Assembly: GCA_905233725.1 (NCBI GenBank)
Contig: CAJOEM010000002.1
Location: forward strand, 34,913-98,912
Direction: 5' to 3'
Length of the DNA: 64,000 bases
Source of the DNA: an uncultured Synergistales bacterium
Lineage (GTDB): Bacteria; Synergistota; Synergistia; Synergistales; Aminobacteriaceae
Under the pieces are notes generated by a model. That model was given only the letters and a program-made list of their open reading frames with translations. It made no database searches and was not told the origin of the DNA. Shown piece by piece: positions 1-64,000 of the stretch. Positions within the stretch are counted from its first letter, which is position 1. Each line of letters opens with the position of its first letter. The position numbers and the translations under genes were made by a program.

Positions 1-2244
1 CCTAGAGTTCGTCGAGCGTTGGAACTTGCAATTATCGAGGCTCGAAAAATGGGCGTGAATTACGTCGATACAGAGCATATTTTACTGGGGATCCTGGCTG
101 ATGATTCAGGATTGGTCGTGCAGCAATTCCTGGCGATGGGTCTGACACCGCTGGCAGTCCTGAAGCAGGTAAACGAAATTCTCGGGAATACGAATACTCG
201 TGCGCAGAATAATGACTCGAATCACTCAGCGAATGCAAATTCCAAGCGCAAAACTAAGGTCAAAACACCAACGCTTGATTCACTGGGAACGGATTTAACT
301 CAGATGGCGTTGAACGGCGAATTGGATCCTGTAATCGGCCGCGAGAAAGAGATTAAGCGCGTTATGCAGGTGTTGTGTCGCAGGACGAAATCGAATCCGG
401 TTTTAGTTGGTGACCCTGGTGTCGGCAAAACTGCAATCGTTGAGGGACTTGCGCGCCAAATTGCTTCAGGTTCAGCTCCAGACCCGTTGAAAGACAGGCG
501 AATCGTGCAGCTGAATATGGGAACGCTGGTTGCCGGCACGAAATATCGCGGAGAATTTGAAGAAAGATTACGCAGAATCGTAAAAGAACTCACGGATAGC
601 AAAGGTGACGTGATATTATTCGTCGATGAGATTCACACGATGATAGGCGCAGGAAATGCAGAAGGCGCTACGGACGCAGCAAATATTCTCAAGCCAAGTC
701 TGTCTCGCGGAGTTTTCCAGTTAATCGGCGCTACAACTCAGGACGAATATCGCAAATACGTTGAGAAAGACGCAGCACTCGAACGAAGATTCCAGCCGGT
801 TCAGGTCGATGAGCCAAGTATCGAAAATTCTGTTTTGATCCTGAAGGGATTGCGTGACAAGTACGAAGCTCATCATCAGGTAGTTTTCACGGACGAAGCT
901 ATCGAAGCAGCAGCAAATTTGTCATCGAGATATATTCAGGACAGATTTTTGCCGGACAAAGGCATAGATTTGATCGACGAAGCCGGTGCAAGAACGCGAT
1001 TGTTATCACTCGAGCCACCCGAAAGCATTCACGAAATCGAACGCAGACTCGAAACAGCCAAGCAGAAAAAAGAACGCGCCGTAATGTCCGAGCAGTACGA
1101 ACTCGCAACGAAATTACGCGACGAAGAACGCAGAATCTCAGATGAACTCGACGCAGCAATTCACACCTGGAAAATCAATCGCAAAACTGAGAAGATTCGC
1201 ATTGGCTCAGAAGATATAGCGTCAGTTGTAGCAGAACAAACCGGCGTGCCAGTCCAGCAATTAACAGAGGCAGAAACTCAGAGATTACTCAAAATGGAAG
1301 AGGAAATTTCCCGAAGATTAATCGGTCAGGACGAAGCTGTCAGTGCAGTTGCAAGAGCTATCAGGCGCGCGAGAACCGGATTGCGCGATCCCAAAAGACC
1401 AATCGGCAGTTTTCTGTTCATGGGTCCAACTGGTGTCGGGAAAACTGAGTTAGCTAAATGTCTGGCGAGATTCTTGTTTGGAAAAGACGACTCGATGATC
1501 AGGATCGATATGAGCGAATTTATGGAACGTCACGAGGTCGCAAAATTAGTCGGAGCACCCCCGGGCTACGTTGGTCATGAGAGCGGCGGAAAATTAACGG
1601 AACTGGTCAGACGCAAGCCTTATAGCGTGATATTATTCGACGAGATCGAGAAAGCTCACCCGGAAGTGTTTAATATCCTGCTGCAAATTCTCGACGATGG
1701 CAGATTAACTGACGGTCAAGGACGCAAAGTCGATTTCAGGAACACGGTTATAATCATGACGAGCAATGTCGGCGCGAAAGAAGCTCAGCAGGGAAATTCG
1801 TTGGGCTTTGGAATTTCAGAAGCAGCTCAAACTCAACGCGATTGGGAACGTTCAAAGAGCATAATTCTCGAGGAAGCGAACAAGACTTTCAGACCGGAAT
1901 TTCTGAATCGCATTGACGAGATGGCAGTGTTCAAGCCGTTGACACGCGAAAATCTCCTGAGAATAATCGACACGATGCTGAACGAATTATCCGAACGACT
2001 CGACACGAAGGGCGTGAAAATTGACGTTGATGACGCAGCCAAGGAGAAAATTCTCGAGAAGGGTTTCAAGCCTAAGTACGGTGCCAGACCACTGAGACGC
2101 GCGATTCAATCTATGCTGGAGGACAGGCTGGCGGATTTTATGTTGACTGAGGAATTGCCGGAAGGTTCGGAAGTAAGCATTCGAGTTGACGGAGAAAATC
2201 TGAAATGCGAAAAAAATTTCCAGGAGACGCTGGAGCAAGTGTAA
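1..2244 (+). CDS. clpC: ATP-dependent Clp protease ATP-binding subunit ClpC (5' end cut by window edge)
   Basis: Two AAA+ modules (GDPGVGKTA, GPTGVGKTE), Clp-N repeat (NYVDTEHILLG), UVR-like linker, C-terminal ClpB_D2-small domain. Frame is open to base 1. Confidence 0.95.
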   Translation, partial: PRVRRALELAIIEARKMGVNYVDTEHILLGILADDSGLVVQQFLAMGLTPLAVLKQVNEILGNTNTRAQNNDSNHSANANSKRKTKVKTPTLDSLGTDLTQMALNGELDPVIGREKEIKRVMQVLCRRTKSNPVLVGDPGVGKTAIVEGLARQIASGSAPDPLKDRRIVQLNMGTLVAGTKYRGEFEERLRRIVKELTDSKGDVILFVDEIHTMIGAGNAEGATDAANILKPSLSRGVFQLIGATTQDEYRKYVEKDAALERRFQPVQVDEPSIENSVLILKGLRDKYEAHHQVVFTDEAIEAAANLSSRYIQDRFLPDKGIDLIDEAGARTRLLSLEPPESIHEIERRLETAKQKKERAVMSEQYELATKLRDEERRISDELDAAIHTWKINRKTEKIRIGSEDIASVVAEQTGVPVQQLTEAETQRLLKMEEEISRRLIGQDEAVSAVARAIRRARTGLRDPKRPIGSFLFMGPTGVGKTELAKCLARFLFGKDDSMIRIDMSEFMERHEVAKLVGAPPGYVGHESGGKLTELVRRKPYSVILFDEIEKAHPEVFNILLQILDDGRLTDGQGRKVDFRNTVIIMTSNVGAKEAQQGNSLGFGISEAAQTQRDWERSKSIILEEANKTFRPEFLNRIDEMAVFKPLTRENLLRIIDTMLNELSERLDTKGVKIDVDDAAKEKILEKGFKPKYGARPLRRAIQSMLEDRLADFMLTEELPEGSEVSIRVDGENLKCEKNFQETLEQV

Positions 2245-2897
2245 TTTTCGCAGCGTTTCGTGACACGTTGCCGGTTATGACAGGCTACGCTGTGTTGGGA
2301 ATCGGCTTTGGGATTTTGCTTAGTTCGAAAGGCTACGGAGCAATCTGGGCATTGCTTATGGGATTGATGATTTACTCAGGGACGATGCAATTTGTGGCGA
2401 TTGACCTGATCACAACACACGCAACACTCGCGACGACTGCGATTACGGCATTGATGGTTGGTGCGCGGCATTTGTTTTACGGGATCTCAATGCTGAAGCG
2501 TTACGAAAATTCTGGGATCCTGAAGCCATACTTGATTTTCGCTTTGACCGATGAGACGTATTCGCTGGTATGCAATTCTGACGCTGATTTGAAATATTGT
2601 TTTCTTGTCTCGTTGCTTGATCACGTTTACTGGCTGAGCGGAACTGTAATCGGAGCAATTCTTGGTTCGCTTCTGGAATTTGACGCGCGCGGCATAGATT
2701 TTGCGTTGACGGCGTTATTCATAACGATTTGCACGGAACAGTGGCTGAATGAATCAAATCATGTTTCGGCTTTAACTGGATTTGCAGCGAGTGTTTTTTG
2801 CCTGATGATTTTTGGCAGCGAGAATTTTTTGCTCCCGTCGATGATTTTGATAACGATTGCGTTATTTGCGCTCAGGGGAAAGATTGAATATGAATAA
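2205..2897 (+). CDS. azlC: AzlC family branched-chain amino acid exporter large subunit
   Basis: Motifs FRDTLPVMTGYAVLGIGFGILL and YSGTMQFVAIDLI, multiple TM segments; start overlaps the clpC 3' end by 40 nt. Confidence 0.85.
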   Translation: MRKKFPGDAGASVIFAAFRDTLPVMTGYAVLGIGFGILLSSKGYGAIWALLMGLMIYSGTMQFVAIDLITTHATLATTAITALMVGARHLFYGISMLKRYENSGILKPYLIFALTDETYSLVCNSDADLKYCFLVSLLDHVYWLSGTVIGAILGSLLEFDARGIDFALTALFITICTEQWLNESNHVSALTGFAASVFCLMIFGSENFLLPSMILITIALFALRGKIEYE

Positions 2898-3237
2898 TAT
2901 GAACATGAACGTGAATGACACGCACGCATTTTTGATAATCGCGATTTCAGGATTAATGACGTTTTTGCTGCGAGTTCTGCCGTTTGTGGCGTTCGGGAAA
3001 AGCGAACGTACTCCGAAGTTTGTGATTTACCTGGGAAAAGTTCTGCCGTTTGCTACGATGGCTATGTTAGTTGTGTATTGTCTGAGACACACGGATTTTC
3101 TCGGGAACACGCACGCATTGCCGGAAATAATTTCGAGTTTGACAGTCGTTTTGCTGCACGTTTGGAAGAGAAATACGCTCTTGAGCATAATATCCGGAAC
3201 GTTGCTGTACATGTTTTTGATTCAAGTCGTGTTCTGA
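2890..3237 (+). CDS. azlD: AzlD-like branched-chain amino acid transport small subunit
   Basis: Small 3-4 TM protein directly after azlC with 8-nt overlap (LRVLPFVAFGK...YLGKVLPFATMAMLVVYCL). Confidence 0.82.
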   Translation: MNNMNMNVNDTHAFLIIAISGLMTFLLRVLPFVAFGKSERTPKFVIYLGKVLPFATMAMLVVYCLRHTDFLGNTHALPEIISSLTVVLLHVWKRNTLLSIISGTLLYMFLIQVVF

Positions 3238-3300
3238 GGCCGGAAAAATTTTTTTTGAAATGCGAATCGCCTGTGAGAGAAATCTTGCGGGTGATTTTTT

Positions 3301-3331
3301 TTGCGAATAAATTTTTCACGAGTGCTATAAT
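3301..3331 (+). promoter_or_regulatory. Putative sigma70-type promoter upstream of iorA
   Basis: TTGCGA - 19 bp - TATAAT; long spacer makes it tentative. Confidence 0.4.
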
Positions 3332-3371
3332 AGCTCACAAAAATTTACAGGGGGAGAATTTGTTTTTAAAA

Positions 3372-5138
3372 ATGCAAGATTCAAGAACTTTGATGTCAGG
3401 GAATGCTGCTGCAGCTCGGGGATTATACGAAGCAGGCTGTTGCGTCGTGTCGAGTTATCCCGGAACACCCAGCACAGAAATTACGGAAGAAGCCGCGAAA
3501 TTCGATGAGATTTATTGCGAATGGGCACCGAATGAGAAAGTCGCAATGGAAACGGCGTTCGGAGCGTCGTTGGCAGGCAAGCGCAGTTTTTGCGGAATGA
3601 AACACGTCGGCTTGAACGTAGCTGCTGATCCGTTGTTTACGCTTGCTTACACGGGCGTGAATGCTGGCATGATTATCGCAGTCGCTGATGATCCGGGAAT
3701 GCACTCGTCGCAGAATGAACAGGATTCCCGGCATTATGCTAAATCCGCGAAAATTCCGATGCTTGAACCGTCGGACGCGTCAGAAGCCCTGGAGTTTTTC
3801 AAGATTGCGTATGAAATTTCAGAAAGATTCGATACGCCTGTGTTGCTGAAAATGTGCACAAGAATCGCTCATTCGCAGTCACTTGTGAAAATTTCGGATC
3901 GTGTTGAAGTTCCAGTGAAAGCTTACGGGAAAAATATTTCGAAATACGTCATGATGCCAGGAAACGCGATTAAACGTCACCCGATTGTCGAGCAGAGATT
4001 GCTGGAGCTGGAAATTTATGCTGAAAGTTCAGAATTGAATCGCATTGAGAATGGCAAAGATAATTCGCTGGGAATAATAACGTCGTCAACTTGCTATCAG
4101 TATGTGAAAGAAGCTTGCGGCGATTTGTATCCGGTGCTGAAACTTGGAATGATTCACCCGTTGCCAGAGAAAAAAATCCGTGATTTCGCGTCGAGTGTGA
4201 AAAAATTAGTAATCGTCGAAGAGCTTGATCCGTTCATCGAAGAATACTGCAGGAATTTAGGATTAAGCATAGAGATTGACGGCAAGAATTTGTTCTCGCT
4301 TCAGGGAGAGCTTAGCCAGAATATTATTTGCGAGAAACTTGGATTGACGCACGAATCCGGAATTAGCTTGGAGGATGTGAAAATTCCTCCGAGACCGCCG
4401 TTAATGTGTGCAGGCTGTCCGCACAGAGGATTATTTTTCACGCTGAATAAATTAAAGTGTACGGTTTTGGGCGACATTGGCTGTTACACACTCGGAGCAG
4501 TTGCGCCATTGTCCGCGATTGAGTTGACTTTGTGCATGGGCGCGTCAGTAAGTGCCACTCACGGATTTAACAAGGCTTTGGGACATGACAGTGAGAGCAA
4601 AACTGTCGGAGTAATCGGCGATTCTACGTTTATGCACTCAGGCATGACCGGGCTTGCGAATATTGCGTATAACCAGAGCAATTCTACGATTATAATTCTG
4701 GATAACTCGATCACAGGAATGACAGGACATCAGCAGAATCCTACGACTGGTTATAATATTAAAGGCGATCCGGCCGGTAAAATCGATCTTGAGAAATTGT
4801 GCCGCGCAATGGGAATCGAACATGTTAGAGTCGTTGACCCGTATAATTTGCAGGAATGCGAGCAAGTCATCTCGGAAGAATTGTCGATTGAAGCTCCGTC
4901 AGTGATAATTTCGCGCAGACCGTGTGCGTTGCTGAAGTACGTGAAGCATAATGCGCCGTTGAAAGTGAACGAGAATAAATGTGTCGGCTGCAAATCCTGC
5001 ATGAAAATCGGCTGTCCGTCACTGTCGATCAAGAATAACAAAGCGTGTGTTGACAGAACATCGTGTGTAGGCTGCGGAGTTTGCAAGCAGTTGTGTAAAT
5101 TTGGAGCGTTCGAAGAGAGTGAGAGTGTGAAATCATGA
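3372..5138 (+). CDS. iorA: Indolepyruvate ferredoxin oxidoreductase, alpha subunit
   Basis: TPP-enzyme 2-oxoacid oxidoreductase (SSYPGTPSTEI, MCAGCPHRGLF, GDIGCYTLG) plus C-terminal 2x[4Fe-4S] ferredoxin domain. The supplied ORF begins at 3078 but homologous sequence begins near MQDSRTLMSGN; TTG at 3360 is an alternative start after GGGGGAG. Confidence 0.93.
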   Translation: MQDSRTLMSGNAAAARGLYEAGCCVVSSYPGTPSTEITEEAAKFDEIYCEWAPNEKVAMETAFGASLAGKRSFCGMKHVGLNVAADPLFTLAYTGVNAGMIIAVADDPGMHSSQNEQDSRHYAKSAKIPMLEPSDASEALEFFKIAYEISERFDTPVLLKMCTRIAHSQSLVKISDRVEVPVKAYGKNISKYVMMPGNAIKRHPIVEQRLLELEIYAESSELNRIENGKDNSLGIITSSTCYQYVKEACGDLYPVLKLGMIHPLPEKKIRDFASSVKKLVIVEELDPFIEEYCRNLGLSIEIDGKNLFSLQGELSQNIICEKLGLTHESGISLEDVKIPPRPPLMCAGCPHRGLFFTLNKLKCTVLGDIGCYTLGAVAPLSAIELTLCMGASVSATHGFNKALGHDSESKTVGVIGDSTFMHSGMTGLANIAYNQSNSTIIILDNSITGMTGHQQNPTTGYNIKGDPAGKIDLEKLCRAMGIEHVRVVDPYNLQECEQVISEELSIEAPSVIISRRPCALLKYVKHNAPLKVNENKCVGCKSCMKIGCPSLSIKNNKACVDRTSCVGCGVCKQLCKFGAFEESESVKS

Positions 5139-5707
5139 GAACACAGAATATTATGATCGTCGGTGTCGGTGGACAAGGCAGCGTTCTTGCGAGTAAATTG
5201 CTCGGGAGATTGCTTACGTCTGAGGGCTACGATGTGAAAGTTTCGGAAGTTCACGGAATGAGCCAGCGCGGCGGCAGTGTCGTTACGTATGTAAGATATG
5301 GAGACAAAGTTTACTCGCCAATTATTGACAAGGGACAGGCGGATTTTATCGTGTCGTTCGAGATTTTGGAGGCTGCACGATGGCTTGAGTATTTGCGCCC
5401 GGGTGGTCAGATCGTAACGTCAACGCAACAGATTGATCCGATGCCAGTATTAACAGGAATGATGACTTATCCGGAGAATTTGTTAGAGAAGCTGAGAAAT
5501 TCTGCTGTGAAAATTGACGCGCTGAATTGTCTTGAACTAGCTGAGAAAGCCGGAAGTTCTAAAGCTGTGAATCTTGTCTTGATGGGACGCTTGAGCCATT
5601 ATTTTGATATTCCTGATGAGAAATGGCAACGCGCGATCGAAGAATGTGTGCCTCCGAAATTCCTGAATTTGAATAAAAAAGCGTTTGCACTTGGAAAAGA
5701 CGCTTGA
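5135..5707 (+). CDS. iorB: Indolepyruvate oxidoreductase, beta subunit
   Basis: IMIVGVGGQGSVLASKLLG...SEVHGMSQRGGSVVTYVRYG; 4-nt overlap with iorA. Confidence 0.93.
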   Translation: MRTQNIMIVGVGGQGSVLASKLLGRLLTSEGYDVKVSEVHGMSQRGGSVVTYVRYGDKVYSPIIDKGQADFIVSFEILEAARWLEYLRPGGQIVTSTQQIDPMPVLTGMMTYPENLLEKLRNSAVKIDALNCLELAEKAGSSKAVNLVLMGRLSHYFDIPDEKWQRAIEECVPPKFLNLNKKAFALGKDA

Positions 5708-5740
5708 TGCAATAAATAGATTTATCGAGGTGATTTAAAC

Positions 5741-7054
5741 ATGGGAATAGATGAGAAAAGATATTTCCAACCAGAAATCGAGTGTATGCCGCACGACGAA
5801 ATTGAAAAACTTCAGAACGAGAAATTCCTGAAGCAGGTTCGGCATGTTTGGGAGGATGTGCCCTATTATCGCAATAAAATGCAGGAAAAGGGCGTTACTC
5901 TTGATGATATTAAGTCAAAAGATGATTTATATAAACTGCCGTTTTTAACGAAGGACGATTTGCGAAAGGCTTATCCGTACGGGCTGATGGGCAAGCCGCT
6001 GAAAGATTGCGTGCGTATTCAGTCAACGTCGGGAACAACTGGTCAGCGTGTTGTAGCTTTTTACACGATGCACGACATTCAGATTTGGGAAACGATGTGT
6101 GCGCGCGCTATCGTAGCTGCTGGCGGAACGAATGAAGACGTGGTTCAGGTCTCGTACGGCTACGGATTATTCACTGGAGGTCCGGGACTTAACGGCGGAA
6201 GTCACATGCTCGGTTCGCTTACGATCCCGACATCGTCAGGAAATACGGATCGTCAAATCATGTTCATAAAAGATTTGTCAGCGACGATTTTGTGCTGCAC
6301 ACCGAGTTACGCTGCATTCATCGGAGAACGCATGAAGGAAATGGGAATGAAACCCGAGGATATTCCGTTGAAGGCAGGAATTTTCGGAGCAGAAGCCTGG
6401 AGCGAGGATATGCGCCGTGATATTGAGAAAACTATGGGAATTAAAGCGTATGACATTTACGGATTGACCGAGTTATGCGGACCCGGAGTTTCGTTCGAGT
6501 GTTCGGATCAGCACGGAATGCACATAAACGAAGATTATTTTATCGCGGAGATAATAGATCCCAAAACGGGCGAAGTTTTACCCGATGGAAGTTTAGGCGA
6601 ATTAGTTTTCACGACGCTGGATAAAGAAGCGTTCCCGTTGCTGCGATACAGGACGCGAGATATTTGCTCGTTGACGCGTGAGAAATGCCCGTGCGGCAGA
6701 ACTCATATTCGCATGACCAGGTTGAAAGGACGCAGCGATGACATGTTGATAATTCGTGGCGTGAATGTCTTCCCGTCGCAGATTGAAACGGTCTTGCTGA
6801 ACAAAGGCTACCCGGCGAATTACCAGATTATCGTCGATCGCGTGAATAACACAGATACGCTTGATGTTCATGTTGAGATGACACCTGAAATGTTCACGGA
6901 TAATTTGGGCGAAGTTACGCAGCGTCAGAAAGATTTAGTCGATGGCTTGCGTTCGATGCTTGGATTGACAGCGAAAGTTACGTTGGTTGCGCCGAAGACT
7001 ATCGTTCGCAGTGAGGGAAAAGCTGTTCGAGTGATTGACAAGCGAAAATTTTAG
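5741..7054 (+). CDS. paaK: Phenylacetate-CoA ligase family protein
   Basis: QSTSGTTGQRVVAFYT AMP-binding motif, YGLTELCGPG, RSDDMLIIRGVNVFPSQIE. Confidence 0.93.
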   Translation: MGIDEKRYFQPEIECMPHDEIEKLQNEKFLKQVRHVWEDVPYYRNKMQEKGVTLDDIKSKDDLYKLPFLTKDDLRKAYPYGLMGKPLKDCVRIQSTSGTTGQRVVAFYTMHDIQIWETMCARAIVAAGGTNEDVVQVSYGYGLFTGGPGLNGGSHMLGSLTIPTSSGNTDRQIMFIKDLSATILCCTPSYAAFIGERMKEMGMKPEDIPLKAGIFGAEAWSEDMRRDIEKTMGIKAYDIYGLTELCGPGVSFECSDQHGMHINEDYFIAEIIDPKTGEVLPDGSLGELVFTTLDKEAFPLLRYRTRDICSLTREKCPCGRTHIRMTRLKGRSDDMLIIRGVNVFPSQIETVLLNKGYPANYQIIVDRVNNTDTLDVHVEMTPEMFTDNLGEVTQRQKDLVDGLRSMLGLTAKVTLVAPKTIVRSEGKAVRVIDKRKF

Positions 7055-7066
7055 GAGGTGTTACAC

Positions 7067-7495
7067 GTGAAGCAGATTTCGATTTTTCTCGAGAACAAAC
7101 CCGGCTGCCTTTACGAAATGACGAAGGCTCTTGCGGATAATAATATCGATTTGCGCGGCTTGTCGTTGGCTGAAACCAGCGATTTTGGAATCGTGCGATT
7201 AATCGTTGACGATGTTTTGGGAACGGCGACGGTCTTGAAAGATGCGGGATTCGTTAGCAGTTTGACGGACGTTTTAGCAGTTGAAGTTCCGAATGTTCCG
7301 GGCGGATTGAGCAAAGTTCTCGCAATTTTGCATGATCAGGAAATTAACGTCGAGTACATGTACGCGATTTTGGGAAATAAAAAATCCGAGACGGCGTACA
7401 TGATATTCAGAGTGAATGATAACGCGAAAGCCGAGACTGCGTTGAAAAATTCCGGCGTGAAAATCATGGAGCAGGAAGAATTGTCAGCTCTGTAA
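7067..7495 (+). CDS. Tandem ACT domain protein
   Basis: KQISIFLENKPGCLYEMTKALADNNIDLRGL, second ACT VPNVPGGLSKVLAILHDQEINVEYMYAIL; GTG start after AGGAGGTG. Confidence 0.88.
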   Translation: MKQISIFLENKPGCLYEMTKALADNNIDLRGLSLAETSDFGIVRLIVDDVLGTATVLKDAGFVSSLTDVLAVEVPNVPGGLSKVLAILHDQEINVEYMYAILGNKKSETAYMIFRVNDNAKAETALKNSGVKIMEQEELSAL

Positions 7496-7510
7496 AAATT
7501 TTTGAGCATG

Positions 7511-7559
7511 AAAAAGCCCCCTGTTGAATTTTGAAATTTGAATTTAACAGAGGGTTTTT
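7511..7559 (+). terminator. Rho-independent (bidirectional) terminator
   Basis: AAAAAGCCCCCTGTTGAA...TTTAACAGAGGGTTTTT inverted repeat between convergent genes. Confidence 0.8.
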
Positions 7560-7573
7560 ATTTTGCGCTAGTC

Positions 7574-8878
7574 TTACTCTTGAGTATTTTCGTCGGTGTT
7601 GTGATTTGTTTCGTTCGGATTATTATTCTCAGGATTTATGCGCGAGAGATTCAGCAGCTTGATCCGGTGTTCTTCGATTTCATCAACGCGAATCTTCCAG
7701 CCATCGTAGAAAAATTCCTCGCCCTCTTTTGGGAAGCCGCCGGATAATAACAGCACAAAGCCTCCCAAACTTTCAGCGTCATCACTCTCAAATTCAGAGC
7801 CAAGTTCCTCGCTCAAATTCTCAAGACTTATGCTGCCATCGACTGAGTAAGAATTATCGGCGTTTTTCTGAATCTCCGGTGTTTCCTGATCGTATTCGTC
7901 CTGAATTTCCCCGACGATCTGTTCGAGAATATCTTCCATTGTAGCAAGCCCCGCAACTCCGCCGTACTCGTCAACGATTATCGCGATGTGAATGTGTTCT
8001 TTGCGCATTGCCTCGAGAACTTCAGACGTGCGCATAGTCTCCGGGACAAAAATCGGTTTTCGCAGCAAATCCCTGACCGGACAATTCAATTCTGAATGCA
8101 AAAGATTCTTCAGCGTGTCTTTCACGTACAAGATTCCGATTATATTATCAAGATTTTCTTCGTAAACCGGTATTCGCGAATGTCCCTCGTCGATAAATAA
8201 TTTCACGGCTTCATCAAGAGTGTCATTTGCTTCGAGCATTAACATGTCAGTTCTTGGGATCATGATTTCATGAACGCGTCGTTCGTCAAAATCTATTATC
8301 CCGTCGATCATTCTGCGTTCGCCTTCTTCAAGTGCGCCGCTTTCCGTGGCAATTTTCACGACCTGTTCGATCTCGTCGCGCGTCACGAAAACCTGTTGAG
8401 CTACAAGATCCAAGTGAAATAATAATCCGATATATTTCACGCAAGTCTTCATCGCCCAGACAAACGGACTCAGCACAAACGCCAAAATTCTCAGACACGG
8501 AGCAGCGAATATCAGCACGTTTTCCGAGTAAACCATCGCAGCACTCTTCGGCAGAATTTCCCCGAATATCACGATTAAGACCGTTATTACAGGCACGACT
8601 ATCACAACGCCGCCAGCTCCGAAAATCCCGACGATCAAACTCGAAGCCAAAGCACTGACCGAAATATTCACGATGTTATTGCATATTAAGCAGACCGTCA
8701 AAGCTTGTTGCTCGTCATCAATCAGCCACTGAAACGTCGAATGCAGAAATTTGTACTTGTCCTGTTCCTGAAGCGTTCGCAATTTCCCCGTGCCAGTTGT
8801 AGTAATCGAAGTCTCCGCACCGCTGAAAAAAGCCGACAGCAAAAATAACGCAACGAAGCCAATTATTACACCCAGCAT
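7574..8878 (-). CDS. CorC/HlyC-type hemolysin family protein (CNNM-CBS-transporter-associated domain)
   Basis: N-terminal TM DUF21 (FFSGAETSITTT), CBS pair, IVDEYGGVAGLATMEDILEQIVGEIQDEYD. Confidence 0.92.
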   Translation of the reverse strand: MLGVIIGFVALFLLSAFFSGAETSITTTGTGKLRTLQEQDKYKFLHSTFQWLIDDEQQALTVCLICNNIVNISVSALASSLIVGIFGAGGVVIVVPVITVLIVIFGEILPKSAAMVYSENVLIFAAPCLRILAFVLSPFVWAMKTCVKYIGLLFHLDLVAQQVFVTRDEIEQVVKIATESGALEEGERRMIDGIIDFDERRVHEIMIPRTDMLMLEANDTLDEAVKLFIDEGHSRIPVYEENLDNIIGILYVKDTLKNLLHSELNCPVRDLLRKPIFVPETMRTSEVLEAMRKEHIHIAIIVDEYGGVAGLATMEDILEQIVGEIQDEYDQETPEIQKNADNSYSVDGSISLENLSEELGSEFESDDAESLGGFVLLLSGGFPKEGEEFFYDGWKIRVDEIEEHRIKLLNLSRINPENNNPNETNHNTDENTQE

Positions 8879-9385
8879 TTACACAACCTCCGAATTATTC
8901 GCGAGAAATTTGTTCTTGATAACTTCCTGACGCTGCCACATCTCAGATTCTTTCTCGCGCGTGTCGTGATCCCAGCCAAGCAAATGCAAAAACGAATGCG
9001 CAATCATCAAGTACATAGCCTCGTGAAATTCCAAATCCGGATGCAATCTCGAAACTTCTGACGGGCAAATCACTATGTCTCCCAACGCCAAAACCGGACA
9101 CACAAAATCCAAATCCTGATTAATATCCTGATTAATATCAATCATCGGAAATGACAAGACATCCGTAGCTTCGTCGATATTCCTGTACGTTCGATTCAAT
9201 TCGCGTATGTTTTCCGGAGTAGTAATCATGACTGAAATCTCGCACGAATCAAATTCGCAAAAATTCGGCATTAACTCGTGAATTTCCTGTTCGAGTACGC
9301 GTTCAATCCTGTTAATATTTTCGTCCGTGAATATATTCGCGTCACTGTCGCCGGAATCTTCGCTAACATTCAAAGCAACTTTCAA
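8879..9385 (-). CDS. ybeY: Endoribonuclease YbeY (rRNA maturation factor)
   Basis: LNRTYRNIDEATDVLSFPM, LGDIVIC, metal motif HSFLHLLGWDHD. Confidence 0.94.
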   Translation of the reverse strand: MKVALNVSEDSGDSDANIFTDENINRIERVLEQEIHELMPNFCEFDSCEISVMITTPENIRELNRTYRNIDEATDVLSFPMIDINQDINQDLDFVCPVLALGDIVICPSEVSRLHPDLEFHEAMYLMIAHSFLHLLGWDHDTREKESEMWQRQEVIKNKFLANNSEVV

Positions 9386-9410
9386 AAAATTTCCCTCTCT
9401 TTTGCAAAAA

Positions 9411-11588
9411 TTATTTCTTCTCGATCTTCTTGACTCTGCGCGTGTGATACATCGACATCAAGACCGAAATTAGCGTTTTCTCGACTATCATGAGATCTTT
9501 CTGCGTGAAATTTACCTCGTCGAATTGTCTCTCATTGCGTTTACTCGTGATAACCTGCTTAACGATTGCCTCGATCTTGTTGAACGTCTTGATTCTGCCA
9601 GAATTATCCGATTGCAATTCCCGAATATTCGCAGCACGCACAGCCGCTTCAACCGAGTCCACGATCATTAGCAGCGCCGTCTCTCGTGATTGAGGCTTCG
9701 GACCCGGATAGCAAAAATCGTTCCATTCGACACTTTCACCGAGTGATACAGCTTTGTTATAAAAATAGCGCGTACTGGTTGTACCGTGATGTTCGGCTAT
9801 GAAATCCCGGATACGCCTGGGCAATTTCGCTTCCCACGCAAGTTCTAAGCCGTCCTTCACGTGATTTATAATCGTAATCGAACTCATCATCGGGGACATT
9901 TCATCATGTGGATTGAATCCGCCGCCCTGATTCTCGACGAAAAACTGCGGTCTGCGTAACTTGCCAATATCGTGATAATACGCTCCAGCTCGCAGCAAGT
10001 TCACGTCCATTCCCAATTCGATTCCGACAGCCTCGATTAACGTCGCAATCGTGAAGCAATGCTGATATGTGCCTGGTGCATGACGCTGCAAATCTCGCAA
10101 CAACGGGCTTGACGGGTGACTGATTTCTCGCAGTGTCAGAATCGAAAGCGAACCGATATTTTCCTCGATAAACGGCAACGTAATCAGAATTATGTGTGTA
10201 GACAGTGCCTCGAATATAAAAAACGCTCCAGCCTGTTGCCAAAATTCTCCCAGCGGAATAAACAGCCTGAACGAATCCCGAACTAAAAACGGATCCTGCA
10301 GCCAACGCATAATCATTCGCGCTCCCGTCAAGACAAACGCCATCGCAAATGATCGCCTCGTGACCTGTGGACGCGATTCAAGATTCCTGAGCAAATAAAA
10401 TCCCGCCGTCGATGCAACGATTGCCAGCGTCTCAAGCAAAATATAATTATTAAACGACTGACCATTAATCAAAAACGCTCCCGAAACTGTGGCAGTCAAC
10501 GCCGTACAAAACGCGAAATAATTCTGAATGCACAGATACGCAGCCGTAACCGCCGGCAAAATTCCAGCCCCACGTACATTCAAATGCGCCGCGAGTGTCT
10601 CGAAAAGCCACGCAGAAATTATCACAAACGCAACACACCACCAAGTCGGGCGTTTCTCATCTGAACCGTGCCAGAGAATATTCAGCCACAATGGCAGCAT
10701 AATCACGAATATTATTAATACACAGAGCTGATTCTTCGGGAAAACGTCCTCGATATAACCCTGACTTCTAAGAATTAGCGCAATCTGTTCAGTTATGATT
10801 TCTCCGCGCGAAACAATTATGTCGCCTGGTTCAAGTTTACGCTCAATCGCCGGCACATCTTTCGCGGCATATTGTCGCATCAAATCCGTCAACTCGTCGT
10901 CAACTCGAAAACTCAGATTCCCAAGGCGCATCAAAATCTGGTAAATTAAATTCGCCTGCTCAGATGACAGCGAGAGCTTGTTAATTTCCTCCCAAAGAAC
11001 AGACGCTGCAATCGACGAATCATTCGCCTGAGCAACAGCAAGACGATCCAGAACTTCTCCGCCAACCTGCCACGTCAAGTTAAATAACTGCGCACGCGAC
11101 TCAGAACTCAATTTAGAAATCGCACTAATCAATCCCTCGGGTAAACTCGACAAATATTGCGCACTCTGTGAATTTGCCTGAGAATTTTTGCCCTGATTCG
11201 AATTGTCCGTCATTTCCGCAAGAGCCGAGAGTCTGCGTTGAAGCCGTGATTTTGCCGAGACATCTCTGAGCGTAACGCCTACAATGCTGTCACTCACAAA
11301 CGAGCGCAAATATTCCGAAGATTCTGCGTCATCAAAGCGCAACTCCGAAATTACGCGATAAGTCTCCGGTGCAGGATTTCCGACCGAGAAATTATCATCA
11401 CGCTTGCTCAGGACAAACCATTGAGCCATGATTATCACAACGCCGGCTATCAGCAAGAAAACAATCGGCGCGATAAATTGCCACGAAAATTTCAGGTTCT
11501 CAGACAATCTCTCACGCAAAATTTCCAGCGAAAAATGCGAAACTCCCGGGATAAAATTCCTGGGACTGGTCTTATTTTTTCTGCTCAT
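9411..11588 (-). CDS. 7TM-HD (HDIG) family membrane phosphohydrolase, PgpH-like
   Basis: 7TMR-HDED extracellular region, 7TM region, HD domain (APGTYQHCFTIATLIE...AGAYYHDIGKLRRPQFFVENQ). Confidence 0.92.
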   Translation of the reverse strand: MSRKNKTSPRNFIPGVSHFSLEILRERLSENLKFSWQFIAPIVFLLIAGVVIIMAQWFVLSKRDDNFSVGNPAPETYRVISELRFDDAESSEYLRSFVSDSIVGVTLRDVSAKSRLQRRLSALAEMTDNSNQGKNSQANSQSAQYLSSLPEGLISAISKLSSESRAQLFNLTWQVGGEVLDRLAVAQANDSSIAASVLWEEINKLSLSSEQANLIYQILMRLGNLSFRVDDELTDLMRQYAAKDVPAIERKLEPGDIIVSRGEIITEQIALILRSQGYIEDVFPKNQLCVLIIFVIMLPLWLNILWHGSDEKRPTWWCVAFVIISAWLFETLAAHLNVRGAGILPAVTAAYLCIQNYFAFCTALTATVSGAFLINGQSFNNYILLETLAIVASTAGFYLLRNLESRPQVTRRSFAMAFVLTGARMIMRWLQDPFLVRDSFRLFIPLGEFWQQAGAFFIFEALSTHIILITLPFIEENIGSLSILTLREISHPSSPLLRDLQRHAPGTYQHCFTIATLIEAVGIELGMDVNLLRAGAYYHDIGKLRRPQFFVENQGGGFNPHDEMSPMMSSITIINHVKDGLELAWEAKLPRRIRDFIAEHHGTTSTRYFYNKAVSLGESVEWNDFCYPGPKPQSRETALLMIVDSVEAAVRAANIRELQSDNSGRIKTFNKIEAIVKQVITSKRNERQFDEVNFTQKDLMIVEKTLISVLMSMYHTRRVKKIEKK

Positions 11589-12547
11589 GTTCGTTCATGT
11601 TCGTGTTTGCTCTCGTATGCTGCGTACGCCTGAACTATTTTCTGCACGATTTCGTGTCGAACTACATCTGCGTCCGTTAAGTCAAAAAATCCTATGCCTT
11701 TGATGCCGCCAAGAATATTTTTCACGCCGCGCAGTCCCGAAACAGAATTTCCGGGCAAATCCGTCTGCGTAATATCTCCAGTGACAACTGCTTTCGAGCC
11801 AAAGCCCAAGCGTGTCAAGAACATCTTCATTTGTCTAGGTGTAGTATTTTGCGCCTCATCGAGAATAATAAAGCTCTCGTTCAAAGTCCTTCCGCGCATG
11901 TAAGCTAACGGCACGATCTCAATAACGCCCTTATCAACATAGCGCAAGAATTTCTCAGGTGAAAGTAATTCATAAAACGCATCGTACAACGGTCTGACAT
12001 AAGGCTCGATTTTCTCCTGCAAATCTCCGGGCAAGAATCCCAAACTCTCACCGGCTTCAACAGCAGGACGAACAAGAATTACGCGGCTGATTTTCCCGGC
12101 TTTCAACATAGAGACGGCCTCACACACTGCCAGATAAGTCTTCCCAGTTCCAGCAGGTCCGGTTGCGAACAGAATATAATTATCGCGAATCGCGCGTATG
12201 TATGCTCTTTGACCCGGAGTTTTCGCTCTGATTGGTTTTCCTCGCGCGGTTGTGCATATAACTTCCGAGTACAAATTCCCGAGATTCAATTCACGTCCTT
12301 CAGCGATTGCGTCCATTGCAACACGAACGTCCTCAACTCGAATCTCATGACCTTTTTCCGCAATCGAAGCCAATTCACGCAGCAAATCCCCGACGATTTT
12401 GACTGGCTCTGAATCCGGGCCGAGTATTTTCACGAGTCCATCTGAAACCGAAAGCGAGACTGGATAACGCGCCTCTATTGCCTCGAAATTTTCATCGTGT
12501 TGACCTAAGAGACGCGCTAAACCTTCACTTGATAACGGAATTTCCAT
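11585..12547 (-). CDS. phoH: PhoH family ATPase
   Basis: RAKTPGQRAYIRAIRDNYILFATGPAGTGKTYLAV...ILDEAQNTTPRQMKMFLTRLG. Confidence 0.95.
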   Translation of the reverse strand: MEIPLSSEGLARLLGQHDENFEAIEARYPVSLSVSDGLVKILGPDSEPVKIVGDLLRELASIAEKGHEIRVEDVRVAMDAIAEGRELNLGNLYSEVICTTARGKPIRAKTPGQRAYIRAIRDNYILFATGPAGTGKTYLAVCEAVSMLKAGKISRVILVRPAVEAGESLGFLPGDLQEKIEPYVRPLYDAFYELLSPEKFLRYVDKGVIEIVPLAYMRGRTLNESFIILDEAQNTTPRQMKMFLTRLGFGSKAVVTGDITQTDLPGNSVSGLRGVKNILGGIKGIGFFDLTDADVVRHEIVQKIVQAYAAYESKHEHERT

Positions 12548-12559
12548 TAAATTTTCGCA

Positions 12560-13957
12560 TTACGCCGGATAAGCTGCCGGATCTGCCTGTTCTTGAAGTC
12601 CTGTGTCACGCTTATTAACTTTAGCGTATTTTTTCGGCAGGAAATCTTTCGCAACCTGTGGGAACATGATCCAGGTCAACGCATCTTCCGGTTCTGTCAT
12701 CCATGGCTGAGCGTCTTTGCGAGCCTGTTCCATTTCAGGAGCGATTTTCTCACCGGGTCTGCATGTAATCGGCTCTTCCTTACCGATCGCTAATTTCTGG
12801 ACTTCCGGATCAACTGGCGCAGGCGGCATTCCGTAATAACCCAGGAAATACTGGCGAATCTCTTTCGGGAAAATCTTCCAACGTCCGCGCAAAACATTCA
12901 ACGTAGCCTGAGTTCCGACCATTTGGCTGCTCGGTGTGACCAACGGAGGATAACCCATCGCTTCACGAACAACCGGAACTTCTTTCAAAACGTCCTCGAG
13001 TTTGTCTGATGCGTTCATTTCTTTCAACTGGTTGACCATGTTCGAGTACATTCCGCCCGGGATTTGATAGCGCAAAATATTAATATTAACGCCAGCGATT
13101 TCGGGTAAAAGATTCTTGTATTTCTCGCGAACTTTCTTGAAATGCTCGCAAATCGGCAGCAATTTCTCAATATCGATTCCGGTGTCCCATTCACTGCCGG
13201 AGAGTGCTGCAACCATTGATTCAGTCGGCGGCTGACTTGTTCCGAGAGCGAACGGTGAGATTGCTGTGTCGATAATATCCGCTCCAGCTTCGATGCCTGC
13301 GAAATAAACCATGCTGGCGAGTCCTGTTGTGTAATGGCTGTGAAGTTCCAGTGGCACACTCGTCTTGGCTTTAATCGCTTTCACGAGTTTTATGCAATCG
13401 ACCGGATTAATCAAACCTGCCATGTCTTTAATCGCGATCGAATCCGCACCCATATCCGTCATTTTCTTCGCCATGTCCGCAAAAGCTTCGAGCGTGTGAA
13501 CCGGTGAAATCGTGTAGCTTATGCACAGCTGCAAATGTGCGCCCTCTTTCTTAACCTGATCAGCTGCAATCTCAACGTTTCTCAAGTCGTTCAGAGCGTC
13601 AAAGCATCTGATAATATCAATTCCGTTTCCAACAGCACGCTTGACAAACTCACGCACAACGTCATCAGCATAATGTCTATAACCGACCAGGTTCTGACCG
13701 CGTAACAACATTTGCAATTTAGCATTCTTGATTCTCGCGCGAATTAATCTCAAACGCTCCCAAGGATCTTCGTCTAAGAAACGCATCGCGCTATCAAACG
13801 TAGCACCGCCCCACATTTCTAACGCCCAATAACCAGCTTCGTCCATCTTGTCGAGTATAGGCAGCATATCATTCGTTGACATTCTCGTCGCAATCAAAGA
13901 CTGGTGAGCGTCACGCAGAGCAGTTTCAGTTATACGAACTTTTCTTTCTCCTGACAT
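12560..13957 (-). CDS. Pyruvate/oxaloacetate carboxyltransferase (OadA/5S type), without biotinyl domain
   Basis: ITETALRDAHQSLIATRM, EMWGGATFDSAMRFL, DMAGLINP, ELHSHYTTGLA; ends before any MKM biotin motif. Confidence 0.9.
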   Translation of the reverse strand: MSGERKVRITETALRDAHQSLIATRMSTNDMLPILDKMDEAGYWALEMWGGATFDSAMRFLDEDPWERLRLIRARIKNAKLQMLLRGQNLVGYRHYADDVVREFVKRAVGNGIDIIRCFDALNDLRNVEIAADQVKKEGAHLQLCISYTISPVHTLEAFADMAKKMTDMGADSIAIKDMAGLINPVDCIKLVKAIKAKTSVPLELHSHYTTGLASMVYFAGIEAGADIIDTAISPFALGTSQPPTESMVAALSGSEWDTGIDIEKLLPICEHFKKVREKYKNLLPEIAGVNINILRYQIPGGMYSNMVNQLKEMNASDKLEDVLKEVPVVREAMGYPPLVTPSSQMVGTQATLNVLRGRWKIFPKEIRQYFLGYYGMPPAPVDPEVQKLAIGKEEPITCRPGEKIAPEMEQARKDAQPWMTEPEDALTWIMFPQVAKDFLPKKYAKVNKRDTGLQEQADPAAYPA

Positions 13958-14010
13958 ATCAAAACCTCCTGAAATATTTTGTTATTATGTGTAAATTATA
14001 ACGTAAAAAG

Positions 14011-16377
14011 CTATTTTTTGAACGTAACGACCGTTACGCCGAATCCACCCTCTCCTTCGCCACCTAAGCGAAATTCCTTCACGTATTTTAAACGCGCGCA
14101 CAACGCGTGAACTTCCCGACGCAAAATTCCCTCGCCGCGCCCGTGTATTATCGTGACAATCGAGTGACCAGTTCTGTACGCACGATCCAGATAATTCTCG
14201 ACCAACGGCATAGCTTCACCGACATACATGCCGCGAACCATTATTGACGGCGGAACACTCTCTGATTGCGTTAATCTCTTGTCCAGATCTTCGAGGCTTG
14301 CTGCAGGGATTGCGACTTTAGCTTTCTTATCCGTCGCGATTAATTGCTCAACTGGAACTTCCAAGTGCATTGCGCCTGCCAGCATGTGAGCTTTACCGTT
14401 CTTGACTTCCTCGACTAAGCCGACAAGATTACTGCCCGCAACCTGTGCCGTAACTCCGGGTTCAACAACGAATGGCTTCGGAGCATTCTCGATCTCACGC
14501 TTAATTCTTTTCCCACGACGCGAATCTATTTCTCCGCGCAATCGCTTTAACTGAGTTCTGCGGTGATCCAGACTTTGGCGCGCCGTAACTCTGGCAGTTT
14601 CCTCAAGTTCTCGCAGCATATCACGTGAAGTTTCTTCGGCATGTGAGATTACACGTTCAGCACGACGATCCGCAGCTTCCATTATTTTGTCACGCTGCAA
14701 ATCAATTTCCGCTACACGTTCCTGATAAGCTTGCTTCAAATCCTCAGCCTCGCGCATTGTCTCGTAGAATTTTTTCTCTTGAATATCCAGAGCTGCCTTA
14801 CGTTCGTTCAATTCGCTGATAATATCCTCGGACGTGATTTCGCGCTCATCGAGTGAGCCTTGTGCGAGTTTGAGAACTTTCTCGGGCATTCCGTAGCGTT
14901 TTGCGATTAATAATGCGTTGCTGCGTCCGGGAACTCCCATTAGCAATTTATACGTCGGCTGCAAATTATTCACGTCAAATTCTACGCTTGCAGTTTCTAC
15001 GCCGTGAGTTGTGAGAGCGTATTGTTTAATCGGATTATGATGCGTGTTCGCGATCGTCAAACAGCCGGATTCTTTCAGCGTTTCGAGAATAGCTATCCCC
15101 AGCGCCGCGCCCTCCTGAGGATCTGTGCCTGAACCCAACTCGTCAAGCAAAACCAATGACGAATCCGTAGCGTTCTTCAGGATAAATATTATCTTGCGCA
15201 AGTGTGAACTGAACGTAGATAAATTTTGCTCAATGCTCTGTTCGTCGCCAATGTCCGCGAAAATATTGTCGAAATTTCCGATTACGCTTCCGTCTCGCGC
15301 AGAAATAGGCAAGCCTAACCAAGCGATTATCACGAGAACTCCGATAGTTTTCAACGCGACAGTTTTTCCGCCAGTGTTTGGCCCAGTGATCACTAGTGAC
15401 GTGAAATTTTCTCCGCACGACGCATCAATCGGCACAGCACGCTCGGATAACATCGGATGTTTCGCTCCGACAAGCCTGAAGAATTTTCGATTGCTTAATT
15501 CCGGAACCAGCCATTTTTTATCGCGCACGAGAAAATCACAAACGCATAACAAGTCAAACGTCCCAATAATTCTCTCAGCATTCACGATTGCGTTCTCACG
15601 TGAGAGAATCTTGCGTGTAATCTCAGATAATATTCGCTGTTCCTCGTCACGTTCATCGCGGGATTTTACGATTAGATTATTATTAATATTCGATAAGCTT
15701 CTCGGCTCCATGTAGACCGAATTTCCCGAAGCAGATCTCTCAAACGCAAGCCCCGGAAAACGATTTATATATTCCTGACGAACCAGCACAAGAAATCTTC
15801 CCTCTCGCCACGATAACGTTCTTTCCTGCAGCATGTTCGCAGAATCCGTGTCCTCGAAAATTTTCTGAGCGATTCGCCTGGCGTTGCGCTTCAAATTCTC
15901 AAGTTCCTGGCGCAAATCGAGCAATTTCGGTGACGCTGAATCAGCCAATCTGCCTGAATCTTCTATAACGCTCAGAGCCTCAAGCTCCGGTGAAAAATCC
16001 CTGATGCCGTGACAAAGATTATCAATCATTTTGTAATTCTCAAGACCGGGCAATTTCTCACGAAGATTTTTCGCGCAGGTCAATAACGCACGAACTTTCA
16101 GCAGCTCCTGACCAGACAAAATCCCGCTGCGTTTCGCTGCATTAAAAGACGAACTCACCAGTTCAAGCCCGAGATTCAAATTCAGCCTTCCGTTATGATC
16201 CGTGTAATCGAGCCATTCACGCAATAATTTTTCACGACGCTGTAATTGCCCGAAATTTTCAGCAGGTTTCAGGGATTTGAGAATTTTCTCGCCGGGTTCG
16301 CCGCTGAGATTCTTGAGAAACACCGTGAGATTTTTTTCAAGTTCGAGAATTTCCGCAACACCGTCTGATATTTGCAT
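14011..16377 (-). CDS. mutS2: Endonuclease MutS2
   Basis: MutS ATPase (ITGPNTGGKTVALKTIG, LLDELGSGTDPQEGAAL), coiled coil, C-terminal Smr domain (GMYVGEAMPLVENYLDRAY...IIHGRGEGILRREVH). Confidence 0.95.
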   Translation of the reverse strand: MQISDGVAEILELEKNLTVFLKNLSGEPGEKILKSLKPAENFGQLQRREKLLREWLDYTDHNGRLNLNLGLELVSSSFNAAKRSGILSGQELLKVRALLTCAKNLREKLPGLENYKMIDNLCHGIRDFSPELEALSVIEDSGRLADSASPKLLDLRQELENLKRNARRIAQKIFEDTDSANMLQERTLSWREGRFLVLVRQEYINRFPGLAFERSASGNSVYMEPRSLSNINNNLIVKSRDERDEEQRILSEITRKILSRENAIVNAERIIGTFDLLCVCDFLVRDKKWLVPELSNRKFFRLVGAKHPMLSERAVPIDASCGENFTSLVITGPNTGGKTVALKTIGVLVIIAWLGLPISARDGSVIGNFDNIFADIGDEQSIEQNLSTFSSHLRKIIFILKNATDSSLVLLDELGSGTDPQEGAALGIAILETLKESGCLTIANTHHNPIKQYALTTHGVETASVEFDVNNLQPTYKLLMGVPGRSNALLIAKRYGMPEKVLKLAQGSLDEREITSEDIISELNERKAALDIQEKKFYETMREAEDLKQAYQERVAEIDLQRDKIMEAADRRAERVISHAEETSRDMLRELEETARVTARQSLDHRRTQLKRLRGEIDSRRGKRIKREIENAPKPFVVEPGVTAQVAGSNLVGLVEEVKNGKAHMLAGAMHLEVPVEQLIATDKKAKVAIPAASLEDLDKRLTQSESVPPSIMVRGMYVGEAMPLVENYLDRAYRTGHSIVTIIHGRGEGILRREVHALCARLKYVKEFRLGGEGEGGFGVTVVTFKK

Positions 16378-16378
16378 G

Positions 16379-16909
16379 TTATCTTTTCCTGGTCAATGCG
16401 TCGAAGTCAATGATCCCGTAATCCTGCAAAAAATCTCGCGCATACGGGAAAATAATTTCTGCGCCGCGCATCACGTGACTGTCTTTCGCCCAATCCCTCG
16501 GTAAAGCCGGAAACGCCACGAAAATTCCGTAGATAAATAATATTATGCACGCAGTCTTCAAAGCTCCGGTGACAAGTCCCAGCACGTGATCCAGAAACGA
16601 CAAATTCGCAGCCTTCACGATATAAGACAGGATCGCATTCAGCAGCGAAAATCCCAACGATACAGCCAAGAATATCACCGCAGCAGATATAGCCGCAATC
16701 ACAGATTGATTATTCGCAAACTGTGGCAGGTATTTCAGCACGAAATCCGCAGCAGGATTCATGAACGCCAACGCGCAAAACGTACTCGCGATCATTCCGA
16801 CAAGCCCGATAATCTCGCCGGAAAATCCCTTCACCAAGCCTCGTGCCAAAAAAAATGCCAGCAACAAGCCGGCTGCAATGTCAACAATCATACCTATGTT
16901 CATATTCAT
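16379..16909 (-). CDS. CvpA family membrane protein
   Basis: Four TM segments, IVDIAAGLLLAFFLARGLVKGFSGEIIGLVG; sits after mutS2 in the common order. ORF track starts upstream at 16957; the ATG at 16909 has a GGAGG RBS. Confidence 0.8.
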   Translation of the reverse strand: MNMNIGMIVDIAAGLLLAFFLARGLVKGFSGEIIGLVGMIASTFCALAFMNPAADFVLKYLPQFANNQSVIAAISAAVIFLAVSLGFSLLNAILSYIVKAANLSFLDHVLGLVTGALKTACIILFIYGIFVAFPALPRDWAKDSHVMRGAEIIFPYARDFLQDYGIIDFDALTRKR

Positions 16910-16923
16910 AAAAAATTTTCCTC

Positions 16924-17577
16924 CTAAAATACTCCCTGAGGAGCACGATAATAACAAATCTTTAATTCTGTAGGCTCAATCGCGTTATTAATATTCTCGC
17001 ACGCAATCTCACATAATGATTCTAAATCAGGATTCACTCGCAATATTTCCAGATTCAAATCCGCCAAATCCAGATTCAATCTCTCAGGATCGTCCGAAAT
17101 AATATTTTTCACGTCATGTTCCCGCAGCCAGGACAAAATCTCATCATGCGAGTACTCTCCCTCACGCAAATTCTCAGACGATGCGTAGGCGAATCCGTGC
17201 CCGGCATACACCAGCGTAAGAAAATCCCGCGACGAAGCAAACGATCTTGCCAAAACATCAAGCGACGAAACCGGCAGAATCTTCGCTCTCAACGCAAACG
17301 CAAGTCCAGAAGCATACGCTGCACCGACTCTGATTCCCGTGAAATATCCCGGACCATTTGTGACTGCAACGTGAGAAATATTTTCCCAGAGAACTGCGGA
17401 ATTTTTCACAAGCCGCTCAGCCATAAACGGAAGTTCCAAAGCTTGCGAGCGTCCTAAATCCTGCTGGTCTTTCGCGAGAATTTTCCCCGAAGAATCGCAA
17501 ATCGCAACGCCGGTTTTTCTCAAACTGCAATCTATCGCCAAAATAGCTTTCTCATTCTCATTCATGTTCTCATTCAT
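16924..17577 (-). CDS. tsaB: tRNA threonylcarbamoyladenosine biosynthesis protein TsaB
   Basis: ILAIDCSLRKTGVAICD...VTNGPGYFTGIRVGAAYASGLAFAL. Confidence 0.92.
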   Translation of the reverse strand: MNENMNENEKAILAIDCSLRKTGVAICDSSGKILAKDQQDLGRSQALELPFMAERLVKNSAVLWENISHVAVTNGPGYFTGIRVGAAYASGLAFALRAKILPVSSLDVLARSFASSRDFLTLVYAGHGFAYASSENLREGEYSHDEILSWLREHDVKNIISDDPERLNLDLADLNLEILRVNPDLESLCEIACENINNAIEPTELKICYYRAPQGVF

Positions 17578-18035
17578 GATAATTTCTCACACAATCGCGA
17601 ATTTTCGCAAATAATCTCTATCACGCGCTGATTCTCACTCAGGCTCTCGAACGTAATCTTTACAACATTATCGCCGAATCTTTTACTTAAACTCTGCAAT
17701 CTCTCGGACCATTCGATGAACAGGAAATCATTCTCGTAGTCTTCAAGACCAAGTGACGAAATCTGCGAAAAATTTTCCAGCCTGTACAAGTCCGCGTGAA
17801 TCAAAAATTTGCGATTTTCACACTCGTACTCATTTACAAGCGTGAACGATGGGCTGCGAACTCCGGAAACTCCCAGCGATTCGCCGACACCCTTCACGAA
17901 AACAGTCTTGCCGGTTCCCAAATCCCCGAACATCAAAACAACAATTCCCGAATCGAGATTCTTAATTGCAGAGCCGAATTTTTCACCGAGAGCGCGAGTT
18001 TCAGAAACAGAATTTGTCACGAATTTTCTAATCAT
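17574..18035 (-). CDS. tsaE: tRNA threonylcarbamoyladenosine biosynthesis ATPase TsaE
   Basis: MFGDLGTGKTVFVKGVGESLG, SPSFTLVNEYE, HADLYRL, FIEWSERL. Confidence 0.93.
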   Translation of the reverse strand: MIRKFVTNSVSETRALGEKFGSAIKNLDSGIVVLMFGDLGTGKTVFVKGVGESLGVSGVRSPSFTLVNEYECENRKFLIHADLYRLENFSQISSLGLEDYENDFLFIEWSERLQSLSKRFGDNVVKITFESLSENQRVIEIICENSRLCEKLS

Positions 18036-18288
18036 GATTCTTTCGACGCTTCCTGATTGCAACGAAAATTGCTGCCGACACGATGAATAATACGCTCACA
18101 ATCACCAGCGAGATAATTTTCCGCGGGAACTCGAAGTCTTCACCCGAGAATTTGCTAATGCCGAATATAAACGCGCACGCAGCAGCAAAACTCACGATAC
18201 TCATCATGATCCCTCTGCGCCTGATGTTTTCTGTTTTTCTGATTTCAGCGTCCCAATCAACGCGCTTACGTCTCGAACGTGTATTCAT
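18028..18288 (-). CDS. Small two-TM hypothetical membrane protein
   Basis: ORF fits between tsaE and nnrD with short overlaps; two hydrophobic segments and Arg/Lys-rich ends. Confidence 0.6.
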   Translation of the reverse strand: MNTRSRRKRVDWDAEIRKTENIRRRGIMMSIVSFAAACAFIFGISKFSGEDFEFPRKIISLVIVSVLFIVSAAIFVAIRKRRKNHD

Positions 18289-19139
18289 GAATTTCTCCTG
18301 AGATTATTTATCACAACTCGAATATTACTCGCAATTTCCGAAGCTGACACGCCATCAATCCCGAATTTTTTCCGAAGCAAATCACCTGACATTCCGTGAA
18401 CACTCGCGCCTAAATACGCAGCTTTAACCGGTTCAAGCCCCATCGCCAGAAATGCTCCGATACAGCCTGCCAAAACATCGCCGGAACCAGGAACGGATAA
18501 TTCAGCACCACCGTAAATTACGCGAAAAATTTCATCGCAATCGCAGGACTTGATTAACGTGACGTGACCTTTCAAAACTGCGCAGCCCCATTTTCTCGCA
18601 AGTTCGACAACAGCAGCTTCTCGATTAGCGTGTATTTCTTCCGGAGTGATTCGCAATAATCTGGCAGCTTCTCCTTCATGTGGAGTTATCACGGAATCTC
18701 TGCGCAATGACAAATTTTCCTGATTCTCAGCAAGCGCGAATAATCCGTCGCCGTCGATCAAAATTTTTCGCGGGTAATCTTGCCAGATCTTCACGATGAA
18801 TTCCTGAGCATTTTCCGAACGTTCGAGCCCCATTCCGGCAATCATCGCGTGAGAATTGTTTTTCGCACTCAGAACGTAATCAGACCATTTAGATTTCGCA
18901 TCTTCAATATCATCTTCAATCCTAAAGACAATCTCCGGAAATTTCGCCGCACAAGCTGAACACGCAAAATTATTCGACAAAAGCGTAACAACTCCTGCAC
19001 CAGTTCTCAACGCCGACAAACAACTCAACGCAGGCGCACCCGGGTAATGCTTCGAGCCACCTGCGACTAATAATCTGCCACGATCGCCCTTGTGCATTTC
19101 AGACGAACGTTGCGGCAACAAGTTCTTAATTAACAGCAT
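18285..19139 (-). CDS. nnrD: ADP-dependent NAD(P)H-hydrate dehydratase (standalone, no epimerase domain)
   Basis: RGRLLVAGGSKHYPGAPALS, VITPHEGEAARLL, AVLKGHVTLI, VPGSGDVLAGCIGAFLA. Confidence 0.92.
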   Translation of the reverse strand: MLLIKNLLPQRSSEMHKGDRGRLLVAGGSKHYPGAPALSCLSALRTGAGVVTLLSNNFACSACAAKFPEIVFRIEDDIEDAKSKWSDYVLSAKNNSHAMIAGMGLERSENAQEFIVKIWQDYPRKILIDGDGLFALAENQENLSLRRDSVITPHEGEAARLLRITPEEIHANREAAVVELARKWGCAVLKGHVTLIKSCDCDEIFRVIYGGAELSVPGSGDVLAGCIGAFLAMGLEPVKAAYLGASVHGMSGDLLRKKFGIDGVSASEIASNIRVVINNLRRNS

Positions 19140-20082
19140 TCGGAGGAGTTTCGCCCTTCAAAGCAGCTTCGATATTTTTCACGACCATCATTCCCATAGC
19201 GTTTCGAGTTTCGGGAGTGAGTGAGCCAACGTGAGGCATTAACACAACGTTATCAAGCGTCAGGAATTCCGGATTAATATTCGGTTCGTTGTCGTAAACG
19301 TCGAGACCTGCAGCAGCTATTTCGTGATTTTTCAGCGCGTATATCAATGCGTTTTCGTCAACTACAGGACCTCTGGCAGTGTTAATCAAAATCGCAGTCT
19401 TCTTCATCATGGCAAATTCTCTCGCAGCAATCAAGTGTCTCGTCTCTGGAGTCAGCGGCACGTGCAGCGAAATGAAATCCGAATTTTTCAGCAACTCGTC
19501 AAGCCCGACAAATTTTCCGCCAACATTGTCGAGTTCTGTTGAGTTATGATGCCCGTGATATAAAACTTTCATTCCGAAGCCCAACGCAAGTTTTCGCCCG
19601 AAATTCGCGCCGATTCTGCCAGAGCCGATTATTCCTAAAGTTTTTCCGGTGATGTCAAACGCCCATAATTTCTGATGACCCCAATCGAATTTTTTCTCAC
19701 GAACGCACTTATCGCCTTCCGTAATTCGTCGAGCAGCAGAAAATAGCAGCGCAATTCCTAAATCAGCCGTCGCATCAGTCAAAACATCCGGAGTATTCGT
19801 CACGAAAATATTTCTGGATTTCGCAGCATTCACGTCAATATTATTAAATCCGACAGCAAAGTTCGCGAAGATTTTCAGGTTCGGATTCGCAGCGTTGATT
19901 ATTTCGGCGTTGATCTTGTCATCGAGCATGCACGCGACAGCCTCGTAATTTTTCACAACGTCGAGCAACTCATCGCGCGTCAAAAAACGTTCTTCGGTGT
20001 TCGCATCATAATCGCAAATTTTCCCCAACGCATTCATAACGTCAGGTGGCAAAAGTCGTGTAACAAAAACTTTTTTATTCAC
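19126..20082 (-). CDS. D-isomer specific 2-hydroxyacid dehydrogenase (glyoxylate/hydroxypyruvate reductase type)
   Basis: GKTLGIIGSGRIGANFGRK, HVPLTPETRHLI, INTARGPVVDENALI, VVLMPHVGSLTPETR. Confidence 0.92.
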   Translation of the reverse strand: MNKKVFVTRLLPPDVMNALGKICDYDANTEERFLTRDELLDVVKNYEAVACMLDDKINAEIINAANPNLKIFANFAVGFNNIDVNAAKSRNIFVTNTPDVLTDATADLGIALLFSAARRITEGDKCVREKKFDWGHQKLWAFDITGKTLGIIGSGRIGANFGRKLALGFGMKVLYHGHHNSTELDNVGGKFVGLDELLKNSDFISLHVPLTPETRHLIAAREFAMMKKTAILINTARGPVVDENALIYALKNHEIAAAGLDVYDNEPNINPEFLTLDNVVLMPHVGSLTPETRNAMGMMVVKNIEAALKGETPPNAVN

Positions 20083-20084
20083 GG

Positions 20085-20696
20085 CTAATTCTCCGAGATT
20101 TTAATTCGCTTAATTACGACTGGCTCAACAGGGCGATCTGCCGGATCAGTTTTCGTGTGACCGATTGCCTCGACAACTTCCATGCCCTCGATAACGTGAC
20201 CAAAAATCGCATGACGACCATCCAGCCAGGGAGTTTTCACGAGCGTTATGAAGAATTGTGAGCCGCCAGTGTTTGGACCAGCATTCGCCATCGACAAAAT
20301 TCCCGGAGCATTGTGTCGCAAACCTTCGCCGAACTCGTCAGGAATAGTGTAGCCCGGACCGCCTCGACCAGTTCCGGTTGGATCGCCGCCTTGAATCATG
20401 AAATTATCGATTACTCTGTGAAAGATCACGCCGTCATAGAAATTTTTGTTCGCAAGATCCGTGAAATTCTTGACCGTTATTGGCGCAAGGTCTGAGTATA
20501 ATTCGATCTTGAAATTTCCCATGTTCGTCTCAAATTCTGCAATCGGACGTTTGGGTGATTCTTTCTTGGCTGAAGTTTCCGTAACTTTCTTTGGCTGTTT
20601 ATTTTCGGGTTTCTGTTCCTGAGCGAATGCCGAGGCACTCAACAGTGGCAGAAAAACTATTCCCAGAGCCAACACTTCAACAAGTATTTTTCGCAT
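20085..20696 (-). CDS. Secreted cyclophilin-type peptidyl-prolyl cis-trans isomerase
   Basis: Signal peptide MRKILVEVLALGIVFLPLLSASAFA; FYDGVIFHRVIDNFMIQGGDPTGTGRGGPGY...NTGGSQFFITL. Confidence 0.94.
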   Translation of the reverse strand: MRKILVEVLALGIVFLPLLSASAFAQEQKPENKQPKKVTETSAKKESPKRPIAEFETNMGNFKIELYSDLAPITVKNFTDLANKNFYDGVIFHRVIDNFMIQGGDPTGTGRGGPGYTIPDEFGEGLRHNAPGILSMANAGPNTGGSQFFITLVKTPWLDGRHAIFGHVIEGMEVVEAIGHTKTDPADRPVEPVVIKRIKISEN

Positions 20697-20763
20697 ATTA
20701 ACAATTCCTTTCAAAAATCCTTTCAAAAATCAAGATAACACGCGCATATAATATCACGAATAT

Positions 20764-22590
20764 TTATTCAACCGTAACGCTTTTCGCAAGATTTCTTGGT
20801 TTGTCAACGTCTAATTTTCTTGCAACAGCGACGTAATATCCCAACAACTGCAGCGGGATCACTGCCAAAGTCGCTGCAAAGAGTTCTTCTGTCTCTGGAA
20901 TCTGGAACACGAAATCCGCCTCATCTTTCAAAACTTCGCTGCCACGCATCATAATGCACAACAAGAATGCACCACGACTTTTCGCTTCTAACATGTTGCT
21001 GGCAATTTTCGGGAGCAAATTTTTCTGAGTCATGATTCCGGTTACCAACATGCCGCGTTCGATTAGGCTGATTGGACCATGTTTCATTTCACCGGCTGCG
21101 ATTGCTTCGGAGTGAACGTAGCTGATTTCCTTCATTTTTAGGCTGCCTTCCATTGCGACGGCGTAATCGATATTTCTTCCCAGGTAAAACGCGTTTTGTG
21201 AGTCAACGAATTTTTCCGCGAGTTCTCTGATGCGTTCTTTCTCGTCGAGAATTTCGTCGATTTTCCCGGGTAATTTCTGAATTTCGTCGATGAAGTATTT
21301 ATATTTGGCTTCGTCAATCATGTTTTTTGCGCGCGCGAATTGTACTGCGAGAATGTAGCACGCGATTAATTGCGAACTATAGGCTTTTGTCGTAGCAACT
21401 GCGATCTCAGGGCCAGCGAGTGTGTAGAAGACGCTGTCGGCTTCACGTGCGATTGTGCTTCCGACTACGTTGACGATTGCGAGAGTTTTGATCCCGTGAT
21501 TTTTCGCCAGGCGCATTGCTGCGAGAGTGTCGGCAGTTTCTCCGGATTGGCTGATTATTATTGCGAGAGCGGATTTATCGAGCGGCATTTTCCTGTAGCG
21601 AAATTCCGAAGCTAATTCGATTCGTACCGGAATACCCGTCAAGTCCTCGAGAATATATTGAGCTGCGTAACCTGCGTGATAAGCTGAGCCGCATGCAATA
21701 ACATAAATCTGCGAAATTTTCCGGATTGATTCGTCATCGAGATTGCATTCGGATAAGTCAAATTCGCCATTCTTGAAAACGGATCTGAACGTGTCTTTGA
21801 CGGCTCTGGCTTGTTCGTGAATTTCTTTCATCATGAAGTGTTCGAAGCCGCCGCGTTCTGCAGCCTGTGAATCCCATGTTACGGTGCTTAATTTCTTGTA
21901 TTTAGCGTGACCGGTTTCGTCGAAGAATCTCACGTCATTTTTTTTCAAGCGAACGATTTCGAAATTATCGAGATAATACACTTGGCGCGTGTCCTGCAAA
22001 ATTGCCGAAACGTCCGAAGCCAGGAACGATTCGTCTTTACCCTGACCGGCGATTAACGGCAAATCTTTTCTCACACCCCAAACTTCATCGGGAAAATCTT
22101 TGAACAAAATCACGAAGCAATACGAACCCTCGATTTTTTTTATAGCTTCGGTGATTGCGTTTAACGGGGATTTTGTACGCTTGTAAAAATAATCGAGCAA
22201 TTTTACGGCAGCTTCGGTGTCAGTCTGCGAGTAAAACTTGTAGCCATTCTCGCCCAAAAAACTTTTCAGTTCCTTGTAATTTTCGACGATCCCGTTATGA
22301 ACAGCGACGACGGATTTATCATCGCTCCATAGCGGGTGAGCATTTGTGTCCGATGGTTCGCCGTGAGTTGCCCAGCGTGTGTGACCGATTCCGCAAGTTC
22401 CCGGCAAATTGTTATTAATTTTCTCGCGCAGAGATTTAATTCTGCCTTTGTTTTTGATCACGTTAATATTTTCGCCGTCATTAACCGCCAAGCCTGCTGA
22501 ATCGTAGCCTCTGTATTCGAGTTTTTCCAAACCGTTTAGCAAAATTTCCGCTGATTCGCGATGACCCGTATAACCTAAAATTCCGCACAT
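20764..22590 (-). CDS. glmS: Glutamine-fructose-6-phosphate aminotransferase (isomerizing)
   Basis: MCGILGYTGHRESAEILLNGLEKLEYRGYDSAGL; two SIS domains; terminal KPRNLAKSVTVE. Confidence 0.97.
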   Translation of the reverse strand: MCGILGYTGHRESAEILLNGLEKLEYRGYDSAGLAVNDGENINVIKNKGRIKSLREKINNNLPGTCGIGHTRWATHGEPSDTNAHPLWSDDKSVVAVHNGIVENYKELKSFLGENGYKFYSQTDTEAAVKLLDYFYKRTKSPLNAITEAIKKIEGSYCFVILFKDFPDEVWGVRKDLPLIAGQGKDESFLASDVSAILQDTRQVYYLDNFEIVRLKKNDVRFFDETGHAKYKKLSTVTWDSQAAERGGFEHFMMKEIHEQARAVKDTFRSVFKNGEFDLSECNLDDESIRKISQIYVIACGSAYHAGYAAQYILEDLTGIPVRIELASEFRYRKMPLDKSALAIIISQSGETADTLAAMRLAKNHGIKTLAIVNVVGSTIAREADSVFYTLAGPEIAVATTKAYSSQLIACYILAVQFARAKNMIDEAKYKYFIDEIQKLPGKIDEILDEKERIRELAEKFVDSQNAFYLGRNIDYAVAMEGSLKMKEISYVHSEAIAAGEMKHGPISLIERGMLVTGIMTQKNLLPKIASNMLEAKSRGAFLLCIMMRGSEVLKDEADFVFQIPETEELFAATLAVIPLQLLGYYVAVARKLDVDKPRNLAKSVTVE

Positions 22591-22637
22591 GAAAAAAAAT
22601 TCCTCCTGAAAATATTTATTATTAGTAATTTATCACG

Positions 22638-22666
22638 TTGAGAATAAAAAATTTATGCTGTAGAAT
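22638..22666 (+). promoter_or_regulatory. Putative sigma70 promoter of the HIT gene
   Basis: TTGAGA - 17 bp - TAGAAT upstream of GAGGAGG and ATG. Confidence 0.55.
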
Positions 22667-22707
22667 TACGTGTATATTTTAACTGAGAAGAGGAGGTACT
22701 GAAAATT

Positions 22708-23052
22708 ATGAAAGACGAAAATTGCATCTTCTGCAAGATAGCAGACGGAAAAATCCCCACCGAAAAAATTTTCGAGAACGATAAAGTTGTTGCTTTTCGC
22801 GATATTGATCCGCAAGCACCGACTCACGTTCTGGTGATCCCGCGGGAACATTTCGCGTCCTCCTCTCAAGTTGAAGATGATTCAATTTTTGGGGATTTAG
22901 TGGGAAGTGCTGTGAAAATTGCGAAGGATCTTGGTCTTGACGAGTCAGGTTATCGAATGGTAATCAACACTGGCAAACAAGGCGGACAAAGTGTTCCCCA
23001 CCTTCATCTGCACTTACTCGCAGGGAGAAATCTCGGCTGGCCTCCGGGTTAA
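22708..23052 (+). CDS. HIT (histidine triad) family protein
   Basis: CIFCKIADGKIPTEKIFENDKVVAFRDI...GQSVPHLHLHLLAGR. Confidence 0.96.
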   Translation: MKDENCIFCKIADGKIPTEKIFENDKVVAFRDIDPQAPTHVLVIPREHFASSSQVEDDSIFGDLVGSAVKIAKDLGLDESGYRMVINTGKQGGQSVPHLHLHLLAGRNLGWPPG

Positions 23053-23100
23053 GTCCGGGAATTTCTTGTAAGAGAAACCGAAGGGAGGGAGATTGTAATC

Positions 23101-23298
23101 ATGACAACAGTTACACGCAAAGAAGGAGAGTCTCTTGAAGACACTTTGAGACGTTTCAAGCGTGAAGTAGCAAGAGTTGGAACTCTTCGTGAGGCACGAC
23201 GACGCGAGCATTACGAGAAACCAAGCGATGCAAAGAAAATTAAACGCGCAGAAGCTGCCCGCAAACGCAAAAGTATGCGCCACAGGAACGCAGGCTAA
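23101..23298 (+). CDS. rpsU: 30S ribosomal protein S21
   Basis: [36 protein letters not shown]...KRKSMRHRN. Confidence 0.95.
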
Positions 23299-23310
23299 TA
23301 TTTTTTAACG

Positions 23311-23352
23311 AAAACTTGACTGGGAGCTTGTAACAACGGCTTCCAGTTTTTA
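23311..23352 (+). terminator. Rho-independent terminator after rpsU
   Basis: CTGGGAGC - loop - GCTTCCAG followed by TTTTTAA. Confidence 0.75.
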
Positions 23353-23401
23353 ATTTGAACTGATTGAACTGAGCGAAATTTTTCAGGAGGAATTTATTTA
23401 C

Positions 23402-23854
23402 ATGCCACTAACACAAAAAATCGCCGACGATCTCAAACAAGCTATGAAAGAACGTTCTGAGCCAAAACTCTCGACGTTACGAATGCTGAAGTCTGAGCTG
23501 CAAAAATTACAGGCAGACAAAGGACGCAGCTTTGAAATCACGGACGACGATGTCTATTCAGTTATTAAACGTTTGATCAAACAACGCAAAGAAGCAGCCG
23601 AACAATATGCCGCCGGTGGAGCAGCTGACCGCGCAAAATCCGAGTTGGCAGAAATCGAAATTCTCGAGCCGTACCTGCCAAAACAAATGGACGATTCGCA
23701 ACTCGAGAAAATCATCTCAGACGCAGCAGCCGAAATTAACGCCTCGTCACCGAAAGACATGGGCAAACTGATGAAAGCTGTAATGCCAAAACTCGCCGGT
23801 CAAGCTGACGGTTCACGAGTGAAAGACAAAGTCATTGCGTTCCTGAACAGGTAA
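23402..23854 (+). CDS. GatB/YqeY domain protein
   Basis: QKIADDLKQAMKERSEPKLSTLRMLKSELQ...RLIKQRKEAAEQYAAGG...LEPYLPKQM. Confidence 0.93.
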   Translation: MPLTQKIADDLKQAMKERSEPKLSTLRMLKSELQKLQADKGRSFEITDDDVYSVIKRLIKQRKEAAEQYAAGGAADRAKSELAEIEILEPYLPKQMDDSQLEKIISDAAAEINASSPKDMGKLMKAVMPKLAGQADGSRVKDKVIAFLNR

Positions 23855-24089
23855 TTTGCGCAAAAAAAAATCGAGCCGGAGTGTGGAGTGCTCCGGTTCG
23901 TCGTGTATTATAAAGTGAAAGGCAAACTAAGAAAAGTTTAGATTTGAAATGGAAGCGGTGAACTAAATACTTTCTAAGATAATTGAAATCTGGATAAATA
24001 TTTAACTTAATCACCGGCGCGAGATTGTATAACTAAAATTTTTATTTGTCAAATTTATAGCAAATTTAGAACGGAGAATTTTTTCGAAA

Positions 24090-24932
24090 ATGCAACAAGA
24101 AACTTTCAAATTATCGAACGGGCTCAAATTTCCAAAAATCGGCTTCGGAACTTACAAAACAACACTCAACAACGACGCGGAAATCATAGAACTCGCAATC
24201 AAATCCGGCTACAAATATTTCGACACGGCTTCATTCTATGGCAACGAACAATTCATCGCTCAGGCAATCGCGAATTCCGGAATCTCTCGTAAAGAAATTT
24301 TTCTCGCGTCAAAACTCTGGAAAAGCGAAATGGGCTACGAAAATGCAAAACACGCTCTCGAACAAACGCTGCGAAATCTTGGGACGGATTACTTGGACCT
24401 GTACATGATCCACTGGCCCAGACCTGATTTAAAAGCCGATTGGAAGCGAATCGACATCGAAACTTGGCGCGCAATGCAGGAATTTTACGAATCCGGCAAA
24501 GTCCGCGCGATTGGCCTGAGTAATTTTCTGCCGCATCACATCGAGAATATAATCCAGAATTGCGAGATCAAACCCATGGTCAACCAACTCGAAATTCACC
24601 CGGGTCACACGCAAGAATCAGCCGTGAATTATTGCAAGGCTCATGATATTCTCGTGCAAGCCTGGAGCCCGATTGGACGCGCTAGAGTTCTGAACGACGA
24701 ATTGATTCTCGAACTTGCGGAAAAATATCAAGCCTCACCAGCACAAATCTGCGTGAAATTCTGCGTGCAAAAAAATATCATGCCGCTGCCGAAATCATCA
24801 AATCCCGAACGTATGCGCGAAAATCTCGAAAGTCTGAACGTGAATATTTCTCAGGAGGATTTCTGGAGACTCGACACAATGCCGCCGTTAGGTTGGGGTG
24901 GTGAACATCCGGATCGCGAACGATTATCATGA
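24090..24932 (+). CDS. Aldo/keto reductase
   Basis: LSNGLKFPKIGFGTYKT, YFDTASFYGNE, LGTDYLDLYMIHWPRP, VNQLEIHPGHTQ. Confidence 0.95.
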   Translation: MQQETFKLSNGLKFPKIGFGTYKTTLNNDAEIIELAIKSGYKYFDTASFYGNEQFIAQAIANSGISRKEIFLASKLWKSEMGYENAKHALEQTLRNLGTDYLDLYMIHWPRPDLKADWKRIDIETWRAMQEFYESGKVRAIGLSNFLPHHIENIIQNCEIKPMVNQLEIHPGHTQESAVNYCKAHDILVQAWSPIGRARVLNDELILELAEKYQASPAQICVKFCVQKNIMPLPKSSNPERMRENLESLNVNISQEDFWRLDTMPPLGWGGEHPDRERLS

Positions 24933-25732
24933 TCTTGCGAGCAAATTTTCACACACACACGAATTTCTGTGACGGGAAAAATTCTCCCGAGGAAATGCTC
25001 TTGGCTGCGATTAATCTCGGCTTTACGCACCTGGGATTCTCCGGACACATGGACGCTGATATTAATATGGATTTTGCAAGTTACAAGCGCGAAATTCACC
25101 GTTTACGCGAAAAATATTCCGGGCAAATACAAATTCTCTGCGGAGTTGAGCTTGATAATTTATACGAACTCGACGATCTCGACGCTCGAAAAAATCTGGA
25201 TTACGTAATCGGCTCGACGCATTTCCTGAACGTGAAATACACGCGCCCGCTCTCTGTTGACAACACGCCTGAAGACCTGCAGCTGTTATGCAACGAGTTT
25301 TTCTCCGGAGATTTCTACAAGTTAGCACAAGCATATTACGAACTCGAAGCGCAAATTTTCACGCGAACGAACTGCGATTTTGTCGGACACTTCGATTTGC
25401 TCACGAAATTCAATCACGAGAATATTTTCTTCGACGAGAACGATTCACGCTACAGAAATTCCGCACTCGATGCTCTGGAAATTATTGCGAATCAGGGGAT
25501 CATGCTCGAGATTAACACGCACAATTCACGAATCATGCCAGCAGCTTTCATACTCAAGAGACTGCGCGAACTCAACGGCGAAATAATCATCAACGCCGAC
25601 GCACACAGCACAACACAACTCAACGCGAAATTCCCCGAGGCTATCGAACTTGCGAGAACTTGCGGCTTCGATCACACGAACATACTCGAATTACATGACA
25701 ACGAACTCATTAGGCGACAGATTGCGTTATAA
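24929..25732 (+). CDS. PHP-domain histidinol-phosphatase family protein
   Basis: NFHTHTNFCDGKNSPEEM, GFSGHMD, GVELDNLYE, VGHFDLLTKF, INADAHS; ATGA overlap with the upstream gene. Confidence 0.88.
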   Translation: MILRANFHTHTNFCDGKNSPEEMLLAAINLGFTHLGFSGHMDADINMDFASYKREIHRLREKYSGQIQILCGVELDNLYELDDLDARKNLDYVIGSTHFLNVKYTRPLSVDNTPEDLQLLCNEFFSGDFYKLAQAYYELEAQIFTRTNCDFVGHFDLLTKFNHENIFFDENDSRYRNSALDALEIIANQGIMLEINTHNSRIMPAAFILKRLRELNGEIIINADAHSTTQLNAKFPEAIELARTCGFDHTNILELHDNELIRRQIAL

Positions 25733-25744
25733 AATTGCTTAGAG

Positions 25745-25772
25745 TTGACAATTCATAAATATTTGCTATTAT
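25745..25772 (+). promoter_or_regulatory. Putative sigma70 promoter of glnN
   Basis: Consensus TTGACA - 16 bp - TATTAT, about 65 bp upstream of the start codon. Confidence 0.7.
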
Positions 25773-25836
25773 ACACGCGAATTAAGCAGAAATATTTGCG
25801 AAAAACTTGCTTATGAAAATCAAAGGAGTGTATATT

Positions 25837-27960
25837 ATGCAAACAAACGAGTATAAACCTATACGTGAAATTTTCGGCTCTATGTTATTCGACCGGCGCG
25901 TCATGAAAGAAAAACTCAATCCGGATGTTTACGCTCAAGTCGTAGCCGCAATGGAAGGCACGGAGAAATTAGATCCTGCTGCTGCTGATATAGTCGCCGC
26001 TGCAATGAAAGATTGGGCAATTTCCAAAGGCGCAACACACTGGGCACACTGGTTCCAGCCATTGACAGAACTCACAGCTGAGAAACACCAGGGCTTCACA
26101 ATGTCTGACTCAGATGGCAATCCGATTGACGTTTTCAGAGGGCATCACCTGGCTCAGGGTGAACCGGACGCGTCGAGTTTTCCGTCGGCAGGCAGCCGCT
26201 CAACTTTCGAAGCACGAGGCTACAGCGCGTGGGATATCAGCAGCCCGGCATTCATCGTGAAAAGTCCCAAAGGCGGTACACTTTGCATTCCGTCGGTGTT
26301 CCTGTCTTACGATGGCAGCTCTCTTGACCTGAAAACCCCGTTATTGCGCGCAGTCGATGCTCTTGAAAGCCGCGCTCTGAAATTGCTGAAGACTCTCGGA
26401 CAGCGCGGGATCAAAAACGTGAAAATGACAGTCGGTGCTGAACAGGAATATTTCTTGCTGGATCGTCCAAGGGCACAATTACGTCCGGATATTAGATTTT
26501 GCGGCAGAACTCTAATCGGCGCACAGCCTGCTAAAGATCAAAAGCTCGATCATCATTATTTCGGGGCAATTCCTCCGAGAGTTTTGCGCTACATGGAAGA
26601 TGTCGAACGTGATTTGGCGAGATTGGGTGTTTCGCTTTTGGCTCGTCATAACGAAGTTGCCAGATGTCAGTTCGAGTTTGCGCATTTATACTCAGAGGCG
26701 AACAGAGCTTGCGATCAGAATCAGATCTTAATGGAAACGATGCGAAAATTGGCGCGTCAACATGAATTGCGATTATTATTCCACGAGAAGCCATTTGACG
26801 GCATGAACGGCTCCGGCAAACACACGAATCTTTCACTCGTTGACAGTGACGGCAGAAACTTGCTCAAGCCCTCGAACGGTCACAGGCGCAACGTAATTTT
26901 CCTGACGTTCCTCTCGGCTGTAGTCCTGGGTATGTCGAAATATCACAGTTTACTGCAGGCTGCCGTGGCAAATTCCGGGAATTTATTCAGGCTTGGCGGT
27001 CACGAAGCACCTCCGTCAATCATAAGCATATACCTCGGCTCAGCATTAACGGATCTTCTGCACAGGCTTGACAACGCGGACGCAACAATTCCAGAGAAAG
27101 GCGTTATGGATCTCGGACTTGCAAAATTGCCGGCAATAATTCCGTTTGACAGTGACAGGAACAGAACTTCACCCGTTGCATTCACCGGCGACAAATTCGA
27201 ATTCCGCGCACCAGGTTCGTCGCAATCAATCGCGCTGCCCGTGACAATGTTCGCGTCAATCTGGGCTTGGGGAGTTGAGCAGGTTACGCACATGATCGAA
27301 GCTCGCTGCGTATCCGGAACTGATCCAATCGATGCGGCTCTTGATGCAGCACGTGAGGCTATCAAGAAGGGATCGCGAATCTTGTTCGAAGGCGATGCTT
27401 ACACTCAAGAATGGCACGAGGAAGCTAAAAAACGCGGCTTAATCGAGGCTGAAACTATCCCGGAAAAAATAGATTTGCTGCTTAAACCCGAAAATCGCGC
27501 AATGCTCGCAGAATTGGGCGTGTATAAATCTCACGAACTCGAAAATTTGCACGCAATTCGCATGGAAAGTTTCGCAACCGGTCTCGAAGTCGAGGCAGCC
27601 GTTCTGTACGATATGCTATGGGAAGGAGTTTTGCCGGCGTTATCCAAGCAATTAATCCTCGAGAAAAATTCCTTGTGCGGATTTGACGGCATAGACTTTG
27701 GCGACCAGACTCCATGGAAAGATTACGTCTCAGGACTTGGCAAAGCGAAATCTGCATTGATACATGACGCGAACGAATTGCACGAACTCAAGGGCAGGTT
27801 AGCTACGATGGACGATAGAGAACGCGCTGATTTTCTTGTTGAGACGATCATTCCGTTGATGTCGAGAATACGCTCTAAATGCGACGCTGCAGAGCTGAAT
27901 ATTTCTGCTGATATATGGCCCTATCCGATTTACAGGAATTTGTTATCGCTATCGGCGTAA
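25837..27960 (+). CDS. glnN: Glutamine synthetase type III
   Basis: ~708 aa; FGSMLFDRRVMKEKL, GAEQEYFLLD, FHEKPFDGMNGSGKHTNLSL, SGNLFRLGGHEAPPSIISIYLG. Start ATG with AAAGGAG RBS. Confidence 0.95.
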   Translation: MQTNEYKPIREIFGSMLFDRRVMKEKLNPDVYAQVVAAMEGTEKLDPAAADIVAAAMKDWAISKGATHWAHWFQPLTELTAEKHQGFTMSDSDGNPIDVFRGHHLAQGEPDASSFPSAGSRSTFEARGYSAWDISSPAFIVKSPKGGTLCIPSVFLSYDGSSLDLKTPLLRAVDALESRALKLLKTLGQRGIKNVKMTVGAEQEYFLLDRPRAQLRPDIRFCGRTLIGAQPAKDQKLDHHYFGAIPPRVLRYMEDVERDLARLGVSLLARHNEVARCQFEFAHLYSEANRACDQNQILMETMRKLARQHELRLLFHEKPFDGMNGSGKHTNLSLVDSDGRNLLKPSNGHRRNVIFLTFLSAVVLGMSKYHSLLQAAVANSGNLFRLGGHEAPPSIISIYLGSALTDLLHRLDNADATIPEKGVMDLGLAKLPAIIPFDSDRNRTSPVAFTGDKFEFRAPGSSQSIALPVTMFASIWAWGVEQVTHMIEARCVSGTDPIDAALDAAREAIKKGSRILFEGDAYTQEWHEEAKKRGLIEAETIPEKIDLLLKPENRAMLAELGVYKSHELENLHAIRMESFATGLEVEAAVLYDMLWEGVLPALSKQLILEKNSLCGFDGIDFGDQTPWKDYVSGLGKAKSALIHDANELHELKGRLATMDDRERADFLVETIIPLMSRIRSKCDAAELNISADIWPYPIYRNLLSLSA

Positions 27961-28057
27961 ATATTGCATACTCGTAATCATATCTATAGAATATATATAA
28001 AATCTGTGATAGAATACACATACTTGAATATATATTTTATTTTACATACGAAAGGAT

Positions 28058-28432
28058 ATGAATATCGCAATGGACGAGAAGAAAGTTTACACCGAAGCGG
28101 AACAGGACGAAATATTAGAGAGAGCTAAAGTAGTTGGTATTCATAAAGCAGCTCATGAATACGGGCTTACTTGGCAAATGGTAACGAGCTGGAGCAGGAA
28201 ACGTAAAGCAGCCGCTGAAGCTCTGAACGCACCGAAATCTCAGGACGCGAAATTCGAAAAAACCGGCAAACCAGACAAAGCTGACAAACCGGACAAATCC
28301 AAGGCTGACGGCAAAGTTTCATCCGCATCGAACTCGCAGCTTGAACTCGAGAACGCAATCTTGAGAGAACGCGCAGGCACATTGGCTCAACAAGTCGAGA
28401 GACTCAAGAAAGCTATCACGGAACTAATCTAG
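28058..28432 (+). CDS. Small HTH / coiled-coil protein of unknown function (transposase OrfA-like HTH)
   Basis: HTH-like IHKAAHEYGLTWQMVTSWSRKRK, low-complexity KPDKADKPDKSKADGK linker, C-terminal coil LELENAILRERAGTLAQQVERLKKAI; own promoter-like AT-rich region and terminator. Confidence 0.7.
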   Translation: MNIAMDEKKVYTEAEQDEILERAKVVGIHKAAHEYGLTWQMVTSWSRKRKAAAEALNAPKSQDAKFEKTGKPDKADKPDKSKADGKVSSASNSQLELENAILRERAGTLAQQVERLKKAITELI

Positions 28433-28466
28433 CTTAGCAATCTTAGCAATCTTAATCTAAAAAACA

Positions 28467-28515
28467 ACACGCCTCACTCGCAGAAATTTTGCAAATGAGA
28501 CGTGCTTTTCATATC
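28467..28515 (+). terminator. Rho-independent terminator between convergent genes
   Basis: CACGCCTCA...TGAGACGTG stem (one mismatch) followed by CTTTT, preceded by A-run. Confidence 0.65.
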
Positions 28516-28545
28516 AAAAATTATTCGCGAATTATTACTTGATAA

Positions 28546-29508
28546 TTACTTGATGACTTTCAAGGCCTTGCGATCTATCGTCAACGCTACGAATATCAAG
28601 AATACGATTCCCTTTATCAGCTGCTGAGTTGCCGACTCAAATCCCAGCATGACAAGACCGTTATTCAAAACCGTATACATCAACGTACCAACGATTATGT
28701 TCGAGAATCTTACTTTCGCACCGCCAGTTATCGGCAAGCCGCCCAATACCAGCGAGATCAATATTTGCGTCTCAAGCTGATTGCCAGCCGTCGAAGTTAT
28801 CGAGCCAACTTTGATCACGTTCACGAACGCAGCCAAGCCCGTCAAAGCTCCAGCAGCAACGAATGCAAGAAATTTCACACGATCCGTGCGTACTCCAGAA
28901 AATCTCGCAGCAGTCTCTCCAGAACCTACAGCTTTGAAATCATTGCCTACGCGCGTAAATCTGAATACAAAGAACGCTACTATTAATACTGCAAGCGTTA
29001 CGCATGTCTTCAAGTTATCGCTATCTAATGCTTTTATCGCCTGACTTGCAGGTATAGCCGTCTCTGTAGTCAAATACGCGCATACTCCCCTGAATAAATA
29101 CATCGTGCATATCGTTACGATAAAACTCTGCAGCTTGAATTTCACATGAAAGAATCCGTTCACCGCACCGATTGCCGCGCCAGTAAGAATCCCTCCGAGT
29201 ATAGCTAACGGTATGCTGTAAAACGATAAAACCGAAACTACTATCGAAGCTACTCCCAACGTAGAGCCTTCTGTGAAATCTATCGAGCCAAGCGTCATAA
29301 CAAAAAATACGCCCGTTGCAACTATCATCGGGTAATATACCTGAGATAATAACAAGCGCAATCTCTTCGGCTGCATAATCCTGCCATTCGTCAAGTAATA
29401 CATCGCTGCCAAAATTACAACTAAGCCAATGAACGGCAACAAGCCTTTGAACGTATCTGATGCGAAAAAGCTTGCAAGTCTTGATTCAGAATTTTCTCTT
29501 TGTGCCAT
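28546..29508 (-). CDS. Sugar ABC transporter permease (RbsC-like)
   Basis: BPD_transp_2 family: GVFFVMTLGSIDFTEGSTLGVASI, AVGSGETAARFSGVRTDRVKFLAFVAAGALTGLA. Confidence 0.9.
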   Translation of the reverse strand: MAQRENSESRLASFFASDTFKGLLPFIGLVVILAAMYYLTNGRIMQPKRLRLLLSQVYYPMIVATGVFFVMTLGSIDFTEGSTLGVASIVVSVLSFYSIPLAILGGILTGAAIGAVNGFFHVKFKLQSFIVTICTMYLFRGVCAYLTTETAIPASQAIKALDSDNLKTCVTLAVLIVAFFVFRFTRVGNDFKAVGSGETAARFSGVRTDRVKFLAFVAAGALTGLAAFVNVIKVGSITSTAGNQLETQILISLVLGGLPITGGAKVRFSNIIVGTLMYTVLNNGLVMLGFESATQQLIKGIVFLIFVALTIDRKALKVIK

Positions 29509-29523
29509 GATATTTTCACCTGC

Positions 29524-31032
29524 CTAAACCATTTTTGCGATCAAGTCTTCGTCCGTTAATTTCTCCGAACGCATGAACTCGCCATTAATTCTGCCGTCCT
29601 TCATGATTATGATTCTGTCCGACATTCCGAGCAATTCCGCAATTTCTTCTGAGATCATGATTATAGATTTCCCCTGAGCCGTCAATTCCGACATCAGCGC
29701 GTAAATCGCCTGCTTAACTTTCACGTCAATGCCTCGCGTCGGTGAATCCAGAACCAAAATATCGCTGCCCTTGCCAAGCCATCTCGCTAAAACAACTTTC
29801 TGTTTATTGCCGCCAGACAAGTCCGATATAAACTGGTTAATATTCGCCATCTTCGTCTGCATTTTCTCAGCATTTTCCAGCGCGAATTTATCGAGTTTGC
29901 GTTTGCTCAACAGGTGATTACTCGCCAGATCATCAAGCGACGGCAAGACGATATTATTGCGAATGCTCTCGTTCAGAATTATTGACTCATTATCACGATC
30001 TTTCGACGCGTAAGCAATCGAGTGATGTATCGCCGACGGAATATCGCGAATCTCCGTGCCGTCTGACAATTTCACAACGCCTTCACGATCCCATGACGCT
30101 CCGAAAACTGCTTTGCCGACCTCGTGCATGCCGCATTCAGACAAGCCGCCAAATCCCAGAATCTCTCCGCGATGCAAATCGAAACTTACATCGTAAATCT
30201 GACCCTTCACCGTAACATTCTTCACGCTCAAGACAACTTCATCAGAAATTTTCGTGCCGTAATCCGTGCGATAATACGCTGAGCCAATTTCACGACCGAC
30301 CATCAAGCGCTTCAGATCATCTTCGTTCACGTCTGACGCATTCACCGTGTCGATATATTCACCGTCTCGCAAAATCGAAATCGTGTTGCTATGTTCGAGA
30401 ACTTCGCCTAAATCATGACTGATGAAAATTACGCTGCGATTGTCAGCACGAACCGCGTCCATAATCTTGTATAACTCAAGTCTGCCGTTCTGTGATAACG
30501 CCGTCGTCGTCTCGTCAACAACAAGAATCTTCGGCTTCATGTACGTAGCTTTCACAATCTCAACGAGTTTCCTGTCCTCGAAATTATAATTATCAATCAT
30601 AGAACCTGCGCGAATATTCGAGAAACCGTATTCATCAAGCAATCTCTGGCCTTCTCGAACCATTGCGCGAGTGTCTTTGATGCCGTGATGCATGAAAGGC
30701 TCCTCGTGTCCCAGGAAAATATTCTCAGCAACACTCAAGCCAGACAATGTTCCCATCTCCTGAACAATTATCGAAACGCCAGCTCTGTTCGCTTCAACCT
30801 GATTGTGCACGTTCAGAACTTCTCCGTCAAGTGTGAAAGTTCCGCCGCCAATCGTGTAAATTCCGCACAACATTTGACAGAACGTAGATTTCCCTGAGCC
30901 ATTTTCGCCGATTAACGCACGAATTTCGCCGCGGTTTATATTTATGCTAACGTCATTCAAAGCGTGAGTTATGCCGAATCGCTTGTCAATATGCTCAGCC
31001 TTCAACAAAATATTTTCGCTCATGAGTTCCAC
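29524..31032 (-). CDS. Sugar ABC transporter ATP-binding protein (double NBD, RbsA/MglA-like)
   Basis: Two ABC modules: GENGSGKSTFCQMLCGIY; DLSGGNKQKVVLARWLGKGSDILVLDSPTRGIDVKVK. Confidence 0.93.
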   Translation of the reverse strand: MELMSENILLKAEHIDKRFGITHALNDVSININRGEIRALIGENGSGKSTFCQMLCGIYTIGGGTFTLDGEVLNVHNQVEANRAGVSIIVQEMGTLSGLSVAENIFLGHEEPFMHHGIKDTRAMVREGQRLLDEYGFSNIRAGSMIDNYNFEDRKLVEIVKATYMKPKILVVDETTTALSQNGRLELYKIMDAVRADNRSVIFISHDLGEVLEHSNTISILRDGEYIDTVNASDVNEDDLKRLMVGREIGSAYYRTDYGTKISDEVVLSVKNVTVKGQIYDVSFDLHRGEILGFGGLSECGMHEVGKAVFGASWDREGVVKLSDGTEIRDIPSAIHHSIAYASKDRDNESIILNESIRNNIVLPSLDDLASNHLLSKRKLDKFALENAEKMQTKMANINQFISDLSGGNKQKVVLARWLGKGSDILVLDSPTRGIDVKVKQAIYALMSELTAQGKSIIMISEEIAELLGMSDRIIIMKDGRINGEFMRSEKLTDEDLIAKMV

Positions 31033-31036
31033 CGCC

Positions 31037-31975
31037 TTACTTCACAACTGAGCCACGTTTGCCGCGAGCCGTCAACGTAACGATTACCAACAGCGCCGCA
31101 CCCGTCACGATATTTTGCACCGTCGTCGGAGCACCCAGCGCAACAAATCCGTTAAATATTATCGCAATGATAAATTCCCCGATTATGATCGCGCTGATCG
31201 GAGTCCCATATTTCCTGAAAGCTACTCCGAAAAACGTTCCCATCAACGGCTGAAAGTTTCTGCTCATCGTGCTCATTCCAGTCAATGCTGTCATTGTCGT
31301 TCCGTATGAGACCGTCAAAATCGCCATAATCCCAACAAAGAAATGCAACAACGCAAAGCCGATTAACTTGTATTTTCGCACGTTAATGCCCATATTTTGC
31401 GCTACAAATTCGTTCGAGCCGATTGCATTACAATACGTTCCGATTCGCGTGTACGTCAAGATAAACCACATGAAAACAAACGCCAACGCTGCAAGAATTA
31501 TATTCCCGGGCGCACCTGAGAAAAATCTCAACTCCGGAGCCAGTGTCTGCTTCACGCCGCCAGCTACGAATACTGCCAAACTCTCAAGCACAAGCATCAA
31601 TCCAACAGTCACGATCATGCTCGGAACTTTCAGATTATTATACAAGAATCCGATTGCAATTCCGATTAACGTTCCGCAACCTACGCAGCCAATTACGAAA
31701 CCCAAATAGCCGAACTTCTCCGACAAAATTACGCCGACGATCGACGAGAAAACAATATTCGCTCCGACCGCAAAGTCAAACAATCCCATTACGACTATGA
31801 AATACAATCCGCAACCGCCGACCGAGTATATTATCGACGATTGGAAATACGAGAACATATTCTCCAGACTGCCAAAATTATTCGGGGTCAGAATCTTGAA
31901 TATTGCGTAGAAAAATATCACCATCGCCGCAAGAATCATGAACCCGAAAAATTTACTCGTCTTGAAACTCTGCAT
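31037..31975 (-). CDS. Sugar ABC transporter permease (RbsC-like)
   Basis: GLYFIVVMGLFDFAVGANIVFSS, AIGSNEFVAQNMGINVRKYKLIGFALLHFFVGIMA. Confidence 0.9.
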   Translation of the reverse strand: MQSFKTSKFFGFMILAAMVIFFYAIFKILTPNNFGSLENMFSYFQSSIIYSVGGCGLYFIVVMGLFDFAVGANIVFSSIVGVILSEKFGYLGFVIGCVGCGTLIGIAIGFLYNNLKVPSMIVTVGLMLVLESLAVFVAGGVKQTLAPELRFFSGAPGNIILAALAFVFMWFILTYTRIGTYCNAIGSNEFVAQNMGINVRKYKLIGFALLHFFVGIMAILTVSYGTTMTALTGMSTMSRNFQPLMGTFFGVAFRKYGTPISAIIIGEFIIAIIFNGFVALGAPTTVQNIVTGAALLVIVTLTARGKRGSVVK

Positions 31976-32020
31976 TCAAAATCACTTCTTTCTGACTGAA
32001 TCCTGAATAAACTTACTTAT

Positions 32021-32065
32021 AAAAAGAGCCGGAGATTTTCTACACACAAATCCCCGACTCTCGAA
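32021..32065 (-). terminator. Intrinsic terminator/attenuator inside the sugar transporter cluster
   Basis: On the minus strand GAGTCGGGGATTT - loop - AAATCTCCGGCTC followed by TTTTTAT, between the substrate-binding protein gene and the permease gene. Confidence 0.7.
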
Positions 32066-32101
32066 TATTTTCACAAACTACATGATACGATAATTTGCGC
32101 G

Positions 32102-33220
32102 TTATTTCGCGTGACGTTCGACAACGTCTTCAACCGAAAGTTTCGCACAAGCTGCTGCTAAATCTTCGTATGACAACTCAGCCAAAGCTTTGATCTCGTC
32201 CGCAGTGTACGGCAACTCGCTGCCAGTGAAGAATTTCGAATACTTCTCGTAATCCTCAGGTGAAGCAACGTACATATACGGGAAGACCATATCATGGAAA
32301 CTCGTGTCGCTTGCTGCGTATTTTCCGCGAACGGTATTATAGACCATCAAGAATGCGAAGAACGGGTCTGCATAATGTCCGCCTGATTCAGCTGCCATTG
32401 CTCCGGTCTTTAACTTAACGTCAAGATCCGGCAGGAAATCCGTCGAAACAACTGCGATTTTCCCGGTCAAGCCTTTTGCCTCGATTGCTGCGATTGCTCC
32501 GAGTAACGTGTCGCCGCCGCCACCTGCAACGATCAGCGCGTCGATATCCGGGTTTGCATCAATAATTGCTTCAGCCGTAGCTCTGCCCGTGTCAGTCGTT
32601 GTGCGTCCATACTGAGGATCTAACAAGACAACTTTATCATCCGGGTGTTCAGCGTTCCAAGCTTCTACGCCTGCTTTGTAGCCAGCCCAGCGTCCAAGGA
32701 ACGTCGCGTCACCGGGTTCCCAGCCTTCGAGACCGATTTTTCTGCAGCCTTTCTGACCTGCGAGAATCAAAACAAGCGTCTTGCCGTTGTCAAATTCTGA
32801 CTCGTGAACTGCTCCGACGTAATATTTCGAAGCACACGCCTGAGCGTATTCGTCCGGGTTTGCGTCTTTGTCAATTACTCTGAAGAACTGAGCTACATAA
32901 ACTTCATTCTCGTCGCAAGTCTTGATAACAGAACCCATCTCTGCTGAAGCTGAGTTGCAAATTATGATTCCGTCGCAGCCTGCAAGTGCCAAAGTCTCCG
33001 CACTCGACGTAACCTGCTCGGAAATATGCGCCTGATCAACCCACTGAGTCTCAACTCCGAGAGCCGCCGCTGCTGCATCAATCATTCTCTTGCACTCACT
33101 GCCGAGCGTATCCGTTGATGACCAAATCGAGATTCCAATCTTAATCGGTGCTGCAAATACTGCAGGTGCTGCACTGAAAATCATACAAAACGCGAGTAAT
33201 AACGCAATACTCTTTTTCAT
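32102..33220 (-). CDS. Periplasmic sugar-binding protein (RbsB-like)
   Basis: Signal peptide MKKSIALLLAFCMIFSAAPAVFA; peripla_BP_4 fold features (IKIGISIWSS..., GCDGIIICN, TAEAIIDANPDIDALIVAGGGGDTLLGAIAAIEAKG). Confidence 0.88.
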   Translation of the reverse strand: MKKSIALLLAFCMIFSAAPAVFAAPIKIGISIWSSTDTLGSECKRMIDAAAAALGVETQWVDQAHISEQVTSSAETLALAGCDGIIICNSASAEMGSVIKTCDENEVYVAQFFRVIDKDANPDEYAQACASKYYVGAVHESEFDNGKTLVLILAGQKGCRKIGLEGWEPGDATFLGRWAGYKAGVEAWNAEHPDDKVVLLDPQYGRTTTDTGRATAEAIIDANPDIDALIVAGGGGDTLLGAIAAIEAKGLTGKIAVVSTDFLPDLDVKLKTGAMAAESGGHYADPFFAFLMVYNTVRGKYAASDTSFHDMVFPYMYVASPEDYEKYSKFFTGSELPYTADEIKALAELSYEDLAAACAKLSVEDVVERHAK

Positions 33221-33247
33221 AATAAATCTTTCCTCCGAAATTTAATA

Positions 33248-34240
33248 TTAATATCTTCTGCTGGCGATAACGTCCGCTGCTTTAACTGACTTCACGCTGC
33301 CAAGATCGATTCCGCCGTCCATGTCGAAAACGCCCTCTTCAGGATGAACGACTGTCTTGTCAAATCTCTCGCCACGTTCAAGAGCTTCAATCGTCGGCAC
33401 AACAAACGCGCCATACAACGGTGTGCATTCAACTGTGCAATTCATTTCACCTGCAACGATTGCGTCAAATGCTGCTTTGACTGAGTCACAGCCTACGATA
33501 ATAATATCTTTACCTGGGACTTTGCCTGCTGCTTTGATTGCGTCGATTGCTCCGAGAGCCATGTCATCATTCTGAGCGATTAACACGTCGATCTTGTCGA
33601 TTGATTTCAGCCAGCTCTCCATAACTGCCTGACCCTCTGCTCTGGTGAAATTGCCGGACTGCTGACCAACGAGCTTAAAATGCGGATATTCTGCCAAAGC
33701 TTTCAAGTTGCCCTCAGTTCTGCCGGTCTGAGCACTTGCGCCAGTTGTGCCTTCCATTATGACGATATTCATGTCAACGTCGCCTTTGCCGATGCTCTTA
33801 AAATATTCGCCAGCCCATGCAACCTGACGACGCCCCTCTTCGACGAAATCGCCGCCGAATGCAGCAACGTAATCAATCTTGTCAGCGCAATCGGGTAATC
33901 TGTCGATCAACAATAACGGAATCTCAGCCTCGTTGACTTCCTTCAGAACTTCGTCCCAGCCAGTCGAAACTACACCGGTGAACAAGATATAATCGACATC
34001 TTGCGTGATGAAATTTCTGAGAGCCTTGATCTGATTTTCCTGTTTCTGCTGTCCATCGTCATAGACCAACTTCCAACCCGGGTGATTCTCAATCGCTGAT
34101 CTCAAATCGTCCGTGTTAGCTGTTCTCCAGTCCGATTCCTGACCGATCTGCGAGAACGCAATCACAACGTCTTTAGCACTCGCAGCCGAAACCGCAAATA
34201 CCATTACTAAAGCTACAACGAGTAAAAAAACTTTTTTCAT
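33248..34240 (-). CDS. Periplasmic sugar-binding protein, YtfQ-like
   Basis: Signal peptide; VVIAFSQIGQESDWRTANTDDLRS...DDGQQKQENQIKALRNFITQDVDYILFTGVVSTGWDEVLKEVNEAEIPLLLIDR resembles YtfQ. Confidence 0.88.
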   Translation of the reverse strand: MKKVFLLVVALVMVFAVSAASAKDVVIAFSQIGQESDWRTANTDDLRSAIENHPGWKLVYDDGQQKQENQIKALRNFITQDVDYILFTGVVSTGWDEVLKEVNEAEIPLLLIDRLPDCADKIDYVAAFGGDFVEEGRRQVAWAGEYFKSIGKGDVDMNIVIMEGTTGASAQTGRTEGNLKALAEYPHFKLVGQQSGNFTRAEGQAVMESWLKSIDKIDVLIAQNDDMALGAIDAIKAAGKVPGKDIIIVGCDSVKAAFDAIVAGEMNCTVECTPLYGAFVVPTIEALERGERFDKTVVHPEEGVFDMDGGIDLGSVKSVKAADVIASRRY

Positions 34241-34341
34241 AAATGCTGCCTCCGAAAAATATTAAATTATACACAAATTCTACACGTGAGAAAAATTTCA
34301 AGCAAAATGTAAATACCGATTTTTGACTACGTAATATTCGC

Positions 34342-35835
34342 TTACTTCAATTTCCACGCAATATCCGACAAGAATAAATCATGCTCAAGGCTTTCAATCG
34401 TCGTATTCTTGTCAATATGCACAAACTCAATATCCATAATGCGCGCCCAATCGTGCATTTGCTCAGCGTCAACATCGTACGATAAAACTGTATGATGCGC
34501 TCCACCTGAAATAATCCAGCACTCGAGTCCGGTCTTCAAATCGGGCATTGCTCGCCACATTACGCGTGCTACAGGCAAATTCGGCATCGGCATAATCGGC
34601 TTCACACACTCAATATCCTGACAAATCAAGCGCAAACGTCCGCCCATGTCTATCAGGCTCACAACGACAGCTTTACCCGCATGTCCTTCAAAAACCAGTC
34701 TCGCAGGATCTTCGCGATCGCCAATTCCCAGCGGATGAACTTCGATTCGCGGTCTCGACGCTGCAACTGATGGACAGACTTCCAACATGTGCGCTCCCAA
34801 GCTGTATTCGCTGCCCTTCACAAGATGATACGTGTAATCTTCCATAAAAGCAGAGCCGCCACACAAACCTTCACTCATGAACTTGATTATCGCTGTCATG
34901 CCGGCAACTTTCCAATCGCCCTCACCGCCGTAGCCGTAGCCAGTCGCCAACAAATGCTGACTCGCAAGTCCGGGAAGCTGCTTCATTCCGTAGAGATCCT
35001 GGAACGTGTTCGAGAACGCCTTGCAACCTTCGCGATCAAACATCTTTTTCATAGCAATTTCCTCGCGAGCCTGATAACGAACTGTCTCGATCTTATCCGT
35101 AGCAAAATCGTAAAGTCTCCTGTATTCGTCCATCAAAGCGTCAATCTCTGAATCCGTAACAGCATTCATAACTTCAACAAGTTTTCCGACGGGCCATGTG
35201 TTGACCTGCCAGCCGAGTTTGATTTGCACTTCGACTTTATCACCCTCAGTGACAGCAACTTCTCGCATGTTATCGCCGAAACGCATAATCTTGAGATTTT
35301 TCGAAAACGCTGCTCCAACTGCTGCACGCTGCCATTTTCCCAAACGCTTCTGAACGTCATCGTCCTGCCAAAATCCCGCGATAACTTTCCTCGGAGTTCT
35401 CAAACGCGCACCAATGAAGCCGTGTTCTCTATCACCGTGAGCAGCTTGATTCAAGTTCATGAAATCCATGTCGATCTCTTCATTCGGAATTTCGCGATTA
35501 TATTGCGTCGCAAAATGACACCACGGCTTCTGTAATTGTGAAAGTCCGTTGATCCACATTTTAGACGGGCTGAACGTGTGACACCAGGTTATAATTCCAG
35601 CGCATTTCTCGTCATGATTCGCATCACGAACTACATCTGAAATTTCAGCGTTGGTCTTGGCTGTGACTTTGTAAATTATCCTGCACGGAAGATTGCCTGA
35701 CGCGTTCAAACTATCCGTCATTTCCTGAGCGCGTTTTGCTACTGTTTCAAGAACCTCGTTTCCGTACAAAAACTGACTGCCGACTACAAACCAGAATTCA
35801 TAATCCTTCAAGTTCATGTTCATGTCCATGTTCAC
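34342..35835 (-). CDS. araA: L-arabinose isomerase
   Basis: FWFVVGSQFLYGNEVLETVA...WCHTFSPSKMWINGLSQLQKPWCHFATQYNREIPNEEIDMDFMNLNQAAHGDREHGFI. Confidence 0.96.
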   Translation of the reverse strand: MNMDMNMNLKDYEFWFVVGSQFLYGNEVLETVAKRAQEMTDSLNASGNLPCRIIYKVTAKTNAEISDVVRDANHDEKCAGIITWCHTFSPSKMWINGLSQLQKPWCHFATQYNREIPNEEIDMDFMNLNQAAHGDREHGFIGARLRTPRKVIAGFWQDDDVQKRLGKWQRAAVGAAFSKNLKIMRFGDNMREVAVTEGDKVEVQIKLGWQVNTWPVGKLVEVMNAVTDSEIDALMDEYRRLYDFATDKIETVRYQAREEIAMKKMFDREGCKAFSNTFQDLYGMKQLPGLASQHLLATGYGYGGEGDWKVAGMTAIIKFMSEGLCGGSAFMEDYTYHLVKGSEYSLGAHMLEVCPSVAASRPRIEVHPLGIGDREDPARLVFEGHAGKAVVVSLIDMGGRLRLICQDIECVKPIMPMPNLPVARVMWRAMPDLKTGLECWIISGGAHHTVLSYDVDAEQMHDWARIMDIEFVHIDKNTTIESLEHDLFLSDIAWKLK

Positions 35836-35853
35836 AACTCCCTTTCAAAAATA

Positions 35854-36885
35854 TTACGCCTTCTTGAGTTTCGACGACGTTACGACAAATCTCTGAATGC
35901 AAATAAACAACAAAAGCAGCAATCCCGTAGCAATTTTCCCCCACCACGAGAGCAAATTCCCATTGAACGTAATCAACGCAGGTATAACGGACTTCAGCAA
36001 GACTCCGAATAAAGTCCCGATCATGTAGCCGACTCCGCCGGTCAATAACGTCCCGCCGATTACAGCGCATGTTATGACTTCGAGTTCACCGCCCTGCAGC
36101 GACAAATTCCAACCGCTCTTAACGTAAAGCGCGTAAGAAATTCCTGCCAAAACCGAACATAATCCGTTGAATCCGTAAACAAGAATCTTTGTGCGTCCAA
36201 CAGGCAAACCCATTAACGATGCTGATTGTTCATTGCCTCCGATAGCGTAAATATTCCTGCCAAAGCGCGTCTTCTGCAAAATAAACGTGCCAATGATTAT
36301 CATGATCACGAACAAAATCACGTTGAAATTTATGAACGCAATCGGCTTTATTCGCACCCAGTTTCCGTCAACGTATTTCATCAGGTATATTTTCCAACTC
36401 GCGAGCGAATCTATGAACTCGTGTTTAATATCAATCGATTCACGGCTGATTAACGAACAAACTCCACGCGCAAAAAACATTCCAGTCAAAGTCGTTATAA
36501 ACGCAGGAACCTTCAAATAATGAATCACCCAACCCATCAGCAAACCCAATGAAACGCCCATAACCAGCGCCGCAAATATACACGTCAACGGATGAAGATT
36601 TAAAACCGAAGTCCCGTACGCTATAAACATTCCTGTCAACGAAGCTACAGCTCCAACCGACAAATCAATTCCGCCGGTTATTAACACCATCGTCATGCCG
36701 ACCGCAGAAATTCCGAAGTACGCGTTATCAATAAAAAGATTCACAAACGTCCTGACCGTCATGAAACCCTTGTCACCGTACAAAAACGCTCCGAACGCAT
36801 ATATAATCAAGAATATTCCAATCGTTGCGTAGACCATGATATATTTCGGATTCGTCAGCCTGCTAAATACACTCTGCTTCTTCAT
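35854..36885 (-). CDS. Sugar ABC transporter permease (YjfF-like)
   Basis: GMTMVLITGGIDLSVGAVASLTGM, AIGGNEQSASLMGLPVGRTKILVYGFNGLCSVLAGI. Confidence 0.9.
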   Translation of the reverse strand: MKKQSVFSRLTNPKYIMVYATIGIFLIIYAFGAFLYGDKGFMTVRTFVNLFIDNAYFGISAVGMTMVLITGGIDLSVGAVASLTGMFIAYGTSVLNLHPLTCIFAALVMGVSLGLLMGWVIHYLKVPAFITTLTGMFFARGVCSLISRESIDIKHEFIDSLASWKIYLMKYVDGNWVRIKPIAFINFNVILFVIMIIIGTFILQKTRFGRNIYAIGGNEQSASLMGLPVGRTKILVYGFNGLCSVLAGISYALYVKSGWNLSLQGGELEVITCAVIGGTLLTGGVGYMIGTLFGVLLKSVIPALITFNGNLLSWWGKIATGLLLLLFICIQRFVVTSSKLKKA

Positions 36886-37952
36886 GCTTGTACACCTCCT
36901 GAGACTTTCACACGTTTTGCAGCTCGTTTCGCAAAATATTCTCGAACCGGCGCAGACTGCAAGACAATTACTACAGCTATGATCAGCGCCTTGAACGCCA
37001 TCGTAGCTTCTGCAACAATGCCGAAATAATACACGAACGTCACAATCGTGCGGATTATCAACGAGCCAACAAGCGTGCCAATTATACTGAACTTTCCGCC
37101 AGACATGTTCGTTCCGCCGATTACTACAGCCAGGATCGCGTCCATCTCGAAATTCAAGCCGGCATTATTCGAATCGTTCGACATGATTCTGCTCGAGTAA
37201 ATCAAGCCCGCAATTCCAGACAGCAAACCCGTGAGCAAAAATACGATCAATATTACCTGATCAGCTTTAATTCCTGATAATCTGCTCGCACTGGGATTAA
37301 CTCCGACTGATTCGACAAATGCTCCGAAAGCAGTTTTTCGCGTGAATAACGCAACAGCTACGACAACTACAATCGTGATAATTATCGGCATCGGCAAATA
37401 CAGAAAGCTTCCCTGACCGATTACTCTGAATGGCGAATAACCCGTCGTAAATTGTTTGCCGTCCGTGAGAATCTGCGCAACTCCTCGGCCGCAAACCATC
37501 AGGATTAACGTCGCAATTATCGGCTGAATGCCACCTTTCGCAACCAAGAATCCGTTAAATAATCCCATCAACGCGCAAATTATCAACGGAACTGTCAAAA
37601 CCAGAATATACGGACACACGCTGTAGTCTCCGGGAGTTGTGTATTCGAGAACGTCCCATCGAAGAAATTTCAGCGCAATCGCTCCAGCAACAGCTACCAA
37701 AGCTCCAACCGACAAATCCGTTCCGCCCAACGCGATAACAAGCGTCATTCCCATTGATATAATCGTAATCTCAGCTGAGCGATTCACAATATCTATCAAG
37801 CTTCCGTACAACATTCCCGTCGATGGCTGATAGCTGATCGAGAAAAAATCCGGACGAATCGCAAAACATACCAGCAAAATCAGCATTTCCGCAATCACTG
37901 CCCACGTAACTTTCGATTGCATTATCGACGACAGATTCAAATTCTTTCGCAA
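36882..37952 (-). CDS. Sugar ABC transporter permease (YtfT-like)
   Basis: GMTLVIALGGTDLSVGALVAVAGAIA, SVGVNPSASRLSGIKADQVILIVFLLTGLLSGIAG. Confidence 0.9.
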   Translation of the reverse strand: MRKNLNLSSIMQSKVTWAVIAEMLILLVCFAIRPDFFSISYQPSTGMLYGSLIDIVNRSAEITIISMGMTLVIALGGTDLSVGALVAVAGAIALKFLRWDVLEYTTPGDYSVCPYILVLTVPLIICALMGLFNGFLVAKGGIQPIIATLILMVCGRGVAQILTDGKQFTTGYSPFRVIGQGSFLYLPMPIIITIVVVVAVALFTRKTAFGAFVESVGVNPSASRLSGIKADQVILIVFLLTGLLSGIAGLIYSSRIMSNDSNNAGLNFEMDAILAVVIGGTNMSGGKFSIIGTLVGSLIIRTIVTFVYYFGIVAEATMAFKALIIAVVIVLQSAPVREYFAKRAAKRVKVSGGVQA

Positions 37953-37953
37953 C

Positions 37954-39450
37954 TTAAGCAGCTCCTTCCGCTATGATTTTCAAAATATCGTTTTGAGTGC
38001 AATTCGCTCCGTCAACTTCGGCAACTTTCGCACGATCACGCATAATCACGATGCGATTCGAACACCTGATTATCTCGTCAAGTTCCGAACTTATGAATAT
38101 TACCGAAACTCCTGAACCGCACATCTCGAGCATTAATCTTTGAATCTCGGCTTTTGCTCCAATATCGATTCCGCGTGTAGGCTCGTCCAGAATCAAAACT
38201 TTCGGCTCAGCTGCCATCCATCGTGCGAGAATTACTTTCTGCTGGTTGCCTCCGGATAATTCACCGGCTTTTTTCTCACAATCGGGTGTCGCAATTCCCA
38301 AGAGCTTTATATACTTGTTTGCGAGCGTGACTTGCTCTTGATGCGACATCGGCTTCATGAAACCTTCTCGAGACTGCACGGCTAGCATGATATTCTCACG
38401 AATCGACAAATCCCCGATTATTCCGTCACGTTTGCGATCTTCCGGACAAAAAGCAATCCTGAATTTTATCGCGTCAAACGGTTGCTTGAGAATAATTTCG
38501 TGATCTTCGAGCGTTATATTTCCGTGAGAGATTCGATTTACCCCGAATAACATTTGCGCCGTCTCAGTTCGTCCGCTTCCCAAAAGTCCAGCAAAGCCGA
38601 GTAATTCGCCTTTCTTAATCGACACAGAAATATCATTAATCGTCGAAGCGTTTCCAATGTGTTCAGCTTTGAGCATAAATTCCGAATCATCAGCAACTTC
38701 TGCGCGCTTGAGATTAAATATCACGTCCATGTCTTTGCCGACCATTTTCGTAACGAGTTCGAATTTTGTAAGCTCGTCGATATTATACGTGCCGATTAAG
38801 TGGCCGTTTCGCAAAATCGTCATGCGATCCGAGACCGCGTAAATCTGATCCAGGAAATGCGTTATGAAAATTATCCCCATTCCCTGAGAGCGCAAATCCC
38901 GCATTACGTCGAATAACAGCTGCACTTCATTTTCATCAAGCGAACTCGTTGGCTCATCGAGAATTAATATTTTCGCTTGAATATCCACGGCTCTGGCAAT
39001 CGAAGTCATTTGTTGAATCGCAGTCGAGTAATATGACAACGGGCGCGTTACGTCAATATCCAGGTGAAATCTCGACATTAATTCCGAAGCTCGAGAATTT
39101 ATCTCACGCCAGTTAATGCCGCCATGCTTCATCGGTTGACGACCTGCAAAAATATTCTCAGCGACACTCAGGTTCGGACACAAGTTCACTTCCTGAAACA
39201 CCGTCGAAATCCCCAGGTCAATCGCGTTGCCAGGATCTGTCGGATTAATTTCGTGACCGTCAAGAAATATTTTGCCTGAATCTTTGCGGTTCACTCCGGT
39301 TAAGCATTTGATCAGCGTCGATTTCCCCGCGCCATTTTCCCCCAGCAACGAATGAATCTCGCCGGCTCTCAGCGAAAAATCAACGTTATCGAGTGCTTTG
39401 ACACCTGGAAATTCAATCGAAATGCCTTTCATTTCCAATACATTTTGCAA
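37954..39450 (-). CDS. Sugar ABC transporter ATP-binding protein (YtfR-like)
   Basis: Two ABC modules: GENGAGKSTLIKCLTGVNRKDSG; ELSGGNQQKVILARWMAAEPKVLILDEPTRGIDIGAKAEIQ. Confidence 0.93.
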   Translation of the reverse strand: MQNVLEMKGISIEFPGVKALDNVDFSLRAGEIHSLLGENGAGKSTLIKCLTGVNRKDSGKIFLDGHEINPTDPGNAIDLGISTVFQEVNLCPNLSVAENIFAGRQPMKHGGINWREINSRASELMSRFHLDIDVTRPLSYYSTAIQQMTSIARAVDIQAKILILDEPTSSLDENEVQLLFDVMRDLRSQGMGIIFITHFLDQIYAVSDRMTILRNGHLIGTYNIDELTKFELVTKMVGKDMDVIFNLKRAEVADDSEFMLKAEHIGNASTINDISVSIKKGELLGFAGLLGSGRTETAQMLFGVNRISHGNITLEDHEIILKQPFDAIKFRIAFCPEDRKRDGIIGDLSIRENIMLAVQSREGFMKPMSHQEQVTLANKYIKLLGIATPDCEKKAGELSGGNQQKVILARWMAAEPKVLILDEPTRGIDIGAKAEIQRLMLEMCGSGVSVIFISSELDEIIRCSNRIVIMRDRAKVAEVDGANCTQNDILKIIAEGAA

Positions 39451-39541
39451 AATAACATCTCCTCTCGTATTACAAATTATAATTTACTCTACACTCTTGC
39501 GCTATAATTGTGCGTAATTTTTGAAAAAGGAGTTTTCACAC

Positions 39542-39994
39542 ATGAAAGTTATCTTGAAAAATGACGTCGCAAAAGTTGGAAAAGCCGGCAGCTTGCTCGA
39601 AGTCTCGGACGGTTACGCGCGAAATTTTCTGTTACCCAAGGGGCTGGCAATCGAAGCTACTCCCGCGAAAATCAACGAATGGAAAAATCAGCAGGCTAAA
39701 CAAAAAGCTCTGGACGAAAAATCACGCCTCGAAGCTATCGACCTCCAGAAAAAATTGCAGAACAGAGCCGTCACAATCGAAGCCAAAGCTGGTGACAACG
39801 GGAAATTATTCGGCAGCATAACTACAACGCAAATCGCCGAAGCCCTCGAAGCTCAACACAATCTCAAAAATTTCGACAAACGCAATATCAAACTCGACGA
39901 AACTGTCAAAACATCCGGAAATTTCAAACTCACGCTCAAGTTGTATTCCGGAGTTCTGGCTGAAATGACTCTAATCGTTACAAGCGTGAAATAA
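39542..39994 (+). CDS. rplI: 50S ribosomal protein L9
   Basis: [40 protein letters not shown]. Confidence 0.97.
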
Positions 39995-39997
39995 ACA

Positions 39998-41341
39998 ATG
40001 CCCGATTTAAACCGAATCCCACCGCAAAATCTCGAAGCTGAACGCGCGGTACTTGGGGCATGCATGTTATCAAAAGATGCTCTCGGAAACACATCAGAAA
40101 TTCTCAGACCAGACGATTTCTACAGCAACAATCACAAACTTGTTTACGAGATCATGCTCTCCATGTACGCGTTAAATAAACCCGTCGATTTCGTCACAAT
40201 CTCCGAAGAGTTCAAAGCCCGCGAAATTTACGAACGAATCGGCGGGCAACCGTTCTTTGCAGGACTAATCGCGAACATATTGACAACTGCAAACGCTACG
40301 TACTACGCAGAAATTATTCGCGAACGTGCAACTCGACGCAGGCTCATCGAAGCCGGAAACAAAATCATCGAACTCGCCTACAAGAACGACATCGAAACTC
40401 AGGATATTATAAACGAAGCAGAACGCATAATTTTCGAGGCAGCTCAGAACAAGAACACCTCGGATTTCAGAGCTATCAGCGAGTTATTAACGCCAACGTT
40501 TCACAAAATCGAAGAACGTTACAACAATCCTAACACTGAAGTAACTGGTTTTCCGTCGGGCTTCATCGATCTCGACAGAATCATTTCCGGATTCCAGCCA
40601 GGGAGCTTGAATATAATCGCAGCACGTCCCTCAATGGGAAAAACTGCTCTTGCACTAAACATTGCGCAATTCGGCGGTGATGGAAAAAATCTGCCGATAT
40701 TAATCTTCAGTCTTGAAATGACAGCTGAACAACTCGTCCAACGAATGCTCGCAGCAGAATCATGCGTAAACATCAGCAGCATGAACTCGGGCATGATGGG
40801 GCGCGACGAATGGAAAACACTTTTCGAGGCAGCAGGGGTAGTCTCAAAACGAAATATTTACATAAACGACAGCTCTGACATTTCGATTCTGGATTTCCGA
40901 ACGAAATGCCGCAGATTCAAGAATCGCTATCATGAACTCGGTCTTGTCGTCGTGGATTATTTGCAGCTCATGACTTCCGAAGTAAAACGCAGCGATAATC
41001 GCCAGCAGGAAATCTCGGAAATTTCGCGATTACTCAAAATCGTAGCGCGTGAACTTGATTGCCCTGTCATAGCTCTGTCGCAATTATCACGAGAAACTGA
41101 GAAGCGTGTCGATAAAAAACCGCAACTCTCAGATTTACGCGATTCCGGCGCAATCGAACAGGACGCTGACACAGTAATATTAATTTTCCGCGAGGATTAT
41201 TACCAGGACACGCCGCCAGACGAAGTGAGCAAAGTTGACATTAACGTCGCAAAAAATCGTAACGGCAGAACCGGTTCTTGCAACTTGAGTTTCAGGCGCG
41301 AGATAACAAGATTCTTCGGATTTGCCGATGAAATAATATAA
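39998..41341 (+). CDS. dnaB: Replicative DNA helicase DnaB
   Basis: RIPPQNLEAERAVLGACML, IIAARPSMGKTALALNIA, VVDYLQLM, ALSQLSRETEKR. Confidence 0.97.
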   Translation: MPDLNRIPPQNLEAERAVLGACMLSKDALGNTSEILRPDDFYSNNHKLVYEIMLSMYALNKPVDFVTISEEFKAREIYERIGGQPFFAGLIANILTTANATYYAEIIRERATRRRLIEAGNKIIELAYKNDIETQDIINEAERIIFEAAQNKNTSDFRAISELLTPTFHKIEERYNNPNTEVTGFPSGFIDLDRIISGFQPGSLNIIAARPSMGKTALALNIAQFGGDGKNLPILIFSLEMTAEQLVQRMLAAESCVNISSMNSGMMGRDEWKTLFEAAGVVSKRNIYINDSSDISILDFRTKCRRFKNRYHELGLVVVDYLQLMTSEVKRSDNRQQEISEISRLLKIVARELDCPVIALSQLSRETEKRVDKKPQLSDLRDSGAIEQDADTVILIFREDYYQDTPPDEVSKVDINVAKNRNGRTGSCNLSFRREITRFFGFADEII

Positions 41342-41370
41342 TATTTAAATACACACAAACGGAGGAATTT

Positions 41371-42414
41371 ATGATAACTAGTATTATTGCGTTCATAATC
41401 GTAATCGCAGTTTGCGTAATCGTACACGAATTTGGGCATTATATCACCGCGAAAATTCTGGGAGTACAAGTTCACGAATTTGCTTTCGGCATGGGAAAAG
41501 CTCTCGCTCAATATCGCAGCAAAAATACTCTGTGGTCTCTGAGAATTTTGCCAATCGGGGGCTTTTGCAGACTCGCAGGCATGGGCGAAGATGAAGACGA
41601 TGAAATTGTAATTCCAGGAATGGGCTTCAACGAGCAACCAGCTTGGAAAAGATTCCTGATTTTGCTAAACGGCTCGTTATTCAACATAATTCTCGCGATA
41701 ATCTTGATGTCTGCGTTCTTGTACGCTCACGGCGTTCTGAACATGCAAAGCACGAAAATCGGCGAAATCATGCAAAACTTCCCGTCAGAAAAAGCTGGCT
41801 TGAAAATCGGCGACGAGATTCTCAAGATCAACGGCGTTCAGGTGAAAGTCTGGCGCGAAATGCAGGAGACTTTGCAACTCGAAGCTAAGAAAAACGAATC
41901 ACTCAGTCTCGAAATCAGGCGCGAAAATGAGATCATGAATATCAACCTGACAGTACCGTTCAGCCAAGAATATTCGCGATACATGCTGGGAATTTCACCG
42001 TCTCTCGAAAAATACGGGCTGATTGACGCGATAAAAAATTCCGGCTCATTCACGTATCGTGCTACGCTCTTGATGCTTCGTGGAATTGCAGATCTGGTTC
42101 GTGGCGCGCGCGAAATTGACGTGACAGGACCTGTTGGCATTGCGTCGATGTCCGGTCAGGCGATGAGTTCGGGATTCTGGGGCTTCGTTATGTTTATCTC
42201 GATGATTGCGCTGAATCTCGGGCTGCTGAATTTATTCCCGATCCCAGCACTTGACGGTGGCAGAATCCTGTTCGTGTTGCTCGAGATGATTTTGCGCCGA
42301 AGATTGCCGGAACGTGTCGAAAATTGGATTCATACGGCTGGCTTTGTGCTGCTGATCTCGCTCATGATTCTCATAACGTGTCATGACGTTTACAATATTT
42401 TCCTTACGCATTAA
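41371..42414 (+). CDS. rseP: RseP family site-2 zinc metalloprotease
   Basis: VIVHEFGHYITAKILG, PDZ domain, LNLFPIPALDGGRI. Confidence 0.95.
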   Translation: MITSIIAFIIVIAVCVIVHEFGHYITAKILGVQVHEFAFGMGKALAQYRSKNTLWSLRILPIGGFCRLAGMGEDEDDEIVIPGMGFNEQPAWKRFLILLNGSLFNIILAIILMSAFLYAHGVLNMQSTKIGEIMQNFPSEKAGLKIGDEILKINGVQVKVWREMQETLQLEAKKNESLSLEIRRENEIMNINLTVPFSQEYSRYMLGISPSLEKYGLIDAIKNSGSFTYRATLLMLRGIADLVRGAREIDVTGPVGIASMSGQAMSSGFWGFVMFISMIALNLGLLNLFPIPALDGGRILFVLLEMILRRRLPERVENWIHTAGFVLLISLMILITCHDVYNIFLTH

Positions 42415-42419
42415 AAATC

Positions 42420-43460
42420 ATGTTTAGCAAATTACAGGTAAAAATTAATAATCTCACGATTGGCGGCGATTCTCCGGTTCGTGTTGAATCAATGCTGAAA
42501 GTTGCTCTGAAAGATCACGAAGGCTGCGTTAATCAATGCGAGAGTTTGCGTAATTGCGGCTGCGAATTGGCGCGCGTAGCTCTTCCCGACAAAAATCTTG
42601 CTCAAGACCTGAAATTCCTGCTTGAAAATTCCAGATTGACTTTGATGGCTGATATACATTTTGATCCGGCGATTGCGATTGCTGCGATGGAAGCTGGCTG
42701 TCGTGCAATCAGGATCAATCCGGGAAACATGCCTCTGAACAAGTTACATGACGTTATAACGCTCGCGAAAAATCTCGGAGTTGTAATTCGAATCGGAGCA
42801 AATGGCGGCTCAGTCTCTCAGGCACAACTCGAACAGGCTCATGGCGACAGGGCTCAGGCGTTATTCATAGCAGTGCGTGAACAGGCTGAATTATTACTCG
42901 GCGCGAAATTCGAGAACATGATTCTCAGCGCGAAATCCAGCAACGTTCGTGAATGTGTGAAAGCTAACGAGTTAATCGCGAAAAATTATCCGGACTTCCC
43001 GATGCACATTGGCTTGACAGAAGCTGGTCCGGGTGATTCCGGAATCGTGAAAGGCACGGCGTGTATCTCGGCGTTATTGGCTCGTGGAATCGGCGACACA
43101 TTGCGAGTTTCCCTGACTGATCAGCCAGAGCGCGAAGTGAAAGTTGGCTACGAAATTATCAAGGCTCTGGAATTGCGTGCGAGAGGCGCGAATTTGATCT
43201 CGTGTCCAACGTGTGGCAGACGCAGAACTGATGTCATGAATCTCGTGAAACTTGTCGAACCGCTGGCTGCAAAATTACCCGATGGCACGTCCGTTGCAGT
43301 TATGGGTTGCGAAGTTAATGGCCCGAAAGAAGCACGTCACGCAGAATTTGGCATCGCAGGAACTCCTCGAGGCGCGGTATTATTCAGGCACGGCGAAACT
43401 GTCGGAGAATACGAATTTGATAAGCTCGCGGAAATTTTGCCGGAATTTTTGCACGCGTGA
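42420..43460 (+). CDS. ispG: 4-hydroxy-3-methylbut-2-en-1-yl diphosphate synthase
   Basis: VRVESMLKV, MADIHFDPAIAIAAME, RINPGNM, SCPTCGRRRTDV, VAVMGCEVNGPKEARHAEFGIAG. Confidence 0.95.
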   Translation: MFSKLQVKINNLTIGGDSPVRVESMLKVALKDHEGCVNQCESLRNCGCELARVALPDKNLAQDLKFLLENSRLTLMADIHFDPAIAIAAMEAGCRAIRINPGNMPLNKLHDVITLAKNLGVVIRIGANGGSVSQAQLEQAHGDRAQALFIAVREQAELLLGAKFENMILSAKSSNVRECVKANELIAKNYPDFPMHIGLTEAGPGDSGIVKGTACISALLARGIGDTLRVSLTDQPEREVKVGYEIIKALELRARGANLISCPTCGRRRTDVMNLVKLVEPLAAKLPDGTSVAVMGCEVNGPKEARHAEFGIAGTPRGAVLFRHGETVGEYEFDKLAEILPEFLHA

Positions 43461-43464
43461 GAAT

Positions 43465-43492
43465 TTGACAAAACGAAAATTTTTGGTATCAT
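43465..43492 (+). promoter_or_regulatory. Putative sigma70 promoter of the tRNA pair
   Basis: TTGACA - 16 bp - TATCAT, about 32 bp upstream of the first tRNA. Confidence 0.65.
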
Positions 43493-43523
43493 AACGAAGT
43501 CTTGAACGCCTTTGGGTGTTTAC

Positions 43524-43598
43524 GGGTGGTTAGTTCAGAGGTAGAACGCTTCCTTGACACGGAAGAGGTCAGAAGTTCGATTCTTCTATCACCCACCA
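43524..43598 (+). tRNA. tRNA-Val (anticodon GAC), CCA encoded
   Basis: Acceptor GGGTGGT/ATCACCC, anticodon arm CTTCC-TTGACAC-GGAAG, T arm AGAAG-TTCGATT-CTTCT. Confidence 0.92.
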
Positions 43599-43613
43599 TT
43601 TAATTCAATAGCC

Positions 43614-43704
43614 GCGGGGGTGGCGGAATTGGTAGACGCGCAAGACTAAGGATCTTGTGACCAATTTAAGTGTCGTGGGAGTTCGATTCTCCCCCTCCGC
43701 ACCA
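43614..43704 (+). tRNA. tRNA-Leu (anticodon AAG), long variable arm, CCA encoded
   Basis: Acceptor GCGGGGG/CCTCCGC, D arm GCGGAATTGGTAGACGC, anticodon arm CAAGA-CTAAGGA-TCTTG, class II variable arm, T arm GGGAG-TTCGATT-CTCCC. Confidence 0.92.
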
Positions 43705-43721
43705 ATAATTACGAGAATAAC

Positions 43722-43762
43722 AAAGCCGATTGAGTGAGCGAATCATTCAGTCGGCTTTTTCG
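43722..43762 (+). terminator. Rho-independent terminator after the tRNA pair
   Basis: AAAGCCGATTGA...TCAGTCGGCTTTTT. Confidence 0.8.
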
Positions 43763-43911
43763 ATTCAGATTTTGTGTTACGATTTCAGAAATTTTCGCGT
43801 GATTTTCCAAGTTATAGACAATATTCACGAGAGAATTTTTGTAGCTGTAAATGTAGCTGTAAAACTCATAACTCATTTCCAAAATTTTCACACTCACAAA
43901 TTCGCCTCACT

Positions 43912-44796
43912 TCACTTTGCGATTCCCTTTCTGAACGTGTACTCCCAGCGATCAATCAGCCAAAGCCACTGATCCGGATTATTGCGAATCCAGTTCTCGA
44001 TTTCAGCATTGCACATTTCAAGTGACGCTTGAAAATCCTCGCCAAAATTTCTCCCGTTGGAATCTTTCTCGTCGCTGATAATCTTGTCCATGATAACGTG
44101 ATGAAACGCGCAATTCTTCCCGTCACGCAAATATCTCACCGGCACAACCGGCGAGCCGAATTTTTTATGCAGCTTTACAACCCCGTCCGGCGTACTCGCA
44201 GGTATCCCAAGAAAATTCGTAATCACACCTTCACGTCGTGCGTCCAAATCATGCAAAATCGCAATTATCCCGTTGGATTTCAGCGTCCTGAAAATTTCCC
44301 GCAATGCAGCTCCCTCACTCTTGACCATGCGCATTCTCCCGACTTGGCTGCGTTGTTGCAGAATGAAATCGTTAATTCCACCCGTGTTTTTCTGAGGCGT
44401 GTACAGCGGCGTTATCTCAAATCCTGCGTTAAAAAATGCAGAACCGGCTAATTCCCAGTTATCCATGTGTGAAGCTAGCAAAATTACGCCACGTTTTCGC
44501 GACAATGCCTCTCGCAAAATTTCTGAACCGGAAAATTCTACGTAACGCGACAAATTCGAATCGAGCTTTTTTAGGCGCATAAATTCGATCGCTGACATGC
44601 CGAGATTCTCGAAAGATTTCTTCACGATTGAGCGCGCGTTGGTAATTCCAGTTCCCAGAGATTTCACACAGCGAGACTCAGCTCTGTCAACTTTCTGCCA
44701 CAGAACCAATCGCAAAATCCGTCCCAAAATCCGCCCGAGCATTAACGCAAATCTGTGCGGCAAAATATTAATAAGTGTAATAATTATTCGTATCAT
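43912..44796 (-). CDS. LpxL/HtrB-family lysophospholipid (lipid A) acyltransferase
   Basis: LPHRFALMLGRILGRILRLVLWQKVDRAESR, ILLASHMDNWELAG, NNPDQWLWLIDRW. Confidence 0.9.
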   Translation of the reverse strand: MIRIIITLINILPHRFALMLGRILGRILRLVLWQKVDRAESRCVKSLGTGITNARSIVKKSFENLGMSAIEFMRLKKLDSNLSRYVEFSGSEILREALSRKRGVILLASHMDNWELAGSAFFNAGFEITPLYTPQKNTGGINDFILQQRSQVGRMRMVKSEGAALREIFRTLKSNGIIAILHDLDARREGVITNFLGIPASTPDGVVKLHKKFGSPVVPVRYLRDGKNCAFHHVIMDKIISDEKDSNGRNFGEDFQASLEMCNAEIENWIRNNPDQWLWLIDRWEYTFRKGIAK

Positions 44797-44884
44797 GCAA
44801 ATATATTAGCACGTGAAAATTCTCGTGTGTGTTAAAATCGTTGAGTATTTTTGAAAAATTTCGGAGGGAAGTGTAATTTTAGAA

Positions 44885-45175
44885 ATGAAGCTTAGCTCAG
44901 AGGAAGTCAACGAGATAGCCCTTGAATCACGTCTGGTCTTGAGCGATCAGGAACTCGAGAACGCTGTCCGTTATATCAACAATTTTTTAGACATGCTTGA
45001 TCGATTCAAAGAGCTGGATTTGAAAGACGTTGAACCGTTCAGTTTTGCCGAAGCTCTGGAATGTCCGTTGCGCGAAGATGCAGTCAAGCCGTTCGCAAAT
45101 ACCCGGGCAATTCTCGATGAAAGCGCACATGTCGAAAATTCGCTGTTCAAAGTCCCAAGAATCATGGAGGAATAA
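44885..45175 (+). CDS. gatC: Asp-tRNA(Asn)/Glu-tRNA(Gln) amidotransferase subunit C
   Basis: LSSEEVNEIALESRLVLSDQELENAVRYINNFLDMLDRFKELDLKDVEP; followed by gatA and gatB. Confidence 0.93.
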   Translation: MKLSSEEVNEIALESRLVLSDQELENAVRYINNFLDMLDRFKELDLKDVEPFSFAEALECPLREDAVKPFANTRAILDESAHVENSLFKVPRIMEE

Positions 45176-45177
45176 TC

Positions 45178-46629
45178 ATGGCAGAATTATATGAACTGGA
45201 TTTGTCCTCAGCATCTGAAGGCTTAAAAGCTGGGAAGTTTTCACCCGAGGAATTGTTCGATTCGTGTTGGAAGCGCGCGCAATCTTGCGAGAAAAATATC
45301 AGGGCATTCATAACTGAAACCGAAGATTTTGCACGCGAGCAGCTCAAGAACTCCGGCAAAAGTTCCAGCATATTCGACGGAATCCCGACAGTCTTGAAAG
45401 ATAATTTGTGCACTCAGGGAATCAGAACTACAGCAGCCAGCAAAATTTTGGGAAACTGGAGACCACCGTATGATGCTACAGTCTGGAAATTATTGCGGGA
45501 ATCCGGCGCGATCTTGATGGGAAAAGTCAACATGGACGAGTTCGCGATGGGAAATACTTGCGGAAATTCTGCGTTCGGCGCGACAAGAAATCCTCATGAT
45601 ATTTCGCGAGTTCCGGGTGGAAGTTCCGGCGGAAGTGCGGCGGCGGTTGCTGCGGGGTATGTGCCGTTCTCGCTCGGAAGTGACACTGGCGGATCGATTC
45701 GTCAACCTGCGTCGTATTGCGGAATTTACGGCTTGAAACCTACGTATGGAATGGTCAGTCGTTACGGATTGATCTCGTATGGCTCGTCGCTGGATCAAAT
45801 TGGTCCGTTTGCTCGAACAGTTCGGGATTTGCAACTGGTAATGCAGCTTCTGGCCCAACATGATCCGATGGACTCAAGCAGCTTCCGTGAAAAAAATCCT
45901 GACTTCACGCATAATCCAAACGTGAATCTCAAAGGCAAGCGTGTCGCACTTGTGAAAGAATTCCAGAGCTTCACACTTGACGCACCAATTTCTGACGCAA
46001 TGAAACATGTCGAGAAAATTCTTGAGGACGAAGGCGCAATCATAACCGAAGTTTCGTTGCCGATAATTTCGAAATATGCAGTTGCGTGTTATTACGCGTT
46101 GGCAATGTCCGAGGCTCACACAAATCTTGAGCGTTATGATGGCGTTAGATACGGCTACACAGTTCAGGATGCTAAGGGCATAAAAGAAATGTTCGAGCGG
46201 GTCAGGTCTTACGGATTTGGCAGCGAAGTTAAATCCAGAATTATCGCCGGAACTTGCTTGACAGAACCGTCACGTTGCGAGGAATATTACGTTGCAGCAA
46301 CGAAAGTCCGAACGTTAATTGCGCAGGAATTTGCGCGCGCATTTGAGAATACGGATTTCATTTTGCAGCCCGTCACGCCATCATTGGCTCCAAAAATCGG
46401 GGAAGTTGACGAGGACGAAATGAAAGGTTACGAGACAGATTTGTACACGTTGCCAGTGAATCTTGCGGGATTACCCGGCTTATCATTCTTCACGGGTTAC
46501 GCTGGGAAATTGCCCGTCGGATTGCAGTTAATCGGCGCACGCTGGAGCGATCCGGAATTGTTGAACGCAGGCGTTGTGTTGGAGCGCAGACTTGGCAGCC
46601 CGAAAATTGCAGACGGAGGTGTAGAGTAA
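45178..46629 (+). CDS. gatA: Asp-tRNA(Asn)/Glu-tRNA(Gln) amidotransferase subunit A
   Basis: Amidase signature: VPGGSSGGSAAAVAAGYVPFSLGSDTGGSIRQPASYCG. Confidence 0.97.
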   Translation: MAELYELDLSSASEGLKAGKFSPEELFDSCWKRAQSCEKNIRAFITETEDFAREQLKNSGKSSSIFDGIPTVLKDNLCTQGIRTTAASKILGNWRPPYDATVWKLLRESGAILMGKVNMDEFAMGNTCGNSAFGATRNPHDISRVPGGSSGGSAAAVAAGYVPFSLGSDTGGSIRQPASYCGIYGLKPTYGMVSRYGLISYGSSLDQIGPFARTVRDLQLVMQLLAQHDPMDSSSFREKNPDFTHNPNVNLKGKRVALVKEFQSFTLDAPISDAMKHVEKILEDEGAIITEVSLPIISKYAVACYYALAMSEAHTNLERYDGVRYGYTVQDAKGIKEMFERVRSYGFGSEVKSRIIAGTCLTEPSRCEEYYVAATKVRTLIAQEFARAFENTDFILQPVTPSLAPKIGEVDEDEMKGYETDLYTLPVNLAGLPGLSFFTGYAGKLPVGLQLIGARWSDPELLNAGVVLERRLGSPKIADGGVE

Positions 46630-48096
46630 ATGTCAGAATTAATTTTTACGCCCGTAATTGGCATAGAGATTCACATCAGGTTAAAGACCGACACGAAAAT
46701 ATTCTGTTCATGTTCGACGAATACAGACGTTGAACCGAATACACATGTCTGTCCGGTTTGTATGGGATTGCCCGGCTCGTTGCCTAGATTGAATCATCAG
46801 GTCGTTGAGAAAGGCATGTTGGCAGGACTTGCGTTGAATTGCACAGTTCAGCCGAAATCGCTGTTCTTCAGGAAGTCGTATTTCTACCCGGATTTGCCAA
46901 AGGGACACCAGATTAGCCAGTGTGACTTGCCGATAGTTGCTCAGGGATTTATCGAAGTTCATGACGCGAACGGAAATCTCAAGAAAATCCGCGTGAATCA
47001 CTTGCACTTGGAAGAAGACGTCGGAAGTTTGCATCACAGCGCCTCAGACGGAAGACTTGAAGGAGCTGCAATATCGTTCGTGGATTATAACCGTTCAGGA
47101 ATGCCTTTAGCCGAAATAGTTTCTGAACCGGATGTATCGTCAGCAAAAGAAGCTGTTGAATACGTTACGACTTTGAGACGCAGAGTGATTTATTCCGGAG
47201 CTTCTGACGTTGAACTTGAGAAGGGCATGATGAGATTTGACGCGAATGTCTCGATGAAATGCTCAGATGGCCGCTGGGGTCGCAAAGTTGAAGTCAAGAA
47301 CATGAACTCGTTCCACGCACTCGAACGCGCGATTGAGTACGAGATCAAACGTCAGAAAAAGATCATGCTGTCAGGCGGAGAAATTTTGCAGGAGACACGC
47401 CACTGGAATGACGCAAAAGGTGTTACGACTGCTTCACGCGTGAAAGAGTTTTACAGGAAATTTATCGTTGAGCCGGATTTGCCGCCGTTAATAATTGATC
47501 AGGCTTGGATTGATCGTGTTACGTCGATGATGCCGGAAATGCCCGATGTCAGAGCTAAGCGCTATGTTCAGGATTACAAATTGCCACAGGAAGTTGCGGA
47601 TTTCTTGACAGATGTGAAAGACCTGTCGGATTATTTCGAGGCGTGTGTGAAAGCCGGAGCGAATCCTGTTCGAGCTGCTCACTGGGTCAGAACGGAAGTT
47701 TTGCGCGTCATGAATGAGAAGCAAATCCGTAAAGTTGCAGATTTCGGAATTTCTCCTGAGACGCTAACGAATTTAATCGCGAAAATCGATGGCGGGAAAT
47801 TATCGACGACTCAAGCTAAAGAAGTTTTCGATTACATGTCTGCGAATAATTGCGGAATTGACGAGGCAGTGAAGGCTTGCGGAATTTCTGAAGGCGGCGT
47901 TGCTGGAAACATGCTTGAGGAAATCATCAAGAGTGTGATTGCTGCGAATCCTGACGTACTCGACGAGATCAAATCCGGACGCGACACTAAGGGCAAGAAG
48001 CTGAAATTTTTGCAGGGACTTGTCATGAAGGAAGTCAAAGGTCAAGCTAAGCCACAGGAAGTCTCGCAAACTCTGGAGAAAATCCTGAATGCGTAG
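46630..48096 (+). CDS. gatB: Asp-tRNA(Asn)/Glu-tRNA(Gln) amidotransferase subunit B
   Basis: PVIGIEIHIRLKTDTKIFC...VCMGLPGSLPRLN...RKSYFYPDLPKGHQISQ, GatB/YqeY tail. Confidence 0.97.
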   Translation: MSELIFTPVIGIEIHIRLKTDTKIFCSCSTNTDVEPNTHVCPVCMGLPGSLPRLNHQVVEKGMLAGLALNCTVQPKSLFFRKSYFYPDLPKGHQISQCDLPIVAQGFIEVHDANGNLKKIRVNHLHLEEDVGSLHHSASDGRLEGAAISFVDYNRSGMPLAEIVSEPDVSSAKEAVEYVTTLRRRVIYSGASDVELEKGMMRFDANVSMKCSDGRWGRKVEVKNMNSFHALERAIEYEIKRQKKIMLSGGEILQETRHWNDAKGVTTASRVKEFYRKFIVEPDLPPLIIDQAWIDRVTSMMPEMPDVRAKRYVQDYKLPQEVADFLTDVKDLSDYFEACVKAGANPVRAAHWVRTEVLRVMNEKQIRKVADFGISPETLTNLIAKIDGGKLSTTQAKEVFDYMSANNCGIDEAVKACGISEGGVAGNMLEEIIKSVIAANPDVLDEIKSGRDTKGKKLKFLQGLVMKEVKGQAKPQEVSQTLEKILNA

Positions 48097-48126
48097 TTTG
48101 TGATTTAGAATGATTTAGATTTTAGA

Positions 48127-48168
48127 AAAACTCCCGACTCGCGATTGTTTCGTGAATCGGGAATTTTT
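48127..48168 (+). terminator. Rho-independent terminator after gatB
   Basis: CTCCCGACTCGCG - loop - CGTGAATCGGGAATTTTTT. Confidence 0.75.
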
Positions 48169-48477
48169 TCACACGTCGAGTTCCAGTATTTCATCGAAAC
48201 CCGTTGTCTCGAAAATTTTCCTGACTTCAGGCACGGCGTTTTTCACTGTCATTTTGCCCTGAGTGTTCATGAGTTTCTGAGCCTTAAGCAAAACTCGCAA
48301 GCCCGCAGAAGAAATATATTCGAGCTTTGACATGTCAACCGTAAATTTTTTCACGCCGACTAAGAATCTCTTGAGTTCTTGTTCGAGTGTGTCGGCTGTT
48401 ACGGCGCTGAGTTTTTTGTCGAGAATAACACTTGCCTCAGTTCCGTTATTGGACTTGAAGAATTCCATTATAATCAC
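48169..48477 (-). CDS. STAS-domain protein (anti-sigma factor antagonist-like)
   Basis: LEQELKRFLVGVKKFTVDMSKLEYISSAGLRVLLKAQKLMNTQGKMTVKN. Confidence 0.9.
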   Translation of the reverse strand: MIIMEFFKSNNGTEASVILDKKLSAVTADTLEQELKRFLVGVKKFTVDMSKLEYISSAGLRVLLKAQKLMNTQGKMTVKNAVPEVRKIFETTGFDEILELDV

Positions 48478-49352
48478 TCCCCCTCAAAATTTTTCACAGC
48501 GTCAAGAATTACCTGTCTCAAATCCGGGTCTTCAAGAGCAAGTTTCACGTTCGCACCTAGCCAGCCTTTCTGAGTTCCGCAGTCGAATCGCTTGCCTTTG
48601 TATAGAACTCCCCAGACCGGTTCTTGTGAGGCGAGAATTTTCAGAGCGTCCGTTAATTGAATTTCGCCACCGATTCCAGCTTTCTGTTGAGCTAATATCG
48701 GGAAAATTGTCGGTGATAAAATATATCGTCCCATGATCGCAAGATTACTCGGAGCATCTTCGACTTTAGGCTTCTCGACCATGTCTATTATCTTGTGAAC
48801 TCCGGCTTCGACTTCGAATTGACTCACAGCGATTCCGTAGCGATAGACTTCATCGTGAGGGACTTCTTCGAGAGCTATTACACTTCCGCCCATTCTAGCG
48901 TGAACTTTCTTGAGTTGAGCAAGAACTGGATCATCTGGATTTATGAAAACGTCGTCGGGCAATGCAACACAGAAAAATTCGTTTCGACACACAGGCTCGC
49001 AGCATAGCACGGCGTGACCAAGTCCGAGAGGCTCACGTTGACGAATGTATAATATCTCAGCCATGTTTGAGATCTTGAGCATGAGATTATACAGTTCTTC
49101 TTTGCCGCGGGATTTCAGAAGATTTTCAAGTTCGAACGACCTGTCGAAATAATTCTCAATCGAACGTTTAGCGCGACCAGTTATCATGATGATCTCATCG
49201 CAGCCAGATGACAGAGCTTCTTCAACACCGTAGGAAATTATCGGACGATTCACAAGTGGCAGCATTTCCTTCGCAAGTTCCTTGGTTACCGGCAAAAATC
49301 TCGTTCCTAAACCGGCAACTGGGAACAGACATTTCTTAACATCCAAATTCAT
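48474..49352 (-). CDS. galU: UTP-glucose-1-phosphate uridylyltransferase
   Basis: KKCLFPVAGLGTRFLPVTKELAKEMLPLVNRPIISYGVEEA. Confidence 0.95.
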   Translation of the reverse strand: MNLDVKKCLFPVAGLGTRFLPVTKELAKEMLPLVNRPIISYGVEEALSSGCDEIIMITGRAKRSIENYFDRSFELENLLKSRGKEELYNLMLKISNMAEILYIRQREPLGLGHAVLCCEPVCRNEFFCVALPDDVFINPDDPVLAQLKKVHARMGGSVIALEEVPHDEVYRYGIAVSQFEVEAGVHKIIDMVEKPKVEDAPSNLAIMGRYILSPTIFPILAQQKAGIGGEIQLTDALKILASQEPVWGVLYKGKRFDCGTQKGWLGANVKLALEDPDLRQVILDAVKNFEGE

Positions 49353-49531
49353 CACACTCTCCATGAAAAAATTTGCTTCAGGTGTACGCGATACGCAATA
49401 AGCTGTTGGCTATAATTATATACTATGAGTGCGGCAACAAACACACGATTAGCTCCTGATGCGCGCAAAAAAATATCACCCACGAATCTTTCTCGAGAAT
49501 CATGAGCGATATTCTTGTTCACGTCACAAAT

Positions 49532-50764
49532 TTACGCTTCGATTGGAATTTCTGCCTCGTCCTGTCTTGGCCAGGTTGATGTCCAAGTGCGAACTGGTAA
49601 TCCCCAAATGTTTATAAAACCGACTGCCGCCGAATGATCGAACGTGTCGCCCTCGGAGTATGTCGCGAGATCGTGCCTGTAAATGCTCTTGGAAGTCTTC
49701 AAGCCTCGAACTGTAACTTGACCTTTGAACAAGCGCATCTTGACAGTGCCGTTCACGTAACGCTGAGTGTCATTCACGAACGCATTTATAGCGTCACGCA
49801 GCGGTGAGAACCAGTAGCCTTCGTAAGTTAATTCAGCGAATCTTGTTTCGAGTTCACGCTTTGATTTCAGGACTTGTTTATCGAGCGTCAGAGTTTCCAT
49901 CGCACGATGAGCAGCAAGCAACGTCGTTGAGCCCGGGCATTCGTAAACTTCGCGCGATTTGAAGCCAACGAGCCTGTCCTCGATCATGTCGATTCGTCCG
50001 ATTCCGTGTTTGCCGGCAATCTGATTGAGCTTCTGGATTAATTCTACGCCGTGCATTCTGTCGCCGTTCAACGCAACTGGAATGCCGTTCTCAAATGTAA
50101 TCTCGATAAATTCCGGCTTATCTGGAGCTTCAATCGGATTCGCTGTCATTTCGTAAGCATCTTCGGGTGGTTCGTTCCAGGGATCTTCGAGAAGACCGCA
50201 CTCAATCGAGCGTCCCCATAAATTATCATCGGTGCTGTACGGTGAACTGACTGTAGCTTTGACTGGGATACCGTGTTTTGCCGCATATTCCATCTCTGCC
50301 TCGCGCGTGAAGTGCCAATCTCGAACCGGTGCAAGAACTTTGATTTTCGGATTCAGTGCCGTTGCGCAGACTTCGATACGAACCTGATCCTGACCTTTGC
50401 CCGTGCAACCGTGAGCAACTGCCACAGCGCCTTCTTTGTTCGCAATATCAACGAGAGTTTTCGCAATTAACGGTCGTGATAAAGCCGAAACTAACGGATA
50501 CGTACCCTGATACATCGCGTTCGCCCTGAGTGATGGGTAAACGTAATTCTCGACGAAAGTTTTTTTCAGGTCGAAGATATACGCTTTGATCGCGCCACTG
50601 TGAAGAGCTTTGGATTTCGCCGCCTGCAAATCAACGTCACGCTGTCCAACGTCCGCAGTCATCGTTATAACGTCATAGCCCTGTTCAGTCAGCCACATAA
50701 CCGCAACTGAAGTATCAAGTCCGCCACTGTAAGCTAATACAGCCTTGCCTTTTTTCTCAGGCAT
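49532..50764 (-). CDS. argG: Argininosuccinate synthase
   Basis: KAVLAYSGGLDTSVAVMWL, AHGCTGKGQDQVR, SPYSTDDNLWGRSIECG. Confidence 0.96.
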   Translation of the reverse strand: MPEKKGKAVLAYSGGLDTSVAVMWLTEQGYDVITMTADVGQRDVDLQAAKSKALHSGAIKAYIFDLKKTFVENYVYPSLRANAMYQGTYPLVSALSRPLIAKTLVDIANKEGAVAVAHGCTGKGQDQVRIEVCATALNPKIKVLAPVRDWHFTREAEMEYAAKHGIPVKATVSSPYSTDDNLWGRSIECGLLEDPWNEPPEDAYEMTANPIEAPDKPEFIEITFENGIPVALNGDRMHGVELIQKLNQIAGKHGIGRIDMIEDRLVGFKSREVYECPGSTTLLAAHRAMETLTLDKQVLKSKRELETRFAELTYEGYWFSPLRDAINAFVNDTQRYVNGTVKMRLFKGQVTVRGLKTSKSIYRHDLATYSEGDTFDHSAAVGFINIWGLPVRTWTSTWPRQDEAEIPIEA

Positions 50765-50849
50765 AATGTGTGAATCATTCCTTTCAAAATAATCTGCAAA
50801 AATATATAATAGCATCACTCAGAAAATTATAATTCAGGAAGCGTTAAAC

Positions 50850-51494
50850 ATGCAAAATTCACAAATTCTCGCACATGTAATCACTGAGCCAATCGCGATC
50901 GAAAATCAGAGCCTGAGCATAATCGAGTCACGCATAAATTATTCCGGTCAACGCGAAAATCTGGATATTATCAAACGAGTTATTCACGCAACAGCAGATT
51001 TTGATTTTCTGGAAAATTTGCAATTCACTGAAAACGTAATTTTTAATACACGCGAAATTCTCAGGACAGGAAAAAATCACGTGATCGTCACTGATACAGA
51101 AATGCTCAAATCCGGCATCAACAAGAATATTACACAAAAATTCGGCATCGAGATATTTTGCAACTCGTCAAATCCCGAAGTCAAGCGCGAATCTCAAGAA
51201 CGCAAAATCACTCGCGCAATCGTAAATATCGAACACGCTGCAGAAAAATTTCCAAACGCAATATACGCAATCGGCAACGCTCCAACAGCTCTGATCAGGT
51301 TATGCGAACTCGTTCAGGAAAAGGCTGCAAATCCGGCGTTAATAATCGGCGTTCCAGTCGGCTTCGTGAACGTGATCGAGGCGAAAAATTTTCTCGAAGC
51401 TCTGGAAAATATCCCGAAAATAATTTCTCGCGGCAACAAAGGCGGTTCAACAGTTGCGTGTGCGATTGTGAACGCGATTTTGTACGGGCTGTAA
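50850..51494 (+). CDS. cbiC: Precorrin-8X/cobalt-precorrin-8 methylmutase
   Basis: VIHATADFDFLENLQFT, AIGNAPTALIRLCEL, IIGVPVGFVNVIEAKNFL, ISRGNKGGSTVACAIVNAILYG. Confidence 0.93.
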   Translation: MQNSQILAHVITEPIAIENQSLSIIESRINYSGQRENLDIIKRVIHATADFDFLENLQFTENVIFNTREILRTGKNHVIVTDTEMLKSGINKNITQKFGIEIFCNSSNPEVKRESQERKITRAIVNIEHAAEKFPNAIYAIGNAPTALIRLCELVQEKAANPALIIGVPVGFVNVIEAKNFLEALENIPKIISRGNKGGSTVACAIVNAILYGL

Positions 51495-51495
51495 T

Positions 51496-52554
51496 TTGCG
51501 AGAGGGCGTAACAACTGGAACATGTGCGGCGGCTGCGTCAAAAGCTGCGGCTATGTTTGCGAAATCAGGCGAAATTCCTGCGCGAGTCTGCGTGAAAAAT
51601 CTCGAAGGACGCGAATTTTGCATCGAAGTTTTCAGGATTGGCGATTCTTTCGGAGTCGTGAAAGATTCCGGCGATAATAAAACTCATGACGTTACGCACG
51701 GATTAAAAATTATTTCGACTCTGACATTCACGGGCAAATTCGGCGAGATAATTTTCCAGGCTGGCGAAGGTGTCGGAATTGTGACGCTACCAGGCTTGAA
51801 AATTCCTGTCGGAGAACCTGCGATAAATCCTGTGCCAAGAATCATGATCGCAAACTCGCTTCGAGAAATTTTCCCGTTCGAGCAAATTATCGTGAAGATT
51901 TCCATTCCGAACGGCTCAGAAATTGCAAAACACACGTTCAACGAAAGATTGGGAATTATCGGAGGCTTGTCGATTTTGGGAACGTCTGGAGTTGTGCGTG
52001 CTTGGGACGAAAAAGCCTATCTGGAATCGCTAAAACTTGAACTCAACATGATACACGCACTCGAATATCGCGAAATTTTTATTACATTCGGGAATTTGGG
52101 CGAAAAATCTCTCAGGAAGGCGCGAAATCTGCAATCCCGAAATATCATTCAAGCCGGAAATTACGCCGGGTTCGTGATTGATGAAGCTGCGAAACTGGGC
52201 TTTGCAAAAATAATCCTGGCTGGACACCCGGGTAAACTCTTGAAAATCGCTGCTGGAAATTTCAACACTCACAGCAAAGTCTCGGATTCACGCATCGAAG
52301 TTCTGTGTACACACTTGGCAATTCTGGGAGAAGATTACGAATTAATCCGTGAAATTTACGATTGCAATCTGACGGACGAAGCTTTGAGAATTATCATGCA
52401 AAAACTTAATCGAGAATCATACGCGAAATTCTGGCAGAATATTTCCGAAGCAGTTTGCAGAAAATGCCGCGAACGAGTTAATGTCAATGTGAATAACGTC
52501 GAATTTGCAGCAATATTTCTGAATCATGAAGGGAAAATGTTTGGGAATGAGTGA
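51496..52554 (+). CDS. cbiD: Cobalt-precorrin-5B (C1)-methyltransferase
   Basis: REGVTTGTCAAAASKAAAMF, DVTHGLKIISTL, PRIMIANSLREI; TTG start. Confidence 0.93.
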   Translation: MREGVTTGTCAAAASKAAAMFAKSGEIPARVCVKNLEGREFCIEVFRIGDSFGVVKDSGDNKTHDVTHGLKIISTLTFTGKFGEIIFQAGEGVGIVTLPGLKIPVGEPAINPVPRIMIANSLREIFPFEQIIVKISIPNGSEIAKHTFNERLGIIGGLSILGTSGVVRAWDEKAYLESLKLELNMIHALEYREIFITFGNLGEKSLRKARNLQSRNIIQAGNYAGFVIDEAAKLGFAKIILAGHPGKLLKIAAGNFNTHSKVSDSRIEVLCTHLAILGEDYELIREIYDCNLTDEALRIIMQKLNRESYAKFWQNISEAVCRKCRERVNVNVNNVEFAAIFLNHEGKMFGNE

Positions 52555-52566
52555 AAATGAGTAAAC

Positions 52567-53820
52567 ATGACTGAAATTTTAATCGCTGGAACTGGTGCAG
52601 GCTCTGAGAATTTGCTCACACCTGAAGTAATTAACGCGCTGAAAAATTCCGAATGCGTCGTAGCTCACACTGGCAAAATTGCTCTAATCCGTAGATTTGC
52701 GAATCAAGCTGAATTATTCGAACTTGCTGACTTCAAGAATCTGCGTAATCTTGAGAAATTATTCCGGGAAATTCTGGCTGTTCACGAGAGAGTGTTATTG
52801 CTGGTCTCTGGAGACCCGGGTATGTTCAGTTTGATGTCGTTCGTCAGGCGGAAATTTCCGGGAGTGAATTTGCGAGCTTTGCCTGGGATAAGTTCTTTGC
52901 AAGTTTTGTGCGCGAGAGTTTGCGAGTCTTGGCACGACGCTGTGATAATCTCAGGACATGGGCGCGAAATTTCCCTTGTGAAATTGCTCAACACAGTCGA
53001 ACGTAACAGGCTCGTGATAATTTTCTGTGACGGCGTAAATTCTCCGGAGAAAATCTGTCGTGAATTGCTGGCTCTGGAGAATATTTGCGTAACGATTGGC
53101 GAGAATCTGAGTTTAGAATCCGAGAGAATATCTTCGGGAGCAGCGTCGGATTTTTGCGCTGAGATTTTTTCGACGAACTCGTTGATGATGATTCGCAATC
53201 TTGAGCCTTACACATTCCCAAGAACGAGATTGCGTGATGATGATTTTGTCAGGGATCCGCGTGTGAAGATTACGAACAGAAATTTGCGCTCGATAATTCT
53301 GGACGATTTAGGAATTTGTGAGAACTCGATTTTCTGGGACATTGGCGCGGGCACTGGCAGTATTTGTGTGAGTGTTGCGCTCGAAAATCCTGATTGCGAA
53401 ATTCACGCTGTAGATTTCAAAGCTGAATCCGCAAGAATCATTCGCGAAAATATCCGGAAATTCCACGTGCATAATATCGAGCTTCACAATTCCAGAGCCA
53501 GCGAAATTCTGCGAGAATTGCCAATCCCGACACACGTTTTCATCGGAGGAAATGGCGGCGAGTTATGCGAAATTCTTGAGTTCGTGAAAAATCTCGGAGC
53601 GAATATTCGTGTTTTAGTCGAGTGCGTTACGATTGAGAGTTTCGTCACAGGAGCTGCGATTCTGAAACATTGGGAGAATTTCACAGCCAAGCAGGTTATG
53701 ATCAGTGCGGTTAGTGAGGGAGAGTCAATCATGAAGTCGCGAAGTCCGGTTATGTTATTATCAGCCAAGACATGCGCTATAATTGAGAAAATATCTGGGA
53801 AAATATCTGAAGGGGAATGA
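52567..53820 (+). CDS. cbiET: Cobalt-precorrin-7 C5-methyltransferase / C15-decarboxylating methyltransferase fusion (CbiET)
   Basis: N-terminal tetrapyrrole methylase (LIAGTGAGSENLLTPEV), C-terminal CbiT (FWDIGAGTGSICVSVALENPDCEIHAVD). Confidence 0.92.
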   Translation: MTEILIAGTGAGSENLLTPEVINALKNSECVVAHTGKIALIRRFANQAELFELADFKNLRNLEKLFREILAVHERVLLLVSGDPGMFSLMSFVRRKFPGVNLRALPGISSLQVLCARVCESWHDAVIISGHGREISLVKLLNTVERNRLVIIFCDGVNSPEKICRELLALENICVTIGENLSLESERISSGAASDFCAEIFSTNSLMMIRNLEPYTFPRTRLRDDDFVRDPRVKITNRNLRSIILDDLGICENSIFWDIGAGTGSICVSVALENPDCEIHAVDFKAESARIIRENIRKFHVHNIELHNSRASEILRELPIPTHVFIGGNGGELCEILEFVKNLGANIRVLVECVTIESFVTGAAILKHWENFTAKQVMISAVSEGESIMKSRSPVMLLSAKTCAIIEKISGKISEGE

Positions 53821-53823
53821 ATT

Positions 53824-54681
53824 TTGTTAAGGGAATTAATCGTAAAGTCACTGATGCAGCAAACCGCTGGTTTCGACTTAATAATCGAGCCGGGAAAAAC
53901 TACGCGAAGTTTTCTGTTGGAATTGATACGCTATAGGGAATTGTTTTTCTTTCTCGCATGGAAAGATATTCTCGTGAGATACAAGCAGACTGTGATCGGT
54001 ATCGCCTGGAGTGTAATCAAGCCGCTGCTGAGCATGATAATCTTCACGATTGTTTTCGGACGGATTGCGAAATTGCCGAGTGGTGGTGTGCCGTATCCTG
54101 TGTTAGTATTCTCAGCTTTGTTACCGTGGCAATATTTCTCGAACGCTATGCAAGCCAGTGCTGAATCACTGATTCGTGTTGAGGCGATGATCAGCAAAGT
54201 TTATTTTCCGCGTCTGATTTTGCCTACATCTGCTGTACTCGTCAGCATGGTTGATTTCGTGATCTCATTCGTGCTGTTGTGCTTATTGATGCTTGTGTAT
54301 AGATTTATGCCATCGGCTCGAATCTTGTTGCTGCCGGTATTTTTTGTGCCAGCGACGTTAGCTGCGTTGGGAGTTGGCTACTGGTTCTCAGCGATTGGCG
54401 TGAAGTATCGCGATTTCAGACACATTATGCCGTTTATTATTCAGTTTGGCATGTACGTTTCGCCGGTTGGATTTTCAAGCTCGATTATTCCGGATAGATG
54501 GCGATTGATTTACAGCGTGAATCCGATTGTCGGAGTGATTGACGGTTTTAGATGGTGCATTCAGGGCAGCGATTTGTACGTGACGGGCTTTGTGTTGTCG
54601 ATTATCGTGTCGTTGCTGGTATTTTTCTACGGGCTGAGATTTTTCAGGCGAACTGAGAGATCGTTTGCGGATTTTATTTAA
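53824..54681 (+). CDS. wzm: Polysaccharide (O-antigen type) ABC export permease
   Basis: ABC2-type: FFFLAWKDILVRYKQTVIGIAWSVIKPLLSMIIFTIVFG; TTG start 3 nt after the cbiET stop. Confidence 0.9.
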   Translation: MLRELIVKSLMQQTAGFDLIIEPGKTTRSFLLELIRYRELFFFLAWKDILVRYKQTVIGIAWSVIKPLLSMIIFTIVFGRIAKLPSGGVPYPVLVFSALLPWQYFSNAMQASAESLIRVEAMISKVYFPRLILPTSAVLVSMVDFVISFVLLCLLMLVYRFMPSARILLLPVFFVPATLAALGVGYWFSAIGVKYRDFRHIMPFIIQFGMYVSPVGFSSSIIPDRWRLIYSVNPIVGVIDGFRWCIQGSDLYVTGFVLSIIVSLLVFFYGLRFFRRTERSFADFI

Positions 54682-54692
54682 GGGGCAGATTC

Positions 54693-55964
54693 ATGTTAGC
54701 TATTAAAATCGAGAATCTTGGGAAGAGATATTTTATCACGCATCAGAATCGCGAAATATTCCTGTATAACGTTCTGGCGAATTACATGCGTAGAATTTGT
54801 CACCCGTTTGCGAAAAAATCCAGTGCAAATCGTGAGGAGTTCTGGGCTCTGAGAAATTTGTCGTTCAACGTTGAACAGGGCGAGCGAATTGGCATCGTCG
54901 GGCACAATGGCGCGGGGAAATCTACGTTGCTGAAGTTGCTGAGCAGAATCACAGACCCAACAGAGGGCAGAATTTCTATCAAGGGACGTGTGTCGAGTTT
55001 GTTGGAAGTTGGCACAGGTTTTCACCCGGATTTGACCGGACGCGAGAATATTTTCCTGAACGCTGCGATTTTGGGAATGCGTCGTAACGAGATAAAGCGC
55101 AATTTTGATGACATTGTTGAATTTGCTGGTGTCGAGAAATTTCTTGATACGCCGGTGAAGCGATATTCAAGCGGCATGTATGTCAGACTGGCATTCGCTA
55201 TTGCTGCACACTTGAACTCGGAAATTCTTGTCGTCGATGAAGTCCTGGCTGTAGGAGATCTGGATTTTCAGAAAAAATGCATGGGCAAAATGGACGATAT
55301 TAGCCACAAAGAAGGCCGTACGATTCTTTTTGTGAGCCATAATATGGGAGCAATTTCGCAATTATGCAATCGTGTAGTTTGCCTGAATGCTGGGAGAATG
55401 ACGCTTGACACGCGAGATGTTTCTGAAGGTGTTCGCCAATACATGAAGCTTTCGCAATTAACCGAGAGTGACGCTGAATGGAAAAACCCGGGTGATAAAT
55501 TCGAGAATGATTATTTCAAGCCGCTGCGATTCGGATTATATGACGCGAACGGGAAAATCATAACTGGCTCAGTCAAACGCAGCGATGAGATTTTCGCCGA
55601 GATTGAAGGTGTCGTGAAAAAATCGAATCCTGCGCTGTGTGTCGGTTACGCGCTGCATAATGAATCCGGGAACTTGCTGTACTGGACGTTCCAGACTGAT
55701 CAGGTGAAGAGTGCGAACGAATTACCGGTGCTTGATGGTCGTGTAATTTTGCGTGCGAGAGTTCCGCTGGAGATTCTGAATCTTGGCGAGAAGAGGCTCG
55801 AACTTGCTACACGAATTTACAACGGAGATTGGATAACTGTTCCGGGAAGGTCTAAGCCGCCGTCTGTTTCGTTTAATCTTGAGGGACCGATCAATGACTC
55901 GCCGTATTGCGTGGTTCAGAGAACTGGTCAAGTTGCGATCGATACGCCGTGGGAATTGGTCTAG
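54693..55964 (+). CDS. wzt: Polysaccharide ABC export ATP-binding protein with C-terminal Wzt-like domain
   Basis: GIVGHNGAGKSTLLKLLSRITDPTEGRI, YSSGMYVRLAFAIAAHLNSEILVVDEVLAVGD; ~150-aa C-terminal beta-rich domain. Confidence 0.92.
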   Translation: MLAIKIENLGKRYFITHQNREIFLYNVLANYMRRICHPFAKKSSANREEFWALRNLSFNVEQGERIGIVGHNGAGKSTLLKLLSRITDPTEGRISIKGRVSSLLEVGTGFHPDLTGRENIFLNAAILGMRRNEIKRNFDDIVEFAGVEKFLDTPVKRYSSGMYVRLAFAIAAHLNSEILVVDEVLAVGDLDFQKKCMGKMDDISHKEGRTILFVSHNMGAISQLCNRVVCLNAGRMTLDTRDVSEGVRQYMKLSQLTESDAEWKNPGDKFENDYFKPLRFGLYDANGKIITGSVKRSDEIFAEIEGVVKKSNPALCVGYALHNESGNLLYWTFQTDQVKSANELPVLDGRVILRARVPLEILNLGEKRLELATRIYNGDWITVPGRSKPPSVSFNLEGPINDSPYCVVQRTGQVAIDTPWELV

Positions 55965-55974
55965 AGAATAATAA

Positions 55975-56017
55975 TCTCCTCTGAGGAGCGAATCTTCAGG
56001 GGAGAATTTTTTTGCGA
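55975..56017 (+). terminator. Rho-independent terminator of wzt (copy 1)
   Basis: CTCCTCTGA - loop - TCAGGGGAG followed by AATTTTTTT. Confidence 0.8.
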
Positions 56018-56022
56018 GAAAT

Positions 56023-56190
56023 TTACGAGTTGCGTCTGCGGAATAATAACGGGATTGCGATTAATAACGCGAAATTTCCAGAGTTACAACCGCCACCGCC
56101 GCTGCTTTTGCCCGAAGTGTACGAGCGAGAATCTGAGTCGTAATTATGTGAGTTGTCTGAGTTGTCGCTGGTCTGGGATTGCTTGGCTGA
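56023..56190 (-). pseudogene. Orphan duplicated 3' end of the surface protein gene (CTERM tail cassette)
   Basis: Reads AKQSQTSDNSDNSHNYDSDSRSYTSGKSSGGGGCNSGNFALLIAIPLLFRRRNS*; no start codon seen; 269-nt offset from the parent stop puts it in another frame. Confidence 0.85.
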
Positions 56191-56244
56191 GAACTGGTCA
56201 AGTTGCGATCGATACGCCGTGGGAATTGGTCTAGAGAATAATAA

Positions 56245-56284
56245 TCTCCTCTGAGGAGCGAATCTTCAGGGGAGAATTTTTTTG
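56245..56284 (+). terminator. Duplicated terminator (copy 2)
   Basis: Identical to the hairpin at 55975-56017. Confidence 0.75.
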
Positions 56285-56291
56285 CGCGAAA

Positions 56292-59200
56292 TTACGAGTT
56301 GCGTCTGCGGAATAATAACGGGATTGCAATTAATAACGCGAAATTTCCAGAGTTACAACCGCCACCGCCGCTGCTTTTGCCCGAAGTGTACGAGTGAGAA
56401 TCTGAGTCGTGATTGTGCGAGTTATCTGAGTTGTCTGAGTTGTCGCTGGTCTGGGATTGCTTGGCTGAAATAACTGGTCCGTAAACGTTCGGGGTTAAGT
56501 ACGAGTAGGCTTTGATGCGTCTGTCTGTGCTGACGGTCGTGATTCTGTTGCCGTAAATGTCCGTGAAATTTGCGTATGATGAAGAATCTGAAGTGCGTGC
56601 GCTTGCTGTCTCGTCAGGGATTCTCGGGAAAGCGTTCCAGACTAATTCGTAGCCGGTTGGGACTTTTGCGTCAATGCTGACATCGAAACTGTAATAACCC
56701 ATCGTGAAAACGCGAACTTCGTCTAAGATTGCGGCGATAATCATGTCGTCACTGGTTGCAACAGCGCGTTCTTGAGGCGTGAGTGATGCGATATTGCGAT
56801 TCGGATTCGTTGTGATTAACGGTATCGTTGATGTTGGAGTCGGAGTCTCTGGTGCAACAGGATCGTCATTTTCGCCAGAATTTCCGGAAGCACTCGCAAC
56901 TCTAAGAGTAAAATTTCGTGTGTCAGAACCTGATGAATTTGTCGCCTGAACTTTGAAACTGAAATAGCCGATTGCGACAGGTGTGCCTGTGATAGTTCCG
57001 TTGCTGTTTAGAACAAGTCCGTCCGGGAATCTGCTGCCGGATAATAACTGCCACGTAATCGGTGTGTTGCCTTTCGCGGAAAATTTTGTGCTGTATGCTA
57101 CGTTTTGAGTAATCGTGCCAAGATTGCTTGAAGTTGTAATCGTAGGTTTGTCGGAGTCGGTCGTGTCTTCGAGAACTGAGATCGTGAATTTACGCTCATC
57201 ATTGCCGACAACGTTCACAGCCCTAACTTGAAATTCGTAATCACCGAGTGTTGCCGTTGAACTGACTGTGCCGTTGATTACGCCGCCAGTTGTGAGTTTG
57301 AGACCATCGGGCAAATTTCCTGAACTTAAACTCCAGGTTACGGGCTTCGTTCCCATTGAGTAAATAACGCTTCGGTAATTCTTGTTGCGAGTTGCGCTGG
57401 GTAATCTGGTTCCGGTTGTGATCGAAGGCTTGGAAACGTCCGCAGTTTCGCCGATTGTGAGTGTGAAAGTTTTCGTGTCGGAATTGATTGCGTTCGCAGC
57501 TTGAATCGTGAATGTGAAAGTTCCGGTTGCAGTCGCTCGTCCAGAAATTATCCCCGAGCTGCTGAGAGTTAATCCGCCCGGCAAACTCCCGGAATCCAGG
57601 CTGAACGTGATCGGAGTTGTGCCTGTTGCGGTGATTCCGATGCTGTATTCAACACCGACGCGCCCGCTGGATAAATTCGTTGTGATGATCTTCGGAGCAG
57701 TTGCTTGATTTATTACGCTGGATTCGATTGTTAGCGTGAAAGCTCTTGACGTTGAGTAATACGTATCTGAAACCGTAATTGTAAAGTTGAACGTTCCTGC
57801 AACAGTCGGAGTTCCGGAGATTTCGCCACTCTCGGAGTTGAGAGAAAGTCCATCGGGTAATTCGCCCGAATACGTCCAGGTAAGAGTCTTCCCAAAACCT
57901 GAAGTAGCTGAGATTGTCGCGCTGTATGATTCACCTGTTGTGCCATTTGGAAGCTCGCTTGTCGTTATAACCGGAGCTTCTGCAATGCCGAACGAGACTT
58001 GTAGCGTGTAGCCTGAATTTCCTGTTGAATAATGGTAAGTAACGCTTGAAGGCAATGATGCGAATTTTGCAACACCATCGGAATAAGTCGTGTCGATTTC
58101 TGATTCTGAGTCATCATAGGCTTGAACGTCGGAAATTTTTGAGGAATCCGCGGATAACAGGCTGAAGAAAAATTCGTAGGGGTAATCGGAATCGTCGGTC
58201 TGAGTTAGTGGCTGTGAATCGATGACCTGCGTTGAGCCTGAGAAGCTTGTGAGTGATGAATTGCTGCTCAGGTCGATTATGGCAATGTCATTTGATGAGC
58301 AATCGAGATTTTTCAGAGCAGTGTTGCTTGAGAGATCGAGTTTGCTGACGCTGTTCTCCTGCAAGTATAGATATTCCAGCTGTGAGTTATTCGCCACGTC
58401 AAGAGCTGAGAGATTATTCACGGAGCAATTCAGGTAAATCAGGGAGGAATTTTTTGAAACGTCGATTTCGCTTAGAGAATTCGTGTCGCACTTGAGAATT
58501 TTCAGGAGCGTGTTGTTCGTTACGTCGAGAGTTTCAAGTGAGTTGTTATCGCACACAAGAATTTCCAGCAGAGTATTTTTCGAAACGTCGAGATTTTTCA
58601 GAGAGTTATTATCAGCTCCGAGATTTTTCAGTGACGTGAAGAGTTCCAAACCGGTGAAATCTGAGATTGTCCCAAGGTCTGAAGCGTAAGTTTTTCGTGA
58701 ACTGGAATCGCTTTGTGATTCGGATTCTGGTGTGAAAGTGTAATTCTCTGGAATCGCTGTGACGTTTGCGATCTCGTCGGAGCTTATGAAGCCATCGGAG
58801 TTCGTGTCGAAATGCGCGAGAACGTATGACCTGAAATTTTCGTCCGGGAAATATGACGCGTTAATCGGGTAGCCAAAGTTCGGGATCTCCGGTTCTGAGA
58901 ATGCGATTGTAACGTCCATCGTGAAGCCTGAAATTCCTGTTTCGTATATGTAAGTAGCTTTTGCCGGAACACTTGCGAACGTTGCGATTGCGTCTGAACC
59001 TGCGTTGAACGACACGCTGACGTAACTTGCGGATTCATCAGTTGCTGTTACGCTGGAAATATTTGCTGCATTTGCTTCGGTGACGATAGTTTTGAAGTCG
59101 AATTGCCACGGATACGATGCGCTGCCGGTAAATGTGAGAGCTTGTTTGCTGTCGAGAATTTGTCCGTCCGCGTCGAGATATGCCAGAGATGTGTTTGCGC

Positions 59201-60755
59201 TGAGATCAAGAATGCTGAGTTTGTTTGATGAGCAGTCGAGATATGTCAGAGCTGTGTTCGCTGAGAGATTTAAGCTCGACAAATTGTTCGCACTGATGTT
59301 GAGATGCCTGAGTTTCGCGTTCGAACTGAGATCGAGATTTGACAGGCTGTTGGCTTCGATGAAGAGTGATTCCAGCGCAGAATTTGACGACAGATTCACG
59401 CTTGAGAGATTGTTGTTGTCAAGCCCAAGCCTCAAGAGTGATGAGAATTTTTCGATTCCGGTCAAGTCTGAGACGTTTGCAAGAGTTGTCGAGTAATTCG
59501 CCGTTACACTGCCGTCGGAATTTTCGGTTAATGTGAAGCCTGATGGAATTGCCGTGACGTTTGAGATTTCGCTTCTGCTCAGGAAGCCGTCGGAGTCTGT
59601 GTCGAAGTAATTCGCGATGTGTGTGCGGAAATTGCTGTCGGGGAAATTTGTGGAATCGATTGCAAGCCCAGCTGTGATTGGATTGTACGAGCCGAAAATC
59701 AACATGACTTTCAGAGCTTTGCCGCTCAATCCGGTGTCGTAATCGTAAGTCACGATTGCGGGTTCAGCAGCGAATCTCACGACATCAGGATCGTCCGTGT
59801 CACGCTGAGTTTGTATTTCTGAGCCGTCCGACGCAAAAGCAGCAATGTTGTAAATATTTTCTGTTGAGCTGTATACGATGTAGTATAAATCGAATCCGTA
59901 CGGGTAATCTTCGCGTGAACTGTCGCTAATCTCACGGTCAGGAATTATTTTTTGGTATTCGCTCATGAAAATTTCGAGGGCAGAATTGTTGCTTAGGCTT
60001 ATTGCAGGCATACGATTGTTTTCGCAGTGCAGGATTTTTAGATTCGTGTTGTTCGAGAGAGAAAGTTCCTGTAAATCATCGCTCACACACCAAATATGTT
60101 CGAGTGCAGTTCCAGTTGAGAGAAATGACGGATTTTTAATATTGGGATTATAAGAGAAGTAGAAATATTTCAAGCTCCCGGGAATATTATACATGCTGTC
60201 GCTTATATCGGTAGAATTGCAGGAAAGATATTCAAGCGAGCTTTCGTTCGGGAAGTAAATGTCTGTTATGTGATTGTTGTCGCACTCGACGTACTGAAGT
60301 TTTGCGCTTTCAAGATAGAGTGTGCTTGTCAGATTGTTTCCTGAGCAAAATAGCGCAACAAGTTTGTCATTGCGATAAATATCAAGTGTTTCGAGATCGT
60401 TGTTTATGCACGCAAGAGTTGTCAGGTTCGGGAAATTGTCGATTCCTGAGAGAGATTTTATCCCGGATGGCAGATTGTAATTTGATTTCTGAATCGTAAT
60501 TTTCTCGGCATCATTGCTGATTGTGTAAGTGAAGCCGACAGGGATCGTTGTTACGCCTGCGATTTCGTTGTCGTCAAGTATATCGTCGTTGTTCTTGTCG
60601 AAGTTATTCTTGACGTAATTCCTGAAAATCTCGTCGGGGAAATAGTAAGAGTCAATGTCAACGTCTGCGAAAGACTGGTTACAGAACGCAAGCATGATTA
60701 TTATGATTGTTATCAGAAAGATTGCAAATTGTTTAGTATGATTTTTCATGTTCAT
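56292..60755 (-). CDS. Large secreted surface protein: signal peptide, three EF-hand-like/LRR modules, Ig-like (He_PIG-type) repeats, Synergist-CTERM-like sorting tail
   Basis: N-terminal signal peptide; FDxNxDGxxSxxEI motifs x3; ~21-residue LRRs (LDLSSNTALKNLDCSSND); repeats of SYSxxISATG...LPDGLxLxxxGxIxGTPxxxGTFxFTI; C-terminal SSGGGGCNSGNFALLIAIPLLFRRRNS. Confidence 0.92.
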   Translation of the reverse strand: MNMKNHTKQFAIFLITIIIIMLAFCNQSFADVDIDSYYFPDEIFRNYVKNNFDKNNDDILDDNEIAGVTTIPVGFTYTISNDAEKITIQKSNYNLPSGIKSLSGIDNFPNLTTLACINNDLETLDIYRNDKLVALFCSGNNLTSTLYLESAKLQYVECDNNHITDIYFPNESSLEYLSCNSTDISDSMYNIPGSLKYFYFSYNPNIKNPSFLSTGTALEHIWCVSDDLQELSLSNNTNLKILHCENNRMPAISLSNNSALEIFMSEYQKIIPDREISDSSREDYPYGFDLYYIVYSSTENIYNIAAFASDGSEIQTQRDTDDPDVVRFAAEPAIVTYDYDTGLSGKALKVMLIFGSYNPITAGLAIDSTNFPDSNFRTHIANYFDTDSDGFLSRSEISNVTAIPSGFTLTENSDGSVTANYSTTLANVSDLTGIEKFSSLLRLGLDNNNLSSVNLSSNSALESLFIEANSLSNLDLSSNAKLRHLNISANNLSSLNLSANTALTYLDCSSNKLSILDLSANTSLAYLDADGQILDSKQALTFTGSASYPWQFDFKTIVTEANAANISSVTATDESASYVSVSFNAGSDAIATFASVPAKATYIYETGISGFTMDVTIAFSEPEIPNFGYPINASYFPDENFRSYVLAHFDTNSDGFISSDEIANVTAIPENYTFTPESESQSDSSSRKTYASDLGTISDFTGLELFTSLKNLGADNNSLKNLDVSKNTLLEILVCDNNSLETLDVTNNTLLKILKCDTNSLSEIDVSKNSSLIYLNCSVNNLSALDVANNSQLEYLYLQENSVSKLDLSSNTALKNLDCSSNDIAIIDLSSNSSLTSFSGSTQVIDSQPLTQTDDSDYPYEFFFSLLSADSSKISDVQAYDDSESEIDTTYSDGVAKFASLPSSVTYHYSTGNSGYTLQVSFGIAEAPVITTSELPNGTTGESYSATISATSGFGKTLTWTYSGELPDGLSLNSESGEISGTPTVAGTFNFTITVSDTYYSTSRAFTLTIESSVINQATAPKIITTNLSSGRVGVEYSIGITATGTTPITFSLDSGSLPGGLTLSSSGIISGRATATGTFTFTIQAANAINSDTKTFTLTIGETADVSKPSITTGTRLPSATRNKNYRSVIYSMGTKPVTWSLSSGNLPDGLKLTTGGVINGTVSSTATLGDYEFQVRAVNVVGNDERKFTISVLEDTTDSDKPTITTSSNLGTITQNVAYSTKFSAKGNTPITWQLLSGSRFPDGLVLNSNGTITGTPVAIGYFSFKVQATNSSGSDTRNFTLRVASASGNSGENDDPVAPETPTPTSTIPLITTNPNRNIASLTPQERAVATSDDMIIAAILDEVRVFTMGYYSFDVSIDAKVPTGYELVWNAFPRIPDETASARTSDSSSYANFTDIYGNRITTVSTDRRIKAYSYLTPNVYGPVISAKQSQTSDNSDNSDNSHNHDSDSHSYTSGKSSGGGGCNSGNFALLIAIPLLFRRRNS

Positions 60756-60886
60756 GTTAGAAAATTAGCCTCCCAAAATTATTCACAAGAATTATACCGC
60801 GCATAATCGACTTTCCCAAAGTGTAATATAATATGTCATGAATTTTTTTGCGCACATGTACACGAACGAAAGGATTGATTTTTAGC

Positions 60887-61606
60887 ATGGGAAAATTCTT
60901 TAACAAGTTGCGCCAGGTCATGAATATTTTCCTGATCATGTTCCTGATTGCAGCGGTTGCGGCGGTGTTTATTTATTTCTTGACGGATAAACGCGACACG
61001 AATTTCTGGGTTTCGATTGGCTTTTTAGCATTTGCTATGTTGATGGAGACTTTTACGGCATCTGGAATTGCGATGAGATTTAACGCTGGGAAAAATATTC
61101 CGTCGAGTTTTGCGCAGTTTATCCTGAGTACGATTTATTTCATATTTGTGATTGCTGCGTCAGTTTGGAACGCGAATTTTGCATTCACTGAGACGAAATA
61201 CTTGCTGATTCACATCGGAATGTTGGCGGCATTCTTGCTTTTGATGCTGTTCATAAACATGATGACGTTGCGCCTGAGTGGTGCGGATCGCAAGAACCAG
61301 GAGAAAGGCCGAGTTAATCTTGCAACACGTGCGTCTAAAGTTTCGGATTTGCTTGTTGACCTGAGAAATTCCGGGAAAGTCGAATCTGGCTCAGAAATTT
61401 TAAGCTCACTGGAGAAATTATCGGACTCGCTGAAATATTCTGATCCGACACCTGCGTCACGAAGTCTGGAGAACGCGCTTGATGATGCGATCGAGAATCT
61501 TGCGGCTGAAATTTCGTCAGCTGATCCGGAAAAGATTCTCAGAGCCTGCACACTTGCCGAACGTGCGTTGCGTGACAGGAATAACGCAATTCTGAACGCG
61601 AAATAA
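60887..61606 (+). CDS. Multi-TM hypothetical membrane protein with soluble C-terminal helical region
   Basis: About four hydrophobic segments followed by a charged helical ~90-aa tail; no recognisable family. Confidence 0.7.
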   Translation: MGKFFNKLRQVMNIFLIMFLIAAVAAVFIYFLTDKRDTNFWVSIGFLAFAMLMETFTASGIAMRFNAGKNIPSSFAQFILSTIYFIFVIAASVWNANFAFTETKYLLIHIGMLAAFLLLMLFINMMTLRLSGADRKNQEKGRVNLATRASKVSDLLVDLRNSGKVESGSEILSSLEKLSDSLKYSDPTPASRSLENALDDAIENLAAEISSADPEKILRACTLAERALRDRNNAILNAK

Positions 61607-61659
61607 TACTTGTGATTTACATGTGATTTATATGTGAATATTTTAACGGAGGAATTATT

Positions 61660-62901
61660 ATGCAAACGAAGACTATTGCCAGGAATTATTGCTTTTTAAT
61701 GATATTATTGCTCGCGATGATTTTGGGATCATTGACGGGTTGGCTGTATCCTGAATTTTCGAGTAATATCGCGTTTTTGGGAACGATATTTATACGCATG
61801 ATGTTTTGTATAGTCGTGCCGATGGTTTTCGCGTCGATTGCCGGAGCAGTTGCTGGGACTTCGGATTTGAAACGCTCAGGGCGAATCATGTGGACGACTG
61901 TGATAACTTTCGTGATAACCGGAGCGATTGCAGCTGTGATATATTTCGTGCTGGTTACGATTTTTCCGCCGGTGACTAGTGCGTGGCGTGAAATTGCCCG
62001 GGAAGAAGTCGGTTCACACGCAACGATGACGCAAATGATCGTGAATTTCTTCACAGTTGAAGACTTCGTGGCGTTATTATCCAGACGTGCGATGCTGCCA
62101 TTGATCGTATTCTCAGTTTTGTTCGGATTTGCTGCGAACTTGAGTGGTGAAGCTGGAGAACCTGTGCGAAAATTTCTGGCGAGTTTGACGGCTGTGATGC
62201 TGAAATTTGTGAATATAATCACGTATTATGCGCCGATTGCTTTCTTTGCGATTTTTGCGGATCTTGTAGCCTCGTATGGACCACAGATTACGGCAGCTTA
62301 TGGACGAGCGTTAGGCTTGTATTATCCGGTGTGCTTTGTGTATGTTTTCACGGCGTTTCCGATTATGGCGTGGATTGGTGCTGGCTCTGAAGGTGTGAAA
62401 GAAATGTTCGCGCATATATTAAAGCCTGCGATTGTCTCGTTAGGAACGTGTTCGTCAATCGCTACGATCCCGACAAACATGGAAGCTGCGGCAGATACGG
62501 GAATTTCGAAAGACGTTAGCGACATAGTCTTGCCGTTGGGAGCTACGATGCACATGGACGGCTCGTGTTTCTCGTGCGTTTTGAAAATTGCGTTTGTGCT
62601 GGGAGTTCTGGGACAGCCTTTGACGCTTGCTGATTTGCCTATGATAGTTCTTGTAGCAGTTTTCTCGGCGGTCGGCATGAGCGGAGTTCCAGGTGGCGGA
62701 TACATTGGCGAGTATATTATCTGCACGATATTCTTCCCGGATCACATGGAGCTTGCATTCCCGATTCTCGTAGCGATCGGAAATCTTGTTGACCCGCCGG
62801 CGACGATGATTAACGCAGCAGGTGATTACGTCGTGTCATTTATTGTTTCGCGCTTCGTTGACGGCAAAGACTGGTTAAAGAAAGCTAAAGCTCGAGCGTA
62901 A
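61660..62901 (+). CDS. Dicarboxylate/amino acid:cation symporter (DAACS/GltP family)
   Basis: GTIFIRMMFCIVVPMVFASIAGAV, CSSIATIPTNMEAAADTGISKDVSDIVLPLGATMHMDGSC, GGGYIGEYI. Confidence 0.93.
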   Translation: MQTKTIARNYCFLMILLLAMILGSLTGWLYPEFSSNIAFLGTIFIRMMFCIVVPMVFASIAGAVAGTSDLKRSGRIMWTTVITFVITGAIAAVIYFVLVTIFPPVTSAWREIAREEVGSHATMTQMIVNFFTVEDFVALLSRRAMLPLIVFSVLFGFAANLSGEAGEPVRKFLASLTAVMLKFVNIITYYAPIAFFAIFADLVASYGPQITAAYGRALGLYYPVCFVYVFTAFPIMAWIGAGSEGVKEMFAHILKPAIVSLGTCSSIATIPTNMEAAADTGISKDVSDIVLPLGATMHMDGSCFSCVLKIAFVLGVLGQPLTLADLPMIVLVAVFSAVGMSGVPGGGYIGEYIICTIFFPDHMELAFPILVAIGNLVDPPATMINAAGDYVVSFIVSRFVDGKDWLKKAKARA

Positions 62902-62909
62902 ATTTCGCA

Positions 62910-62957
62910 AAAAAAATTCCCCTCTGGTCAAAAATTACTAGGGGGGAGTTTTTTTGT
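62910..62957 (+). terminator. Rho-independent (bidirectional) terminator
   Basis: AAAAAATTCCCCTCTGGT - loop - ACTAGGGGGGAGTTTTTTT between convergent genes. Confidence 0.8.
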
Positions 62958-62966
62958 GCGTAATTA

Positions 62967-63761
62967 TTATAATTCACTTGCTGCTTCTGAATGACCCTGT
63001 TCTGCTGCGAGTTCAAGCCAATATTTCGCCGCATCCAGGTCACGATTAACACCGTCGCCATTCTTGTAAGCAAGCCCCAATCTGTACTGAGCCTCTGTGT
63101 AGCCCTGAGACGCTGCCTCGTAAAAACACGAAACTGCCGCAGCTTTATCCTGCTCAACGCCTCTGCCGGACTGGTACATGATCCCCAGCATGAATTGCCC
63201 CTGAGGATCGCCATTTTCCGATGCCTGAGTTGCCCAGTAATACGCAGCTTGTGGATCTGGTTCGACTTCTTCTGCTCCGTAGAATAATATTCTCGCCAAA
63301 TTCCCCTGAGCACCGGCGTGTCCCTGAGACGCAGCTTCTTCGAATAAACGCGCGGCTTCTTCGGTATCATAACTAACTTCGTCGCCAACTTCGTACATCA
63401 TGCCGAGAATATTCTTGCACTCGAGATGACCTTTGGAAGCGGCTTTGCGATACCATTTTATAGCTTCGACGCGATTTAGCTTTACGCCCAAGCCGGACAT
63501 GTACAAATTCGCCAGACAATACATGGACTCCGTGAAGCCTTTATCAGCAGCACGCTTGAACCAATCCGCAGCGAGCTTGTAATTCTGCCGTGCGCCCTCC
63601 TGACAGTACAGCAACGCCAATTCGTGTTGAGCCTGAACGTCGCCTTTCTGAGCCTTGCTGCTCAATTCCGAAACTTGCTTGGTTGAGAAAGATGCGGCAA
63701 CTGCTGCCTCTTCAGCAAAAGTTACCGCGAATAATGCTATTAATAATAACGCTTTTCTCAT
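62967..63761 (-). CDS. Secreted Sel1-like repeat (SLR/TPR) protein
   Basis: Signal peptide; tandem ~36-residue repeats (AADWFKRAADKGFTESMYCLANLYMSGLGV...AIKWYRKAASKGHLECKNILGMMYE...). Confidence 0.93.
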   Translation of the reverse strand: MRKALLLIALFAVTFAEEAAVAASFSTKQVSELSSKAQKGDVQAQHELALLYCQEGARQNYKLAADWFKRAADKGFTESMYCLANLYMSGLGVKLNRVEAIKWYRKAASKGHLECKNILGMMYEVGDEVSYDTEEAARLFEEAASQGHAGAQGNLARILFYGAEEVEPDPQAAYYWATQASENGDPQGQFMLGIMYQSGRGVEQDKAAAVSCFYEAASQGYTEAQYRLGLAYKNGDGVNRDLDAAKYWLELAAEQGHSEAASEL

Positions 63762-63769
63762 ATGTTACG

Positions 63770-64000
63770 CTACCTTCTTGGAGGCATTCGTCTCGGAGCA
63801 GGTCTTGGAGCCGGACGTGGCGCTGGTCTCGGAGCTGGTCTCGGAGCCGATCTGAAACTTGGTCTAGGTGACGGTCCTGGACGTGGAGCTGGACGTGGCG
63901 CGGGGCCTGGTCTAAATCCTGGTCTCGGAGCTGGTCCTGGACGTGGTGCTGGTCTGAAACCTGGTCTAGGTGCCGGTCCTGGACGTGGTGCTGGTCCTGG
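63770..64000 (-). CDS. C-terminal part of a Pro/Arg/Ala/Gly-rich repetitive protein (5' end beyond window)
   Basis: Minus frame open from the window edge to TAG at 63772-63770: ...PGPAPRPGFRPAPRPGPAPRPGFRPGPAPRPAPRPGPSPRPSFRSAPRPAPRPAPRPAPRPAPRRMPPRR*; same strand as and 8 nt upstream of the Sel1 gene. Confidence 0.55.
   Translation of the reverse strand, partial: PGPAPRPGPAPRPGFRPAPRPGPAPRPGFRPGPAPRPAPRPGPSPRPSFRSAPRPAPRPAPRPAPRPAPRRMPPRR

Follow-up and report, generated by a model that had tools for sequence, protein, structure and literature searches.

The closest described counterpart of the gene analysed here is the tRNA-Leu(IAG) of the Lactobacillales (Streptococcus, Oenococcus and the Lactobacillaceae), in which inosine at position 34 has been proven (PMC13249217, PMC11472039). 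The tRNA-Leu(AAG) of both Streptococcus pyogenes and S. mutans is edited by TadA in vivo (PMC11472039; PMC13249217). The streptococcal enzyme also edits tRNA-Leu(AAG) in vitro, and Escherichia coli TadA fails on the S. pyogenes tRNA (PMC11472039). In the Lactobacillales families that carry the gene, CUU and CUC have increased and UUA has decreased (PMC13249217, PNAS Nexus). Almost all bacterial tRNA-Leu(AAG) genes have been placed in Bacilli (PMC13249217), in agreement with an earlier note on the present DNA, which described them as reported chiefly in some Firmicutes. Bacterial A34 tRNAs besides tRNA-Arg(ACG) have been called extremely rare (PMC11066159).

Two other systems are related. The bacterial tRNA-Arg(ICG) is made by the same enzyme and has the same loop context, C32-U33-A34-N-G-G37-A38; tRNA-Leu(AAG) differs from it in having a long variable arm, and A instead of C at position 35. 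The eukaryotic tRNA-Leu(IAG) has the same decoding outcome, but its deaminase, ADAT2/ADAT3, is a heterodimer with recognition of the entire tRNA and as many as eight tRNA substrates.

The DNA described here, referred to as the window, is a 64,000-nt stretch from the genome of an uncultured Synergistales bacterium, whose assignment to the Synergistota in the earlier note was right. The locus resembles that of the Lactobacillales in the family-wide presence of AAG in place of GAG, the lack of overlap between the two, the single TadA and the five leucine anticodons. It differs in belonging to a separate phylum and to a separate event. The A-to-I mechanism is thus already known, whereas the Synergistota lineage is new. 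We consider it very likely that tRNA-Leu(AAG) is the sole reader of CUU and CUC in this bacterium, that TadA edits it to IAG, and that it replaced tRNA-Leu(GAG) once.

The tRNA-Leu(AAG) gene and its genome

The window contains two tRNA genes according to ARAGORN, tRNA-Val(GAC) and tRNA-Leu(AAG), both on the forward strand (Table 1). A match to the Rfam tRNA model falls at the place of the leucine gene (G000:C2:78526-78613, 54.1 bits, E 5e-11). Its anticodon arm, CAAGA-CTAAGGA-TCTTG, can be read directly from the letters, so that the identification proposed in the earlier note holds in full. The acceptor stem, A73, the CCA end and the T arm are all intact. Unconstrained RNA folding of the tRNA does not exactly reproduce the cloverleaf, although the covariance model does match; such inexact folds are common with long-arm tRNAs. 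The promoter is situated 5' of the tRNA pair, and the two genes are probably co-transcribed. A hairpin downstream of the pair is a possible terminator, on which the scan tool made no call.

Table 1. Features of the tRNA locus, in window coordinates
Feature	Position	Strand	Remarks
Sigma-70-like promoter TTGACA-16-TATCAT	43465..43492	+	11/12 consensus matches; TG before -10 (extended -10)
tRNA-Val(GAC)	43524..43598	+	ARAGORN; 15 bases 5' of tRNA-Leu(AAG)
tRNA-Leu(AAG)	43614..43704	+	91 nt including encoded CCA; ARAGORN
Anticodon loop CTAAGGA	43646..43652	+	C32, A34-A35-G36, G37, A38
Anticodon AAG	43648..43650	+	A34 is the predicted TadA target
Hairpin, 15 bp with two G-U pairs, loop GCGAA	43723..43757	+	followed by a short T run; found by eye

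The tRNA-Leu(AAG) is a real, functional gene. An error at the first anticodon base, which the earlier note had considered, is excluded because the same anticodon is present in more than 40 related genomes. The wider suggestion of a sequencing error or a pseudogene is extremely improbable: nothing was found in its favour, and it is refuted by the intact structure, the promoter and the anticodon shared with these relatives.

The source genome (1.87 Mb in 57 contigs, 97.9% complete) has 45 Rfam tRNA matches, all of which were fetched and typed by anticodon. The leucine anticodons are AAG, CAG, TAG, TAA and CAA, each in a single copy, and no tRNA-Leu(GAG) is present among the 45 typed matches of this draft. 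The only other A34 tRNA is tRNA-Arg(ACG), while G34 is retained in the serine, proline, threonine, alanine and valine boxes.

Two irregularities of the tRNA set were observed. A tRNA-Val(TAC) that lacks its CCA end abuts a 5'-truncated tRNA-Asp(GTC) on contig C24 (G000:C24:17191-17322; L004:92-223). The junction is located in a Val-Asp-Phe-Gly cluster, contains the sole tRNA-Asp found in the genome, and represents either a deletion or an assembly join. Two tRNA-Ala(CGC) genes (L015:16-91 and L016:93-168) are both positioned at contig ends and are probably one gene assembled twice.

The genome contains a single TadA, a protein of 166 aa encoded on contig C3 (L031:1468-1968, minus strand; G000:C3:9943-10440). 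Its equivalog-level match scores 149-150 bits, the cut-off being 150, and the H/E/C/C active site is present, with the HAE and PCxxC motifs. A second, weakly scoring deaminase match on contig C24 lies inside a 397-aa frame and, from this length and the weak score, is taken for a putative RibD.

Distribution and origin of tRNA-Leu(AAG)

The order Synergistales was surveyed in 151 genomes with a pattern fixed at the anticodon, and a looser pattern was added later. AAG was found in 55 genomes, confined to three families: f1, which is the Synergistaceae of the window, f3 and f8. The looser pattern added one more genome of f1 (G116). GAG was found in 39 genomes of seven families (f2, f4, f5, f6, f7, f9 and f10), and in 23 more with the looser pattern. 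No genome among the 151 has both anticodons; about 33 of the 151, many of them incomplete, gave no anticodon assignment. The tRNA-Leu(AAG) is therefore a fixed clade trait of three Synergistales families and not an oddity.

The survey also bears on the suggestion that the draft assembly has missed an existing GAG isoacceptor, which would make the AAG tRNA an extra one. The assembly does lack at least tRNA-Ile(GAT) and tRNA-Ala(TGC). However, no tRNA-Leu(GAG) is present in the 53 genomes of the window's family, several of which are more than 99% complete, or in those genomes of f3 and f8 that carry AAG. For the family this suggestion is refuted, and for the bacterium itself it is very improbable.

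The AAG genes of f1, f3 and f8 form one group in a tree of leucine tRNAs. By identity, the tRNAs nearest to them are the GAG tRNAs of the neighbouring family f10 (up to 92%) and not the CAG or UAG tRNAs. The TadAs of the three families are likewise monophyletic, with an invariant WNL instead of WRL. A single GAG to AAG replacement in the common ancestor of these families would be the simplest reading. Direct orthology of the AAG and GAG genes is judged from 87-nt sequences and not from gene neighbourhood. Derivation of the AAG tRNA from tRNA-Leu(UAG), which has the same CTNAGGA loop, was rejected, as comparison of the whole tRNAs points to the GAG tRNA of f10.

A wider scan with the same pattern covered 84,980 species, one genome per species, and matched at least 119 stretches. 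Among the matches listed, ARAGORN recognised 118 AAG leucine genes, of which 87 have C32/A38, 20 have U32/A38, 10 have U32/G38 and one has U32/U38. By the names in the record titles, the listed matches fall under at least about 17 phylum-level names. They comprise Streptococcus and other Lactobacillales, Clostridia, Prochlorococcus, Synechococcaceae, Verrucomicrobia, Planctomycetes, Cloacimonadota, Fermentibacteria, Hydrogenedentota, Sumerlaeia, Actinobacteria, Myxococcales, other Deltaproteobacteria, Alphaproteobacteria, Caldiserica, Deferribacteres (Seleniivibrio), Acidobacteria, Patescibacteria and Synergistota. Many of these records are metagenome-assembled genomes, so that single cases may be binning errors, which is unlikely for repeated ones.

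No GAG gene was recognisable by the same pattern in 49 of 50 AAG genomes among the matches listed, the hits being read by their stem pairing. The only genome of the 50 with both tRNA-Leu(AAG) and a plausible tRNA-Leu(GAG) is a metagenome-assembled Myxococcales genome (G189, L164); its GAG copy sits at the end of a contig and is possibly contamination.

Judged from these sequences, tRNA-Leu(AAG) is more widely distributed than the published accounts found here state, and the picture of a trait almost restricted to Bacilli (PMC13249217) probably reflects the database used. The earlier note had called AAG an uncommon decoding strategy and proposed comparing anticodons in relatives; the comparison shows that AAG is the norm for three Synergistales families, with further cases under many phylum names.

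The anticodon loop, TadA and the case for inosine

The loops of the GAG tRNA of f10 and the AAG tRNA of the window's family, TTGAGGG and CTAAGGA, differ in three bases, at positions 32, 34 and 38. Among the ARAGORN-called Synergistales genes, C32 and A38 are present in 46 of 46 AAG genes, and U32 and G38 in 57 of 57 GAG genes; a few genes are counted more than once in these numbers owing to overlapping fetched stretches. In the genome of the window the loops of tRNA-Leu(AAG) and tRNA-Arg(ACG), CTAAGGA and CTACGGA, differ only at base 35, whereas those of S. pyogenes differ at both 35 and 37.

TadA contacts only loop bases 32-38, and in the Staphylococcus aureus enzyme residues K106 and N123 read the 32-38 pair (PMC8216470). 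In E. coli, TadA partly edits an AAG anticodon when the tRNA body that carries it has an Arg-type loop, and every tested change at 32, 37 or 38 blocks this editing (PMC11066159). The failure of the E. coli enzyme on the S. pyogenes tRNA suggests that the loop alone need not suffice.

CUC codons are in free use. Seven conserved genes of the window contain 56 CUC and 31 CUU codons, and all eight CUY codons of ribosomal protein L9 are CUC, with no CUU. Over the window's genus the counts are 589 CTC to 619 CTT, and 480 CGC to 303 CGT. Such usage calls for a CUC reader in the genome, and an unedited A34 would read CUC poorly.

On these grounds, namely the loop match to tRNA-Arg(ACG), the loop requirements of TadA, the demand for CUC reading and the Streptococcus precedent, A34 of tRNA-Leu(AAG) is very probably edited to inosine. 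The single TadA copy that the earlier note had asked about is in keeping with its expectation of editing; the gene and its loop are as that note supposed, and the inosine itself is inferred. The sequence of events would be as follows. The ancestral tRNA-Leu(GAG) gene itself would have changed, with G34 replaced by A, U32 by C and G38 by A, the latter two changes turning the loop into a TadA substrate. The present tRNA-Leu(AAG) would be transcribed with tRNA-Val and then charged with leucine, and the single TadA, already editing tRNA-Arg(ACG), would deaminate its A34. The resulting tRNA-Leu(IAG) would read CUU and CUC, for which it would be the only reader in the bacterium, and could also read CUA, a codon that has a UAG tRNA as well.

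The main reason to doubt full editing in the window's genus is its TadA. Residue N46 of the E. coli enzyme (N42 in S. aureus), which bonds the target adenine (PMC8216470), is not kept there: three of three TadAs (G000, G002 and G021; L031, L273 and L274) have D46 and N108 in E. coli numbering. D46 occurs in no aligned TadA outside the genus, nearly all TadAs have N46, and seven of seven other sampled genomes of the family have N46 and D108. Replacement of N46 by I, V, L or C in engineered TadA abolishes adenine editing (PMC10894238), D108N is among the core changes in adenine base editors (PMC9880001), and N46D is not mentioned in the literature cited here. Thus A34 might be un- or mostly unedited in the genus, with CUU read well and CUC poorly by a tRNA whose TadA has drifted or been respecified. 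An AAG anticodon with unedited A34 can read CUU and some CUC (PMC11066159), and TadA is dispensable in Bacillus subtilis (PMC10454642). However, both CUC and CGC are freely used in the genus, and the same tRNA occurs together with N46 in the family's other genera. Furthermore, the N46D and D108N pair resembles a compensated exchange more than decay, because the rest of TadA is conserved. A lack of editing is therefore improbable, and editing to inosine is the preferred reading.

The TadAs and loops of 26 AAG genomes of other phyla, among the matches listed and leaving out the U38 case, were also compared. N127 of E. coli numbering (S. aureus N123) is present in 14 of 17 TadAs paired with an A38 tRNA and in two of nine paired with G38, one of these two (Puniceicoccales, L383) being read by eye. 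The association (Fisher p = 0.0085) is post hoc and ignores kinship, and Caldiserica account for three of the G38 cases. Where the leucine loop is unchanged, TTAAGGG (L098, L103, L107, L152, L153, L166, L175, L197 and L198), the TadAs (L362-L389) tend to lack N127 and K110, to which the reading of the 32-38 pair has been ascribed. A lead from this comparison is that TadAs which have lost this contact may tolerate the leucine loop in its unchanged form.

N127 is not required for A38, since the TadAs of f2, f6, f9 and Cryosericum lack it and their tRNA-Arg(ACG) has A38. Nor is WNL, in which R74 of E. coli is N in all AAG families of the order, claimed as a specificity switch: other AAG phyla keep R, the position is placed by sequence reading at the far end of the active-site strand, and the AAG families are one clade. 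A broader co-evolution of TadA and its tRNA substrates, with the 32-38 pair and the wobble pocket as the points of contact, is doubtful. Under it, lineages would acquire tRNA-Leu(AAG) either by converting 32-38 to the Arg-type C/U-A pair, with N127 retained in TadA, or by retaining the Leu-type U-G pair alongside a TadA that no longer has N127. The window's genus would be a step further on, its N46D and D108N being a charge exchange about the target adenosine that would alter the choice of base or substrate.

Leucine codon usage and significance

The shift in leucine codons at the expense of UUA, described for the Lactobacillales, was sought in 20 AAG genomes plus the window against 20 GAG genomes of the order, on about 5,000 codons from each genome and with GC3 as the covariate. 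The effect of AAG was -0.019 for CUU (t -1.0), 0.004 for CUC (t 0.2) and 0.002 for UUA (t 0.1), whereas CUG was slightly higher with AAG (0.046, t 2.3). The reading frames were picked by length only, from 20 kb of each genome, and since a single switch is common to the families, this is one contrast and not twenty. With null effects for CUU, CUC and UUA, recoding of the Lactobacillales type was rejected for the Synergistales.

The new elements are the Synergistota case, the breadth of phyla, the lack of any sign of recoding, and the combination of N46D and D108N found only in the TadA of the window's genus. Natural TadA variants of this kind are of interest for base-editor work. The Synergistales provide a test of the claim that tRNA-Leu(IAG) drives leucine recoding, and the shift was not seen in them. 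If the sequence evidence holds, bacteria would have acquired a second inosine tRNA on many occasions, each time in this one leucine box, and these gains would be independent replicates of a step that eukaryotes took at a larger scale.
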